A DNA stretch of 38,287 nt from positions 1 through 38,287 of the forward strand of contig JAQGLO010000205.1 of assembly GCA_028292825.1 (NCBI GenBank), read 5' to 3'. The stretch comes from Alphaproteobacteria bacterium. Its GTDB lineage: Bacteria; Pseudomonadota; Alphaproteobacteria; Micropepsales; Micropepsaceae. Of the stretch, positions 1 to 38,287 are shown in pieces. The notes under the pieces are model-generated. The model had not been told where the DNA came from and did not search any database. It saw only the letters and a list, made by a program, of their open reading frames with translations. The translations under genes were made by a program, and so were the position numbers. Position 1 is the first letter of the stretch. Every line of letters begins with the position of its first letter.

Positions 1-10
1 GGGAGCCGCC

Positions 11-1051
11 ATGTCCACGATTCAGCGCCGCCATTTCGTGATGGGCGCCGCCGCCACCGCTGGCATGGCCGGGGTCCCCGCCTGGGGAAAGACCATCAAG
101 CACAAGCCGCTGGATCCGGTGAATCCCGACCTGCTGTTCGGCACCACCAGCTCGATCTGGAACGACGCCGGGCTGGTGACGAGTTCCCCCTATACGACCG
201 AGACGGCAATCCAGGCCATAGCCGCCCGGGGGCTGCAGGGGATCGAATTCTACGGCCACGGCATCGAGGCCTATCGCGACAAGCCGATGGCGCTGAAGAA
301 GCTGTTTGACGATGCCGGCATCACTTTCATCGACGCCTCGAACGGCGAGAAGGGCCAGTCCACCAACTTCATCGATCCCGCCGCCATCCCCAAGACTATC
401 GAGGACCATGTCGCCTTCTGCCGCGACTTCCTGCAGCCACTGGGCTGCGATCACTTCAAGGTCAATATGGGCGCACGCCCGGTCGGCGGACCCAGCGACG
501 ATCAGCTCAAGCGCTTGGCCGATACGCTGAACAGGCTGGGCGAAAAGACCATCGCCATGGGCATCCGCCTGTCGCCGCATCCCCATATCTGGGGGCCCAT
601 CGAGCGTGAGGCGGAGACGCGCCGGGTGCTGGACCTGACCGATCCGAAATATGTCTGGCTGTGCGCCGATACCGGCCACCTCACCCTGGGCGGCGGCGAT
701 GCGGTCCAGATCATCAGCGACTATTTCCCGCGTCTGTCGGAAATCCATCTCAAGGACACCTATGCCAAGTACCGCGGCAACAAGGAAACCCCGACCCAGG
801 ACCAGCACAAGATCGCCAGCGTCTATCACAATCTGGGCGGCGGCGGCGTGGACTTCCAGGGCATCTTCAAGGTGCTGCGCGATCGCCATTTCAAGGGCTG
901 GGTGATCTTCGACGTGGACGGTCCGCGCAAGGGCGATGATGGCTATGACGCGATCGGCGGCGACGACAAGCTGAAGATTGACGATTACATGGCCCACAAC
1001 ATCAACTATCTGCGCACCCAACTCGGCATCAAGCTGCCGCCCGTCGCTTAG
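11..1051 (+). CDS. Tat-exported sugar phosphate isomerase/epimerase-like TIM barrel
   Basis: The 346-residue product begins with a twin-arginine signal (RRHFVMG at 6-12, then an Ala/Gly-rich stretch ending near AWG), so it is probably exported folded. The rest resembles the xylose isomerase-like/AP endonuclease 2 TIM-barrel family: IEFYGHG at 78-84, SPHPHIWG at 188-195, CADTGHL at 218-224 and EIHLKD at 244-249 match metal-binding strand ends. The usual glutamate of the central strand is not obvious (SPHPH occupies that place), so catalysis is uncertain. The start follows GGGAG at positions 1-5 with 5-nt spacing. The CHRD and PQQ dehydrogenase genes follow closely on the same strand, suggesting one operon for a periplasmic sugar- or polyol-related pathway. 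The substrate is unknown. The upstream promoter lies outside the window. Confidence 0.85.
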   Translation: MSTIQRRHFVMGAAATAGMAGVPAWGKTIKHKPLDPVNPDLLFGTTSSIWNDAGLVTSSPYTTETAIQAIAARGLQGIEFYGHGIEAYRDKPMALKKLFDDAGITFIDASNGEKGQSTNFIDPAAIPKTIEDHVAFCRDFLQPLGCDHFKVNMGARPVGGPSDDQLKRLADTLNRLGEKTIAMGIRLSPHPHIWGPIEREAETRRVLDLTDPKYVWLCADTGHLTLGGGDAVQIISDYFPRLSEIHLKDTYAKYRGNKETPTQDQHKIASVYHNLGGGGVDFQGIFKVLRDRHFKGWVIFDVDGPRKGDDGYDAIGGDDKLKIDDYMAHNINYLRTQLGIKLPPVA

Positions 1052-1072
1052 GATAGAAGAGGAGCAGGGCGC

Positions 1073-1501
1073 ATGTTTCGTCCACAACAGATCGCTATCG
1101 CTTTGGCTGCAGTGCTGGCCGCCGCGCCGGCCATGGCGGCCGGCTATGAAGCCGAGCTCGACCCCACGCCGTTCGACGCGGTCAACCGCGCCGACGTGAT
1201 CAACAGCATCGGCAACGTCACCGCCACGCTGAACGGCAATGTCTTGACGGTTCAGGGCAGTTTTTCTGCCATGACATCGCCGGCGACCGGCGCGTCGGTG
1301 CGCATCGGGCTGGCCAAGGGCGTACCGGGCGATGCCATCGGGAAGCTGACCGCAGAACACTCGCCGGCAGGCGCCGTGTCGGGATCGGTGACATTGACGC
1401 AGGACCAGGTCGCGGCGCTGCAGAAGCAGGCGCTCTATATCCGCATCGACAGCGAAAAGGCGCCTGAGGGCAACCTGCAGGGCTGGCTGGAAGGAAAATG
1501 A
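1073..1501 (+). CDS. CHRD domain-containing exported protein
   Basis: This 142-residue protein has a signal peptide (hydrophobic residues about 7-22, Ala-rich, cleavage near AMA-A) followed by a single CHRD domain. The C-terminal end shows the typical pattern: a predicted helix LTQDQVAALQKQALYIRI followed by GNLQGWLEG. CHRD domains were named from chordin and are widespread in bacterial exported proteins. Their biochemical role is not established, so none is assigned here. A GAGGAG ribosome-binding site lies upstream of ATG 1073. The stop overlaps the start of the PQQ dehydrogenase (ATGA, 1498-1501), so the two are translationally coupled and probably act in the same compartment. Confidence 0.85.
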   Translation: MFRPQQIAIALAAVLAAAPAMAAGYEAELDPTPFDAVNRADVINSIGNVTATLNGNVLTVQGSFSAMTSPATGASVRIGLAKGVPGDAIGKLTAEHSPAGAVSGSVTLTQDQVAALQKQALYIRIDSEKAPEGNLQGWLEGK

Positions 1502-3639
1502 TGATGTCGCGGAATTTCCTGATGGGCGCTGCGGCGCTGATCGGCCTCGGTGGTGCCTTGGCCTGGGCGCAGACTGCACCGAGCGGTGTGTACACGGTGG
1601 CGCAGGCATCGGCGGGCAGGGCGGTTTATGCGCAGAACTGCGCTGGTTGCCACCGCGACAATCTTGCGGGTGGCGGCGATGCACCGGCGCTTGGCGGCAA
1701 CGGGTTCATCAGTTCCTTCGGCGCGCGCTCGACAAAGGACTTGTACAAGTTCATCGCCACCTCCATGCCGGCCGGTGCGCCGGCCAGCCTCAGCGAAGCG
1801 CAATACACCAACGTCGTCGCGTATCTGCTGCAGGCCAACGGCGCAGTGGCGGGCGCGAAGCCCTTCGGCAAGAACACCGACATCAAGGTTTCCAGCATCG
1901 CCACCGGCAAGCGGCCGGCCAAGACGCCAAAAATAGCCAAGACCATCAACGACGCGCCGCTCAACCAGCGCACCGACCTGATGGCGCCGCCTTTCCAGCT
2001 GGGCCACACCGTCCAGGGCACGGTGAAGAACTATGTCGATGTCACCGACGAAATGCTGACTCATCCGCCGGACGGCGAATGGCTGATGTACCGGCGCAAT
2101 TACCAGGGCTGGAGCTTCAGCCCGCTGAAGGAGATCACCGCCGACAACGTCAAATCGCTGACGCTGAAATGGGCGTGGAACATGAACGAGGGCGGCGCCA
2201 GCCAGGTGACGCCCATCGTCCATGCCGGGGTGATGTTCCTCTCCAACACCTCCAACACGGTGCAGGCGCTGGATGCCAAGACCGGCGAACTGATCTGGGA
2301 AAACCGCATCGGGCCGGTGTCGAAGATCGCCTATGGCGGCACACGCAGCCTGGCCGTTTATCACGACAAGGTCTATGTCGCGACCACCGATGCCCATATC
2401 CACGCACTCGATGCGCGCACCGGCAAGATCGCGTGGGAGCAGGCACTGGGCAGCACCCGCAATTCCAACACGGGCGGCGTGATGGTGATGCGCGGCAAGG
2501 TGCTGACGGGTCTCACCGGCTGCGACAATTACTCTGAGAACAACTGCTATATCAGCGCTTTCGACGCCGACACCGGAAAGCGCGACTGGAAGTTCTTCAC
2601 CACCGCGCTGGAAGGCCAGCCGGGTGGCGACACCTGGAACGGCCTGCCCAACCTGCTGCGCGGCGGCGGCGATACCTGGATTGCCGGTACCTATGACCCG
2701 GAGCTGAACACGACCTATTGGGGCGTGGCCCAGACCAAGCCTTGGTTCCGCGCCAGCCGCAAGACCTACGGCGCTTCGACGCTCTATTCGTCTTCGACGC
2801 TGGCGCTCAATCCCGATGACGGCAAGCTGAAATGGTATTTCCAGCATGCGCCGGGTGAATCGCTGGATCTCGACGAAGTGTTCGAGCGCGTGCTGATCGA
2901 TCATGGCGACCAGAAGACGCTGATGACCATCGGCAAGCCTGGCATCCTGTGGAAGCTCGATCGTGTCACCGGCAAGTTCCTGGATGCCAAGGAGACAATG
3001 TTCCAGAACGTCTTCGCCAATATCAATCACCAGACCGGCGAAGTCACCTATCGCAGCGACATCATCAACCAGAAGACCAACCAGTGGCTTTCGTCTTGCC
3101 CGGGTCCGGAAGGCGGCCATGACTGGCAGGCCGTCAGCTACAACCAGCCTACAGACCTGCTGATCATTCCGCTCAGCCAGAGTTGCGTGATGATCCAGGG
3201 CCATGACGTGGACCAGAAGCTGGGTGGCGGCGGCACGGCCGCATCGCAGAAATTCTTCTTCATGCCCGGCACCCACCAGAACATGGGCAAGCTGGTCGCC
3301 TATCGCACTTCCGACATGAAGGAAGCGTGGTCCTGGCAGCAGCGTAGCCCGTTCCTGTCGGCGGTGCTGTCCACCGGCGGCGGCCTAGCCTTCGTGGGCG
3401 ACTTCAACCGCAGCTTCAAGGCGGTGGACGTGAAGACCGGCAAGATCATCTGGCAGACAAGGCTGGGCAACACGGTGCAGGGCTATCCCGTCAGCTTCAG
3501 CCTGGACGGCAAGCAGTATATCGCCGTCGCCACCGGCCTTGGCGGCGGCAGTCCGCAACAGAAGCCCACGGCCCTGCTGGACGAAGTGCATCGTCCGGCG
3601 ACCGGCCACCAACTCTATGTCTTCGGGCTGCCCGACTAG
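1498..3639 (+). CDS. Periplasmic cytochrome c-PQQ-dependent dehydrogenase (quinohaemoprotein)
   Basis: The 713-residue protein carries a signal peptide (cleavage near AWA-Q, about residue 25) and an N-terminal class I cytochrome c domain. The haem site is CAGCH at 48-52, and a likely Met ligand lies in TSMPAG near 90. A beta-propeller PQQ domain follows from about residue 190 to the end, with repeated tryptophan-docking motifs (DAKTGELIWE, DARTGKIAWE, DVKTGKIIW) and the GGGDTWIAGTYDPELN block. Haem c before the propeller is the order of polyvinyl-alcohol dehydrogenases; type II alcohol dehydrogenases carry haem at the C-terminus. It should oxidise an alcohol or sugar in the periplasm and pass electrons to its own haem. 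The substrate cannot be read from sequence. It is coupled to the CHRD gene by a 4-base overlap and converges on the cupin gene with overlapping stops. Confidence 0.9.
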   Translation: MMMSRNFLMGAAALIGLGGALAWAQTAPSGVYTVAQASAGRAVYAQNCAGCHRDNLAGGGDAPALGGNGFISSFGARSTKDLYKFIATSMPAGAPASLSEAQYTNVVAYLLQANGAVAGAKPFGKNTDIKVSSIATGKRPAKTPKIAKTINDAPLNQRTDLMAPPFQLGHTVQGTVKNYVDVTDEMLTHPPDGEWLMYRRNYQGWSFSPLKEITADNVKSLTLKWAWNMNEGGASQVTPIVHAGVMFLSNTSNTVQALDAKTGELIWENRIGPVSKIAYGGTRSLAVYHDKVYVATTDAHIHALDARTGKIAWEQALGSTRNSNTGGVMVMRGKVLTGLTGCDNYSENNCYISAFDADTGKRDWKFFTTALEGQPGGDTWNGLPNLLRGGGDTWIAGTYDPELNTTYWGVAQTKPWFRASRKTYGASTLYSSSTLALNPDDGKLKWYFQHAPGESLDLDEVFERVLIDHGDQKTLMTIGKPGILWKLDRVTGKFLDAKETMFQNVFANINHQTGEVTYRSDIINQKTNQWLSSCPGPEGGHDWQAVSYNQPTDLLIIPLSQSCVMIQGHDVDQKLGGGGTAASQKFFFMPGTHQNMGKLVAYRTSDMKEAWSWQQRSPFLSAVLSTGGGLAFVGDFNRSFKAVDVKTGKIIWQTRLGNTVQGYPVSFSLDGKQYIAVATGLGGGSPQQKPTALLDEVHRPATGHQLYVFGLPD

Positions 3640-4109
3640 TTCGCGCTCACCGGCATATGTATGGCGACGGTAATCAGTTCGCCCTGTATGTCGGTATACT
3701 GGTGCGGGGTATCGGCGGGCACCAGTATATAGTCGCCCTTGGCGACCTTGCGCTGCGTACCGCCTTCGATTGCCGTGCCCGACAGGGTTTTGCCGTTGCC
3801 CGGCTTGATGCCTGCCAGCGTCCCGCCAGTGATCAGCGTGCAGCCGCCGCCGATGACCTCGATCAACTCATCCTGCACCGGATGGATGGAAGGCGGCGTC
3901 GTGCTGGTGCGGAATTCCAGCTGCACCGGATAGCCGGGCACATTGCCGATGACCCTGACGGTATTGCCCTCTTTGTGTTCTGCGCGCGCCTCGGCGATCA
4001 AGGCCTGTACATCGGCAGCCGCGCTATAGAGCTTGATAGGCGGCGGAGCGGTTTGCGCCAGCGCGGGCAGGGGCGCGAGCAGCAGGATGATCGGCAACAG
4101 CGCTTTCAT
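3636..4109 (-). CDS. Exported single-domain cupin protein
   Basis: The product of 157 residues has a signal peptide (MKALLPIILLLAPLPALAQ) and one cupin domain. The first conserved motif is weak (STTPPSIHPVQDELIEVIGG); the second is clearer (KGDYILVPADTPHQYTDIQG), with a histidine in the expected metal-binding place. The start at 4109 was preferred to an ATG 12 bases upstream because GGAGAG lies 4 bases before it. Its stop shares the tetranucleotide CTAG (3636-3639) with the PQQ dehydrogenase stop. The following cupin gene (4164-5111) lies upstream on the same strand, so both could be co-transcribed. The function is unknown; a small-molecule binding or sugar-related role would fit the neighbours. 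Confidence 0.8.
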   Translation of the reverse strand: MKALLPIILLLAPLPALAQTAPPPIKLYSAAADVQALIAEARAEHKEGNTVRVIGNVPGYPVQLEFRTSTTPPSIHPVQDELIEVIGGGCTLITGGTLAGIKPGNGKTLSGTAIEGGTQRKVAKGDYILVPADTPHQYTDIQGELITVAIHMPVSAN

Positions 4110-4163
4110 GGGTCTCTCCAAACAAAAAGGGCCAGTCTCGCGACCAGCCCCGATTGATCCTGC

Positions 4164-5111
4164 CTACTGCTTCGCCCCGGAGTCCGGATCGAAATTATGC
4201 ATCCCATAGGGTCGCGGGTTGATGGCAATGCGGGTGGACATGCCGTTGCCGGCCCAGCTGGCGCGGTGCCAGCGCCCCTGCGGTGCATAGACCACGTCGC
4301 CGACATCGGCGGTGAAGACCGGCATGCCTTCCATCTTGTAGTCCACCGTACCTTCGGCGATCACCCAGAACTCGCTATAGTCGATATGGAAGTGGCCCTT
4401 GTTGCTGTCCGGCGGCGTAGGCGTGCCCTTGCCGCGGATGATATTCGCGAAATTCGTGGTGTCGGAGACGAAGGCATGGTCGCCGGGCGTCGCCGGACGC
4501 TTCACGAAATCACCCCAGAAATCGACATAGGGCTTGTTGATTTCGGTATAGGGATCAGGCGGCGTACGGTAGCTGGCCAAGACATAGGTCTTGCCCTTGG
4601 CGGTCGGCGCCGGCCCTGCATCATCCTTGCCGGTCGCCGGATAGAGCGGCGTGCGGTTGGAACGGATCACTTCCAGTCTTACGCTTGGTTCGTCGCCGAC
4701 GGTCTCGAGCGAGTAGGGGGTGCGGTAGGGAACCTGGACCAGGAAGCCCTTGCTGGCCACGAAAGGCGCCTGCCCCTGGATGGTGAACCGGATCTGGCCC
4801 GCAGCGACATACCAGAAGATGCGATCATCCCCCCAGAACTGGGTCTTGGTCTTTTCACCCGGCGCCAGCTGAATGTAGCTGGCATCATAGTCAGCATCGT
4901 GAACGATAGGCTGGGTCCAGCTTTTCTCACCCTTGTGGCTGGTGACGATTTCAGACAGCCGCCAGATCGGCTTGTTGGGCGCTTTCCATGGTGTCAGCGG
5001 TACTGGCTTGGGCGACCAACTGTACCAGACCGAGCTTGGCTGGGCTGTAGCCGGCATAACGGCCGCGAGACCGATCAGGCCGATCGTCGCCAGCTTGCGA
5101 AAAGACTTCAT
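4164..5111 (-). CDS. Exported two-domain cupin protein
   Basis: The protein has 315 residues, a signal peptide (MKSFRKLATIGLIGLAAVMPATAQ) and two cupin-like barrels. The C-terminal barrel keeps a metal site of the form HFHIDYSEFW ... GRWHRASW (HxH, Glu, later His). The N-terminal barrel has lost most of the histidines. A longer reading frame runs upstream to 5414, but ATG 5111 is preceded by GGGGGAG and starts the signal peptide, so it is the real start. Its partner on the same strand is the single cupin at 3636-4109. With the PQQ dehydrogenase it defines a periplasmic cluster. The reaction is unknown; dioxygenase, isomerase and lyase are all possible for this fold. Confidence 0.82.
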   Translation of the reverse strand: MKSFRKLATIGLIGLAAVMPATAQPSSVWYSWSPKPVPLTPWKAPNKPIWRLSEIVTSHKGEKSWTQPIVHDADYDASYIQLAPGEKTKTQFWGDDRIFWYVAAGQIRFTIQGQAPFVASKGFLVQVPYRTPYSLETVGDEPSVRLEVIRSNRTPLYPATGKDDAGPAPTAKGKTYVLASYRTPPDPYTEINKPYVDFWGDFVKRPATPGDHAFVSDTTNFANIIRGKGTPTPPDSNKGHFHIDYSEFWVIAEGTVDYKMEGMPVFTADVGDVVYAPQGRWHRASWAGNGMSTRIAINPRPYGMHNFDPDSGAKQ

Positions 5112-5313
5112 CTTCACTCCCCCAAACCCATGATTTCTTTGGCAGAACATTGTCTCAACCAAAGGTGCAATACAACCAGAGCCAAGCGCCAAAAAAAGGC
5201 GGCGGCAGGAGTAGGTGTATATATAATTTCTCATAATATTACTTATACGAGTAATTTGATTGTGCGCCGATCTGGCGGGTTGCGGCCGGCCCCGCCCACC
5301 CGTCCAATGTGAC
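5112..5313. promoter_or_regulatory. Divergent intergenic region with 18-bp dyad operator candidate
   Basis: This AT-rich stretch separates the leftward cupin genes from mazG. At 5238-5255 it contains a perfect inverted repeat, ATTACT-TATACG-AGTAAT, resembling the dyads bound by FadR-type GntR regulators. Next to it is a very AT-rich patch (5220-5240) that could hold a -10 element for the cupin genes. Which regulator binds is not known, and no regulator gene of that type lies in the window. Confidence 0.45.
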
Positions 5314-6117
5314 ATGACGAATCCTGAACCTGACCGAGACATCAATACCCTGCTGGAGATCATGCGGCGGCTGCGCGCCGAGTGTCCGTGGGACCGGGTC
5401 CAGACCTTTGCCACTATCGCGCCTTACACCATCGAGGAAGCCTATGAGGTGGCAAGCGCTATCCACGATGGCGATCTCAAAGCCCTACCCGGTGAGCTGG
5501 GCGATCTTCTGTTTCAAGTGGTATTCCACGCCCGCATGGCTGAGGAAGCCGGATTGTTCGACTTTGGCGACGTGGTTGAGGCCGTAATAGCCAAAATGAT
5601 CCGGCGCCATCCACACGTTTTCGGCGACGAACAGGCCAAGGCCGACGCCGCGACGCAGAAGGATTTCTGGGAAGATCTAAAACGGGCAGAGCGCGTCTCC
5701 AGTGGTCATACCAGCATTTTGGATGATGTTGCCAGTGCCCTTCCCGCCTTGATACGCGCTGAAAAGCTTCAAAAAAGGGCTTCAAGCATCGGGTTTGATT
5801 GGAATAATGCCCATCTGGTCGTGGACAAGATCGCTGAGGAAGCCCGCGAGATCATCGACGCACGCACCCAGGCCGAGCGGGAGGAAGAAGTGGGCGACCT
5901 GCTGTTTGTGGTGGCCAATCTGGCGCGGCATCTGAAGGTTGACCCCGAAGAGGCCTTGCGCGCCGCCAATGCCAAGTTCACGCGCCGCTTCCATTATATC
6001 GAGGCTGGCCTGGCGGCCCGCGGCGTCAAACCAGGTGCGGCTTCGCTGGAAGAGATGGAAGCGCTGTGGCAGGACGCCAAGGCGGCGGAAAAGCTTAAAC
6101 TTGCAGGTGAAGATTAG
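5314..6117 (+). CDS. mazG: Nucleoside triphosphate pyrophosphohydrolase MazG
   Basis: The product of 267 residues has two MazG domains. The N-terminal copy has CPWDRVQT followed by IEEAYEV and GELGDLLFQVVFHARMAEE. The C-terminal copy has EEAREI and EEVGDLLFVVANLARHL. The ExxE ... ExxD helices that bind magnesium are visible in both. MazG hydrolyses (d)NTPs to the monophosphate and pyrophosphate in the cytoplasm, and in E. coli it also affects ppGpp levels. The start at 5314 gives the usual MazG N-terminus; an upstream in-frame start at 5260 adds an implausible Pro/Cys-rich leader. The gene converges with hflX and their stops overlap in TTAG (6114-6117). Confidence 0.95.
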   Translation: MTNPEPDRDINTLLEIMRRLRAECPWDRVQTFATIAPYTIEEAYEVASAIHDGDLKALPGELGDLLFQVVFHARMAEEAGLFDFGDVVEAVIAKMIRRHPHVFGDEQAKADAATQKDFWEDLKRAERVSSGHTSILDDVASALPALIRAEKLQKRASSIGFDWNNAHLVVDKIAEEAREIIDARTQAEREEEVGDLLFVVANLARHLKVDPEEALRAANAKFTRRFHYIEAGLAARGVKPGAASLEEMEALWQDAKAAEKLKLAGED

Positions 6118-7442
6118 TTTGCAACGCCCTGCTCTATCGTGATTTTCTTGGGAAAACGGCTTTCGAACCGCCCCAGATCATCGGGGTGAATACGAACTGA
6201 CAGGCTGATCTTTCCAGCCCGGTCGTGGCGTTCCAAGACCTGGGAATGCCGGTAGGCAAAGGCCAAGGCGCTCCCATCCGCCGCGTCCAGTTTCAACGAC
6301 AAGGTTATGTTGTCACGTGTTACGCCTGCCTCAAACGACGCCAAAAGCGCTGGAATCCCGCTTCCCGTGAGTGCCGAGACGGCAATCGCCTCGCCCCGCC
6401 CGTTTCGGGTCAGCAGGCCTTCGCGCTGTTCGGGCTCCAGCAGATCGATCTTGTTCAGGATCTCCAGAATGTGCCTGTCTGGAGGAAGCCCCAGTTCCTC
6501 CAAGACCTTCATCACATCGGCCTTCTGGGCGGCGCTTTCGTCATGGGCAGCGTCGCGCACATGCACAATGACGTCGGCCGCCAGCACCTCTTCTAGGGTA
6601 GCGCGAAATGCCGCCACCAGTTCTGTCGGAAGGTCGGCGATGAAACCAACCGTGTCGGACAGGATGATGCGGGTGCCTTTGGGCAGCTTTACGCCCCGCA
6701 TGGTGGGATCCAGGGTGGCGAACAGCAGGTCCTTGGCGAGTACCTCGGATTCGGTCAGCCGGTTGAACAAGGTGGACTTGCCGGCATTGGTATAGCCGAC
6801 CAGCGCCACCACGGGGAACGGCACTTTCCTGCGCGCCTGTCGTCCCAGGCTGCGGGTGCGCTTGACCTTATCCAGTTCGGCCTTGATGCGCACGATCCGT
6901 TCGGCGATCAGCCGGCGATCGCTTTCGATCTGGCTTTCGCCGGGGCCGCCCAGAAAGCCGAAACCGCCGCGCTGGCGCTCCAGATGGGTCCAGCTGCGCA
7001 CCAGCCGGGAGCGTTGATAATTGAGGTGCGCCAGTTCGACCTGCAGTGCCCCTTCCCGCGTGGCCGCGCGCTCTCCGAATATCTCCAGGATGACAGCGGT
7101 GCGGTCGAGCACCTTGCTGTTCCAGGCTTTTTCCAGGTTGCGCTGCTGCACCGGGGTGAGATGGGCATTGACGATGATGACGTCCGGCTCCTGGTCTTTC
7201 GCCAGGATTGCGATTTCCTCGACCTTGCCGGTTCCCAGCAAAGTCGCCGGCGTGGGCCGTGCCAGAGGCACGACCTGTGCCACCGCCACGTCCAGATGAA
7301 TCGCGGCCGTAAGCCCTACGGCCTCGGCGAGGCGCGCTTGTGCGTCGCGCAGCGCCGCGTCGGGGCGACTGCGGTTCTTGGGTTCGACATGAATAACGAA
7401 AGCGCGGGCTGCCCCCCGCGACCGGAGATCGCTGGAATTCAA
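6114..7442 (-). CDS. hflX: GTPase HflX
   Basis: The 442-residue protein has an N-terminal HflX nucleotide-binding domain, a coiled region with the Gly-rich FGFLGGPGESQ, and a TRAFAC GTPase domain: G1 GYTNAGKS at 216-223, G3 DTVGFI, G4 NKID and G5 SALTGSG. HflX binds 50S ribosomes and splits stalled or heat-damaged ribosomes. It lies just downstream of hfq on the same strand with 3 bases between stop and start, the usual hfq-hflX pairing. The only start upstream of the conserved N-terminus is a TTG (7442), with no strong ribosome-binding site, so it probably depends on translation of hfq. Confidence 0.95.
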   Translation of the reverse strand: MNSSDLRSRGAARAFVIHVEPKNRSRPDAALRDAQARLAEAVGLTAAIHLDVAVAQVVPLARPTPATLLGTGKVEEIAILAKDQEPDVIIVNAHLTPVQQRNLEKAWNSKVLDRTAVILEIFGERAATREGALQVELAHLNYQRSRLVRSWTHLERQRGGFGFLGGPGESQIESDRRLIAERIVRIKAELDKVKRTRSLGRQARRKVPFPVVALVGYTNAGKSTLFNRLTESEVLAKDLLFATLDPTMRGVKLPKGTRIILSDTVGFIADLPTELVAAFRATLEEVLAADVIVHVRDAAHDESAAQKADVMKVLEELGLPPDRHILEILNKIDLLEPEQREGLLTRNGRGEAIAVSALTGSGIPALLASFEAGVTRDNITLSLKLDAADGSALAFAYRHSQVLERHDRAGKISLSVRIHPDDLGRFESRFPKKITIEQGVAN

Positions 7443-7445
7443 ACG

Positions 7446-7685
7446 TCAGGACTCGGCCGGCTCATCCTGGAGCTGGATCGGGCCCATCGGCATCACGGTC
7501 GAGATGGCGTGCTTGTAGACCAGCTGGGACTGGCCATCACGGCGCAGCAGGACGCAGAAATTGTCAAACCAGGTGATGTTGCCCTGAAGCTTGACGCCAT
7601 TGACGAGGAAGATGGTGACGGCAGACTTGGACTTGCGGACCGCATTTAAAAACGTGTCCTGAAGGTTCTGTTGTTTATCGCTCAT
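7446..7685 (-). CDS. hfq: RNA chaperone Hfq
   Basis: The protein has 79 residues and starts [14 protein letters not shown]. It contains the Sm1 motif ([21 protein letters not shown]) and the Sm2 motif (YKHAISTV), typical of the hexameric RNA chaperone that pairs small RNAs with mRNAs. ATG 7685 gives the standard Hfq N-terminus; ATG 7697 would add four residues. It heads the hfq-hflX pair. In many alphaproteobacteria trkA lies between ntrX and hfq; here no trkA is present and a non-coding gap of nearly 400 bases is found instead. Confidence 0.97.
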
Positions 7686-8073
7686 GGGTTCGCCCATTGT
7701 TTCAGCCGCGCAGTGGGGCCTGCGCAGCATCTTGGACGGTCAGTGTAGCCAAATGCTGCAATTGCGAAAGGGGTAAATCCGCGAATTTTCATTGGCGCTT
7801 TGTGCATGAATTCCCTGCACAAAATCATTGCCTGGGCGACCGGCTTCCCGATTAACCCTTTTGCCTGTACGGCATGCCGGCAAGACTTGGGCCGGTGGAA
7901 AGCCGTTCCTGGGCGCCTGCCCATTTGAACCTCGCTTGCGCGACATCCCCTCCCCCTGGCGCGCCAGCTTTTCCGCCATTTACCGCATGTCGCTCAAAAC
8001 GCGTGGGCACAGAACGCAGTCTAACACGATCAGAATGGGCGTGGATAAGGCGGGGGATGTGGAGCACGCCGCG
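7686..8073. promoter_or_regulatory. hfq upstream region with inverted repeat 7801-7821
   Basis: The region between ntrX and hfq has no convincing gene. It contains an inverted repeat TGTGCA-N9-TGCACA at 7801-7821, about 115 bases upstream of the hfq start. A weak promoter candidate on the - strand has TACACT near 7743-7748 as -10. A short leftward reading frame starting at 7946 has a purine-rich AGGGGGAGGGG ahead of its ATG, but its 68-residue product has no recognisable feature, so it is not called as a gene. Confidence 0.35.
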
Positions 8074-9471
8074 CTAGTTGGGCACGCCCTGCATCGATCC
8101 CACACCCAGCGATTTGAGCTTGCGATGCAGGGCCGACCGCTCCATGCCGATAAAGGCCGCGGTACGGGAGATATTGCCGCCGAAGCGGTTTATCTGCGCC
8201 ATCAGATAGTCCCGCTCGAAAATCTCGCGGGCCTCCCGCAGGGGCAGCGAGATCACCAGGTCGCCCGATTTGCTGCCCGCCATGCCCGCGCCCAGATCGG
8301 TGGGCAGGAGATCGGCGGTGACAGCTTCGGTGACGTCATCGCTGGCCAGGATCAGCAGCCGTTCCACGATGTTGCGCAACTGGCGGACATTGCCGGGCCA
8401 GCCATGGGTCTGCAGCACCGCCATGGCGTCGTCACCGATGATGCGCATGGGCAGGCCGCCGGCGGCCGAAAGCCGCTTCATGAAATGGCTGACCAGCACG
8501 GGAATGTCATCGCGCCGTTCGGCCAGCGAGGGAATGCGCACCGGCACCACATTGAGGCGGTGATAGAGATCCTCGCGGAAGCGTCCGGCTTCGGTTTCGG
8601 CGCGCAGATCGCGCGTGGTGGAACAGATCACACGGGCATCGACCTGCACCCGGCTCTGGCCGCCGACGCGGGTGAAGGTCTGGTCGATCAGGACACGCAG
8701 GATCTTGCCCTGGGTTTCCAGCGGCATGTCGGCGACTTCGTCCAGGTACAGAGTGCCGTTATGCGCCAGTTCGAACAGCCCGGTCTTGCGCGGTCCATCG
8801 GCTGTCTCCACGCCGAACAGTTCGGCTTCCAGCCGGTCCGGTTCCATGGTGGCGCAGTTGATGGCGACAAAGGCATTGCCGGCACGGCGCGAGCGGGCAT
8901 GGATCAGGCGCGCGGCCACCTCCTTGCCCGAGCCGGCGGGGCCAGCGATCAGCACGCGGCTGTTGGTGGGGGCGATCTTGTCGATCAGAACGCGCAACTG
9001 GGTGATGGTGGGAGAACTGCCAACCAGCTCACCTTCGTCGCCGGCCTTCAGTTTCAATTCCTGCACTTCGCGCTTCAGCCGCGCCGATTCCAGAGCGCGC
9101 TCCACGACATGGAGCAGCCGGTCGGCCTTGAAGGGCTTTTCGACAAAGTCATAGGCGCCCTTCTTGATCGAGGCGACGGCGGTCTCGATGGTGCCATGGC
9201 CGCTGATCATCACCACGGGCAGATCGGACTGCTCGCGCTTGATGGTTTCCAGAATCTCGATGCCATCCAGCTTGGAACCTTGCAGCCAGATGTCCAGCAC
9301 AACGAGTTGCGGCCGGCGGGCGCGGATGGCGGCCAGTGCGGACTCAGAGTCGCTGGCGACGCGGGTGGTATAGCCCTCGTCGCGCAGGATGCCGGAAATC
9401 AGGTCGCGAATGTCTTCCTCATCGTCCACGACGAGGATTTCAGACGCGATCAGCAATCCGTTTTTGCTCAT
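8074..9471 (-). CDS. ntrX: Nitrogen regulation response regulator NtrX
   Basis: The protein has 465 residues: a receiver domain (VVDDEED, phospho-acceptor D60, KP at 112-113), an AAA+ domain with Walker A GPAGSGKE at 177-184 and Walker B LYLDEVADMP, and a C-terminal Fis-type helix-turn-helix (ISRTAAFIGMERSALHRKLKSLG). The GAFTGA loop that contacts sigma-54 is missing; after ELFG the sequence reads VETADGPRKTG. This is known for NtrX proteins and suggests it does not activate sigma-54 promoters in the usual way. ATG 9471 has AGGAAG 5 bases upstream, inside the end of ntrY; a GTG six bases further upstream lacks spacing. It pairs with NtrY, with which it overlaps by 32 bases. Confidence 0.95.
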   Translation of the reverse strand: MSKNGLLIASEILVVDDEEDIRDLISGILRDEGYTTRVASDSESALAAIRARRPQLVVLDIWLQGSKLDGIEILETIKREQSDLPVVMISGHGTIETAVASIKKGAYDFVEKPFKADRLLHVVERALESARLKREVQELKLKAGDEGELVGSSPTITQLRVLIDKIAPTNSRVLIAGPAGSGKEVAARLIHARSRRAGNAFVAINCATMEPDRLEAELFGVETADGPRKTGLFELAHNGTLYLDEVADMPLETQGKILRVLIDQTFTRVGGQSRVQVDARVICSTTRDLRAETEAGRFREDLYHRLNVVPVRIPSLAERRDDIPVLVSHFMKRLSAAGGLPMRIIGDDAMAVLQTHGWPGNVRQLRNIVERLLILASDDVTEAVTADLLPTDLGAGMAGSKSGDLVISLPLREAREIFERDYLMAQINRFGGNISRTAAFIGMERSALHRKLKSLGVGSMQGVPN

Positions 9472-11716
9472 CTTCACTTCCTTTGTTTTCTTGGGCTTTT
9501 TCTACGCCCTTTGGGTTCTTTTGTGTGAACGGGAAGGTCAATGTGACCTCCGCCCCTTCCCCATTTTCCCGGTCGGCCAAGGTGATATCGCCGCCATGGT
9601 CTTCCATGATCTTGCGTACGATCGCCAGACCCAGCCCGGTGCCCTTGGCCCGGGTCGTGACATAGGGTTCGGTCAATCGATGCTTGTGTTCCGGCGGAAG
9701 CCCGATGCCGTTGTCGGTGACGCGAAAGGCAAATGTCGAACCACCCTCGTCCTTGTCGACCGCAATGCTGATCCGGCCGGGTTCGTCGTCGCCCTTGGCG
9801 ATGCGCGCGGCGATCCCTTCGCCGGCATTCTTCAGAACATTGGTCAGCGCCTGGCTGATCAGGCGGCCGTCGCCCTCAAAATAAACCGTGTCCTTCGAGC
9901 CTGACGTGACAAATGTGATTTGCGGATTTGCCACGCGCTGCAGGAACAGCGCCTGTTGCAGCAACTCCTGGGCGTTTTCGCGCTTCATCACAGGTGACGG
10001 CATGCGCGCGAAGGAGGAGAATTCGTCCACCATCCGGCCGATATCGCCCACCTGCCGCACGATGGTATCGGTGCATTGCTGAAAGACTTCCGGATCGGTG
10101 ACGATCTCATGGGAATATTTGCGCTTCAGCCGCTCCGCCGACAGCTGGATCGGCGTCAGCGGGTTCTTGATTTCGTGCGCGATACGGCGTGCCACATCTG
10201 CCCAGGCGGCGGTACGCTGGGCGCTGACCAGGTCCGTGATGTCGTCGAACGTCACGACAAAGCCGTCTGCGGTGCCGCGTTCGCTGGTGACCTGCACGCT
10301 GAGGCTGCGCGGGCTGCCGGCGCGCTTGATGGTGACTTCCCCGCCTGCCCTGCCCACCGGTTCGGACATGGCCCGCAGCACCAGAGGCGCCAGCTCGGGA
10401 AGGCTTTCCGAATAATGGCTGGATTCCAGATCTTCCGGCACGGCATTCAAAAGGCGCGCGGCGGCGCGGTTGACGATGGTGATGTGACCTGCGTGATCGA
10501 TGCCGATGACGCCGGCGCTGACTCCGGACAAAACGGTCTCGGTGAAACGACGGCGGATGTCGATCTGGCGATTGGCATCGACCAGGTCTTCGCGCTGGGC
10601 CGACAGCTGCTGAGTCATGCGGTTGAAGGCGGTGCCCAGATTGGCCAGTTCGTCATCGTCGCGGTCCACCCGCACCTGGGCGCTGAGATCGCCTTCGGAA
10701 ACGCGTCCCGCCGCGAGGATAAGATTGGAAATCGGCCGCACCAGCTTGTTGGCGGCCCACAGCCCCGACCAGATGGCGGCCAGAAGCACGACCAGGGTCA
10801 CCATGGCGTAGAGCAATGCAAAGATCAGCTGCAGCCTGAAACGGTTCTGTTCCAGCGCGTGATATTCGCTGACCGCGCCCTTGTTGCGCTGGTAATAATT
10901 GAAGGCCGCGGGATCCACTACGCGCACGATCAGAAGGTAGGCGTCCTTCATGGAGTCGAGATGGATCAGGGCGCGCACCAGCCCTGTCTTGGGATCGGCC
11001 CCCGCCACAGGATGTCCGTGCAGCGCGTCCGCCAGATCGGCGGAGGACGGCACCAGCGCCGCGGTATACTTCAGTTTCGAGGAGCTGCCCTGCACATTGC
11101 CGAGCGAATCCACAATGAAAGAACCGACCAGGCCGCGGTCGCGGGTCATCAGTTCCAGCTTGGTGAACATCCGTCCGAGATCCAGCCGTCCCTGGGTATC
11201 GCGCAGGCTGCGGTCGAGCTGGATGCCGTCGGATATTTCGGCGGCATCGATGATGATGCGGGCGAATTGCTCCTTCACATACTGGCGCGAGATGTTGACC
11301 GACCCGTCCAGCGCCGTGCGCACATTGGAGGAGAACCAGGCCTGCATGCCGATATTCAGGGTGACGGAAGCAAAAATGGCGACCACGATCGCCGGCACCA
11401 CCGCGATGGCCGAGAACCAGGCCACCAGCCGGGCATGGAGCTTGGCGCCGGCGCGGCCTGAACGCCGCGTCGCCCACAGCCGGGTCAGCCGCCAGCCGAT
11501 CAACGCAGCCAGCAACAACACCAAGGTCAGGTTGACCAGCATCAGCACCAGCAGCCCGGTCGGGCCGACGGTGTAATTGGTCAGCCCTGTCAGCAGCGCA
11601 TAGGTGGCGCAGCCCGACAGCACCGCCAGAACGGCGACGCCGAAGGCCAGTTGTGAAGGCCGGGATACCGCGCGCAACCCGGCGCGTCGCTCTGGGAACG
11701 TTGTTTCGCTAACCAT
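9440..11716 (-). CDS. ntrY: Sensor histidine kinase NtrY
   Basis: The 758-residue membrane kinase has transmembrane helices at about 22-44, 54-77, 100-120 and a fourth near 300-325, enclosing a periplasmic sensor region between helices 3 and 4. HAMP, PAS, HisKA (phospho-accepting His in [21 protein letters not shown]) and HATPase domains follow (DNGIGLPPE and GTGLGLAIV boxes). It phosphorylates NtrX and is linked to nitrogen, redox and envelope responses in alphaproteobacteria. ATG 11716 is preceded by GGAAG at short spacing. The C-terminus is a charged tail (PKGVEKAQENKGSEDEQKR) whose coding sequence overlaps the ntrX start. Confidence 0.94.
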   Translation of the reverse strand: MVSETTFPERRAGLRAVSRPSQLAFGVAVLAVLSGCATYALLTGLTNYTVGPTGLLVLMLVNLTLVLLLAALIGWRLTRLWATRRSGRAGAKLHARLVAWFSAIAVVPAIVVAIFASVTLNIGMQAWFSSNVRTALDGSVNISRQYVKEQFARIIIDAAEISDGIQLDRSLRDTQGRLDLGRMFTKLELMTRDRGLVGSFIVDSLGNVQGSSSKLKYTAALVPSSADLADALHGHPVAGADPKTGLVRALIHLDSMKDAYLLIVRVVDPAAFNYYQRNKGAVSEYHALEQNRFRLQLIFALLYAMVTLVVLLAAIWSGLWAANKLVRPISNLILAAGRVSEGDLSAQVRVDRDDDELANLGTAFNRMTQQLSAQREDLVDANRQIDIRRRFTETVLSGVSAGVIGIDHAGHITIVNRAAARLLNAVPEDLESSHYSESLPELAPLVLRAMSEPVGRAGGEVTIKRAGSPRSLSVQVTSERGTADGFVVTFDDITDLVSAQRTAAWADVARRIAHEIKNPLTPIQLSAERLKRKYSHEIVTDPEVFQQCTDTIVRQVGDIGRMVDEFSSFARMPSPVMKRENAQELLQQALFLQRVANPQITFVTSGSKDTVYFEGDGRLISQALTNVLKNAGEGIAARIAKGDDEPGRISIAVDKDEGGSTFAFRVTDNGIGLPPEHKHRLTEPYVTTRAKGTGLGLAIVRKIMEDHGGDITLADRENGEGAEVTLTFPFTQKNPKGVEKAQENKGSEDEQKRIADRV

Positions 11717-11940
11717 GTCTTCCGTATCGACCGGCCCACCCCGAACCTGGTCTTGTTGCGAGGAGTGTATCCCAGGCACGGACTGTTGCAAGAATGCTGC
11801 GTACCAAATTCGCAACAGCGTTAGCTGCGGAAATCCAGTAAATCCGCGGAATTATTCGATTATTGGCAAAAAGATATGGAGCGCAGTTCGGGCAGTCTCG
11901 TGCTTTGGCCGCTTGGTAGATGTCGCGCGGGCTGCGCCTT
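11717..11940. other. ntrC-ntrY intergenic region
   Basis: This stretch between the ntrC stop and the ntrY start has no convincing gene. It is AT-rich around 11850-11880. No clear sigma-54 (TGGC-N8-TTGC-like) element was found, so it is unresolved whether ntrYX has its own promoter or depends on read-through from ntrBC. Confidence 0.4.
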
Positions 11941-11961
11941 TGCGGACCTATTCGGTCCGCA
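11941..11961 (-). terminator. Stem-loop spanning the ntrC stop codon
   Basis: A perfect 8-bp stem (TGCGGACC / GGTCCGCA) closes a 5-base loop. The ntrC stop codon TAG (11948-11950) lies at the loop-stem junction. No T-run follows on the - strand (AAAGGC), so it is not a classic intrinsic terminator. It may be an mRNA 3'-end or processing hairpin that reduces read-through into ntrY. Confidence 0.4.
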
Positions 11962-13390
11962 GCCCACGAATAACTTCCAACCCGAGGTCCCGGATTTTCT
12001 TGCGCAGGGTATTGCGGTTCAGGCCCAGCAACTGCGCCGCCCGTATCTGGTTGCCACGAGTGGCGGCCAGGCAGATGGAGATCAGTGGCCGCTCCACCTC
12101 CTGCACAATTCTGTCATACACGCCGGGTGGCGGCAGGCGGTCGCCCTGGGCCAGGAAGTATTGTGTCAGATATTGCTCGACGGACTGGGCCAGTGACAGC
12201 GGTCCTTCGCCGGAATCCGCGGCGAAGGTCTTGGCCGGCTCCTTCAATTCCGCGTTGACTGACGCCGCCGAAATGGCGTCGCCGGATTGCAGCACCGCCA
12301 ACCGGCGGATCAGGTTTTCCAGTTCGCGCACATTGCCCGGCCAGCGATGGCGGCGCAGCATGTCGAGTGCGTCATTGTCGAGGGTCTTGTGCGGCAGGCC
12401 CTCGTCTTCCGCCTTGCGCAGGAAATGTCGGACCAGATCGGGGATATCTTCGACGCGCTCGCGCAGTGGCGGCAGCCGCAGGGGCACGACGTTCAGGCGG
12501 TAATACAAATCTTCGCGAAACAGGCCCTGGCTGATCAACTGGCGCAGGTCGCGATTGGTGGCGGCGATGATGCGCACATCGGTCTTGATGGGCGTGCGTC
12601 CGCCCACGGTGGTGTATTCGCCCTGCTGCAACACACGCAGAAGGCGTGTTTGCGCTTCCAGCGGCATATCACCGATCTCATCCAGAAAAAGGGTGCCGCC
12701 TTCGGCCTGTTCGAAACGGCCCACGCCGCGATTGGTGGCGCCGGTGAAGGCGCCCCGCTCGTGGCCGAACAATTCGCTTTCGACCAGTTCCTTCGGGATG
12801 GCCGCCATGTTGACCGCAACGAAATTGCCGTGACGGCGCTTGCCATAGTCGTGCAGTGCCCGCGCCACCAGTTCCTTGCCGGTGCCGCTTTCACCCATGA
12901 TCATGACGGTGAGATCGGTTTGGGTCAGGCGGGCAATGACGCGGTAGATTTCCTGCATCGCCGGCGAACGGCCAATCAACGGCAACCGATCTTCCGCGGC
13001 TTCGATGGTATTTTCGCGCTTGCCCTGGGGCGATTGAAGCGCGCGGCTGACCACGCTGGTCAACTCCTTCAGGTCGAAGGGCTTGGGCAGGTATTCGAAA
13101 GCGCCGCGCTCGGCTGCCGTGATGGCCGTCAGCAGTGTGTTCTGTGCGCTCATCACAATAATCGGAAGGTCCGGCCGCATGCGCTTGATGCGCGGGATCA
13201 GGTCGAACCCGGACTCGTCGGGCAGGACCACGTCGGTGACAACGAGATTGCCCTCGCCGGCCGAGACCCAGCGCCACAGTCCCGCCGCGGTTCCGGTGGT
13301 GCGCACGTCATAACCGGCGCGGCCCAGCGCCTGGTTCAGCACCGTGCGGATGGCGCTGTCATCGTCACAGACAAGAATAGTGGCGGCCAT
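11948..13390 (-). CDS. ntrC: Nitrogen regulation protein NR(I), NtrC
   Basis: The 480-residue sigma-54 activator has a receiver domain (CDDDSAIR, phospho-acceptor D53, KPF at 103-105), an AAA+ domain with Walker A GESGTGKE at 166-173 and an intact GAFTGA loop at 213-218, and a Fis-type DNA-binding end ([20 protein letters not shown]). It is phosphorylated by NtrB under nitrogen limitation and activates glutamine synthetase and ammonium-transport genes. ATG 13390 shares its first base with the end of the ntrB stop (TAATG) and is preceded by GAGGAAAA, so translation is coupled to ntrB. A longer frame to 13459 lies inside ntrB and was not chosen. Confidence 0.97.
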
Positions 13391-14502
13391 TAGTTTTCCT
13401 CTGCCTGCGCCTTGGGCAACAACACCCGAAATATGGTCTTGCCCGCTACGGAGTCGCATTCGATGACACCGCCATGATCGCCGACGATCTTGGCGACAAG
13501 CGCCAGTCCCAGGCCCGTGCCGCGCACCTTGGTGGTGACAAAGGGATCAAAGATGTAAGGCAGCAAATCGGTGGGTACGCCCGAACCATTGTCGCGCACG
13601 GTCACTTCCAGCGGCAGGGAGACGCGCTCGCCGGCAAGACCCGCGCCGAACTTCACCCCGGGCCGATAGCCGGTGGTGAGCGTGATTTCGCCTCCCCTAT
13701 CCGGCAGTGCGTCGGCGGCATTGCGCACCAGGTTGAGGAACACCTGGATCAGCTGGTCATGATCGCCATACACAGCCGGCAGCGAGGGATCGAAATTCTC
13801 GATGATGGTGATGCCGCGCGCGAAACCGGATTCGGCGACCTTGCGTACCCGGTCCAGCACTTCATGGATATTCACCGGATGGCGGGTCAGGCCGCGGGTG
13901 TCGCCGAAGCTTTCCATCCGATCGATAAGGCCGCGAATGCGGTCGGATTCGGCGATGATCAGCTGGGTCATCTCGCGTTCGTCGGGGGGAAGCTGTTCTT
14001 CGATCAACTGGGCGGCGCCGCGGATGCCGGCCAGTGGGTTCTTGATTTCATGCGCGAGCACCGCCGCCATGCCATGCATGGAACGCACGGCGCCCCGCGC
14101 CATCAGCTGGCGGTCCATGCGCTGCGCCAGGCCGCGCTCCTGGAAGGTCAACAACATTGCCCCTTCGGGATCGGGCACGGGCGTTACCGTCACATCGGCG
14201 ACGCGTTCGCCATGGCGTGGTGTGGAAAGATCGATGTCGCGTTCGGCTGCGGATGCATTGCGCTCTGCCGCCTGTGCAACGAGTTGGAACAACGGCGAAT
14301 GGGGCGCGATCAGATCGCCCAGGGTCTGCTTTCGCAGAATCGTCAAACCAGTGTCAAAAAACTGTTCGGCGGCCGGATTGGCGTAGAGCACTTCAAACTT
14401 GCTGCCCAACAGCATGATAGGCATGGGCAAGGCATTGGCGATGGTGCCAGAGCCTGAAGACTCGGCGCTCGCGTTGCGCAATTTCTGTAAGACCCCTGCC
14501 AA
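13390..14502 (-). CDS. ntrB: Nitrogen regulation sensor kinase NR(II), NtrB
   Basis: This soluble kinase has 370 residues: a PAS domain ([20 protein letters not shown] near 23-42), HisKA with phospho-accepting H151 in [13 protein letters not shown], and a HATPase domain ([20 protein letters not shown]). It senses nitrogen status through PII and controls NtrC. The PAS domain needs a start upstream of its first ATG, and an in-frame TAA at 14530-14532 limits the choice. The only suitable codon is TTG 14502, with only a weak AGGC-type ribosome-binding site. dusB (nifR3), often upstream of ntrB in this class, is absent; ispDF is divergent instead. Confidence 0.94.
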
Positions 14503-14630
14503 ATTGTGCCTATAGTTTAAGCAACTGTGTTACAAGATGATAATATAGGCATCCCACCGCAGCGCAACATATATCGCGGATTGTTCCGGCAAATGTTAGG
14601 CAGTCCCCCGATACCACGAAAGACCACATT
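14503..14630. promoter_or_regulatory. ntrB / ispDF divergent promoter region
   Basis: The 128-base spacer separates leftward ntrB from rightward ispDF and contains an AT-rich block (14530-14550, and TATATA near 14570). It must hold promoters for both operons. I could not assign -35/-10 pairs with confidence. Confidence 0.4.
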
Positions 14631-15761
14631 ATGCCCCGCCTTGCCGTCCTGATCGTCGCTGCCGGAAAGGGCGAACGCACCGGGCTTGGCCTGCCAAAAC
14701 AATATGAAAAGCTGGCAGGCGTACCGATGCTGCGCCGGACGGTGGCGGCGTTCGCGGGCTACCCTGTGCAGGTGGTGATAGGTCCTGGCCAGCAGGAAAT
14801 GGTGGCGGCGGCGCTCAAGGGTGTAACCCTGCCCCCGCCGGTCGTCGGCGGCGCCACCCGCCAGGAATCGGTGCGGCTGGGGCTGGAGGCCCTGGCCGGA
14901 GAGGCTCCGGACTTCGTGCTGATTCATGATGCGGCGCGCCCGCTGGTGTCCCGCAAAGTCATCGCTGACATCGTCGCGGCGCTGGAGAATGGCGCGGATG
15001 GTGCCCTCCCCATGCTGGCGGTCGCCGACACGCTTCGGCGCCGCGACGGCACGGGATGGACATTGGTCCCCCGCGAAGGTCTTTATCGCGCCCAGACGCC
15101 GCAGGGTTTTGCCTTTGGAAAGATCCTGGCGGCACACCGAACGCATGCCGCAAACGAAGTCACGGACGATGTGGCGTTGGCGGAACTGGCGGGTCTGACA
15201 GTCGAAATGGTTGAAGGCGAAGAGAAGAACATCAAGGTGACGCGCAAGGAAGATTTCGCACTGGCCGAATCGCTTCTGGGCGCTGACGTGCGCACAGCCA
15301 CAGGCTATGACGTACACAAGTTCACGGACGGCGATCATATCTGGCTATGCGGTATCAAGGTGCCGCACAGCCACGGGCTGGAGGGTCACTCCGACGCCGA
15401 TGTGGGCCTGCATGCCATCACCGATGCGTTGCTGGGCTGCATTGGCGAGGGAGATATCGGCCAGCATTTCCCGCCCACCGACGAACGCTGGCGCGGCGCG
15501 GCATCCTGGCAGTTCCTCGACCATGCGGCGTCCCTTGTCGCTGCAAAAGGCGGGGTCATCAACCATGTGGACGTGACCCTGATCTGCGAGCGGCCCAAGG
15601 TCGGCCCGCATCGCGATGCCATGAAGGCCAGGATTGCCGAAATCCTGAAGATCGCATCCGACCGCGTCAGCGTGAAGGCCACCACCACCGAAGGCCTTGG
15701 ATTCACCGGCCGGCGTGAAGGCATTGCCGCCCAGGCCATAGCAACTGTGAGACTGTCATGA
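14631..15761 (+). CDS. ispDF: Bifunctional IspD/IspF enzyme (MEP pathway)
   Basis: The 376-residue protein fuses two enzymes of the methylerythritol phosphate pathway. Residues 1 to about 215 are IspD, the MEP cytidylyltransferase (VLIVAAGKGERTGLGLPKQY, HDAARPLV, AQTPQGF). Residues from about 222 to the end are IspF, the MECDP synthase (GYDVHKF, LEGHSDADVGLHAITDALLG, TTTEGLGFTGRREGIAAQA). Such fusions are standard in alphaproteobacteria. It heads an operon with pgpA (ATGA overlap) and the cinA-type gene. IspG of the same pathway lies at 36728-37870 in this window. Confidence 0.97.
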   Translation: MPRLAVLIVAAGKGERTGLGLPKQYEKLAGVPMLRRTVAAFAGYPVQVVIGPGQQEMVAAALKGVTLPPPVVGGATRQESVRLGLEALAGEAPDFVLIHDAARPLVSRKVIADIVAALENGADGALPMLAVADTLRRRDGTGWTLVPREGLYRAQTPQGFAFGKILAAHRTHAANEVTDDVALAELAGLTVEMVEGEEKNIKVTRKEDFALAESLLGADVRTATGYDVHKFTDGDHIWLCGIKVPHSHGLEGHSDADVGLHAITDALLGCIGEGDIGQHFPPTDERWRGAASWQFLDHAASLVAAKGGVINHVDVTLICERPKVGPHRDAMKARIAEILKIASDRVSVKATTTEGLGFTGRREGIAAQAIATVRLS

Positions 15762-16255
15762 AATTTCCCCGCGCCTCTACTGTCGTCGCCTCGGTATTCG
15801 GCATCGGCTATTTCGATATTGCACCCGGCACCATCATGAGCGCGGTGGCGACCCCGCTGGCGCTGATCATCGGCATCCGCGCCGGCGCCATGAGCATCCT
15901 GGGTGCCTCCCTGATTGCCTTCACCATCGGCGTTTTCGCCTGTGCCGATCACATGCGCCAGACCGGCCGCAACGACGATCCCAGCGAGTGCGTGGTGGAC
16001 GAACTGGCCGGCCAGTGGCTGGCCTGCGCCTTTGCCGGGCTGACCTTCGGCGGGCTTGTCCCCTCCCCTCATGCCTCGATCCCCGCCTTTGCATTGGCCT
16101 TTGTGCTGTTCCGGTTTTTTGATATCTGGAAACCCTGGCCGGTTTCCTGGGCCGAGACGCTGAGTGGCGGCGTGGGCGTGATGCTGGACGACATGGTGGC
16201 GGGCCTGATGGCCGGTGCGCTGGTCGTGGCTGCGCGCTACTTCTTTCACCTGTGA
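15758..16255 (+). CDS. pgpA: Phosphatidylglycerophosphatase A
   Basis: The 165-residue membrane protein has the PgpA signature blocks: IAPGTIMSAVATPLAL near the N-terminus, NDDPSECVVDELAGQW in the middle, FRFFDIWKPWPV, and VMLDDMVAGLMAGA at the end. There are about four hydrophobic helices. PgpA dephosphorylates phosphatidylglycerophosphate to phosphatidylglycerol in the inner membrane. The APGT motif is followed by IMSA where most family members have a GSL-type sequence, a small deviation. The start overlaps the ispDF stop by four bases, and its stop TGA runs into the next gene's start (GTGATG). Confidence 0.94.
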   Translation: MKFPRASTVVASVFGIGYFDIAPGTIMSAVATPLALIIGIRAGAMSILGASLIAFTIGVFACADHMRQTGRNDDPSECVVDELAGQWLACAFAGLTFGGLVPSPHASIPAFALAFVLFRFFDIWKPWPVSWAETLSGGVGVMLDDMVAGLMAGALVVAARYFFHL

Positions 16256-16743
16256 TGTTTTCGGCCGATCTCGTCGAGGGTGCGGTTCAACTGCTGGCAG
16301 CAGCGCGCGTCAAAGACATCAGGATCGCGACGGCCGAGAGCTGCACCGGCGGACTGATCGCCGGCCTTCTGACCGAGATCGCCGGATCGTCCGATATTTT
16401 CGAGCGCGGCTTTGTCACCTATTCCAACCTGGCCAAGGAAGAGATGCTGGGCGTGCCGGCGGCCATGATCCGCCAGCACGGTGCTGTTTCAGAAAGCGTC
16501 GCCCGCGCCATGGCGGAAGGCGCCATCCGCCAATCCACGGCGCAACTGACTGTCGCGGTGACCGGAATTGCCGGCCCCGGCGGCGGCTCGGACGAAAAAC
16601 CCGTGGGCCTGGTTCACATTGCCGCCGCCCGCGCGGGTGTTGCCACCTTGCACCATGAATGCCGCTTCGGCGACATCGGACGCACAGAAGTACGCCTGGC
16701 GACCGTCAAGGTCGCACTGGAGATGCTCGCTTCGCTGGTGTGA
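16255..16743 (+). CDS. pncC: CinA-family nicotinamide-nucleotide amidohydrolase
   Basis: The 162-residue protein is the stand-alone C-terminal CinA domain: TAESCTGGLIAGLLTEIAGS, FVTYSN, VTGIAGPGGG and GLVHIA. This domain deamidates NMN to nicotinate mononucleotide in pyridine nucleotide salvage. The N-terminal molybdopterin-binding (COG1058) half of full CinA is absent, which is common. ATG 16255 overlaps the pgpA stop by one base (TGATG); GTG 16252 directly before it is an alternative start. It is the last gene of the ispDF-pgpA operon and converges on ratA, 12 bases away, with no clear terminator between. Confidence 0.93.
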   Translation: MFSADLVEGAVQLLAAARVKDIRIATAESCTGGLIAGLLTEIAGSSDIFERGFVTYSNLAKEEMLGVPAAMIRQHGAVSESVARAMAEGAIRQSTAQLTVAVTGIAGPGGGSDEKPVGLVHIAAARAGVATLHHECRFGDIGRTEVRLATVKVALEMLASLV

Positions 16744-16755
16744 CGCCGCGATGGA

Positions 16756-17196
16756 TCATGCTTTGGCTGCCCCCTGTTGCAGCGCCTTCGCCCGCGCCTC
16801 GAAGGCCTCGGTCATTTTCAACAGGACTTTTTCGAAGGCCGCGCCCGCGACAGCGCCCAGGATTCGATTCCGGAAGGCAAAGTCTATGGCGAAATCCACT
16901 TCGCAGTCATCGCCGGACGGCGTGAAGCGCCAATGGTTCTCCAGTTTGCGGAACGGGCCATCCGTCTGCACCACATCGATGCGGCGATGTGCGGGGTCGA
17001 GCGTGACGCGGCTGGTGTATTTTTCACGGAAAGAGCCGTAGCCCACCAGCATCTCCGCGATCACGCCATCTGCGGTGCGCGATTTTACACGCAGGCCCGC
17101 GCACCAGGGCAGGAATTCGGGATAATGCTCGACCTCCGCCACCACGCGGTACATCAGGTCCGCCGGATAGGGCACGATCCGCGTTTCGCGATGCAT
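16756..17196 (-). CDS. ratA: RatA/COQ10-family START-domain protein
   Basis: The 146-residue protein belongs to the SRPBCC/COQ10 family: it begins [20 protein letters not shown], continues VEHYPEFLPWCAGLRV and ends with an amphipathic helix. Members are annotated either as ubiquinone-binding COQ10 homologues or as RatA, which inhibits 70S ribosome assembly in E. coli. In alphaproteobacteria, next to lipA, the COQ10-like respiratory role is more likely. No partner antitoxin is present. Its ATG overlaps the lipA stop by one base (TGATG), so it is translationally coupled to lipA. Confidence 0.9.
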   Translation of the reverse strand: MHRETRIVPYPADLMYRVVAEVEHYPEFLPWCAGLRVKSRTADGVIAEMLVGYGSFREKYTSRVTLDPAHRRIDVVQTDGPFRKLENHWRFTPSGDDCEVDFAIDFAFRNRILGAVAGAAFEKVLLKMTEAFEARAKALQQGAAKA

Positions 17197-18179
17197 CAGG
17201 TTTTGGCGGCCGATTGCTGGTTCAGCCGCACGGCCTTCAGCTCCGCGAAGTCGCTGTCGGCGTGATAGGACGAGCGAGTCAGCGGCGACGCCGACACCAT
17301 CAAAAATCCCTTGGCGCGGGCGATCGCTTCCAGGGAGGCGAATTCTTCCGGCGACCAGAAGCGGTCCAGACGGGCATGCTTCTTCGTCGGCTGCAGGTAT
17401 TGGCCGATGGTGAGGAAATCCACCCGTGCGGCGCGCAGGTCGTCCATCACCTGCATGATTTCCTCGCGGGTCTCGCCAAGCCCAACCATCAGACCGGACT
17501 TGGTGAAGCCGGTGGGCATCAGTTCCTTGGCCCGCTCCAACAGGCGCAACGAAGCATAGTAGCGGGCGCCGGGCCGGATTTTCAGGTAAAGCCGCGGTAC
17601 GGTTTCCAGATTGTGATTGAAGACTTCCGGTTGCGCCGCCATCAGGATCTCGATGGCGCCGTCCTTGCGGAGGAAGTCGGGGGTCAGCACTTCGACGCTG
17701 GTGCCGGGGCTCGTCGCATGAATGGCATCAATCACCTGGGCGAAATGCGTGGCGCCGCCATCTGCCAGGTCGTCGCGGTCGACCGACGTGATCACCACAT
17801 GCGCCAGCCCCAGCGTCTTTACCCCGCGCGCGACATTGGCGGGTTCTTCGGTGTCCAGCGCCCCAGGCAGACCGGTCTTCACATTGCAGAAGGCGCAGGC
17901 GCGGGTGCAGGTATCGCCCATGATCATCATGGTGGCGTGGCGCTTGGTCCAGCATTCGCCGATATTGGGACAGGCGGCTTCCTCGCAGACCGTGTGCAGC
18001 TTGTTGGCGCGCACGATCTCGCGGGTGACGACATATTCCTTGGACACTGGCGCCTTGACCCGGATCCAGTCCGGTTTGCGCTGGATGTCGTTGTCCGGCC
18101 GATGGGCCTTTTCGGGATGCCTGGGCACCGCCTCACGGGCCGGGATGTCCTTGGAAACTTTGTCGATCACGACGGTCAT
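17196..18179 (-). CDS. lipA: Lipoyl synthase LipA
   Basis: The 327-residue radical SAM enzyme inserts two sulfurs into protein-bound octanoyl groups to form lipoyl cofactors. The auxiliary cluster cysteines are C65, C70 and C76 ([12 protein letters not shown]). The radical SAM cluster is C91, C95 and C98 (CTRACAFC). The C-terminal RSS serine motif near 302-304 binds the auxiliary cluster. ATG 18179 begins [10 protein letters not shown]; an extended frame to 18242 has no support. An IS1595-family element is inserted with its duplicated target 70 bases upstream of this start, so the native promoter may be displaced. ratA follows and is coupled. Confidence 0.97.
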
Positions 18180-18248
18180 GTCCAAGATATAGCCGCCATC
18201 CCCGCCAAAATCATCACACACGGCGTCACGGCAGCCCTGCAATCTGGG

Positions 18249-18256
18249 AATGATAT
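18249..18256. repeat. Target-site duplication, left copy
   Basis: The octamer AATGATAT immediately precedes the left inverted repeat and is repeated exactly at 21387-21394 after the right one. Joining the flanks across one copy restores an uninterrupted spacer of about 150 bases between lipA and the gene at 21468. Confidence 0.95.
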
Positions 18257-18281
18257 CCCATTGTTATACTTGCCGTACCAA
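18257..18281 (+). repeat. Left terminal inverted repeat (IRL)
   Basis: It matches the reverse complement of 21362-21386 at 24 of 25 positions, differing only at position 16 (G versus C). Read outward toward lipA it contains TATAAC, a possible -10 element. Confidence 0.95.
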
Positions 18282-18285
18282 TGAT

Positions 18286-18645
18286 TCACGGTTTTTTGTA
18301 CGGAACGTCCGGAAGCTTGACCCAGAGAACAGTCGAGGCGCTGAGATATTCCTCCAGCGGATGCTCGCTACAAAATTCTCGAATCCGCTGCTTCTGCTCT
18401 AGCTGGCTTGTAGCGTGGAGATCTTTGGTGGCCCTCCCATTCACGTTGTTCGACGTGTTTAGCCCCGTCCAATATCCCAGTGTCCAATTGAAATAATGGT
18501 CTTCGACCGCGACGTTGCGCCCATATTCCTGAGCGAACTCGGCACATGTGCTAACCCCATAACCCATAGCAATGGCGGTTTGCTCAGCGTGGAGCGGCGC
18601 AGGCAGCGCCAGACAAACAACAATAAACCCAGCGAATACCCGCAT
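18286..18645 (-). CDS. Exported small protein, IS passenger (unknown function)
   Basis: The protein has 119 residues with a signal peptide (MRVFAGFIVVCLALPAPLHAEQ). The mature part has two cysteines (TCAEFAQEYG and REFCSEHPLEEY) around an aromatic core (HYFNWTLGYWTGLN). The pattern is reminiscent of small periplasmic HdeA or Rap1a/Tai-like proteins, but I cannot assign a family. ATG 18645 is preceded by GGGGAGGGG, a very strong ribosome-binding site; a frame extending to 18681 was not chosen. It lies just inside the left end of the IS1595-family element and is transcribed outward, its stop 4 bases from IRL, so its transcript would run on into lipA. Confidence 0.75.
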   Translation of the reverse strand: MRVFAGFIVVCLALPAPLHAEQTAIAMGYGVSTCAEFAQEYGRNVAVEDHYFNWTLGYWTGLNTSNNVNGRATKDLHATSQLEQKQRIREFCSEHPLEEYLSASTVLWVKLPDVPYKKP

Positions 18646-18869
18646 AAACCCCTCCCCAGAAGTCATAGCAGCATAGCCCAATTTCCCTGTGAATCCGACC
18701 TATGCTAGAAGCACCAAGGCCCGCGCCGTCCGGAACGGTCACGGGCCTTAGTTCACCCCGCCAAACAGTGGCGGGAGCTTCGCACCTAGTCTGGGGGCAT
18801 CGGCCAAGATGTTTCTCCCCTCAGTTCTAGGCTCTGGCGCGGGTATGTCTCCCGGCAGCTATGCGACGG
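18646..18869. other. Non-coding spacer in the element with two stem-loops
   Basis: The spacer lies between two leftward passenger genes. It contains a stem-loop at 18716-18749 (AAGGCCCG / CGGGCCTT, with an inner CCGT / ACGG) and another at 18757-18775 (CCCGCC / GGCGGG, 7-base loop). Neither is followed by a strong T-run on the - strand. They could end the P63C transcript or be structural elements of the mobile unit. Confidence 0.5.
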
Positions 18870-19904
18870 CTAGAAACCCTTCCCGGTATCGGTGGTGCCG
18901 TCATAATCGAAAGAAAGCTGCTGGGCTTTCCCCAGAGATTTCAAATCCTGGCGGGGGCGCAGCCTGTCCAGCTTCGACATGAAGTCGGGCCAATTGGTGC
19001 TCAACTGCATCATCGTCAACGTGGCACCAAGGTGCTCAAGAAGCTTCGGGTAGCCCTTGTTACGGGTGAGGTGCTGAAAAAGCTTCGATTTATGCCGCCC
19101 GGTTTCATCCTTCGGCGTCACGCGCTTCAATTCTTCAAGGACGTTGGGGGCGAGGCGCTTGTAAATGATCTCATTCGTCAGCACGCCGAAGTAACGCGGG
19201 CGCTGCACGGTGTCTCGGGGGTATTCCATGCCGCGAAGCCGAAAGATTTCTTCGTAATATTGTGGCGGAAAGGTCGAGATATAGGGCTGCAATTCTTTGG
19301 CGATGAACGCCTCAAGTATCTTGGTCAGCGCATCCTTGGCCCGGACGTTCTGGTATCCGGTGACTTCATCAACAAGGGCAATGATGCCGGTATGGGCCAA
19401 GCCGCGCATCAGAATCTCAGCGCGGGCGGCCACCGGGAACTGGATTTTGGTCAAGTCACCAGCATCGCGGGCCTTAAGCCACACTTCGCAAACCTTCGGA
19501 AGTAAGCTGGCCTCCAGCCCTATGCGGACCGGGCCGCCGCGCGGATCGCGGTAGTTTTTGGGCGTGGACACCAGGGTGCGTAAATCCGCAGAAATGTGGG
19601 GTTTAAGCGACGCGGCGACCAAAAAAGCGGGCAAATCACCGGAGTCGTTTTCGGCCTGTTTGCGCTTCTGCCAGCCGCCCGTTTCGGGTCCAAACGCACT
19701 GGTCACACCGCCTTGCGACAGCACCCGGGTGCCATCAGGGAGCACAGCGCAGGCCAGCACGGTGTTGCCAATTTTCAGCTCCCCAATATGCTCGGCCATA
19801 GGAACATCGCCAGCGGCGGCCCAACGCGCCGTAGCGGCCTTTTTGGCCCGCTCCTTGGTGTTCATCTTCCCCGCTGTATCCATCACTGCCTGCTTCTTAG
19901 TCAT
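18870..19904 (-). CDS. P63C domain-containing protein, IS passenger
   Basis: The 344-residue protein carries a P63C domain in its C-terminal third (about 210-310): IAKELQPYISTFPPQYYEEI, FRLRGMEYPRD, RPRYFGVLTNEIIYKRLAP and VLEELKRVTP. The N-terminus has a basic AKKAATARWAAAG helix as in other P63C proteins. The molecular role of P63C proteins is unknown. ATG 19904 has GAGG with good spacing; ATG 19916 lacks one. It is divergent from the transposase, sharing a spacer of about 95 bases, so both may be expressed from one control region. Its position between the inverted repeats makes it cargo of the element. Confidence 0.85.
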   Translation of the reverse strand: MTKKQAVMDTAGKMNTKERAKKAATARWAAAGDVPMAEHIGELKIGNTVLACAVLPDGTRVLSQGGVTSAFGPETGGWQKRKQAENDSGDLPAFLVAASLKPHISADLRTLVSTPKNYRDPRGGPVRIGLEASLLPKVCEVWLKARDAGDLTKIQFPVAARAEILMRGLAHTGIIALVDEVTGYQNVRAKDALTKILEAFIAKELQPYISTFPPQYYEEIFRLRGMEYPRDTVQRPRYFGVLTNEIIYKRLAPNVLEELKRVTPKDETGRHKSKLFQHLTRNKGYPKLLEHLGATLTMMQLSTNWPDFMSKLDRLRPRQDLKSLGKAQQLSFDYDGTTDTGKGF

Positions 19905-19944
19905 GCTTTGCCTCATATGCTTACCGTTTTAAAGTATTTAGTGC

Positions 19945-19972
19945 TTGTGAATTAATTTGGCAAGCATTATCT
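19945..19972 (+). promoter_or_regulatory. Putative transposase promoter
   Basis: TTGTGA (19945-19950) and TTATCT (19967-19972) are separated by 16 bases, in an AT-rich spacer upstream of the transposase. The transposase ATG at 20000 follows a GAGGA ribosome-binding site at 19988-19992. Confidence 0.45.
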
Positions 19973-19999
19973 TAGGCGGCATAGATCGAGGAATAGCCG

Positions 20000-20926
20000 A
20001 TGTCCAAGTCCGCCCTGAGCCGTCCCTACCTCCACGATGAAAAGGCAGCCTATGCCTTCGTGGAAAGCCAGCTTTGGGCCGATGGCCGCCCCTGTCCTCA
20101 TTGCGGCGTTCTGGACGAGAGCACGGCCCTGAAGGGCAAGAGCACCCGGATTGGCGTGTACAAGTGCCGGGCCTGTCGCAAGCCCTTCACGGTGAAGGTG
20201 GGCACGATCTTCGAGGCCAGCCATATCAAGCTGCACGTCTGGCTACAGGCGATTTTCCTGCTTTCCAGCAGCAAGAAAGGGATCAGCAGCAACCAGCTTG
20301 GCCGCTCGCTGGGGATCACCCTCAAGTCGGCTTGGTTCCTGTCGCACCGCATCCGCGCCGCCATGGCGGACGGCGGTTTGGCCGCGCTTGGTGGAGAAGG
20401 CCAGATCGTGGAAGCGGATGAAACCTACATCGGCCGCCGCAAGGGCCGCGCCGTGAAGCGCGGCGGCGGCTATCACAAGAACGCTGTTGTCAGCCTTGTT
20501 GAGCGTGGGGGCAAGGTCCGCTCGTTCCATGTGGACCGTGCAGACAAGTCCGCTGTGGCGCAGATTGTAATGGGCCATGTAGCCCCGGCCAGCCGCCTCC
20601 ATACCGATGAAAGCCGCCTGTACGCCGGCGCAAATGCCCATGTTGCTACCCACGAAACCGTCAACCACGGCAATCTGGAATATGCCCGTGGTGACGTCAC
20701 CACCAACTCGGTGGAGGGCTTTTTCAGCATCTTCAAGCGCGGCATGAAGGGCATCTACCAGCATTGTCAGGAAAAGCACCTGCACCGCTATCTCAGCGAA
20801 TATGATTTCCGCTATAACAACCGCATCGCGCTTGGCGTAGGCGATGAAGCCCGCGCCGCCATCGCGCTCAAGGGTGTTGTCGGCAAGCGGCTCACCTACA
20901 AAACAGTTGGTGGGGTACATGCCTGA
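20000..20926 (+). CDS. IS1595-family transposase (Zn ribbon, ISXO2-like)
   Basis: The 308-residue protein has an N-terminal zinc ribbon (CPHC at 32-35, CRAC at 56-59), a helix-turn-helix region (ISSNQLGRSLGITLKSAWFLSHRIR) and an ISXO2-like DDE-type catalytic domain. Candidate catalytic residues are D140 (EADETYIGRRKG), D203 (LHTDES) and N236/E239 (TTNSVEGFFS), followed by FKRGMKGIYQH. All motifs appear intact and no frameshift is seen. Inverted repeats, 8-bp target duplication and family motifs agree. Its last codons overlap the start of a small downstream gene by 8 bases. Confidence 0.95.
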   Translation: MSKSALSRPYLHDEKAAYAFVESQLWADGRPCPHCGVLDESTALKGKSTRIGVYKCRACRKPFTVKVGTIFEASHIKLHVWLQAIFLLSSSKKGISSNQLGRSLGITLKSAWFLSHRIRAAMADGGLAALGGEGQIVEADETYIGRRKGRAVKRGGGYHKNAVVSLVERGGKVRSFHVDRADKSAVAQIVMGHVAPASRLHTDESRLYAGANAHVATHETVNHGNLEYARGDVTTNSVEGFFSIFKRGMKGIYQHCQEKHLHRYLSEYDFRYNNRIALGVGDEARAAIALKGVVGKRLTYKTVGGVHA

Positions 20927-21086
20927 AAAGAAAGCCCCGGCTAAAAAGCCGAAGAACTACGCAAAACTATCTCAGAAAGAGAAGTTCATCGCGGCGGCGA
21001 AAGAGTTTAAGGCGGACGAGACAGGAAAGACATTCCTGGGCGCGTTTAAAAAAATTGCCAAGCACACGCCTAAGAAGAAGATTTAG
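20919..21086 (+). CDS. Small Lys-rich protein coupled to the transposase
   Basis: This 55-residue basic protein (MPEKKAPAKKPKNYAKLSQK, ending HTPKKKI) starts at ATG 20919, inside the last codons of the transposase in another frame, after a GGTGGGG ribosome-binding site. A lysine/proline-rich N-terminus precedes a predicted amphipathic helical segment (EKFIAAAKEFKADETGKTF). The 8-base overlap indicates translational coupling to the transposase. A DNA-binding or accessory role in transposition is a guess. It is easily missed because of its size. Confidence 0.65.
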   Translation: MPEKKAPAKKPKNYAKLSQKEKFIAAAKEFKADETGKTFLGAFKKIAKHTPKKKI

Positions 21087-21300
21087 ACGCCAGCGCTTCA
21101 TAGGCGAGAATCAGGGCGTGAAGATTATTCGCCCTGTACCGAAATTCCTCAGCAAGCTCCGTACTCTTGTTCACAACCATGCCCCTGTCTTGCTCCAGAT
21201 GCTGGGCCTTTCCCGTTTCCAGCTGCTCCGCATGGGTCTGCATCCATTCGACATGGTGCTGATAGGCTTCTTTCAGGGCTTGAAGGGCTTTATCGGGCAT
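21070..21300 (-). CDS. Doubtful small ORF near the right end of the element
   Basis: From ATG 21300 this frame encodes 76 residues (MPDKALQALKEAYQHHVEWM...), helical and Gln/Glu/Ala-rich. No ribosome-binding site is visible. The open frame continues upstream through IRR to a TTG at 21450 outside the element, so the start is uncertain. It converges with the Lys-rich ORF and overlaps it by 17 bases. It could be a third cargo gene with a phasin-like helical character, or a chance ORF. Confidence 0.35.
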   Translation of the reverse strand: MPDKALQALKEAYQHHVEWMQTHAEQLETGKAQHLEQDRGMVVNKSTELAEEFRYRANNLHALILAYEALASKSSS

Positions 21301-21361
21301 CTGATAAAATTGATCCGTGAATCTCTCAAATGTTTGCCAATCGACTATTTGCGAGCGGTTC

Positions 21362-21386
21362 TTGGTACGGGAAGTATAACAATGGG
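21362..21386 (-). repeat. Right terminal inverted repeat (IRR)
   Basis: This is the reverse complement of IRL with a single mismatch. Read outward (rightward) it contains TATAAC at 21375-21380. It is followed directly by the second copy of the target duplication. Confidence 0.95.
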
Positions 21387-21394
21387 AATGATAT
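21387..21394. repeat. Target-site duplication, right copy
   Basis: This is an exact copy of AATGATAT (18249-18256), adjoining the GGG end of IRR. Confidence 0.95.
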
Positions 21395-21467
21395 CCTAAA
21401 TTCGCATTTGGTTTGAACCGGAACTCAAGCGGCGCGTTGGCGAAGTTCAACCCATTCGGAGCATGTC

Positions 21468-21857
21468 ATGCCCGCTCGCAGTGCCTCGCCGCCCGTCCGC
21501 TCCCGCCGCCGCCCTGTGCGCGCGGTTGTCCAGGCCGCCGGCCATCCCTCCCAGCCCTCGTTGGCGACCAAATTGTTGGCACTGGCGAACACCCGCACGG
21601 CGCGAACCGCTTTTGTCATGATCGGCACCGCCGGCCTGGCGGCGCTGGCCATCGCAGTGGTCGGGCCCAAGCGGCTGGAAAAGGACGTCATCCGCCCCCT
21701 GCGCGGCGCCATCGAACCCCAGGCCGAAAAGCTTTGGGCGGACGCCAAGCCCCTGCGCGACCAGATTGCCGGCCTGTTCCAGAATGCGAGCCCAACCGGG
21801 CGCAGGAAGCTGGCCCGCAGTTTCCAGAGCTGGATCGGGCATTTTCACGCCACATGA
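21468..21857 (+). CDS. Small single-span membrane protein, unknown
   Basis: The product of 129 residues has a basic, Pro/Arg-rich N-terminus, one hydrophobic segment at about 49-66 (FVMIGTAGLAALAIAVVG) and an amphipathic C-terminal half (PLRGAIEPQAEKLWADAKPL, ending QSWIGHFHAT). ATG 21468 follows GGAG at 8-base spacing. I do not recognise a family. It precedes the acyl-ACP synthetase-like gene by 35 bases on the same strand and may be co-transcribed with it. Before the IS insertion it was divergent from lipA, sharing about 150 bases of spacer. Confidence 0.65.
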   Translation: MPARSASPPVRSRRRPVRAVVQAAGHPSQPSLATKLLALANTRTARTAFVMIGTAGLAALAIAVVGPKRLEKDVIRPLRGAIEPQAEKLWADAKPLRDQIAGLFQNASPTGRRKLARSFQSWIGHFHAT

Positions 21858-21892
21858 GGTAAAGACTCGTCCGAACCATCCGGACTCGAGTC

Positions 21893-23467
21893 ATGTCCAA
21901 CCCATCTGGAATGCCGCGACGTGTACCATTCGACATGGCATCGGCGCGGCGTTCGATTTTCCAGGCGCTGGCAGATGCGCGCGGGGAATATGGCGGCGCC
22001 ACCATCGCCCTGGTGGACGGCGATGATCGCGCCCTCACCTATGACGAGATCATCAGGGCCAGCTTTGCCCTGGGATCGGCACTGAAACCGGGGACGCGCA
22101 GCGGCGAATGTGTGGGAGTAATGTTGCCGACCGGCGCCGCGGCAACTTTGGCATTCTTTGCATTGTCGGCCTTTGGGCGCGTTCCGACCATGCTGAATTT
22201 CACCAGTGGGCTGGCGAGCCTGAAAAGTGCGCTGTGCACGGCTCAGGTGAAGCGTATCGTCACAGCGCGCCGGCTGATCGAGGTGGCGGGCCTGCAGGAT
22301 CTGGTCGCAGGATTGTCCGGCACCGAGATCATCTATCTTGAGGATGTCCGCAAGAAACTGTCCCTGGCCGACAAGCTGACCGCCGTAGCCGGCAAACTGA
22401 TGCCCCGAATGCTGTCCTCGCGGCCCGATCCGTCACGTCTGGCGGTGATCCTGTTCACCTCCGGCACCGAAGGCGAGCCCAAGGGCGTGGCGCTCAGCCA
22501 TCAGAACATATTGGCCAATGTGGCGCAGGTGCGCGCCCATATCGGAATCTATCCCGGCGATGTGATGCTGAATCCCCTGCCCGTCTTTCACTGCTTCGGG
22601 CTGGTGGGGGGTACCATCCTGCCGCTGATGGCGGGCGTGAAGGTCATCGCACACCCTACGCCACTGCAACCGCGGGAGATCGTGCGCCGCATCCGGCGCT
22701 ATGGCGCCACCGTTCTTCTGTCGACAGACACCTTCATCAACCAGTATGCCCGCGCCTCCGAGGCCGGTGATCTGGATACCTTGCGCCTGGCGGTGTGTGG
22801 TGCGGAACGGCTGCGCGACGAGACACGCGCTTTTGTCCGGCGGAAATGCGGCATCTCGCTGCTGGAAGGCTATGGCGTCACGGAAACCTCGCCTGTGATC
22901 TCAGTCAACCAGATCGAGACCAATCGCCCGGGTACGGCGGGACAGTTGCTGGCGGGCATGCAGGCGCGTGTCGAACCGGTGCCCGGCATATCCGGCGCCG
23001 GCGCGCTGTTCGTCAAAGGCCCCAATGTGATGCTGGGCTATATCAAGCCGGATGCACCCGGCAAGATCGTGCCGCCGGAGGATGGCTGGTACAATACCGG
23101 CGATGTGGTGGCGATCGACGATGAAGGCTTTATTGCCATTCGCGGCCGCCTGAAGCGGTTTGCCAAGATCGGTGGCGAGACCGTCTCCCTGGCCGTGGTG
23201 GAAAATATCGCGGCGGCCCTGTGGCCGGAGAACGCCCATGCCGCCGTGGCGGTGCCCGACGGCCGCAAAGGCGAGCAGATCGTGCTGGTCACCGACGCAA
23301 AAGATGCGCGGCGGGTGGATCTGCTCGGCTGGGCACAGAATCATGGGGTGCCTGAATTGTCGGTGCCCCGGCGCGTGCTGGTGATGGAGACGATACCAGC
23401 GCTGGCAACCGGCAAGACGGATTATGTCGCCGTGCAGAAAATGGCAGAAGCCGATCCAGGTCCGTGA
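21893..23467 (+). CDS. Aas-type acyl-ACP/acyl-CoA synthetase (AMP-binding)
   Basis: The 524-residue adenylate-forming enzyme has the P-loop LFTSGTEGEPKG at about 188-198, the A5 block LEGYGVTETSP, the A7 block GWYNTGDVV and the A8 block RGRLKRFAKIGGETVSL. Its sequence closely follows the synthetase half of E. coli Aas (for example LPVFHCFGLVGGTILPL, CGAERLRDETR and GVPELSVPR). Aas couples acyl-ACP synthesis to lysophospholipid reacylation, but the N-terminal acyltransferase domain is absent here, so an external acyltransferase would be needed. The C-terminal catalytic lysine is probably in ALATGKTDYVAV. It converges on the histidine kinase gene, 14 bases away. Confidence 0.85.
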   Translation: MSNPSGMPRRVPFDMASARRSIFQALADARGEYGGATIALVDGDDRALTYDEIIRASFALGSALKPGTRSGECVGVMLPTGAAATLAFFALSAFGRVPTMLNFTSGLASLKSALCTAQVKRIVTARRLIEVAGLQDLVAGLSGTEIIYLEDVRKKLSLADKLTAVAGKLMPRMLSSRPDPSRLAVILFTSGTEGEPKGVALSHQNILANVAQVRAHIGIYPGDVMLNPLPVFHCFGLVGGTILPLMAGVKVIAHPTPLQPREIVRRIRRYGATVLLSTDTFINQYARASEAGDLDTLRLAVCGAERLRDETRAFVRRKCGISLLEGYGVTETSPVISVNQIETNRPGTAGQLLAGMQARVEPVPGISGAGALFVKGPNVMLGYIKPDAPGKIVPPEDGWYNTGDVVAIDDEGFIAIRGRLKRFAKIGGETVSLAVVENIAAALWPENAHAAVAVPDGRKGEQIVLVTDAKDARRVDLLGWAQNHGVPELSVPRRVLVMETIPALATGKTDYVAVQKMAEADPGP

Positions 23468-23481
23468 CGTTCGCGGCGCGC

Positions 23482-25167
23482 CTATGCGCAGGCCGCTGCC
23501 AATATTTCAACTGGCACCATGCGCGCGTTCGGCAGCTGCAGCGTGACGCAGGTGCCGACGCCCTTGGCGCTTTGCGCGGTCAGGCCTCCGCCGTGCAATT
23601 CGGCCAGCGCCCTGGAAATGGGCAGGCCCAGGCCGGTGCCCTGATGGGCACGGGCTATTTTGGAATCGATCTGGCCATAATGGGAGAAGGCCGTGATGAT
23701 ATCGGCCTGGTCCATCCCGATGCCGTTGTCGGATACCCGCAGGCTCAGGCAGTCATCGGGGCGATACTCGGCTTCGATCCGGATCATTCCGCCCGCCGGC
23801 GTGAACTTCACGGCGTTGCTGAGCAGGTTGAGAAGTATCTGCTTGATGAGCCGCTTGTCGGCCGTGATCCGCGGCAGGTCATCTGGCAAGCTGACTCGCA
23901 GTTCGATGAGGTCATTGGCGCGGTTGCCGACCAGCGCCAGACTTTCCGCCACCAGGCCGGCAATATCGAAAACGCTTTCGCGAAGCTCCATCTTGCCGGC
24001 ATCGATCTTGGAAAGGTCGAGCACATCGTTGATCAGCTCGAGCAGGTGCGCGCCGCTGCTGTAAACATCCTCGGCATATTCGCGGTATTTGACATGGCCA
24101 AGCGGGCCATAAAGTTCTGTCTTGATCACTTCCGAAAAGCCCAGAATGGCGTTCAGCGGGGTGCGCAGCTCATGGCTCATGCCGGCGAGGAATTCCGACT
24201 TGGCGTTGCTTGCGGAACGCTCGCGTTCCGCCATCTCGCGATAGCGCTGTTCGCTGTCGCGCAAGGCGCGGTTGATCTGCGCCTCGCGATTCTGCAACTT
24301 GCGACGCTCGGTTACCGCCGCCGCCACCGGCAGCAGCACGGCGATCAGGATGCCCTGGAAAACCTGTGCATAATGGAGCTGGTATCCGACCGGCATGTGG
24401 CGCAGGGCGGCCGGCCCGATGCCACTGATAATGACCGTGGTGTAGATGATCTGGGTCATCATCAGCCCCAGCGCGGTGCCTTCGATATCCGACACCATGG
24501 TGACGATCAGAAGCGCCAGTGGGATGATGAACGACAGAGGCACCACTGTCGGGATGAAAGTAACAGCCATCGCCGTACCCAGCAGCGCCAGCGACCCGGC
24601 AATCCGGTAGCGGTTGTCGTACATTGTCCGCAGGTCAGCGGTGAACAGAATGACGATGACCGGTGTGAAGACGACGTAGGAAAGCGTGGTAGGCACCCAC
24701 CAGGACCGCCAGTTGTTGAAGAAGCCGGCACCGGCGATGGCGTCACCGCTTGCGGCGAAGACGATAGCGGACACAGCGGACACAGCGGCAGAAATCGCGA
24801 TGAAACCGACAAGCTGTTTCCAGGCGCGAAACTCAATGACATGGCCGATCAGGCGGCGGGCGATGGTGTAGATGACCAGCAGCGAGGCCGTTGCCAGGCC
24901 GGGCACCAGAACGGTGTCCAGGATGGTGGTGTTGAACGTCTGCTTGGCGATCATGCCGCCTATCACGCCCGTTATCAGGACCGGCCACAGGGTACGCCGG
25001 CCATAGATCAGACAGATGGCCAAGGCGACGCCGCCAAACGGCTTTACGGTCGTCAGTCCCCCCGCCCGAAAATAGATCGCCGTGCCCAGATAGTTGAGCA
25101 ACACGAATAGCAGGATCAGCGCGCTGACCTGCAGCACGGCTTTTTTATTGGGGATTTTCCAGCCCAT
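23482..25167 (-). CDS. MASE1-type membrane sensor histidine kinase
   Basis: The 561-residue protein has an N-terminal MASE1-like membrane sensor of about eight hydrophobic helices (residues about 10-285, with YFRAGGLTTVKPFGGVALAI near the start). A short coiled segment follows, then HisKA (phospho-accepting His in FLAGMSHELRTPLNAILGFS) and HATPase (NLLSNAVKFT, SDNGIGMDQ, GTGLGLPIS). The first PAS-like segment is missing. No receiver or output gene is adjacent, so it is an orphan kinase whose regulator lies elsewhere. The signal sensed by MASE1 domains is unknown. The start at 25167 has no clear ribosome-binding site. Confidence 0.88.
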   Translation of the reverse strand: MGWKIPNKKAVLQVSALILLFVLLNYLGTAIYFRAGGLTTVKPFGGVALAICLIYGRRTLWPVLITGVIGGMIAKQTFNTTILDTVLVPGLATASLLVIYTIARRLIGHVIEFRAWKQLVGFIAISAAVSAVSAIVFAASGDAIAGAGFFNNWRSWWVPTTLSYVVFTPVIVILFTADLRTMYDNRYRIAGSLALLGTAMAVTFIPTVVPLSFIIPLALLIVTMVSDIEGTALGLMMTQIIYTTVIISGIGPAALRHMPVGYQLHYAQVFQGILIAVLLPVAAAVTERRKLQNREAQINRALRDSEQRYREMAERERSASNAKSEFLAGMSHELRTPLNAILGFSEVIKTELYGPLGHVKYREYAEDVYSSGAHLLELINDVLDLSKIDAGKMELRESVFDIAGLVAESLALVGNRANDLIELRVSLPDDLPRITADKRLIKQILLNLLSNAVKFTPAGGMIRIEAEYRPDDCLSLRVSDNGIGMDQADIITAFSHYGQIDSKIARAHQGTGLGLPISRALAELHGGGLTAQSAKGVGTCVTLQLPNARMVPVEILAAACA

Positions 25168-25272
25168 AGCGAAAGGCTAGCAGCCAAGGCCGAAAACACT
25201 CTTAATCGCACAGCGCGAAATGGCCGCCGAAACAGAATTTAATCCGCAGTATTCCTGCGTTTTTCAAAGATA

Positions 25273-25289
25273 TTGACAATCATTCGCAA
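25273..25289 (+). promoter_or_regulatory. Fur-like iron box upstream of bfd-bfr
   Basis: TTGACAATCATTCGCAA is an imperfect 8-1-8 dyad (TTGnnAAT-C-ATTnnCAA) of the form recognised by Fur in alphaproteobacteria. It lies 50 bases upstream of the bacterioferritin-associated ferredoxin start, in the spacer shared with the divergent histidine kinase gene. Confidence 0.65.
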
Positions 25290-25338
25290 TAGAGATTATG
25301 AAGTTGCGGCTGAGACTTCCTCGCAATGGGTCGGTTGG

Positions 25339-25524
25339 ATGATCGTCTGTGTCTGCAATAGGCTGAACGAACAGCGCATCGGTGCCGCGATTTGCGGCGG
25401 CGCGGACTGTGCTGACGAAGTTTATGCGCGCTGTGGCGTGAGAAAGAATTGCGGACGATGCCAGGAAACAATCGAAGGAATGCTGGAAAGAAGCCGGGAA
25501 GCGCTGTCGCTGGCGGCGGAATAG
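25339..25524 (+). CDS. bfd: Bacterioferritin-associated ferredoxin
   Basis: The 61-residue protein has cysteines at 4, 6, 38 and 41 (CVC near the start, CGRC later), exactly the [2Fe-2S] ligand spacing of Bfd. Bfd docks on bacterioferritin and reduces its core so that iron is released. A longer frame begins at a TTG (25273) inside the Fur-like box and was rejected. ATG 25339 has only a weak GGTCGG-type ribosome-binding site. The bacterioferritin frame begins inside it. Confidence 0.93.
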   Translation: MIVCVCNRLNEQRIGAAICGGADCADEVYARCGVRKNCGRCQETIEGMLERSREALSLAAE

Positions 25525-26045
25525 GCACGCAGGCGCCGGGTCCCGAGCCCCATGCATCGCTTTCCGGCGATCCCGTCACCATCTCGTTCCTCAACAAGGT
25601 TTTGAAGAACGAGCTCACCGCCATCAATCAGTATTTCCTGCACTCGCGCATCCTTGCCGACTGGGGCCTCTCGATCCTTGCCAAGAAGGAATACGAGGAA
25701 TCCATCGACGAAATGAAGCATGCCGACAAGCTGATCAAGCGCGTGCTGTTTCTGGGCGGCCTTCCTAATCTCCAGGACCTTGGCAAGCTGATGATCGGCG
25801 AAAATGTCCTGGAAATCATCAAATGCGACCTGTCGCTGGAGATGATGGCCCTGCCCGATCTCAAGCTGGGCATCACGCACTGCGAGACCGTGAAGGACTA
25901 TATGAGCCGCGAACTCTTCACCCATATCCTGGAGAGCGAGGAAGAACATATCGACTGGCTGCAGACGCAGCTGCGCCTGATCGAACAGATGGGCATCCAG
26001 AATTTCGTCCAGCTGCAGACCGAGCCCAACGAAAGCGGCAGCTAG
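25458..26045 (+). CDS. bfr: Bacterioferritin with N-terminal extension
   Basis: From ATG 25458 the protein has 195 residues; the usual length is about 158. The ferritin core begins near residue 37 (SGDPVTISFLNKVLKNELTA). The ferroxidase Glu (E52 here, E18 in E. coli) is present, as is the haem-ligand Met in DEMKHAD and the ESEEEHIDWL helix. The first 34 residues (Gly/Ala/Pro-rich, MPGNNRRNAGKKPG...) are encoded in another frame of bfd. No in-frame ATG, GTG or TTG exists nearer the core, and the normal start position is CTT. An out-of-frame ATG at 25552 would give a standard protein after a one-base shift. It stores iron in a 24-mer shell; bfd is its release partner. Confidence 0.88.
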   Translation: MPGNNRRNAGKKPGSAVAGGGIGTQAPGPEPHASLSGDPVTISFLNKVLKNELTAINQYFLHSRILADWGLSILAKKEYEESIDEMKHADKLIKRVLFLGGLPNLQDLGKLMIGENVLEIIKCDLSLEMMALPDLKLGITHCETVKDYMSRELFTHILESEEEHIDWLQTQLRLIEQMGIQNFVQLQTEPNESGS

Positions 26046-26704
26046 AACTCCGCTTCCAGCTCTTCGATGCCGGCCTTTTCCGTCTTGGCGGCCTCGATCC
26101 ATTCCAGCATGTCCGGCAGGGTCTGGATGGTTTCGCAATAATCGGCGCATTGCCGGTCGAGTTTCACGTCATAGGTAGTGAAACGCGTGGTCACCGGCGC
26201 ATACATGGCGTCGGCCAGGGTCGGGGTTTCACCGAACAGGTAGGGGCCGCCATAGCGCAACAGGCAATCACGCCAGATGCTGGTGACGCGCTCGATATCA
26301 GCCTGCGCCGCGGTCCAGACCTTGAAGCCCTTGTAACGCGCCTTGAGGTTCATCGGCAGCGCGGACCGCAGATTGGAAAAGCCGGAATGCATCTCCCCCG
26401 CTATGGCACGGCAATGGGTGCGCGCCGCCATGTCGGCAGGCAGCAAGCCGGCCTGCGGGAAATTCTCGTGCAGATACTCCGCAATGGCGAGCGTGTCCCA
26501 CACTTTCACACCATTGTGCGTCAGGCGCGGCACCAGGAATGACGGCGACAGCAGCAGCAATTCGGCACGCGCATCGGCATCGTCGCTCGACAGCAATTCC
26601 TCCTTGAAATCCAGACCGGCCATTCGGCAGAGCAGCCAGCCGCGCAGCGACCAGGATGAGTAGTTCTTGCTGGAAATCGTCAGAACCGCAGCGCTCATAT
26701 TCAT
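26042..26704 (-). CDS. Glutathione S-transferase family protein
   Basis: The 220-residue protein has an N-terminal thioredoxin-like domain (ISSKNYSSWSLRGWLLC, with a Ser/Tyr-rich active-site loop; PRLTHNGVKVWDTLAIAEYL holds the cis-Pro and glutathione-binding segment). An all-helical C-terminal domain follows (GGPYLFGETPTLADAMYAPV). It probably conjugates or reduces substrates with glutathione; the substrate is unknown. ATG 26704 was chosen because GAGG lies 8 bases upstream; ATG 26698 is an alternative. Its stop overlaps that of bfr in CTAG (26042-26045). It is divergent from phaZ. Confidence 0.88.
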   Translation of the reverse strand: MNMSAAVLTISSKNYSSWSLRGWLLCRMAGLDFKEELLSSDDADARAELLLLSPSFLVPRLTHNGVKVWDTLAIAEYLHENFPQAGLLPADMAARTHCRAIAGEMHSGFSNLRSALPMNLKARYKGFKVWTAAQADIERVTSIWRDCLLRYGGPYLFGETPTLADAMYAPVTTRFTTYDVKLDRQCADYCETIQTLPDMLEWIEAAKTEKAGIEELEAEF

Positions 26705-26813
26705 CAGTTTGGCCTCTTTTGGCGCGTTGACAAGCATTATTTTGCACTGCAGCATCACGGCGTTGGATGGGTGCCGCGATCCGCGGGGAAGCTTGGGGCT
26801 GGCCGAAAGCGCG

Positions 26814-28019
26814 ATGTTGTACGACGCCTATCAAGCCCAACAGGACTTCCTGGCGCCCTTGCGTGCCGGCGCGGACCTGTTCAAGTCGGCGTTCGGCGAT
26901 ACCAGCATGGGGCCCGCCACCAATTACCTGTTTCGCAGCATGTCGGCAGGTGCGGAAATATTCTCCCGCGCGCACATGATCCATGAACGTCCAGACTATG
27001 CCATTGGCACCGTGGCCGGCCACGCGGTCATCGAAGAGGTCGCGCTGGAAATGCCGTTCGGCAACCTGGTGCATTTTCGCAAGGAAGGCGTCAGCGGGCA
27101 ACCGCGCGTGTTGCTGGCGGCGCCGATGGCAGGGCACTTCCCCACCCTGCTGCGTCACACCGCCCAGACCATGCTCGCCGATCATGATGTCTATATCACC
27201 GACTGGAAGAGCGGCCGCGATGTGGCGCTCGGTGAAGGCCGTTTCGGCACCGACGAATATATCGATCACCTGATGGCGTTCTTTCACCATATCGGCCCCG
27301 GCGCGCACGGCATGGCGGTATGCCAGCCCTGCCCGGCCATGCTGGCCGCCACGGCGCTGATGGCGGAAGATGAAGATCCAGCCACACCCAGAAGCCTGGT
27401 CCTGATGGCCGGACCGGTGGATACCAGCATCAATCCCACCAAGGTCAACAAGCTGGCCAATGAGCATCCGCTCGAATGGTTCGAGAAGAACCTCATTACG
27501 ACGGTGCCGCGCCGCTATGAGGGCGCACACCGGCGCGTTTATCCCGGATTCATCCAGCTCTCGGCTTTCATCACCATGAACCTGTCGCGCCATGTGCGCG
27601 CTCATATGGACCTGTTCGGCCATATCCTGAAAGGCGAGCTGGCCAAGGCCGACGCCAATCGCAAATTCTATGACGAGTATTTTTCCATCGCCGATCTTCC
27701 AGCCGAATTCTATCTGGAGACGGTGCAGCGGGTGTTTCAGGAGCATCACCTGTCGCGCGGCGTCTATACCTGGCGCAATCGCAAGGTGGATCCGCGCGCC
27801 ATACGAAAGACTTCACTGCTGACGGTCGAGGGCGAGCGCGACGATATCTGCGGCCTTGGCCAGACCATGGCGGCGCAGGACCTGATGTCCAGCGTCAAGC
27901 CGTTCCGCAAGAAGCATTATGTCCAGGCCGGCGTGGGCCATTATGGCGTGTTCTCCGGCACACGCTGGCACACGCAGATCTATCCGATGGTGAGAAGCAC
28001 CATCATGGCCAGCGACTAG
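26814..28019 (+). CDS. phaZ: Intracellular polyhydroxyalkanoate depolymerase
   Basis: The 401-residue alpha/beta-hydrolase starts MLYDAYQAQQDFLAPLRAGA and shows the family hallmarks: VLLAAPMAGHFPTLLRHT, DVYITDWKSGRDV, and the nucleophile elbow MAVCQPC with Cys (C170) in place of the usual lipase Ser, as in Ralstonia PhaZ. Later blocks supply the acid and histidine (VEGERDDICGLG and VGHYGVFSG). It degrades cytoplasmic PHB/PHA granules. A longer frame from 26667 overlaps the GST gene and has no support. Its stop shares CTAG (28016-28019) with the nuclease gene. No PHA synthase is in the window. Confidence 0.93.
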   Translation: MLYDAYQAQQDFLAPLRAGADLFKSAFGDTSMGPATNYLFRSMSAGAEIFSRAHMIHERPDYAIGTVAGHAVIEEVALEMPFGNLVHFRKEGVSGQPRVLLAAPMAGHFPTLLRHTAQTMLADHDVYITDWKSGRDVALGEGRFGTDEYIDHLMAFFHHIGPGAHGMAVCQPCPAMLAATALMAEDEDPATPRSLVLMAGPVDTSINPTKVNKLANEHPLEWFEKNLITTVPRRYEGAHRRVYPGFIQLSAFITMNLSRHVRAHMDLFGHILKGELAKADANRKFYDEYFSIADLPAEFYLETVQRVFQEHHLSRGVYTWRNRKVDPRAIRKTSLLTVEGERDDICGLGQTMAAQDLMSSVKPFRKKHYVQAGVGHYGVFSGTRWHTQIYPMVRSTIMASD

Positions 28020-28798
28020 TTCAGCGCGGCGTTGATCAGCCATGCCAGGCGCAGGCCCGCTTTTGCCAGCTGTGTGCGCGTGACATTTTTCTCCGCGACC
28101 AGATAAGCCGGCGGCATGCGAAGGGTGCGGCGGCCGCCCACGTAGCCGTAGACCTCATTGCGCGCGATCATGTGGGCCTCGTTCGCCCAGCTCGCAGGCG
28201 ATCCAGTCTGCCAGGCTTTTCGCTGTGCCGGGGAAGCGCCCTGTTCGATGCCGGCCGCGACCTGGTCTGCATCAAAGCCCAGCGCTTCCACCACGTTGAC
28301 GTCCCAGATGTGATGCAGATTGGTGCGCTGGCCCTGCAGATACACCCGCACCGCATTGCCGCCATGGTCGTCATTGTCTTCGGCATGCAGCGGCTGATGC
28401 ACGTCAGCAACGAAGTGAACAAGGAAGCGCAACGCCTCGGCGCGCATCGTCGCCGGCAGCTTTCGGTTGGCGAGAATGCGTCGATCGCGTTCGATCTGCG
28501 CCACCACGCAATCGTCTTGCGCGCAATCGCGCTGCGCATCGTATTCGGGCGCATCCAGCGGAATGTCCACAAAATGCCAGCGTCGAGTTTCGGGCCGCTG
28601 TTCGCGGATTTCGTCCGCCCAGTTGGATTCGTGAATCAGCATGGCTTCACCGCCCAAAAGCCGCGCAACCTGTTGGCGCGTGCCGGGACTCAGTTCGCGC
28701 AATGCGATCCCGGCCACGATTTCATGGCCTTCCGCGCCCCAGGCCAAGGCGGGCGATGGCAGGGCCAAGACAGCAAGCGCTACAACTACTCTAATCAT
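28016..28798 (-). CDS. Exported S1/P1-type nuclease
   Basis: The 260-residue protein has a signal peptide (MIRVVVALAVLALPSPALA), so Trp of WGAEGHE becomes the mature N-terminus, as needed for zinc binding in this family. The other zinc ligands are visible: GHE, NWADEIRE, RWHFVDIP, HFVADVHQPLHAEDNDDHGGN and NLHHIWD. The trinuclear Zn enzyme cleaves single-stranded nucleic acid and 3'-nucleotides in the periplasm or outside the cell, for example for phosphate or nucleotide scavenging. It converges on phaZ with overlapping stops and is divergent from the M23 peptidase gene. Confidence 0.93.
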   Translation of the reverse strand: MIRVVVALAVLALPSPALAWGAEGHEIVAGIALRELSPGTRQQVARLLGGEAMLIHESNWADEIREQRPETRRWHFVDIPLDAPEYDAQRDCAQDDCVVAQIERDRRILANRKLPATMRAEALRFLVHFVADVHQPLHAEDNDDHGGNAVRVYLQGQRTNLHHIWDVNVVEALGFDADQVAAGIEQGASPAQRKAWQTGSPASWANEAHMIARNEVYGYVGGRRTLRMPPAYLVAEKNVTRTQLAKAGLRLAWLINAALN

Positions 28799-29170
28799 AA
28801 CGATGTTTTAGATAGCATATTGCGAATTCATTCTCAGGCGGATGGTGCGCCTGCGGCACAGGCCGGCATGCTGCTGTTTTTTCATCACCCTGCCTATCGC
28901 ACGGATCGCGGACCATCTTCTGACCTGGCTCTGAACCCCGAAAGCTCGACCTGTCAAATGGCCCGGCGGCTTCTTGTCGGAGCCATTGTCGTTTGGAACA
29001 ATTCTCAATGAGAACAAGCGTTTAAAGTTGACGCTGCGGTGCGAATACCGGTTATATGGCGCTGGTCGCACGCCGGGGATTTGGGCGCACGCGCCAATTG
29101 GGCTGGGAGCAGAACAGCGGCAGGTCGGGGGACTTGGCGTGGCCATGCTTTCAACGGCAATGGAGCAGAC
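28799..29170. promoter_or_regulatory. Divergent spacer, nuclease / M23 peptidase
   Basis: This 372-base spacer has no convincing gene. On the + strand TTGACG (29028-29033) and TTATAT (29052-29057), 18 bases apart, form a good promoter candidate for the M23 peptidase. A dyad TTCTC-AAT-GAGAA lies at 29002-29014, just upstream of it. Near the nuclease, TTGCGAATTCATTCTCA (about 28823-28839) resembles half-sites of Fur boxes but has one base too many in the centre. Confidence 0.45.
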
Positions 29171-30790
29171 GTGGACCCTAAACCTCGCGAGCAGAAAGCC
29201 CGCGCGCAATTCAGCACCAAGGTGGCGCCGCCGCTGGTGTCCGATTCCCCTTTTGCGCTTCTGCTGCGCCAGATGCAGGGCGCCGGCACGCTCATGGCCA
29301 CGACGGATGGCCGCTGGGCCGTCGTTTCCTCGACCCTCACGGCGTTGGTGGCAGGCGCCATTGCCTGGATGGCCGTCGGCATGATGCCCGTGAATCACCC
29401 TCTGGTCGCACCGGGGCGCTCCTCCCTGCCCTATGCCCTGTTCATGAAGCTGATCCGCGCCAGTGAACCGCAAGGCGTCGCCGACAATGCCGACAATGCC
29501 AATCCCAATCCCGGTGTGGAAAACCGCACCGTGACCCTGGATGCCGGCGATACGCTGGCCGGCATGCTCGAAGACCTTGGCATTTCCGCCCAGGACGCCA
29601 ATGCGGTCCTGAGCGCGCTGGGCAAGGATTTCAATCCCCGTGCCTTGAAGGCCGGACAGAGCTTTGACCTGACTTATTCCGTCGCCACAATTGATGCGAC
29701 GGGTGGCGCGCCCCAGCCACGCACCACCACGGTGATGGTGAACCACAAGCCGGTGGTGGTACCGCTGGATGCGGTCGGCGAGGACGATAACAGCGGCGCG
29801 ACGGAAGAAAATTCACAGGCCATTTCGCGTCTCCTGTCGCTGCACTTCTCGCCTTCCATCGAGCAGGAAATCACCGTCACCCGTACCACGGAGGGCGGTT
29901 ACAGCGCCGAGGTCGAAAAGAAGGAACTGCAGATGCACCGCCACCGGGCGGGCGGCACCATCGATTCAAGCCTCTATCTGGCGGCGATGCAGGCGGGCAT
30001 TCCGGGCGATGTGGTGATCGACATGATCCACATGTTCTCCTACAAAGTCGACTTCCAGCGCGACCTGCATCCCGGCGACAAGTTCGAAGTCTATTACGAC
30101 TACTACTACACGCCCGAAGGCCAGCCCGCGAAATACGGCGCCATCAGCTATGCGATGATGACCCTGGGCGGCAAGCAGATCCCCATGTACCGCTTCCAGG
30201 CCGATCCCAACGAGCCGGCGGAATATTTCGACACCAAAGGCGAAAGCGCCAAGGGCATGCTGATGAAGACGCCGGTGGACGGCGCCCGCATCTCATCGGG
30301 CTTCGGTTCGCGCTTCCATCCCATCCTGGGCTATACGCGCATGCACAAGGGCGTGGACTTTGCGGTGCCGACCGGTACGCCGGTCATGGCGGCCGGCGCG
30401 GGCACCATCCAGTTCATGGGGCGCGCCAGCGGCTACGGCAATTTCGTCAAGATCAACCATGGCAATGGCTATGCGACGGACTATGGACACCTGTCGCGCT
30501 TCGCGCCCGGCATGCGCCAGGGCGCGCGGGTGCGTCAGGGCCAGGTTTTTGCCTATAGCGGCATGAGCGGCATGGCCACCGGTCCGCACCTGCATTATGA
30601 AATCCTGATCAAGGGCACACAGGTCAATCCCCTGACGGTGAAGATGGCGCAAGGCCGTCTGCTGATCGGCAAGCTGCTGCGTGCTTTCCAGGAGAAACGC
30701 CTGGAAGTCGATAATCTCGTCGCCACCACCGCGCTGGAAGCAAAGGTCGCGGACAACGCCACCGACCTGCGGCAGGCGAAAGCGAAGTAG
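29171..30790 (+). CDS. M23-family membrane-anchored peptidase
   Basis: The product of 539 residues has a cytoplasmic N-terminus, one transmembrane segment near 57-75 (STLTALVAGAIAWMAVGM), an OapA/LysM-like segment with NRTVTLDAGDTLAGMLEDLG, a middle domain, and a C-terminal LytM/M23 zinc peptidase domain (MHKGVDF near 391-397 and HLHYE near 473-477). This is the MepM-like layout of peptidoglycan endopeptidases used in cell elongation. GTG 29171 is preceded by GGAG at 5 bases; the open frame reaches back to 29039 but that part is not conserved in style. A short tandem repeat encodes DNADNANPNPG. Its stop directly abuts that of the CsaA-like gene. Confidence 0.9.
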   Translation: MDPKPREQKARAQFSTKVAPPLVSDSPFALLLRQMQGAGTLMATTDGRWAVVSSTLTALVAGAIAWMAVGMMPVNHPLVAPGRSSLPYALFMKLIRASEPQGVADNADNANPNPGVENRTVTLDAGDTLAGMLEDLGISAQDANAVLSALGKDFNPRALKAGQSFDLTYSVATIDATGGAPQPRTTTVMVNHKPVVVPLDAVGEDDNSGATEENSQAISRLLSLHFSPSIEQEITVTRTTEGGYSAEVEKKELQMHRHRAGGTIDSSLYLAAMQAGIPGDVVIDMIHMFSYKVDFQRDLHPGDKFEVYYDYYYTPEGQPAKYGAISYAMMTLGGKQIPMYRFQADPNEPAEYFDTKGESAKGMLMKTPVDGARISSGFGSRFHPILGYTRMHKGVDFAVPTGTPVMAAGAGTIQFMGRASGYGNFVKINHGNGYATDYGHLSRFAPGMRQGARVRQGQVFAYSGMSGMATGPHLHYEILIKGTQVNPLTVKMAQGRLLIGKLLRAFQEKRLEVDNLVATTALEAKVADNATDLRQAKAK

Positions 30791-31132
30791 CTAGAACATC
30801 CTGCCACCGTCCGGCACCGCCAGGCTCGGATGCAGCAGCACAACTTCGCCACCGGCATCGGGCACGCCCAGGGTCAGCACTTCCGACATGAAGGGGCCGA
30901 TCTGCCGCGGCGGGAAATTCACCACGGCAATCACCTGCCGCCCGATCAGCGCCTCCGTGGTGTAGTGGCGCGTGATCTGGGCCGATGACTTCTTGACCCC
31001 GACCTCGCCACCGAAATCGATCTGCAGCTTGATCGCGGGCTTGCGGGCTTCGGGAAACGGCTCCGCTTTCACGATGGTGCCGACGCGGATATCGACTTTC
31101 AGGAAATCATCAAAACGGATCGGGCTGCTCAC
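30791..31132 (-). CDS. tRNA-binding domain protein, CsaA-like
   Basis: The 113-residue protein has the OB-fold tRNA-binding signature: FLKVDIRVGTIVKAEPFPEA, KSSAQITRHYT and VVNFPPRQIGPFMSEVL. It closely follows Bacillus CsaA, a dimeric protein with export-related chaperone activity; tRNA binding is also known for this fold. GTG 31132 is preceded by GGAG with 6 bases of spacing; ATG 31144 lacks a ribosome-binding site. It lies 76 bases downstream of clpB on the same strand, with a stem-loop between, so heat-shock read-through is possible. Confidence 0.88.
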   Translation of the reverse strand: MSSPIRFDDFLKVDIRVGTIVKAEPFPEARKPAIKLQIDFGGEVGVKKSSAQITRHYTTEALIGRQVIAVVNFPPRQIGPFMSEVLTLGVPDAGGEVVLLHPSLAVPDGGRMF

Positions 31133-31172
31133 ACCATGCTCCATGTAGGACAGTGTGAGCATTGCCCAAAGC

Positions 31173-31200
31173 GTCATGGCTCGCAAATGTGGGCCATGAC
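31173..31200 (-). terminator. Stem-loop between clpB and the CsaA-like gene
   Basis: A perfect 8-bp stem (GTCATGGC / GCCATGAC) with a 12-base loop lies 9 bases after the clpB stop. No T-run follows, so it may attenuate rather than end transcription. Confidence 0.45.
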
Positions 31201-31208
31201 AGCCTCGA

Positions 31209-33833
31209 TCAGTTCAGCGTCGCACCCGCCGGCGGCGCATCGGCCAATTCGTCTGCGCCGGCGGCAAATTCCTGGCCGTTAATAACCAGGCCCGTCGTGC
31301 TGGCGCTGACGGTAACCTGCGCGCCATCGGTGATCCTGCCTTCCAAGATCAACTGCGCCAGCGGATCCTGCAGCCGGCGCTGAATGACGCGCTTGAGAGG
31401 CCGGGCGCCATAGACCGGATCGTATCCGGCATTGCCCAGCCAGTGCCGCGCCTTGTCGTCGAGCGTGATCACGATCTTGCGGTCGGCCAGAAGCCTGTCC
31501 AGCCGCGCAATCTGGATTTCGACGATCTTGTCCATGTTGGCCCGCGTCAGGCGGTGAAACAGAATGATCTCGTCCAGCCGGTTGAGGAATTCCGGACGGA
31601 AATGCGACCGGACCGCCTGCATGACCTGCGCCCTTGCCTGGGTCTGGTCGCCTTCCAGCCCCAGCAATTCGGTGCCCAGATTGGAGGTCAGGATGATCAC
31701 CGTATTGCGGAAATCCACCGTGCGGCCCTGCCCATCGGTCAGCCGGCCATCGTCCAGAACCTGCAACAGCACATTGAACACATCGGGATGGGCCTTTTCG
31801 ACTTCGTCGAACAGGATCACCTGGTAAGGCCGGCGCCGCACGGCTTCTGTCAGGACGCCGCCTTCCTCGTAACCGACATAGCCCGGCGGCGCGCCGATCA
31901 GCCGCGCCACGGCATGTTTCTCCATGAACTCGCTCATGTCGATCCGCACCAGCGCGGTGTCGTCGTCGAACAGGAACGCTGCCAGCGACTTGGTGAGTTC
32001 GGTCTTGCCGACGCCGGTCGGACCCAGGAACAGGAAGCTGCCGATGGGGCGGTTGGGATCCTGCAGGCCGGCGCGGGCGCGGCGCACCGCATTGGCGATG
32101 GCTTTCACGGCCTGGTCCTGACCGACCACACGCCGCTCCAGATCGGCTTCCATGTGGAGCAGTTTTTCGCGCTCGCCTTCCAGCATCTTGTCGACGGGAA
32201 TGCCGGTCCAGCGCGACACCACGCCTGCGATATTCTCGGCCGTGACGGCTTCGCCCGACAGGGCTGCGTCCTTGTTCTCTTCAATCGCCTTGAGCTTGCG
32301 TTCCAGGTCGGGGATGACGCCATAAGTCAGCTCGCCGGCGCGGCCGAAGTCGCCCTTGCGCTGGGCCACTTCCGCCTCCTGGCGGGCGGCGTCCAGTTTT
32401 TCCTTGAGGCCCTGGACGTCGGCGACGGATTTCTTTTCCTCCAGCCATTTGGCGGTGAGGACGCCGGACTGTTCTTCCAATGCCACCAACTCGCCTTCCA
32501 GCGCCACCAGCCGGTCGCGGCTGGCCTTGTCGGATTCCTTCTTCAGCGCCTCGCGCTCGATCTTGAGCTGGATGATGCGGCGGTCCAATTCGTCCAGCTT
32601 TTCCGGTTTGGAGTCGATCTGCATGCGCAGCCGCGAGCCGGCCTCGTCCATCAGGTCGATGGCCTTGTCCGGCAGGAAACGGTCTGTGATGTAACGGTTG
32701 GACAAAGTCGCCGCCGCCACGATGGCACCATCGGTGATGCGCACGCCGTGATGCAGTTCGTACTTCTCCTTCAGGCCGCGCAGGATGGAGATGGTGTCTT
32801 CCACCGTCGGTTCGCCTACGAAGACCGCCTGGAAGCGCCGCGCCAGCGCGGCGTCCTTTTCGACATACTTGCGATATTCATCCAGCGTGGTGGCGCCGAT
32901 GCAGTGCAGTTCGCCCCGCGCCAGAGCCGGCTTGATCAGGTTGGAGGCATCCATGGCGCCATCGGCCTTCCCGGCTCCAACAAGGGTGTGCATCTCGTCG
33001 ATGAACAGGATGATCTCGCCATTGGCACCCGTGACTTCGTTCAGCACGGCCTTCAGCCGCTCCTCGAAATCACCGCGGAACTTGGCCCCGGCAATCAGTG
33101 CGCCCATGTCCAGCGCCATCAGCTTGCGGTCCCGCAGGGATTCCGGCACGTCGCCATTGACGATGCGCAGCGCCAGGCCTTCGGCGATGGCGGTCTTGCC
33201 GACACCGGGTTCGCCGATCAGCACGGGATTGTTCTTGGTGCGGCGCGCCAGCACCTGGATGGTGCGGCGGATTTCCTCGTCGCGCCCGATCACCGGGTCC
33301 AGCTTGCCGCTGCGGGCGATCTCGGTGAGGTCGCGTGCGTATTTCTTCAGCGCGTCATAGGTGTTTTCCGCCGTGGCACTGTCGGCGGTGCGGCCCTTGC
33401 GCAGGGCGGCGATGGCGCCATTGAGCCCCTGGGCGGTGACCCCGGCTTCCTTCAGGATTTTGCCCGCATCGGTTCCCGCGGCCAGGGCCAGCGCCAGCAG
33501 CAGATATTCGGCGGTGACAAAGCTGTCGCCGCCCTTCTTCGCCACGGCTTCCGCATTTTCGAGCAGCTTGGCGGTATCCTGGGACAGGTACACCTGGCCC
33601 GAACCGCCCTGCACTTTGGGCAGCTTCTTCAACGCGACTTCGACGCCGGCACGCACGGCGCGGTCATTGCCACCGCCGGCATTGATCAGGCGGGCGGCGA
33701 GGCCTTCCTCGTCGTCAATCAGCACCTTCAGAAGGTGCTCAGGCACGAATTGCTGGTTGCCCTCGCGAAGGGCCAGAGACTGGGCGGACTGAATGAAGCC
33801 GCGCGCCCGCTCGGTAAATTTCTCGATATCCAT
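31209..33833 (-). CDS. clpB: ATP-dependent disaggregase ClpB
   Basis: The 874-residue Hsp100 protein has an N-terminal Clp-N repeat domain, AAA domain 1 with Walker [10 protein letters not shown] near 210, the ClpB-type coiled-coil middle domain (about 410-530), and AAA domain 2 with Walker [10 protein letters not shown] near 610. The IGF/L loop of ClpA/X is absent, as expected for a disaggregase that works with DnaK. ATG 33833 follows CCGGGAGAGAGC, a good ribosome-binding site. An RpoH-type promoter lies upstream. The Ala/Asp-rich C-terminus ([15 protein letters not shown]) is slightly extended. Confidence 0.97.
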
Positions 33834-33909
33834 GCTCTCTCCCGGTCGGCCCCTTTGCGGCGGCGGACCAATTCATCGGCCCCATGCATGGGCGCCGTCA
33901 CGGAAAAGC

Positions 33910-33938
33910 ATATGGGTGGCGCGGAACCGGGGCGCAAG
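33910..33938 (-). promoter_or_regulatory. RpoH (sigma-32) heat-shock promoter of clpB
   Basis: On the - strand CTTG (33935-33938) and CCCATAT (33910-33916) are separated by 18 bases, matching the alphaproteobacterial sigma-32 pattern CTTG-N17/18-CCCATnT. It lies after the DUF4167 stop and about 75 bases before the clpB start. Confidence 0.75.
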
Positions 33939-33958
33939 ACCCCGCTTTCACCGGATGG

Positions 33959-34396
33959 TTAAGCGTCGGCCTCTTCGCCTTCTTCCTCGGCCCCTTCGGC
34001 CAGGGAGAAGGACGGGCCACTGCCACTGCCATTGCCATTCTGGGGCTGCGGCTGGCCGTCGGCGCCCACGGGGCGCGGATTCTGGGCGGCCTGCTGGGCC
34101 TGGTGCTGGACAGCCTGGGCCTGCTGGGCGGCCATGATGCGGTAGTAATGCTCCGCATGCTGCAGATAGTTCTCGGCCATCACGCGGTCGCCGCCGGAAT
34201 TGGCGTCCCGGGCCATCTGCAGGTACTTCTCGTACACATGGCTGGCGGAGCCGCGGACCTTGATTTCGGGGCCGCTGGAATCAAACGTGCGGTTGGGATT
34301 GAACCCACCGCTGCCGCCGCCATTTCCGCTGCTGCTGCTGCCACCGCCATTGCCGGTATGTTGCGGCCTGCGGCCACCTCTGCGAGAGCGCTTCAC
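33959..34396 (-). CDS. DUF4167 domain-containing protein
   Basis: The 145-residue protein begins with a basic MKRSRRGGRRPQ, then a Gly/Ser/Asn-rich linker, then the conserved DUF4167 block (RGSASHVYEKYLQMARDANS, MAENYLQHAEHYYRIM). It ends in a Gln-rich and finally acidic tail (EGAEEEGEEADA). The family is typical of alphaproteobacteria, commonly near prmC-prfA; RNA or ribosome association is suspected but not established. GTG 34396 is preceded by GAGGAAGGA with about 8 bases; the open frame extends to 34444 without a ribosome-binding site. Confidence 0.88.
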   Translation of the reverse strand: MKRSRRGGRRPQHTGNGGGSSSSGNGGGSGGFNPNRTFDSSGPEIKVRGSASHVYEKYLQMARDANSGGDRVMAENYLQHAEHYYRIMAAQQAQAVQHQAQQAAQNPRPVGADGQPQPQNGNGSGSGPSFSLAEGAEEEGEEADA

Positions 34397-34570
34397 TGGT
34401 AAAGTCCTTCCTCGGCAAACGGCCCGCGCGCCAAACGCACACAAGCCGCAACGCCAGTTCGGTTCGTTTGAGTCCCCTGCCCGGCCGCGCCTTTGCGCGT
34501 AACCAGCTCAGCCCGGCAGTCCGCAAAAGCGTCGCCGGGGCGAGGATCATCCCCGACCCTCACCGCCAAT
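34397..34570. other. Spacer between prmC and the DUF4167 gene
   Basis: The 174-base GC-rich spacer shows no clear gene, T-run or strong hairpin. The DUF4167 gene may be read from the prfA-prmC operon or from its own unseen promoter here. Confidence 0.3.
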
Positions 34571-35416
34571 CTAGCCGATGGACGGTGTTTTTCCAAGGCA
34601 ATCCTTGCGGTTTCGCAGCACCACACAGCGGGGAATGCCCGCCAGGTCGGGGGCGATCCGGACCAGTTCCAGTTCCGGGAACAGGCGTTCCATGCTGTTT
34701 GCCTGCCCGATCCCGATTTCCAGCAGGGCGTGACCGCCGGGGCTGAGGATGCGGGGCAGCAAGGTTCCCAGCGCCCGGTAGGCGTCCAGCCCGTCCGGCC
34801 CGCCGTCCAGCGCGCCACGCGGCTCGAAGCGGGACACGTCCAGCGCCAGTGATTCGATGTCGCCGGAGGGGATGTAGGGCGGATTGGAGAAGACAAGGTC
34901 AAAGGGGCCGTCAGCGGCATCCCAGTCCGCCAGCCGGATTTCCGCACGCCCGGGTGCCAGGCGTTCGGTGTTGGCTTTCGCCCAGGCAAAGGCCTGCGGC
35001 GCGGATTCAAACCCCACGCCGCGCGCATTGGGAAACTCGGTCAGCGCGGCCAGCAGGATGGCGCCCGAGCCGGTCCCCAGATCCGCGATCCGCAAGGCTG
35101 CGGAGCGGTCGGGAATGACGCGCAGCGCTTCCTCGATCAGGGTCTCGGTGTCGGGACGCGGCACCAGCACGCCGGGACCGACGTCGAACGCCATGCTCCA
35201 GAATTCCTTGGCGCCTGTGATATAGGCGAAGGGCTCATGCACAGTGCGGCGCGACACCAGCGCCGCGAAACGCATCGCCTGGTCCGGCGTCGGTGTGGCG
35301 GTCAGGGTGGCGTCCCGGTCGATGCCAAGCGCATGGGCCAGCAGCAGGCGGGCCTCGCCGCGCGGGTTTTCGATCTCCGCTTCGGCCAGCAGCCGTGTCG
35401 CGTCTTCCAGCGTCAC
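34571..35416 (-). CDS. prmC: Release factor glutamine methyltransferase PrmC
   Basis: The 281-residue protein has the N-terminal PrmC helical domain ([15 protein letters not shown]) and a Rossmann methyltransferase domain with the SAM-binding [14 protein letters not shown] and catalytic NPPYIPSG. It methylates the glutamine of the GGQ motif of RF1 and RF2, improving peptide release. GTG 35416 overlaps the prfA stop by four bases (GTGA), so it is coupled to its substrate's gene, as in many bacteria. Confidence 0.96.
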
Positions 35417-36495
35417 GTATCCGACGCCTCATATTCCGCCAGGCGGTCGGCCTGGTCCTGGGCCACCAGGGCGTCGATGATCTCGCCCAGTTCGTCGCCC
35501 GAGACGATGCGCGACAGGTTGTAGAGTGTCAGGTTGATGCGGTGGTCGGTAACGCGGCCCTGCGGGTAATTGTAGGTGCGGATGCGCTCGCTGCGGTCGC
35601 CCGAGCCCACCAGGCTCTTGCGCTCGCTGGCGCGTGCGGAATCCACCCGCTTGCGCTCGGCGTCATAGATCTTGGCCCGCAGCATGGTCATGGCCTTGGC
35701 CTTGTTCTTGTGCTGGGATTTTTCTTCCTGCATCGCCACCACGGTGTTGGTGGGGATGTGGGTGATGCGCACGGCGCTGTCGGTCTTGTTGACATGCTGG
35801 CCGCCGGCGCCCTGGGCCCGGTAGGTGTCGATGCGCAGGTCTTTCTCGTTGATGACGATATCGACATCCTCGGCTTCCGGCAGCACCGCGACGGTGGCGG
35901 CGCTGGTGTGGATGCGGCCCTGGGTTTCGGTGGCGGGCACGCGCTGGACGCGGTGAACGCCGCTTTCGAACTTCAGCTTGGCGTAGACGCCGCGGCCCTC
36001 GACCTCGAGGGTGGCGTCCTTGAAACCGCCCAGGTCGCTTTCCGACAGCGACATGATCTCGGTCTTCCAGCCTTGAAGACTGCAATAGCGCTGGTACATG
36101 CCCAGCAGGTCGCCGGCGAACAAGGCGGCCTCGTCACCGCCAGTGCCGGCGCGGATTTCCAGAATGGCGGATGATGCGTCGGCGGCATCGCGCGGCAGCA
36201 GCTGGATCTTGAGGGCATGGTCCAGCTCGGTCAGGCGGGCGCGCAGGTCGGCGCGTTCCTGCTCCGCCATGCCGCGCATCTCCGCATCCGTGCCGGCATC
36301 GGCCATCAGCGCTTCGGTATCCTCCAGCTGGGTCTGGGCGCTGCGATAGTCGCGCACCGTCTCGATCACCGGCGCCAGCTCAGCATGTTCGCGGCTCAGC
36401 TTGACGAAGGCCGCGCCGCCCGCGCCCGAGGCCATTTCGGACTCCAGCGCGGAGAAACGCTCCAGCAGCCTTTCCAGCTTGGCGGCGGGGATCAT
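35413..36495 (-). CDS. prfA: Peptide chain release factor 1
   Basis: The 360-residue protein has the RF1 codon-recognition PxT motif (VPATETQGR) and the GGQ motif ([18 protein letters not shown]), which triggers hydrolysis at UAA and UAG stops. ATG 36495 follows GGGAGGA at 8 bases. prmC follows at once. Many genes of this window end in TAG, so RF1 will be heavily used for termination here. Confidence 0.97.
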
Positions 36496-36675
36496 GGGGC
36501 TGTCCTCCCAAGATCAGGGCGCCCGGGGCATGCAAGGCGCAAGGGCTTGAGGGTTGTTTTGATGAACGGGGCGGACCCCCTCTCCCCCTGTGCCTGTCTG
36601 TCCACGTCCTGCATCCATTCTTCTTTCGAGTCCAACCGCGATTTTACCATGGCTGGAAGCGGTGTTGATAAGGCC
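36496..36675. other. Spacer upstream of prfA
   Basis: This region lies between the ispG terminator and prfA and should hold the prfA-prmC promoter on the - strand. No strong gene and no clear -35/-10 pair could be assigned. Confidence 0.35.
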
Positions 36676-36711
36676 AAACAAAAAGGCAGCCGCGATCGCT
36701 CGCGGCTGCCT
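36676..36711 (-). terminator. Intrinsic terminator after ispG
   Basis: On the - strand a perfect 12-bp stem (AGGCAGCCGCGA / TCGCGGCTGCCT, 4-base loop) is followed by TTTTTGTTT. It lies 17 bases after the ispG stop and is the clearest rho-independent terminator of the window. Confidence 0.93.
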
Positions 36712-36727
36712 GATTCCATGTGCGTCG

Positions 36728-37870
36728 CTACTGGGCGGCTGCGAGCGGGCTCTTTTCCGTTTCGCCGCGCGCCGATTCAATCTCGGCCGCCTTCTTCTCG
36801 CACAGCTCGACGACATGGTTCACCAGGTCCTCGTTGCCCAGCTTGTAGGCGGGCTTGCCGTTCAGATAGATCATGCCATGACCCTTGCCGGCGCCGCCGC
36901 CGGTGAAGGCGAGATCGGTTTCCTTGGCCTCGCCCGGCCCGTTCACGACGCAGCCGATGATCGACAGCGACATGGGGGTGGCGATGTGCTTCAGCCGCTC
37001 TTCCAGGGTCTTGACGGTGTCGATGACATTGAAGCCCTGGCGGGCGCAGCTGGGGCAGGACACGATGTTGACGCCGCGATGGCGCAGGTTCAGCGATTTC
37101 AGGATGTCGAAGCCGACGCGCACTTCTTCCACGGGATCGGCCGACAGCGAAACGCGAATGGTGTCGCCGATGCCGCTCCACAGCAGCATGCCCATGCCGA
37201 TGGAGGATTTCACGGTGCCGGAAATCATGCCGCCGGCCTCGGTGATGCCCACATGCAGCGGGCAGTCGATGGCTTCGGACAGCGCCTGGTAGGCGGCGAC
37301 GGCGAGGAACGGGTCGGACGCCTTCACCGAGATCTTGTATTCGCGGAAATCCAGATCATCGAGGATTTTGGCGTGGTTCAGCGCGCTTTCCACCATCGCT
37401 TCGGGGCACGGCTCGCCATATTTCTCCAGCAGGTCGGATTCCAGCGAGCCGGCATTGACGCCGATGCGCATGGAGCAGCCATGGTCCTTGGCGGCCTGCA
37501 CCACTTCGCGCACCCGCGCGGGGGAGCCGATATTGCCGGGATTGATGCGCAGGCAGGCGGCGCCGTTCTGGGCGGCCTCGATGGCGCGCTTGTAGTGGAA
37601 ATGGATGTCGGCCACGACCGGGATGGCGGACGCCTTGGTGATGGCCTTCATCGCCTTGGTGGCGTCTTCGTCGGGACAGGAGACGCGCACGATGTCGGCG
37701 CCGGCTTCCACGATGCCGCGGATCTGCTCGATGGTGGCGCGGGCGTCACCGGTGATGGTGTTGGTCATGGTCTGGACCGTGATCGGGGCGTCGCCGCCGA
37801 CCGGCACATTGCCGACCATGATCTGGCGCGAAACGCGCCGGTGAATATCGCGATAAGCTCGAACGCTCAT
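36728..37870 (-). CDS. ispG: 4-hydroxy-3-methylbut-2-en-1-yl diphosphate synthase IspG
   Basis: The 380-residue protein shows the bacterial IspG layout: a TIM barrel ([41 protein letters not shown]) and a C-terminal [4Fe-4S] domain with CPSC near 270 and the third cysteine and Glu in [14 protein letters not shown]. It reduces MECDP to HMBPP in the MEP pathway, using the product of IspF, encoded by ispDF in this window. It lies 9 bases from the RodZ-like gene and ends at a strong terminator. Confidence 0.97.
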
Positions 37871-37879
37871 GTTACGTCC

Positions 37880-38287
37880 TTAGTGGTTGAACCGGTCCAC
37901 CAGCGACTGGGGGTCGAGGGAGACGCGGCCGAGTATTTGTTGTGACTGTCCCGCCCGGCCCAGCGAGATGCCGTCCAGGTCCACTTCCAGCCCGGCGGCA
38001 TTGTTCGTGGCCATGCTGAGGCCGGGAAGATTGGGAACACGATAGACGTCGCCGGCCTTGAGGTCGCGGTTCAGATAGATCTGGCCATCCTGGCCCCGGA
38101 CCGTGAGGCGGGTATCGCTGCGCGCCCGCAGGATCACGCGCGGGCTGGCATTGCCGGCGCCATAGGTCTGGCCATTGGACGGCGCCGGAGGAACCGCCGC
38201 CTGCTTCTGGGCGGCATTCAGCGCGGCGGGCTGGGCGACATTGGGGCCTGCCGGCGCGGCGGCGGGCGGCGTGATGCGGGTGGCGGG
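37880..38287 (-). CDS. RodZ-like protein, C-terminal part (cut by window end)
   Basis: The visible 135 residues are the 3' part of a longer frame that runs off the window. A Pro/Ala/Gln-rich linker is followed by a DUF4115-like beta domain (VILRARSDTRLTVRG, LKAGDVYRVPNLPGLSMATN, VDLDGISLG). Such domains end RodZ-type proteins, which have an N-terminal helix-turn-helix and a transmembrane segment and connect MreB to the elongasome. This order, just before ispG, is common in alphaproteobacteria. The N-terminal domains are not in view, so identity rests on the C-terminal domain and context. Confidence 0.75.
   Translation of the reverse strand, partial: PATRITPPAAAPAGPNVAQPAALNAAQKQAAVPPAPSNGQTYGAGNASPRVILRARSDTRLTVRGQDGQIYLNRDLKAGDVYRVPNLPGLSMATNNAAGLEVDLDGISLGRAGQSQQILGRVSLDPQSLVDRFNH

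Follow-up and report, generated by a model that had tools for sequence, protein, structure and literature searches.

An IS1595-family transporter IS carrying a P63C-domain gene, and a possible phage-defense role for its passenger

Structure and insertion site of the element

Positions 18257-21386 of the window (the whole 38,287-nucleotide stretch of alphaproteobacterial DNA analyzed here) hold a complete IS1595-family element of 3,130 bp. Its left terminal inverted repeat (IR) (18257-18281, forward strand, CCCATTGTTATACTTGCCGTACCAA) pairs with the right one (21362-21386, reverse strand) at 24 of 25 positions, and the element is flanked by exact copies of an 8-bp target duplication (AATGATAT) at 18249-18256 and 21387-21394. 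The initial annotation had proposed these ends, this length and this duplication, all of which are borne out, the duplication also by an empty site: locus L242 of a congener (G015) reads CTGCATTCTGGGAATAATGTCCTTACC where the window has CTGCAATCTGGGAATGATAT, the element and AATGATATCCTAAA. The congener locus comprises lipA followed by a small gene and a ligase gene, without the element and with a single copy of the site (AATAATGT), and the window element is therefore an insertion just upstream of lipA.

The element is present as a single copy in its own genome (82% complete). The copies with the same ends and cargo that the initial annotation had suggested looking for did not appear, as no near-identical element was found among 100 related genomes or in plasmid searches with the transposase or the P63C protein. 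An element of genome G056 at the same lipA site was considered as an orthologue and rejected, because the target duplications match within each genome and differ between the two (AATGATAT versus AATGCTGT), and because the cargo differs. A G+C-rich, hairpin-like noncoding stretch (18706-18772) between the exported-protein and P63C genes shows 78% identity to a G056 stretch at this locus; an Rfam search of positions 17000-22500 returned one sub-threshold snoRNA match only, which we regard as chance.

Genes of the element

The DDE transposase (20000-20926, forward strand, 308 aa) is intact, as had been claimed, with matches to DDE_Tnp_IS1595 (PF12762, 2e-33, 116 bits, cut-off 27), to the N-terminal Zn_ribbon_IS1595 (PF12760, 9e-10, 38.7 bits, cut-off 25.4) and to the NCBIfam IS1595 model (NF033547, 1.5e-55, 188 bits, cut-off 75). 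An N-terminal zinc ribbon is present in every IS1595 group except IS1016 (PMC8101967), and the 8-bp target duplication and terminal IRs are further features of family membership; named members among the plasmid matches are distant. Overlapping the transposase stop is a gene for a small Lys-rich protein (20920-21086, forward strand, about 55 aa from an ATG at 20920), a homologue of which lies directly 3' of the transposase in the nearest relatives (L002/L041, L003/L042, L004/L043 and L006/L044), where both P63C and the exported-protein gene are absent (L041 to L044). Because of this overlap and its retention in relatives without the other two genes, we assign the Lys-rich gene to the transposase module and not to the cargo, as a core accessory gene of this element clade.

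Of the three extra cargo genes originally counted, two thus stand as passengers. One encodes a predicted exported protein (18286-18645, reverse strand, 119 aa from an ATG at 18645, with an alternative TTG at 18681), which has no Pfam match and only weak relatives on three Hyphomicrobiales plasmids (tblastn, 28-33% identity, best E 3e-8). The other encodes a P63C-domain protein of 348 aa (18870-19916, reverse strand; PF10546, 8e-29, 100.5 bits, cut-off 26.1). A possible small gene of 76 aa and no recognized family (21070-21300, reverse strand) was absent from the initial annotation, and PADLOC gave no match for any window protein. The element is a complete IS1595-family "transporter IS" with passenger genes.

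Cargo varies among related elements

Transposase relatives in related genomes show 46-80% identity, and about 20 of the elements could be delimited by IRs and an exact 8-bp target site duplication (TSD), with lengths of 1.9-3.4 kb and cargo that varies by element (L041, 2423 bp; L043, 2547 bp; L058, 2635 bp; the plasmid-borne L077, 3413 bp; and L169, L170, L175-L184, L187 and L188, at about 1.9-3.4 kb; IRs are weaker in L044, L169, L175 and L177). The window element is larger than a simple IS, as had been remarked; since relatives with other cargo have comparable lengths, about three times the minimal IS size is nevertheless normal in this lineage. Their cargo includes PIN-domain toxins (L187, 1e-13; L176, weak), GmrSD_N (L188), a SocA/Panacea antitoxin (L181), a DUF3800 protein (L178) and a Rap1a immunity protein (L184), together with many genes of no recognized identity, in agreement with the earlier statement that passenger genes occur in some IS1595 subgroups. 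PIN toxins, GmrSD-type genes, a methylase with HNH, SocA/Panacea and Rap1a were counted in support of a defense reading of the cargo. The exact set of exported protein, P63C and Lys-rich protein is found only in the window element among the elements examined. The cargo combination is not a fixed module, as sister transposases are mobile without P63C, which in turn travels with other transposases.

P63C recurs in IS elements and is exchanged as a unit

In a survey of 69 genomes of the genus, 385 of the class and 398 of the phylum, 30 genomes carried P63C, and in 11 of these, examined with wider flanks, the gene is enclosed by IRs and an exact 8-bp TSD; 24 control positions searched in the same way (18-bp IRs, up to 3 mismatches) gave none. 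Six of these elements belong to IS1595, namely the window element (G000) and those of G336 (L045, 3398 bp, which also carries a methylase-HNH gene), G318 (L056, decayed), G736 (L083), G732 (L084) and G669 (L355, outside the window's class). The other five (L047, L048, L049, L052 and L054, from G007, G029, G003, G411 and G140) are labeled IS1-like, because their transposases score 49-74 bits, below the NCBIfam IS1 cut-off of 100. P63C also adjoins a transposase remnant in G216, and a family search added an element in G933 (L234) with four IR mismatches. No IS ends were found around seven lone P63C genes (L046, L050, L051, L053, L055, L085 and L086) or around most P63C genes outside the window's class.

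Between L083 and L084, the transposases match at 82% and the DUF3800 proteins at 90%, but the P63C proteins at only 29%, with sharp DNA borders, a pattern of P63C exchange as a unit. Two other elements of this lineage (ends GGGGCCTATATACTTAACTAGCCA), L232 and L233, have BstA in place of P63C behind the transposase (PADLOC, 7e-110 and 2e-119). The BstA and P63C proteins of this lineage have a similar N-terminal leader, M-x-D/E-KK..I..P/S-I-D..F (for example, MPDKKKDLIEPIDGSFDEVV versus MPEKKNLIEPIPDAFESVADAM). A viral contig (L090) carries, directly behind a large-terminase-like gene, a C-terminal transposase remnant, a P63C gene whose product is 54-56% identical to that of the window and a methylase-Mrr gene, together with a right end resembling that of L045 (CGGAATGTCCTAGTTTAAGG); these are the remains of a P63C-bearing IS element in a phage.

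P63C family, predicted fold and phage contexts

P63C is among the commonest phage gene families lacking a function. The window protein matches phrog_2384 (5e-112) and, more weakly, the anti-repressor Ant family phrog_2899 (3e-5), 12 of whose 19 members contain the P63C domain; P63C is a phage family, with at least 576 matches in viral contigs. The predicted architecture of the window protein consists of a Bro-N/KilA-N-like N-terminal domain and a C-terminal P63C domain. Against viral models, Foldseek ranked Mx8 p63 at the top for the structural model (47 sequences, pLDDT 81, pTM 0.53), followed mainly by BRO/repressor-domain proteins. VIA-align against the PDB placed a CpGV Orf22 domain first (Z 5.9), followed by DdrC (5.4), Dachshund (4.4) and APSES DNA-binding domains (2.6-2.7). 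The best matches are of the Bro-N/KilA-N type, but all Z-scores are below 8, which, like the pTM, was counted against the BstA-like reading. Enolase, the best row of the Foldseek PDB search, was rejected (TM 0.13; nothing under E 0.08), and a PDB sequence search with P63C gave no match. Pfam Bro-N or KilA-N matched none of 47 P63C members and a profile comparison with Bro-N (hhalign) stayed below 1% and found no relation; because sequence profiles do not confirm the fold, we assign the Bro-N/KilA-N-like DNA-binding N-terminus only tentatively.

P63C stands directly after cI, in line with it, and before sieB and ral in phage ST104, adjoins integrase and repressor genes in line with them in phage Petra, and is oriented against the lytic genes in phage SEN34. 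The gene of an Stx phage lies in the nin region and adjoins the anti-repressor gene roi, a position compatible with a regulatory role.

A repeated motif upstream of P63C

Among 85 nonredundant regions upstream of P63C, 45 contain TGCTTGCA, compared with 8 of 420 control windows from the same loci (p 2.5e-32); the k-mers were picked post hoc, and the effect far exceeds any 8-mer correction. The consensus of the repeated motif is aTGCTTGCa, its core GCTTGC occurs on average 2.1 times per 350 bp upstream of P63C versus 0.28 times in controls, and 47 of the 85 regions have at least 2 sites, in both orientations. The motif is present in phages, in a Deinococcus plasmid, in the IS1-like elements except L049 and in the IS1595 element L355, and was not found where P63C is coupled behind the transposase (L045, L083, L084, L234 and L090). 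The Stx-type gene (L098) has, by eye, ACGTGCA repeats instead, which suggests that these differing repeats are its cognate sites.

In the window, the 83-bp gap (19917-19999) that separates the divergently oriented P63C and transposase genes contains P63C-type half-sites, one exact (GCAAGCAT, 19960-19967) and one with a single mismatch (ATGCTTAC, 19917-19924). The exact ATGCTTGC at 19960-19967 is the sole copy in the 38-kb window, where about 2.8 are expected by chance; for the gap itself, 1 of 2000 mononucleotide shuffles gave two near matches. A palindrome in the gap is not significant alone (44 of 200 shuffles reach it); the motif claim rests on the family-wide motif. The small number of copies in the window, one exact and one near, was counted against a defense reading.

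Interpretation

We consider the chances about even that this transporter IS carries a BstA-like, phage-derived DNA-binding gene whose product acts in defense or superinfection immunity, a function that we infer from the slot shared with BstA, the architecture and the motif. The zinc-ribbon DDE transposase would act on the 25-bp ends and insert with an 8-bp duplication, carrying along whatever DNA stands between the ends. P63C would work like the BstA of prophage BTP1 and protect the host, hence the element, and the aTGCTTGCa sites would be its own putative binding sites, serving autoregulation, a self-immunity comparable to that conferred by aba, or both. In the window these sites lie in the gap from which the P63C and transposase genes diverge, and P63C may therefore control the transposase as well. 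For the "selectable function" that had been suggested for the element, a phage-defense or immunity role for P63C is the best supported candidate, and a plausible one.

That P63C is instead a regulator of its own element, controlling transposition and captured from anti-repressor-type phage genes without any role in defense, we regard as rather unlikely. In the window and in four IS1-like elements (L047, L048, L049 and L054), P63C and the neighboring transposase gene are divergently oriented, with the motif between the two genes in most; in other lineages P63C directly follows and overlaps the transposase, and its domain is common to the phage Ant family. However, P63C is missing from most elements whose transposases are related, and is therefore not needed for movement; the motif is likewise found upstream of P63C in phages and plasmids where no transposase adjoins it; and P63C is bound to no fixed transposase type and can be replaced by BstA, a defense protein. 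More doubtful is an anti-repressor that on entry would inactivate resident prophage repressors, aiding the spread of the element or competing with prophages: the phrog_2899 match and the neighboring anti-repressor gene in the Stx phage favor it, but the orientations in ST104, Petra and SEN34 suggest expression in the lysogen, where a constant anti-repressor would harm the prophage. About as doubtful is a neutral origin, in which both passengers, P63C and the exported protein, would be phage debris picked up by chance and hitch-hiking in an ordinary IS1595 element. The abundance of P63C in viral contigs, the decayed copies (L056, L057 and L060) and the single-copy state of the element favor it; against it stand an intact window frame of coding-like composition, and a recurrence across elements whose ends are of at least four kinds, always near a transposase, together with exchange at a fixed slot, neither of which is expected of debris.

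The defense or immunity reading can be widened to P63C as a BstA-like anti-phage or self-immunity system with cognate upstream repeats, for which IS1-like and IS1595 elements would serve as small, cassette-exchanging carriers between phages, plasmids and chromosomes; we hold this to be possible, if somewhat short of even. Taken with the upstream repeats, the recurrence of P63C in IS elements and the way it alternates with BstA at slots of two unrelated kinds give the family a concrete, testable function. IS elements of 2-4 kb are usually viewed as selfish DNA or as vehicles for resistance genes; if the reading is true, they also shuttle defense and addiction genes, which suggests that small transposons spread phage-defense genes.

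Comparison with known systems

The window element is a new member of the IS1595 transporter type, and it resembles the transporter IS of passenger-bearing IS1595 subgroups (such as ISNwi1 and ISNha5) in transposase domains, 8-bp TSD, terminal repeats and passengers between the ends. Passengers described for such subgroups comprise transcription regulators, methyltransferases and resistance genes (Siguier et al. 2009, cited in PMC11891212). None of the open-text papers searched linked P63C with IS1595 (ISfinder entries lay outside the scope of the search), and as far as this literature and the tools used show, P63C cargo in IS1-like and IS1595 elements, alternating with BstA, is new. The IS1-like elements share with the window a P63C gene adjoining the transposase, mostly divergently, and an 8-bp TSD (2.7-3.9 kb in length), but have another transposase family and other ends (GGTAGTGTC...). 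The phage proteins (Mx8 p63, phrog_2384) have full-length homology and the domain in common with the window protein, but are encoded by phages, whereas in the window the gene is part of a chromosomal IS.

BstA of prophage BTP1 is an experimentally demonstrated anti-phage (abortive-infection) protein; its N-terminus is KilA-N-like, and a DNA element, aba, provides self-immunity (PMC8585504). PADLOC's BstA model matched neither the window nor the phage P63C proteins (a true BstA scored 1.9e-124), and a profile comparison aligned 27 residues at 2% probability, giving no sequence support for a relationship. The two proteins differ in their C-terminal domain, and the P63C repeats differ from aba (CCCGCC ends). 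They are nevertheless alike in length, in a DNA-binding-type N-terminal domain (predicted for P63C) and in conserved DNA near the gene start, as well as in their slots behind IS1595 transposases and beside phage cI, where BTP1 has bstA between cI and N and the related phage ST104 has P63C, adjoining sieB.

The lipA-upstream locus in congeners

In the congener G056, the site upstream of lipA corresponding to that of the window element is filled by a different IS1595 element (L041:1009-3440). The right 8-bp target duplication (TSD) of that element is followed immediately by another, second left end of this type (L041:3440), which suggests either a target hot spot or an insertion beside an older element. 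The lipA-upstream locus of another congener, G017 (L241), contains approximately 0.9 kb of additional DNA, between about 2529 and 3435. Within the window element, we observe a G+C-rich, hairpin-like non-coding stretch (18706-18772), which matched nothing in Rfam and is found again in relatives (L041:3811-3877 and G009:C57:25234-25381).

Cargo of related elements

The core motif of the Lys-rich protein (gene 20920-21086), KFIAAAKEFKADETGKTFLGAFKKIAK, resembles the start of the cargo protein of a related element (L187:5123-5560), KFKKAARELGCDEDESAFDEKLKQLAK, and another relative carries a Rap1a-type immunity protein (L184:5291-5650; PF18602, 9e-18). Behind a large-terminase-like gene in a viral contig, we observe IS1595 element remains (L090:3178-5712), with the transposase C-terminus, P63C, methylase-Mrr and right end. 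The upstream region of the Stx-phage-type P63C (L098) shows, by eye only, a different repeat, ACGTGCA, which suggests that the sites are cognate. Homologues of BstA, a proven prophage anti-phage protein, are enclosed by IS1595 elements with TSDs at two loci (L232:5511-6548, PADLOC 7e-110; L233:5383-6423, PADLOC 2e-119).
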